Part shown: in pieces, positions 1 through 9,240 of the stretch | How positions within the stretch are numbered: position 1 is the stretch's first letter | How the letters are laid out: the number at the start of each line of letters is the position of its first letter | Origin: JAUXIQ01 sp030620925 [NCBI: Nitrospinota bacterium] | GTDB taxonomy: Bacteria > JAUXIQ01 | DNA: 9,240 nt | Reading direction: 5' to 3' | Assembly (NCBI GenBank): GCA_030620925.1 | Contig: JAUXIQ010000053.1 | Span: forward strand, 1 to 9,240 | The notes under the pieces: model-generated | The model's input: only the letters and a program-made list of their open reading frames with translations | Database searches by the model: none | Told to the model about the DNA's origin: nothing | Program-made: the position numbers and the translations under genes

Positions 1-698
1 ATGACGGTCTGCTCAACGGAACGAAGCTGTTCGTCGCCGACGCCCACGTCGCCCATTACCTGATATGCGTCGCCGGAGCGGGGGAGGGTGGTTCATCACC
101 TGAGGAGATATCCTTATATTTGATAGAAGCGGGTCGCGAGGGAGTCGGTATAGAACCTTTGAAGACCATGGGGAGCGAGAAACAGTGCGAGGTGCGCTTT
201 GAAGGTGTAAAGGTGACGCAGGAGGACCTCGTGGGGGAGCATCACCATGGCCGGCAAGCGCTGGATAAGGTGCTGGAGATGGGCGCCGCGGGCAAATGCG
301 CCACACTGGTGGGCTGCGCCCAGCGGGTGCTGGAGATGACTGCTGATTACGTGAAGCAGCGGGAGCAGTCGGGCCGCCCCATCGGCGGCTTTCAGGCCAT
401 ACAGCACTATTGTGCTGATATGTTGAGGGATGTTGAGGGCTCTCGTTTAATCACCTATAAGGCGGCCTGGGAAATCAGCGAGGGTATGCCTGCTTCAGGT
501 ATTTCATCGGTGGCCAAGGCCTGGGTGAGCGATGCCTGCCAGCGCACGATACTCAAGGCCCATCAGATATTCGGCGGCATCGGCTTCTGCCAGGAACACC
601 CCCTGCACCTCTACCTGAAACAATCCAAAATGGGCGAGCTGGCTTTCGGAGATGCCGCTTACCACCGGGAACTGGTGGCCAGGTCGATTGGGCTCTAA
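1..698 (+). CDS. acyl-CoA dehydrogenase family protein, C-terminal part (5' end outside window)
   Basis: The reading frame is open from position 3 with no start, so the gene begins upstream; 231 residues are visible of a family that is usually about 380. Acyl-CoA dehydrogenases are FAD flavoenzymes that introduce an alpha-beta double bond into acyl-CoA thioesters and pass electrons to an electron transfer flavoprotein. The visible part starts in the middle beta domain (NGTKLFV, then PLKTMGSEKQCEVRFEGV) and continues into the C-terminal helical domain, with the family signature REQSGRPIGGFQAIQH at visible residues 120-135 and GGIGF at 191-195. After GGIGF, the usual arginine-aspartate and EGT segment carrying the common catalytic glutamate is replaced by GELAFGDAAYHREL. 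This resembles sterol-type or heteromeric dehydrogenases, in which only one subunit has the base. The substrate cannot be told from sequence. The family call is secure. Confidence 0.93.
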   Translation, partial: DGLLNGTKLFVADAHVAHYLICVAGAGEGGSSPEEISLYLIEAGREGVGIEPLKTMGSEKQCEVRFEGVKVTQEDLVGEHHHGRQALDKVLEMGAAGKCATLVGCAQRVLEMTADYVKQREQSGRPIGGFQAIQHYCADMLRDVEGSRLITYKAAWEISEGMPASGISSVAKAWVSDACQRTILKAHQIFGGIGFCQEHPLHLYLKQSKMGELAFGDAAYHRELVARSIGL

Positions 699-707
699 AT
701 TAAGGGT

Positions 708-722
708 GGGCTAATATAGCCC
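708..722. other. small inverted repeat after the dehydrogenase gene
   Basis: GGGCTA and TAGCCC form a perfect 6-bp stem with a 3-nt ATA loop, 10 bp after the stop codon. No T-tract follows, so a Rho-independent terminator is doubtful. It may simply stabilise the 3' end of the transcript. Confidence 0.35.
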
Positions 723-733
723 GTCCGATAGCA

Positions 734-762
734 TTGAAAGCAGGACACCTTCCCGGGATATT
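734..762 (+). promoter_or_regulatory. candidate sigma70-type promoter for argF-hemW
   Basis: TTGAAA at 734-739 (5 of 6 to the -35 consensus) is 17 bp from GATATT at 757-762 (4 of 6 to the -10 consensus). It sits in the only intergenic gap before argF and would give a leader of about 28 nt. No ARG-box-like palindrome was recognised nearby. Confidence 0.42.
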
Positions 763-797
763 GGTGTGAAATATGTTTTCGTGGTGCAGGAGGAGAT

Positions 798-1685
798 ATG
801 AAACATCTGCTTACTCTGAAAGATTTAAGCGGAGAGACCATACTCGAACTCATTCGGTTGGGGGAGTCGGTCAAGCGTTTCCCGGAATCGTATTCCGAAG
901 CGCTGAAGAACAAAGTCCTGGCCATGATTTTCCAGAAGACCTCAACCCGAACGCGCATGTCTTTCGAGGCGGGCATGGCCCAGCTGGGAGGCCATGCCAT
1001 CTACCTTGACTGGTGCACCACCAACCTTACCGTGGGTCATCTCCAGGACGAAGTAAGGTGCATGGGCCGCTACGCTAACGCCATCACGGCCCGCGTGGAC
1101 AACCACCGGACCCTCAGGCAAATGGCCAGGGTTTCTGAAATCCCGGTGATAAACGCCCTCTCCGACCGTTTTCATCCCTGCCAGGCCCTGGGTGACCTGC
1201 TCACCATCAAAGAGAAGACGGGTCGACTTTCAGGACTCAAGCTCGCCTACGTGGGCGATGGGAACAATGTGTGCAACTCTCTCATCATAGCCTGCACGGC
1301 GGTGGGGATGCGAATCAGCGTGGCCACCCCGTCGGGATACGAGCCGCTGCCTGAAGCTGTCAATGCGGCCAGGAAGAGCGGCCTCCTGCAGTTGGGTAAG
1401 GACCCCGTAAAGGCGGTCAGAGGCGCAGACATCGTTTATACCGATACCTGGGTATCACTGGGTCATGAGGAGGAAAGTAAGGAGAGGCTCAAGGTCTTCC
1501 CTCCCTACCAGGTGAACAGCAAACTGCTGGGCAAAAGCCGTCCCTTCATAATGCACTGTCTTCCCGCCCACAGGGGTTACGAGATAACTGACGAAGTAAT
1601 GGACGGCCCTCAGTCCGTTGTCTTCGACCAGGCGGAAAACCGTCTCCATGCACAGAAAGCTCTGCTGCTCGGGCTTTTGAAGTAG
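798..1685 (+). CDS. argF: ornithine carbamoyltransferase
   Basis: This cytoplasmic enzyme transfers the carbamoyl group from carbamoyl phosphate to ornithine, giving citrulline, in arginine biosynthesis. The 295-residue length is slightly short but normal for bacterial OTCases. The carbamoyl-phosphate binding motif STRTR is at residues 49-53, HPCQ at 126-129, a DGNNV turn at 154-158 opening the ornithine domain, the mobile SLG loop at 220-222 (SMG in many homologs), and HCLPAHRG at 253-260 with the catalytic Cys. These distinguish it from aspartate and acetylornithine carbamoyltransferases. The ATG is preceded by a strong AGGAGGAG at 788-795. hemW starts 3 bp after the TAG stop, implying co-transcription. 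A catabolic (arcB) role is less likely because no arginine deiminase or carbamate kinase gene is in view, but the window is too small to exclude it. Confidence 0.96.
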   Translation: MKHLLTLKDLSGETILELIRLGESVKRFPESYSEALKNKVLAMIFQKTSTRTRMSFEAGMAQLGGHAIYLDWCTTNLTVGHLQDEVRCMGRYANAITARVDNHRTLRQMARVSEIPVINALSDRFHPCQALGDLLTIKEKTGRLSGLKLAYVGDGNNVCNSLIIACTAVGMRISVATPSGYEPLPEAVNAARKSGLLQLGKDPVKAVRGADIVYTDTWVSLGHEEESKERLKVFPPYQVNSKLLGKSRPFIMHCLPAHRGYEITDEVMDGPQSVVFDQAENRLHAQKALLLGLLK

Positions 1686-1688
1686 CCG

Positions 1689-2822
1689 ATGGAAGAGGTC
1701 TCGGTATACATACACATCCCTTACTGCAAGAGCAAATGCGGTTACTGCGATTTCAACTCCTACCCCGGCCGGGAGGATGAATATGAGGGGTACGTGGAGG
1801 CTCTTCTCCGGGAGCTGAAGCAGCGGGGGAGGCAAATATCCGGCGCCGCGGTGCCCAGCATATTCTTTGGCGGGGGTACTCCCTCCATTCTGGGAGCGGA
1901 ACTTTTAAGCTTGGTCCTGTCCCGATGTAAAGAGGTATTTACCCTTGACCCCCGGGCGGAGATAAGCATCGAGGCCAATCCTGAAACCCTCTCCCCGTCT
2001 TTGCTGCGAGACCTCCTGGATGCCGGTTTCAACAGGCTGAGCGTAGGTATTCAGAGCTTCGACGATTCCAGCCTTCAGCGCCTGGGTCGGAATCATAGCG
2101 GCACCCAGGCCGTTGACGCAGCCCGCCAGGCGGCGGGAGCAGGCTTCGAGAACATTTCTCTGGACCTCATGTTCGGCGTCCCCGGGCAGGAAATCCCTCA
2201 ATGGGAGGAGGACGTGGAAAAGGCGCTTTCCCTGCACCCGACGCACGTATCCGCCTACGGGCTCAAGGTGGAGGAAAAGACGCCCTTCGACCGCCTGTTG
2301 AAGATGGGGCTCATCACCCTGCCCGACGAGGAGACTTTTACCCGCATGTACACAGTCGCTGTAGAGAAGCTCAACGGGGCGGGTTACGAGCACTATGAAA
2401 TAGCCAATTTCGCCCTGCCGGGCTACCGCTGCCTGCACAACGTCAACTACTGGCGGAACGGCCCCTACCTCGGCCTGGGAGCGGGCGCTCACTCCTATCT
2501 GAAGGGCGAACGCTCAGCCAACGTCCGCGATCCGGCTGAATACCTGGCCAGGGTCGCTGAAGAAAGTCAAGCCGTCGATTCCAGAGAAAAACTTCCATCC
2601 CGATCCGCCCTGGGAGAAGCGCTCATGCTGGGGTTGAGGCTCACCGAGGGCATCGACGTAGAGGAATATGGTGCTCGATACGGGGCAGACCTCCGCCTGG
2701 AATATGGCCCTGTTATAAGAGACCTCTCCCAACAGGGCCTTTTGGAGATGGAGGGAACCCGCCTTAAGCTCACCTGGAAAGGTATACTTCTTTCAGACGA
2801 AGTTTTTCTTAAATTGTTGTAA
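1689..2822 (+). CDS. hemW: radical SAM heme chaperone HemW (coproporphyrinogen oxidase-like)
   Basis: HemW is a radical SAM family protein that binds heme and helps insert it into target proteins; it is often mis-annotated as oxygen-independent coproporphyrinogen III oxidase (HemN). The cluster motif CKSKCGYC has Cys13, Cys17 and Cys20 and is followed by DF, lacking the fourth cysteine of true HemN. A SAM-binding glycine motif FFGGGTPS lies at 59-66. The heme-linked motif HNVNYW is at 250-255, followed by GLGAGAHSY. The C-terminal HemW domain includes ALMLGLRLTEGID at 311-323. The 377 residues match the family. No good ribosome binding site precedes the ATG. Since argF ends 3 bp upstream in the same frame (TAG, one codon, ATG), translation is probably coupled, and the start cannot lie further upstream. 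Confidence 0.94.
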   Translation: MEEVSVYIHIPYCKSKCGYCDFNSYPGREDEYEGYVEALLRELKQRGRQISGAAVPSIFFGGGTPSILGAELLSLVLSRCKEVFTLDPRAEISIEANPETLSPSLLRDLLDAGFNRLSVGIQSFDDSSLQRLGRNHSGTQAVDAARQAAGAGFENISLDLMFGVPGQEIPQWEEDVEKALSLHPTHVSAYGLKVEEKTPFDRLLKMGLITLPDEETFTRMYTVAVEKLNGAGYEHYEIANFALPGYRCLHNVNYWRNGPYLGLGAGAHSYLKGERSANVRDPAEYLARVAEESQAVDSREKLPSRSALGEALMLGLRLTEGIDVEEYGARYGADLRLEYGPVIRDLSQQGLLEMEGTRLKLTWKGILLSDEVFLKLL

Positions 2823-2842
2823 CGCTTGATCCGCTATTTCGT

Positions 2843-2870
2843 TTGACATGCTATCCCTTGAGGATATACT
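2843..2870 (+). promoter_or_regulatory. near-consensus sigma70-type promoter upstream of moaA
   Basis: A perfect TTGACA at 2843-2848 is separated by 16 bp from TATACT at 2865-2870 (5 of 6 to the -10 consensus). Transcription would start near 2877, giving moaA a leader of about 80 nt and separating it from argF-hemW. The position, just after the hemW stop, supports a real promoter. Confidence 0.62.
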
Positions 2871-2957
2871 TTAAAAAAAAGTAGTCGGATTTTGAGGCGG
2901 GATTTCTTTCTTGACAACTTTCTGTTTAAAATGGACTGCGGAGCGGAGTGATCGTAT

Positions 2958-3974
2958 ATGACCAAACCGGCGCGAGGGACTGAAAAGCTACCCGACAAAC
3001 TGGTAGACAGCTTTGACCGACGAATCAACTACATGCGCATCTCCGTCACCGATCGCTGCAATCTGCGCTGCCGTTACTGCATGCCCCAGCAGGGACTGGA
3101 TTTGCTTTCCCCCGACCAGGTTCTACACTACGAGGAGCTCCTGCGCATCGCACGCCTGGCCGTGGCGGGAGGCATAACCAAGGTCCGCATTACCGGAGGC
3201 GAGCCCCTGGTGCGGAAGGGGCTGCTGGAGTTCGTTTCCAGTCTCTCACGGATAGAGGGTATTCATGACCTGGCTCTCACCACAAACGGTCTTCTCCTCG
3301 AGAAATATGCCCGGGGTCTCTATGAGGCCGGTCTGCGCCGGGTGAACGTAAGCCTGGATACACTCAAAGCTGATCGATACGCCCGGATAACGCGGTCCGA
3401 TTCGCTGGAAAAGGTTATGGCAGGCATTGGCGCCGCCAGGGATGAGGGCCTTAATCCGGTGAAGATAAATATGGTTGTCATACGCGGCCTAAACCATGAC
3501 GAGGTGGTGGATTTCGCGGCCCTCACCAGGGATGAGAAACTCCACGTTCGATTCATAGAGTTCATGCCACTGGGTGAAGATGAATTCTGGAGCCGGGAGA
3601 TGTATGTGCCCAGCGATGAGGTCAAGGCACTGGTGGAGAAGAGTCAAAAACTTGTGCCCGCCAAAAGCGGGGGCAGCGGTCCGGCGGTGATGTACCGCTT
3701 CCCCAAAGGCAAGGGGCAGATAGGCTTCATAAGCCCCATCAGCAACCATTTCTGCCGATCTTGTGACCGGCTGCGCCTCACCGCAGACGGCAAACTGCGC
3801 ACCTGTCTCTTCTCGGACACCGAAATTGACCTCATGACCCCCATCAGAAACGGTATCACTGACGAGGAACTATTTAACCTCCTCCATCACGGCACCAAAT
3901 CCAAGCCCCGGGGGCACAACATGCACGCCGACCCCGGCAATACCGACCGCTACATGTCTCAAATAGGCGGGTAA
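2958..3974 (+). CDS. moaA: GTP 3',8-cyclase MoaA (molybdenum cofactor biosynthesis)
   Basis: MoaA is a cytoplasmic radical SAM enzyme that converts GTP to 3',8-cyclo-7,8-dihydro-GTP, which MoaC turns into cyclic pyranopterin monophosphate, the first stage of molybdenum cofactor synthesis. The N-terminal radical SAM cluster is C34-x3-C38-x2-C41 within TDRCNLRCRYCMP. The GGEP motif is at 80-83, and the substrate-side second cluster uses Cys266, Cys269 and Cys283 (CRSC, then RTC). The protein ends in MSQIGG; the terminal Gly-Gly (337-338) is the conserved tail known to be needed for activity. At 338 residues it is full length. The ATG is preceded by GGAG at 2945-2948 with a 9-nt gap. No other Moco gene is nearby. 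The last 68 bp recur in decayed form at 4835-4902. Confidence 0.96.
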   Translation: MTKPARGTEKLPDKLVDSFDRRINYMRISVTDRCNLRCRYCMPQQGLDLLSPDQVLHYEELLRIARLAVAGGITKVRITGGEPLVRKGLLEFVSSLSRIEGIHDLALTTNGLLLEKYARGLYEAGLRRVNVSLDTLKADRYARITRSDSLEKVMAGIGAARDEGLNPVKINMVVIRGLNHDEVVDFAALTRDEKLHVRFIEFMPLGEDEFWSREMYVPSDEVKALVEKSQKLVPAKSGGSGPAVMYRFPKGKGQIGFISPISNHFCRSCDRLRLTADGKLRTCLFSDTEIDLMTPIRNGITDEELFNLLHHGTKSKPRGHNMHADPGNTDRYMSQIGG

Positions 3975-3977
3975 TCC

Positions 3978-4007
3978 AAAACCAGGCTCGCCAGACACAC
4001 CGGTTTT
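3978..4007 (+). terminator. possible weak Rho-independent terminator of moaA
   Basis: AAAACC, a bulged A, then GG can pair with CC plus GGTTTT across a 13-nt loop, 3 bp after the moaA stop; the stem itself ends in four T. The stem is short and bulged, so termination efficiency is uncertain. Confidence 0.38.
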
Positions 4008-4296
4008 CATCACGCGATCCCATCGAATTAATAGACAGCCCATGTCCGTCTTCCCCTGCTTCATCCTGAAGCGTAAAAATAACCAGTAATACAACTTTGT
4101 CATAACAATGCAAACGCCTTTAATTAGATATTGTTTTAGCTAAAGGAAACGATTAAGAAATGCGAAAATATATAAAAGGGCTCTTATAAATTATGAGAGC
4201 TTACCAGAGGATGAGAAGAATGCTGTGAGGGGTATTTTGCAAGGCTCTGGGTTAAAAGAGTCGGGTTTTTATGGAAAATTTTAATTGAATAGCGAG
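4008..4296. other. AT-rich non-coding gap with one good hairpin
   Basis: No gene is supported between moaA and the small gene at 4309. The base composition turns AT-rich here. The clear structure is a 9-bp hairpin at 4180-4200 (GCTCTTATA, loop AAT, TATGAGAGC, one T-G wobble) without a T-tract, so its role is unknown. The segment at 4151-4177 recurs, nearly identical apart from two substitutions and two single-base gaps, at 5135-5163. No convincing -35/-10 pair was found for the downstream gene. Confidence 0.5.
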
Positions 4297-4306
4297 GGAG
4301 GGGGAG
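4297..4306 (+). promoter_or_regulatory. ribosome binding site fixing the ATG at 4309
   Basis: The purine run GGAGGGGGAG contains GGAGG at 4297-4301, 7 nt before ATG 4309. An in-frame TTG at 4285 lies upstream of this run and has no such site, so the ATG is the better start. Confidence 0.65.
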
Positions 4307-4308
4307 CG

Positions 4309-4749
4309 ATGGAAATAGGTACCGGGAATGAAATAACGATAGAAAACGGGAACTATACTTGCAGGACCTATGATCTCACTTTTACGGAGAAAGGGATAGC
4401 CTGCGTCCTCCTGGATGATTGGAGGCGCGCTTATCACTTGAATTTACTCTGGTTAATTGCCGGTTTATGGCCGGCTGTTATAGCGGAAACGATAGTGAAG
4501 GCAATATCGAGAAAAAGGACGAGGAGGAACAGGGAAGCATACGCCGGTTTGTCCCTTGAAGAAAAATTAGGTAAAAGCGAGCTTTCCTTTGTGATAGGGC
4601 GAAACAATATTGAAAAAATTAAACACAGCGGAGGCAAGGTTATAGTATTTACGGACCAGAAAAAGTATAAATTCGGCTTTCCAAGGATTAAAGATTATAA
4701 AAACGAGGTGAAGGGATATTTAGATAGTTACAACGGGCAGGCAAAATAA
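4309..4749 (+). CDS. hypothetical single-pass membrane protein, possibly split PH-like domain
   Basis: I do not recognise a named gene. The 146-residue product has a beta-rich start (NYTCRTYDLTFTEKGIACVLL, about residues 15-35), one hydrophobic segment (about 44-66) followed by a very basic stretch SRKRTRRNR (67-75), and a C-terminal part with alternating beta pattern (SFVIGRNNIEKIKHSGGKVIVFT, then KYKFGFP) ending in a helix. The positive-inside rule places the C-terminal part in the cytoplasm. The pattern resembles small bacterial proteins with a pleckstrin-homology-like fold interrupted by a membrane hairpin; this is a fold guess, not a function. The gene is isolated and AT-richer than the genes upstream. 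It lies between the true 3' end of moaA and a decayed copy of that end, which suggests arrival by duplication or insertion. It could also be an ordinary lineage-specific gene. Confidence 0.7.
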   Translation: MEIGTGNEITIENGNYTCRTYDLTFTEKGIACVLLDDWRRAYHLNLLWLIAGLWPAVIAETIVKAISRKRTRRNREAYAGLSLEEKLGKSELSFVIGRNNIEKIKHSGGKVIVFTDQKKYKFGFPRIKDYKNEVKGYLDSYNGQAK

Positions 4750-4779
4750 AAAATACCGGAGAATGTAAGCTCAAATCCT

Positions 4780-4843
4780 CCTGGGCTTTAAATTGGATAA
4801 GGATTTTTAATCTTCCTCATGGCGTTGCCAATTAAAGCCCAGG
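4780..4843. repeat. imperfect inverted repeat overlapping the moaA remnant
   Basis: The left arm at 4780-4796 (CCTGGGCTTTAAATTGG) is the reverse complement of the right arm at 4828-4843 (CCAATTAAAGCCCAGG) apart from one extra base, around a 31-nt spacer. The right arm runs into the first bases of the moaA-tail copy. It starts 31 bp after the stop of the small membrane-protein gene and might end its transcript, but no T-tract follows. It could equally be the edge of an inserted or rearranged segment. Confidence 0.6.
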
Positions 4844-4902
4844 GGGCACAATGTGCACGCCAACCCCTGCAATACCGTCCGCTATATGTCCCGAATAGGC
4901 GG
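4835..4902 (+). pseudogene. decayed duplicate of the 3' end of moaA
   Basis: These 68 bases align without gaps to the end of moaA (3903-3970), with 59 identities by direct counting. In the moaA frame they read PRGHNVHANPCNTVRYMSRIGG, against PRGHNMHADPGNTDRYMSQIGG in the intact protein. The stop after Gly-Gly is lost (CGA follows) and five of nine changes alter residues. Weaker similarity may extend upstream to about 4815. There is no start codon or preceding body of the gene, so this is a fragment and not a second enzyme. It lies 932 bp downstream of the original. Confidence 0.85.
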
Positions 4903-5424
4903 CCGAACGGCCGGTTCGCCATTATTATCCAGCATTTTATCGGCTTCAGCTATAAGGTTGTTTATTGATACCACAAATTTACCATGGTCTTTCTGAAAAC
5001 GTGAGTGCAGCAACTATAGATAAAAACCTGTTTGATAGATATGTCTGACAACAAAATAATAAATACAATTATTCTTACTTTTTATAACCTGATGAGAGGG
5101 TTTTTTGTATAATAATTCATACTTTGAGGCACCTGCTTAAGAAATGAGAAAATAATATTAAAATATTTTAAAAACTTTTTGTTTTACACTAATTATCTTT
5201 TAGCCCTGAGCCGATAAGGGACTTAAATGCGCTGTAAACTTTTTTTTGTGATTCTCAATCCGTAATTTTCGTTCGGGTTGTTGAAATGGGAGGGGGATTC
5301 TCATAATACGGTCAGAGAGTGTGTTTTTCCGGTTTCCAGGGGACCATCCTCGAAGAGGTATTATGGTAACTACCCGTTGAGCTTCCTTAAGCATTTCTAC
5401 GGCGAGGAGCGGAATACGATCTTT
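4903..5424. other. AT-rich non-coding region
   Basis: No gene is supported here. A short hairpin GAACGGCCGGTTC lies at 4905-4917. A weak terminator-like element at 5086-5106 pairs AACCT with GGGTT (one wobble) and ends in six T. TATAAT occurs at 5108-5113 but lacks a matching -35. The segment 5135-5163 resembles 4151-4177. A 23-codon open frame at 5041-5112 has no ribosome binding site. The base composition is lower in GC than the flanking genes. Confidence 0.45.
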
Positions 5425-5446
5425 ATTACAACCACATTACAACCAC
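5425..5446. repeat. perfect tandem 11-bp direct repeat
   Basis: ATTACAACCAC occurs twice with no spacer (5425-5435 and 5436-5446), ending 62 bp before the start of the diguanylate cyclase gene. Two tandem sites one helical turn apart are a common arrangement for regulator binding, but the regulator is unknown and a simple slippage duplication is equally possible. Confidence 0.7.
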
Positions 5447-5508
5447 AAGGTTAGGAACTGAAATTTACCGACTGAAACAGATTAAGATAATTTAGGAGCC
5501 TGGCTGAT

Positions 5509-6474
5509 ATGTTAAGCATGAAAAACCTGCGGTTAAAGAATAAGGTGTTTATTGCCTTTGCATTATCCTCAGTGCTCCCGCTTCTGCTTCTGTTTTACGT
5601 TTTACTTGGCCTGATGTCTCCTGAAGCTGAGCAATTCCTTCTGAGCGAAAAGCTTGTAAATGTCGACCTGCTTATGGTGCTGGCAGTCTTGCTGAGCGTA
5701 TTGGGAGTGCGCATAAACCTCGACATAATCAAAGGCATTGGGGACCTGGTTAAAAGGAGCGAGGACATTTATCCCGACGTCGATCGAGAACCGGAGCGAA
5801 AATTAGATGAAATTGCGCAGTTAGCCGACAAACTCACATCGATAATGGGGAAGATGCAAGAGCAGATGAGCCAACTCGAGCAGTTCGAGAAAGACCTTGC
5901 AAATACCAGGCAGGAGCTCATGGCTTCCAACGCCAGGCTTAAGGAAGTAGCCATCAAAGATGATCTCACCGGTGTATACAACAGACGACTTTTCAACGAC
6001 AGGCTGCAGGAAGAAGTGAAGAGGGCGATGAGGTACAAACGCCCTATATCCCTTTTAATGTTGGACATCGACGGCTTCAAAGAGGTAAACGACGATTTCG
6101 GCCACATGGTGGGAGATGTAGTGCTTGAGAAGTTTGCACGGCTTCTAAAGTCCAGCTGCAGGGAGGTTGATGTTGTCGCCCGGTACGGAGGTGATGAGTT
6201 CAGCATCATCCTGCCCGAAACGGACAATCAGGGCGCTATGTTAATAGCTGAGAGGATAAGCAAAAAAGTTGAAAAACAGGTCTTCCTGAAAAAGGATGAG
6301 GGCAAGACCATAAACTTGACCATAAGCATCGGAGTATCAACTTGCACGAGGGTGATGGAGGAAACTGAGGACATCCTGCATTTCGCCGATAAAGCCCTCT
6401 CCTTGGCTAAGAAGGAAGGGAAAAACAGCGTGATAGAATATTCACCGACCGACTTGCGTCTTCCCTCTTCGTAA
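5509..6474 (+). CDS. membrane-bound diguanylate cyclase (HAMP-like linker, GGDEF domain)
   Basis: The 321-residue product should make cyclic di-GMP from two GTP. Two membrane segments (about residues 13-35 and 52-67) enclose a short outside loop of about 16 residues, too small for a classic sensor domain. A HAMP-like stretch follows (KLDEIAQLADKLTSIMGKM, about 98-116), then a coiled coil to about 147. The GGDEF domain begins at DDLTGVYNRR (151-160), has the metal-binding LDIDGF at 185-190, and the intact active-site loop YGGDEF at 226-231. The inhibitory I-site RxxD is R218-D221, five residues before the loop, so product inhibition is expected. The C-terminal helix motif reads ADKALSLAKKEGKNSV. 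The ATG is preceded by AGGAG at 5494-5498. No EAL or HD-GYP domain is present. What it senses is unknown; TPR genes follow on the same strand. Confidence 0.93.
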   Translation: MLSMKNLRLKNKVFIAFALSSVLPLLLLFYVLLGLMSPEAEQFLLSEKLVNVDLLMVLAVLLSVLGVRINLDIIKGIGDLVKRSEDIYPDVDREPERKLDEIAQLADKLTSIMGKMQEQMSQLEQFEKDLANTRQELMASNARLKEVAIKDDLTGVYNRRLFNDRLQEEVKRAMRYKRPISLLMLDIDGFKEVNDDFGHMVGDVVLEKFARLLKSSCREVDVVARYGGDEFSIILPETDNQGAMLIAERISKKVEKQVFLKKDEGKTINLTISIGVSTCTRVMEETEDILHFADKALSLAKKEGKNSVIEYSPTDLRLPSS

Positions 6475-6512
6475 ACCCTTCAAGGTTTCTTACGTCGCCC
6501 GTATATCGGGTG
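6473..6512 (+). terminator. two consecutive short hairpins after the cyclase gene
   Basis: AAACC/GGTTT (6473-6477 with 6484-6488, loop CTTCAA) is followed by CGCCCG/CGGGTG (6496-6501 with 6507-6512, loop TATAT, one G-T pair). Neither has a strong T-tract, so termination is only a possibility. Confidence 0.35.
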
Positions 6513-6578
6513 TCCCCTCATGAAATTCAGCACTATTTTGCCTTCTCACCATATCTCCGGTACCGGCAATTTAGGAAG

Positions 6579-6612
6579 TATTCTTAAAGTAAGTTAGATA
6601 TTCTTGAAATAA
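6579..6612. repeat. 14-bp direct repeat spaced two helical turns apart, upstream of the first TPR gene
   Basis: TATTCTTAAAGTAA (6579-6592) and TATTCTTGAAATAA (6599-6612) match at 12 of 14 positions and start exactly 20 bp apart, so both would face the same side of the helix. They lie 132-165 bp before the GTG start of the TPR gene. Tandem binding sites for an activator are a reasonable reading, but the protein is unknown. Confidence 0.55.
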
Positions 6613-6731
6613 ACATCACAAACTACTGATTTATCTTCGCTTTCCTGTTATGATAATGGACGTGAGCTCCAAAATCTATTTGGAGACCATCCTTGCCCGA
6701 AAACGATGAAAAGCCAAAATTTACTGGATAT

Positions 6732-6736
6732 AGGGG
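6732..6736 (+). promoter_or_regulatory. ribosome binding site supporting the GTG start at 6744
   Basis: AGGGG lies 7 nt before GTG 6744. The same GGGGAA context precedes the ATG of the paralog at 8548, where the following residues also match. This argues against the in-frame TTG at 6693. Confidence 0.65.
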
Positions 6737-6743
6737 AAATGCC

Positions 6744-8114
6744 GTGAGGCAAGAGCAGCTTTCACGTTTTCTACAAATTCAGGGTATACTTGCGGTTCTT
6801 CTGAGCATGTGCATTTTTATTACCGCTGCCGCCGCAGACGAAAGCACCCAAAAGGCCAAAGAATTGTTCTGGCGCGGCGTAAAATCGTTAGAAGCAAAAC
6901 AGTATGAGGAAGCCATTAAATATTTCAAATCCGTTCTTGAAGTTAAACCCGACTATGCTGATGCGTATCTGAATTTGAGCGCTGCTTACGGTGCGCTGGG
7001 TCGTGATGAAGAGGCTGCTAAAGCTACAAAAGCCTTCAGAAACGCGGTCAGCAGCGACCCTATGATTAAACATTACAACCGGGGGCTGACTAACGAAAGC
7101 CTGAAACGTTATGGAGATGCGGTCGAAGCATACCAAACGGTTATCCAGCTTAAGCCCGGTCACACAGAAGCACACTTTAGATTAGGGGTTAATTACAGTA
7201 AATTGGGGCGCTATGAAGAAGCGGTGAGGGCTTTCACCCAGGCCATATGGCTGAAGCCCGACTACGCCGAAGCGCATAACAACCTGGGCCTGTCTTATGG
7301 CCGGCTGAGTCGCTTTAAACAGGAGATCAAAGCTTATAAGGAAGCCATACGGCTGAATCCAGACTTCACCGAAGCGTATTATAACCTCGGCAGGGCTTAT
7401 AATTCACAGGGTCGCCATGACCAGGCGGTGGAGGCATATGCTCAGGCTATACTCATAAATCCTGATGATGCAGAGCCGCACTTCGGCCTGGGCGCTACTT
7501 ACAGAAAGTTGGAGCGCTATGAAGAAGCGATCGAGGCAATTAAACAGGCCATCCGTCTAAAACCCGACTATGAAGCTCCGCATAATGAGCTGGGGCTGGT
7601 TTACGCCGATTCGGGGCGCTATGCCGAGGCAGCGGAGGCGTATCAGCTGGCCATACGCGTAAACCCCGACTACGCCGAAGCATACAATAACCTGGGCGTG
7701 GTTTATAGCTTGTCAGGGCGCTATGAAGAAGCAGCGGAGGCGCTTAAACAGGTCATCCGCATCGACCCTGATAATACCGATACACACGTCGTGCTGGCCC
7801 GTACGCTTATTAAATCTGCTCGCTATACCCAGGCGGTAAAAGAGTTAAAATACTTGATCCGATTAAATCCTGAAAATGCCGCGGCTCGCTCTCTCTTAGG
7901 ATATGCTTACATCAATCTCAAACGCTATGAAGAAGCAGTAGAGGAATTTAAACTCGTTTTACAAATTAACCCTGGTAATGCCGAGACGCATTTAAATTTG
8001 GGTTATGCTTATGAGCTCCTGGGAGACCGGGGGGCGGCCCTGGATGAGTACAAAATTTTAAAAAAGCTCGACCCTCGGAAAGCCGATCAGCTTTTCGACC
8101 TTATCTATAAATAG
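6744..8114 (+). CDS. secreted or periplasmic tetratricopeptide repeat protein (about 12 TPRs)
   Basis: The GTG start gives 456 residues. An N-terminal signal sequence (basic start MRQEQLSRF, hydrophobic core about 14-30, AAAA-DE cleavage region near 31) predicts export. From about residue 38 to near the C-terminus run about twelve 34-residue TPR units with the consensus pattern YAEAHNNLGxxYxxxGRYEEAxEAYKQAIRLxPD. The second unit is irregular, with a few extra residues. The protein ends with GDRGAALDEYKILKKLDPRK plus a short capping helix. TPR arrays form protein-binding superhelices; no enzyme domain is present, so a scaffold or interaction role outside the cytoplasm is inferred. A longer frame starts at TTG 6693, but the ribosome binding site and alignment to the downstream paralog favour GTG. 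The paralog has fewer repeats, suggesting repeat expansion or loss. Confidence 0.9.
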   Translation: MRQEQLSRFLQIQGILAVLLSMCIFITAAAADESTQKAKELFWRGVKSLEAKQYEEAIKYFKSVLEVKPDYADAYLNLSAAYGALGRDEEAAKATKAFRNAVSSDPMIKHYNRGLTNESLKRYGDAVEAYQTVIQLKPGHTEAHFRLGVNYSKLGRYEEAVRAFTQAIWLKPDYAEAHNNLGLSYGRLSRFKQEIKAYKEAIRLNPDFTEAYYNLGRAYNSQGRHDQAVEAYAQAILINPDDAEPHFGLGATYRKLERYEEAIEAIKQAIRLKPDYEAPHNELGLVYADSGRYAEAAEAYQLAIRVNPDYAEAYNNLGVVYSLSGRYEEAAEALKQVIRIDPDNTDTHVVLARTLIKSARYTQAVKELKYLIRLNPENAAARSLLGYAYINLKRYEEAVEEFKLVLQINPGNAETHLNLGYAYELLGDRGAALDEYKILKKLDPRKADQLFDLIYK

Positions 8115-8218
8115 AGGCTCTAAATGCGTCTCCCTCCAAGACTCGTTTCATTCACCCCTCAGAATGCCAGAGAGAGAGTTTATGCGATAAACAAAAAGGG
8201 TAAGCAGTCTCAATGAAC

Positions 8219-8246
8219 ATACCCACCCATTCATGGGTGGGTATTT
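8219..8246 (+). terminator. strong hairpin, probable terminator of the first TPR gene
   Basis: ATACCCACCCA (8219-8229) and TGGGTGGGTAT (8234-8244) form a perfect 11-bp GC-rich stem with a TTCA loop, about 105 bp after the stop. Only three T follow, so it is a strong structure but a modest terminator; it is nearly symmetric and could act on either strand. Confidence 0.6.
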
Positions 8247-8250
8247 GATG

Positions 8251-8340
8251 ACCCTGCCGCCAAGCAGGGTTCGAACCCCGTCACTTGTGGCGGGGTATAT
8301 TCCCCCGGACAAGTCCAGGGGTTCGCAACCCGGGGAACCT
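8251..8340. other. GC-rich block of consecutive and overlapping inverted repeats
   Basis: Several stems lie head to tail: ACCCTGC/GCAGGGT (8251-8257 with 8264-8270); the 12-bp palindrome GGGTTCGAACCC (8267-8278); a 9-bp stem with one wobble CCCCGTCAC/GTGGCGGGG (8276-8284 with 8287-8295); CCCCGGAC/GTCC-A-GGGG (8303-8310 with 8313-8321, one bulge); and GGGTT/AACCC (8319-8323 with 8327-8331). A competing long-range pairing CCGCCA/TGGCGG (8257-8262 with 8288-8293) also exists. This density of structure suggests a structured RNA, an attenuator or a small repeat element. I cannot assign a family. The remainder, 8341-8535, shows nothing I can support. Confidence 0.55.
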
Positions 8341-8535
8341 CAATCGAGCCGGCTGCATCATGAGAATTACTCCCGCGCCATCCACGTCATCCCGCACAAT
8401 TCGTGACCAACTCTTGTAAAGTCGATGGCGGAGAGATCGCCCTTTATCTGAGGTGAAAAGAAGCACTTTCTCCTCGACAAGATTCCTCATCTGCCGAAAG
8501 TGAATATATGGGCTTCTAATAAAATAGATTATTTC

Positions 8536-8545
8536 GGGGGGAAGG
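8536..8545 (+). promoter_or_regulatory. ribosome binding site of the second TPR gene
   Basis: The purine run GGGGGGAAGG ends 2 nt before ATG 8548. The core spacing is tight, but the segment is conserved with the region before the upstream paralog's GTG. Confidence 0.45.
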
Positions 8546-8547
8546 TC

Positions 8548-9240
8548 ATGAAGCAAGAGCGACGTTCACGTTTTCTAAAAATTCAGGGTATTGCAGCGAC
8601 TCTAGTTATCACCTGTATCTTTATTGCCGCTGCCATAGCGGATGATAGAACCAAAGAGACCGATGAGCTATTCTCGCAAGGCGTTGGAGCAATTAAGGCA
8701 CAGAACTATGAAGAGGCTGTCAAATACTTTGAGGCCTCATTGGAAATAAAGCCCGACGACGCCGGAGTGTATCACTCCCTGGGGTTTGTTTATAGCCGGC
8801 TCGACCGATACGCTGAGGCGGTGGAAGCCTATAAACAGGCCATCCGGATAAACCCTGATGAAGCATCAGCGCACTACAACCTGGGGTTGGCTTATAGCTA
8901 TCTGAAACGTTATACCGATGCCGAAGAGGCGTATAGGCAGGCAATCCGGATAAACCCTGACGACGTATCAGCGTATTACAACCTGGGCTGGGATTATGAG
9001 GAACTTGGCCGCTACGTCGAGGCTGCGGAAGCCTATAAACAGACCATCCGGGTTAAACCTGACCACTTTAAAGCGCATCATAACCTGGGCGGAGCCTATG
9101 GCGAGCTGGGCCGCTACGCTGAGGCAATAAAGGCGTATAAACAGGCCCTAAAGATAAACCCTGGTTCCCCCGAAGCGCATTACAACCTGGGTGTTGCCTA
9201 TCTATTTAATGGAAACCGCGAAGCAGCCCTTGAAGAATAC
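8548..9240 (+). CDS. secreted tetratricopeptide repeat protein, paralog of the upstream TPR gene (3' end outside window)
   Basis: The frame is open from ATG 8548 to the window edge, 231 codons. The signal sequence MKQERRSRFLKIQGIAATL, hydrophobic core to about residue 31, then DDRTKETDELF, aligns closely with the upstream TPR protein (RSRFLKIQGI against LSRFLQIQGI; YEEAVKYFEASLEIKPDD against YEEAIKYFKSVLEVKPDY). Five full TPR units and most of a sixth are visible. The last visible segment, NGNREAALEEY, matches the final-repeat cap GDRGAALDEY of the paralog, so the protein probably ends about 20 residues beyond the window with six repeats. Export and protein-binding are inferred from the signal sequence and the fold; no specific function can be assigned. 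The two genes likely arose by tandem duplication that included the ribosome binding site. Confidence 0.9.
   Translation, partial: MKQERRSRFLKIQGIAATLVITCIFIAAAIADDRTKETDELFSQGVGAIKAQNYEEAVKYFEASLEIKPDDAGVYHSLGFVYSRLDRYAEAVEAYKQAIRINPDEASAHYNLGLAYSYLKRYTDAEEAYRQAIRINPDDVSAYYNLGWDYEELGRYVEAAEAYKQTIRVKPDHFKAHHNLGGAYGELGRYAEAIKAYKQALKINPGSPEAHYNLGVAYLFNGNREAALEEY

What the first reader, a model, noticed from the sequence alone, without database searches (positions are those of the whole stretch)
3903..4902. The 3' end of moaA is duplicated 932 bp downstream, bracketing an orphan gene
The last 68 bp of moaA before the stop codon (3903-3970) recur at 4835-4902 with 59/68 identities, no gaps and the same reading frame. 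Between them lie an AT-rich stretch and one small membrane-protein gene. Mobile elements that integrate into gene 3' ends leave exactly such a regenerated tail and a displaced tail, and the enclosed DNA differs in composition. The divergence shows the event is old. A tandem duplication followed by decay is the alternative.
Basis: partly seen in the sequence, partly recalled or inferred. Interest (0 to 1): 0.62.

Follow-up and report, generated by a model that had tools for sequence, protein, structure and literature searches.

The report
Displaced remnant of a gene's tail
A broken second copy of the tail of the molybdenum-cofactor gene moaA lies about 900 bases downstream, probably the scar of an old DNA insertion; it is real but small and of a familiar kind.

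Summary
In detail: 3903-3970 recurs at 4835-4902 with 59 of 68 identities, no gaps, same frame. Copy 2 lacks the stop codon and is a scar. It may extend upstream to about 4800, broken by indels and a frameshift. In-place decay of a tandem moaA duplicate is not tenable: apart from that possible 35-bp extension, the 860 bp between the copies show no moaA homology, and they carry an unrelated ORF. Integration of foreign DNA at the moaA 3' end, with tail regeneration, is my best reading (0.45). It is unproven: no recombinase found beside it, no identical core, no empty site to compare. The AT-rich stretch also runs about 600 bp past copy 2. No other genome of the phylum is held, so the decisive comparison could not be made. 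A non-mobile template-switch duplication is the main rival (0.35). Modest interest.

The parts
2958..3974 (+). moaA, GTP 3',8-cyclase, intact, 338 aa, ending ...KPRGHNMHADPGNTDRYMSQIGG and TAA
   Evidence: NCBIfam TIGR02666 390.6 bits over a cut-off of 284.05; Pfam Radical_SAM and Mob_synth_C; the only match in the genome at E <= 1e-80
3903..3970 (+). copy 1 of the tail, the functional 3' end of moaA
   Evidence: 59/68 to copy 2
3975..4834 (.). enclosed DNA, about 41% GC, no second copy found in the genome; no moaA homology apart from the possible extension of copy 2 at its right end
4309..4749 (+). orphan ORF of 146 aa (from ATG 4309; the listed ORF starts at TTG 4285) with a purine-rich ribosome-binding-like stretch before the ATG and one hydrophobic stretch (both read by eye); GC3 0.47 against 0.69 in moaA
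   Evidence: no family in Pfam, PHROGs or NCBIfam; no match in phages, plasmids or viral contigs; 2 of 385 other genomes at E about 0.007 per genome, chance level
4777..4796 (-). inverted 20-nt third piece of the moaA tail; left arm of a hairpin with the start of copy 2
   Evidence: 18/19 plus one gap to 4828-4846; 15/20 without gap to 3895-3914; inverted repeat I4; RNA fold
4800..4834 (+). possible frameshifted upstream extension of copy 2 (aligns with 3865-3902 with gaps; IFNLPHG against LFNLLHHG)
   Evidence: moderate, depends on scoring
4835..4902 (+). copy 2, displaced moaA tail without stop codon (KPRGHNVHANPCNTVRYMSRIGG)
   Evidence: phmmer 26.4 bits to this MoaA
4903..5508 (.). AT-rich (36.5% GC) stretch after copy 2 up to the GGDEF gene; no other copy found in the genome

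Best explanation
Copy 2 is a dead, displaced fragment of this organism's own moaA 3' end. Most likely, foreign DNA once integrated near the moaA 3' end. The incoming DNA carried its own version of the tail, which completed moaA (copy 1), and pushed the old tail downstream (copy 2). The element then lost its integration genes and shrank to about 860 bp with one orphan ORF, while copy 2 lost its stop codon and, at its left edge, its frame. A fold-back (template-switch) event there probably made the inverted 20-nt piece at 4777-4796. Shown: the repeat, the missing stop, the unrelated DNA between, the inverted piece. Inferred: the integration, its direction, the loss of a recombinase, the fold-back origin.
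For: Direct repeat of 59/68 ending at the last codon. No significant homology beyond it downstream (50 of 300 shuffles; 341 of 1324 random anchors). The copy shares this lineage's own C-terminal peptide, which none of the 12 aligned MoaA relatives has. moaA is single at E <= 1e-80. The enclosed DNA shows no moaA homology apart from the possible 35-bp extension (phmmer, six frames; self-blastn), so in-place decay of a tandem duplicate is not tenable. The enclosed ORF is an orphan with GC3 0.47 against 0.69 in moaA. The genome does encode tyrosine recombinases elsewhere: 4 matches over the cut-off, two of them partial, not sorted into integrases and Xer types. Islander (PMC4383910, abstract and passages) uses the regenerated target plus displaced fragment as the mark of tRNA/tmRNA-gene islands; [quoted passage not shown]
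Against: No recombinase found in the window. 860 bp is below the 2-kb lower limit that Islander uses, and Islander also requires an integrase. The longest identical run in the block is 10 bp, so there is no recognisable crossover core. The AT-rich stretch continues about 600 bp beyond copy 2. Neither tail nor insert was found elsewhere in the genome, and a degenerate 26-base tail pattern (exact matches only) had none in viral contigs. None of 12 distant moaA loci has a tail copy at E below 1e-3 in the 1.4-1.6 kb downstream that was examined. No empty site was available.
Confidence: 0.45

Rival explanations
1. Non-mobile duplication: a replication error (template switch or break repair) copied about 70-105 bp of the moaA tail into the intergenic DNA 0.9 kb downstream, and the same kind of error made the inverted piece at 4777-4796. 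The ORF between is simply the ancestral neighbour of moaA.
For: The inverted third piece of the tail beside copy 2 (18/19 plus a gap) points to fold-back synthesis at this spot; inverted repeats of this quality are rare in the genome (6 in 261 kb of sampled contigs, coarse count). AT-rich non-coding DNA lies on both sides of copy 2. No recombinase found nearby.
Against: Does not predict that the block should stop at the last codon of moaA, nor that the neighbour should be an orphan gene of lower GC.
Confidence: 0.35
2. A second full-length moaA stood here, was mostly deleted, and other DNA moved in, leaving its tail.
For: Copy 2 is in frame for 23 codons and its upstream part may be a frameshifted continuation.
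Against: No further moaA homology in the enclosed DNA; needs a duplication, a large deletion and an unrelated insertion. None of 12 distant loci shows a tail copy downstream.
Confidence: 0.12
3. The hairpin and copy 2 are a retained RNA or regulatory element, for example a 3' hairpin of the orphan gene.
For: 15-nt arms, 14 of 15 complementary, beginning 27 bases after the ORF's stop codon.
Against: No run of T follows the stem and it is not among the terminator-like sites listed (2 listed, 1.9 expected); fold z-score only -1.76, 12 of 200 shuffles as good; no Rfam match; no relatives to show covariation.
Confidence: 0.06

Closest known systems
Genomic islands integrated into gene 3' ends with tail regeneration (tRNA/tmRNA islands of Islander, PMC4383910; protein-gene targets such as icd, recalled)
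   Same: Intact target gene, displaced 3' fragment in direct orientation, unrelated DNA between
   Different: No integrase found, under 1 kb, no identical core, no empty site seen; no paper on moaA as a target was noticed in the listings of two searches
Quasipalindrome / template-switch mutations (abstract starts of PMC7202029 and PMC8794818 in the listing)
   Same: Imperfect inverted repeat whose arms agree more with each other than with the source gene
   Different: Here the arm lies beside a displaced gene fragment; the event itself was not observed

Membership tests
Genomic island integrated at a gene 3' end | Direct repeat of the target gene's 3' end, gene intact on one side, fragment on the other | tested here: met
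   59/68, same orientation, moaA intact, copy 2 without stop
Genomic island integrated at a gene 3' end | Recombinase gene on the element | tested here: not met
   The enclosed 146-aa ORF has no family; the four PF00589 matches of the genome lie on other contigs. Serine recombinases were not sought in six frames
Genomic island integrated at a gene 3' end | Identical core shared by the two ends | tested here: not met
   Longest identical run 10 bp in the 68-bp block; a core could be lost by age
Genomic island integrated at a gene 3' end | Empty site in relatives | not testable with these tools
   No other genome of the phylum held; genome contigs gave only two moaA relatives, 47-48% identical
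Genomic island integrated at a gene 3' end | Composition of the enclosed DNA differs from both flanks | tested here: inconclusive
   About 41% GC enclosed, 57% in moaA, but 36.5% in the 600 bp outside copy 2
Decayed tandem duplicate of moaA | moaA homology throughout the second unit | tested here: not met
   phmmer with this MoaA finds only residues 314-338, at copy 2; a family profile finds nothing at E below 0.01 (best 0.013, in copy 2's frame); self-blastn finds only the 68 bp

The most novel reading that the evidence does not exclude
moaA's 3' end is an integration target for a small mobile element of this isolated phylum, one that carries a replacement tail encoding a slightly different MoaA C-terminus. 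The present MoaA tail would then be of foreign origin.
Probability: 0.2. Interest if true: 0.4.

Novelty: new member of a known kind. Interest (0 to 1): 0.25.

Why it matters
If integration is right, moaA joins the protein genes whose 3' ends serve as insertion sites, and the C-terminal tail of a conserved enzyme, which ends in Gly-Gly here and in all 12 aligned relatives, would have been swapped by a mobile element. If not, the locus is a compact record of a fold-back duplication of a gene tail. Either way the scale is one locus in one genome.

Tried and rejected
Tandem duplication decaying in place: rejected, since only the tail matches MoaA. Assembly artefact: thought unlikely from reading the alignment, because the copies differ at 9 of 68 positions with no shared run over 10 bp; no reads were available. 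Structure prediction of the orphan ORF gave mean pLDDT 33.4 from a single sequence and was not used. RNA families and tRNAs: none in the window. Promoter- and terminator-like sites: not used; terminator-like sites are at the chance number. A 17-base match of the left arm on contig C241 (E 0.16 and 0.54) is chance level. Two weak matches of the orphan ORF in 385 other genomes (E about 0.007) are chance level. Tail copies in 12 distant moaA loci: 0 of 12 at E below 1e-3, best 0.005. Extension of the repeat past the stop is not significant (585 of 1000 shuffles). Papers: searches gave listings only; one irrelevant paper; none; PMC10111431 and PMC4383910 were read as passages.

Full report
The window is G000:C423:1-9240 of an assembly of 2.5 Mb in 445 contigs, 89% complete. 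Its genes in order are an acyl-CoA dehydrogenase C-terminus, an ornithine/aspartate carbamoyltransferase, a HemN/HemW-type radical SAM protein, moaA, the orphan ORF, a GGDEF protein and a TPR protein. A search limited to its phylum returned this genome alone. The genome-contig scan with MoaA gave only two relatives, 47-48% identical. Among 41 genomes searched, 10 including this one had a MoaA at E <= 1e-80, the best other at 52%.

The repeat is real. 3903-3970 and 4835-4902 agree at 59 of 68 positions without gaps, E 1.3e-17 in a self-comparison. No other part of the window that was searched exceeds 33 of 68. In 40 of 445 contigs taken as background (261,188 bp) there is no direct repeat of at least 60 bp and 85% identity; the longest was 175 bp at 71%. 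Of the nine differences four are synonymous and five change the residue; all 23 codons stay open. The stop codon of copy 1 is replaced by CGA in copy 2. By chance 21% of changes in these codons would be synonymous (42 of 198), so four of nine does not exclude neutral decay.

The homology may reach further upstream. An alignment with gaps continues to 3865/4800. Anchored extension was matched by 0 of 300 shuffles and by 7 of 1291 random anchors, but by 28 of 1303 and 434 of 1320 under stricter gap and mismatch costs, and the unanchored flank alignment by 58 of 1000 shuffles. This is moderate evidence. Read in another frame, this stretch gives IFNLPHG where MoaA has LFNLLHHG. Downstream of the stop there is no significant similarity (50 of 300; 341 of 1324).

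The left arm, taken as 4777-4796 and reverse-complemented, matches copy 2 at 18 of 19 positions plus one gap (0 of 2000 shuffles as good) and copy 1 at 15 of 20 without gap (1 of 2000). It shares the three substitutions by which copy 2 differs from copy 1 there, though not its one-base gap, so it was made from, or kept in step with, copy 2. Six inverted repeats of this quality were counted, by coarse binning, in the 261 kb sample and one in the window. Template switching is reported to make and homogenise such arms (abstract starts in the listing). That it did so here is inference. As an RNA the region folds only slightly better than shuffles (z -1.76) and no T run follows the stem, so a terminator is not favoured.

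What lies between the copies is not moaA. phmmer with this MoaA finds only residues 314-338, at copy 2, in six frames of 3975-5508 (E 5.4e-8; next best above 1). A profile from an alignment of 15 rows (12 relatives and this MoaA three times) finds nothing at E below 0.01, its best being 0.013 in the frame of copy 2, so the profile is weak for so short a tail. Self-blastn finds no further moaA piece. The possible extension at 4800-4834 is the one exception and was not seen by these searches. A 146-aa ORF with GC3 0.47 (moaA 0.69) lies between the copies. It has no family in Pfam, PHROGs or NCBIfam and no credible relative in phages, plasmids, viral contigs or 385 other genomes. The enclosed DNA was found once in the genome. 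A tandem duplicate that decayed in place is therefore not tenable, because the tail is 87% identical while the rest would have to be unrecognisable.

Two routes remain. Integration at the moaA 3' end with regeneration of the tail predicts the layout, the end of homology at the last codon and the foreign-looking insert. It lacks a recombinase (none among seven main ORFs by Pfam; PF00589 matches only on other contigs; other recombinase types not sought in six frames), an identical core and an empty site, and the AT-rich stretch runs beyond copy 2 (36.5% GC at 4903-5508). A local template-switch duplication needs no mobile element and fits the inverted third piece, but leaves the precise end and the orphan insert as coincidences. 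I put integration at 0.45 and local duplication at 0.35. The tests that would separate them need close relatives, which are not held. In the listings of two literature searches I noticed no paper on moaA as an integration target.

Noticed in passing
6733-6880 and 8537-8684: The start of the TPR gene (6693-8114) recurs at 72% over 148 bp before a second stretch of TPR-like repeats that goes on towards the window's end: probably a tandem pair of TPR genes.
   Followed up: no
4186-4284: An open stretch reading INYESLPEDEKNAVRGILQGSGLKESGFYGKF lies in the frame of the orphan ORF just before it, with no clear start codon; possibly a broken small gene. No Pfam match.
   Followed up: partly
L039 5876-6050 and 7227-7401: Another direct repeat in the same genome, 175 bp at 71%.
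   Followed up: no
L051 8-66 and 6636-6694: An inverted repeat of 59 bp at 93% near both ends of a contig of the same genome.
   Followed up: no
whole genome G000: No other genome of its phylum is held, so this lineage is isolated in the collection.
   Followed up: no
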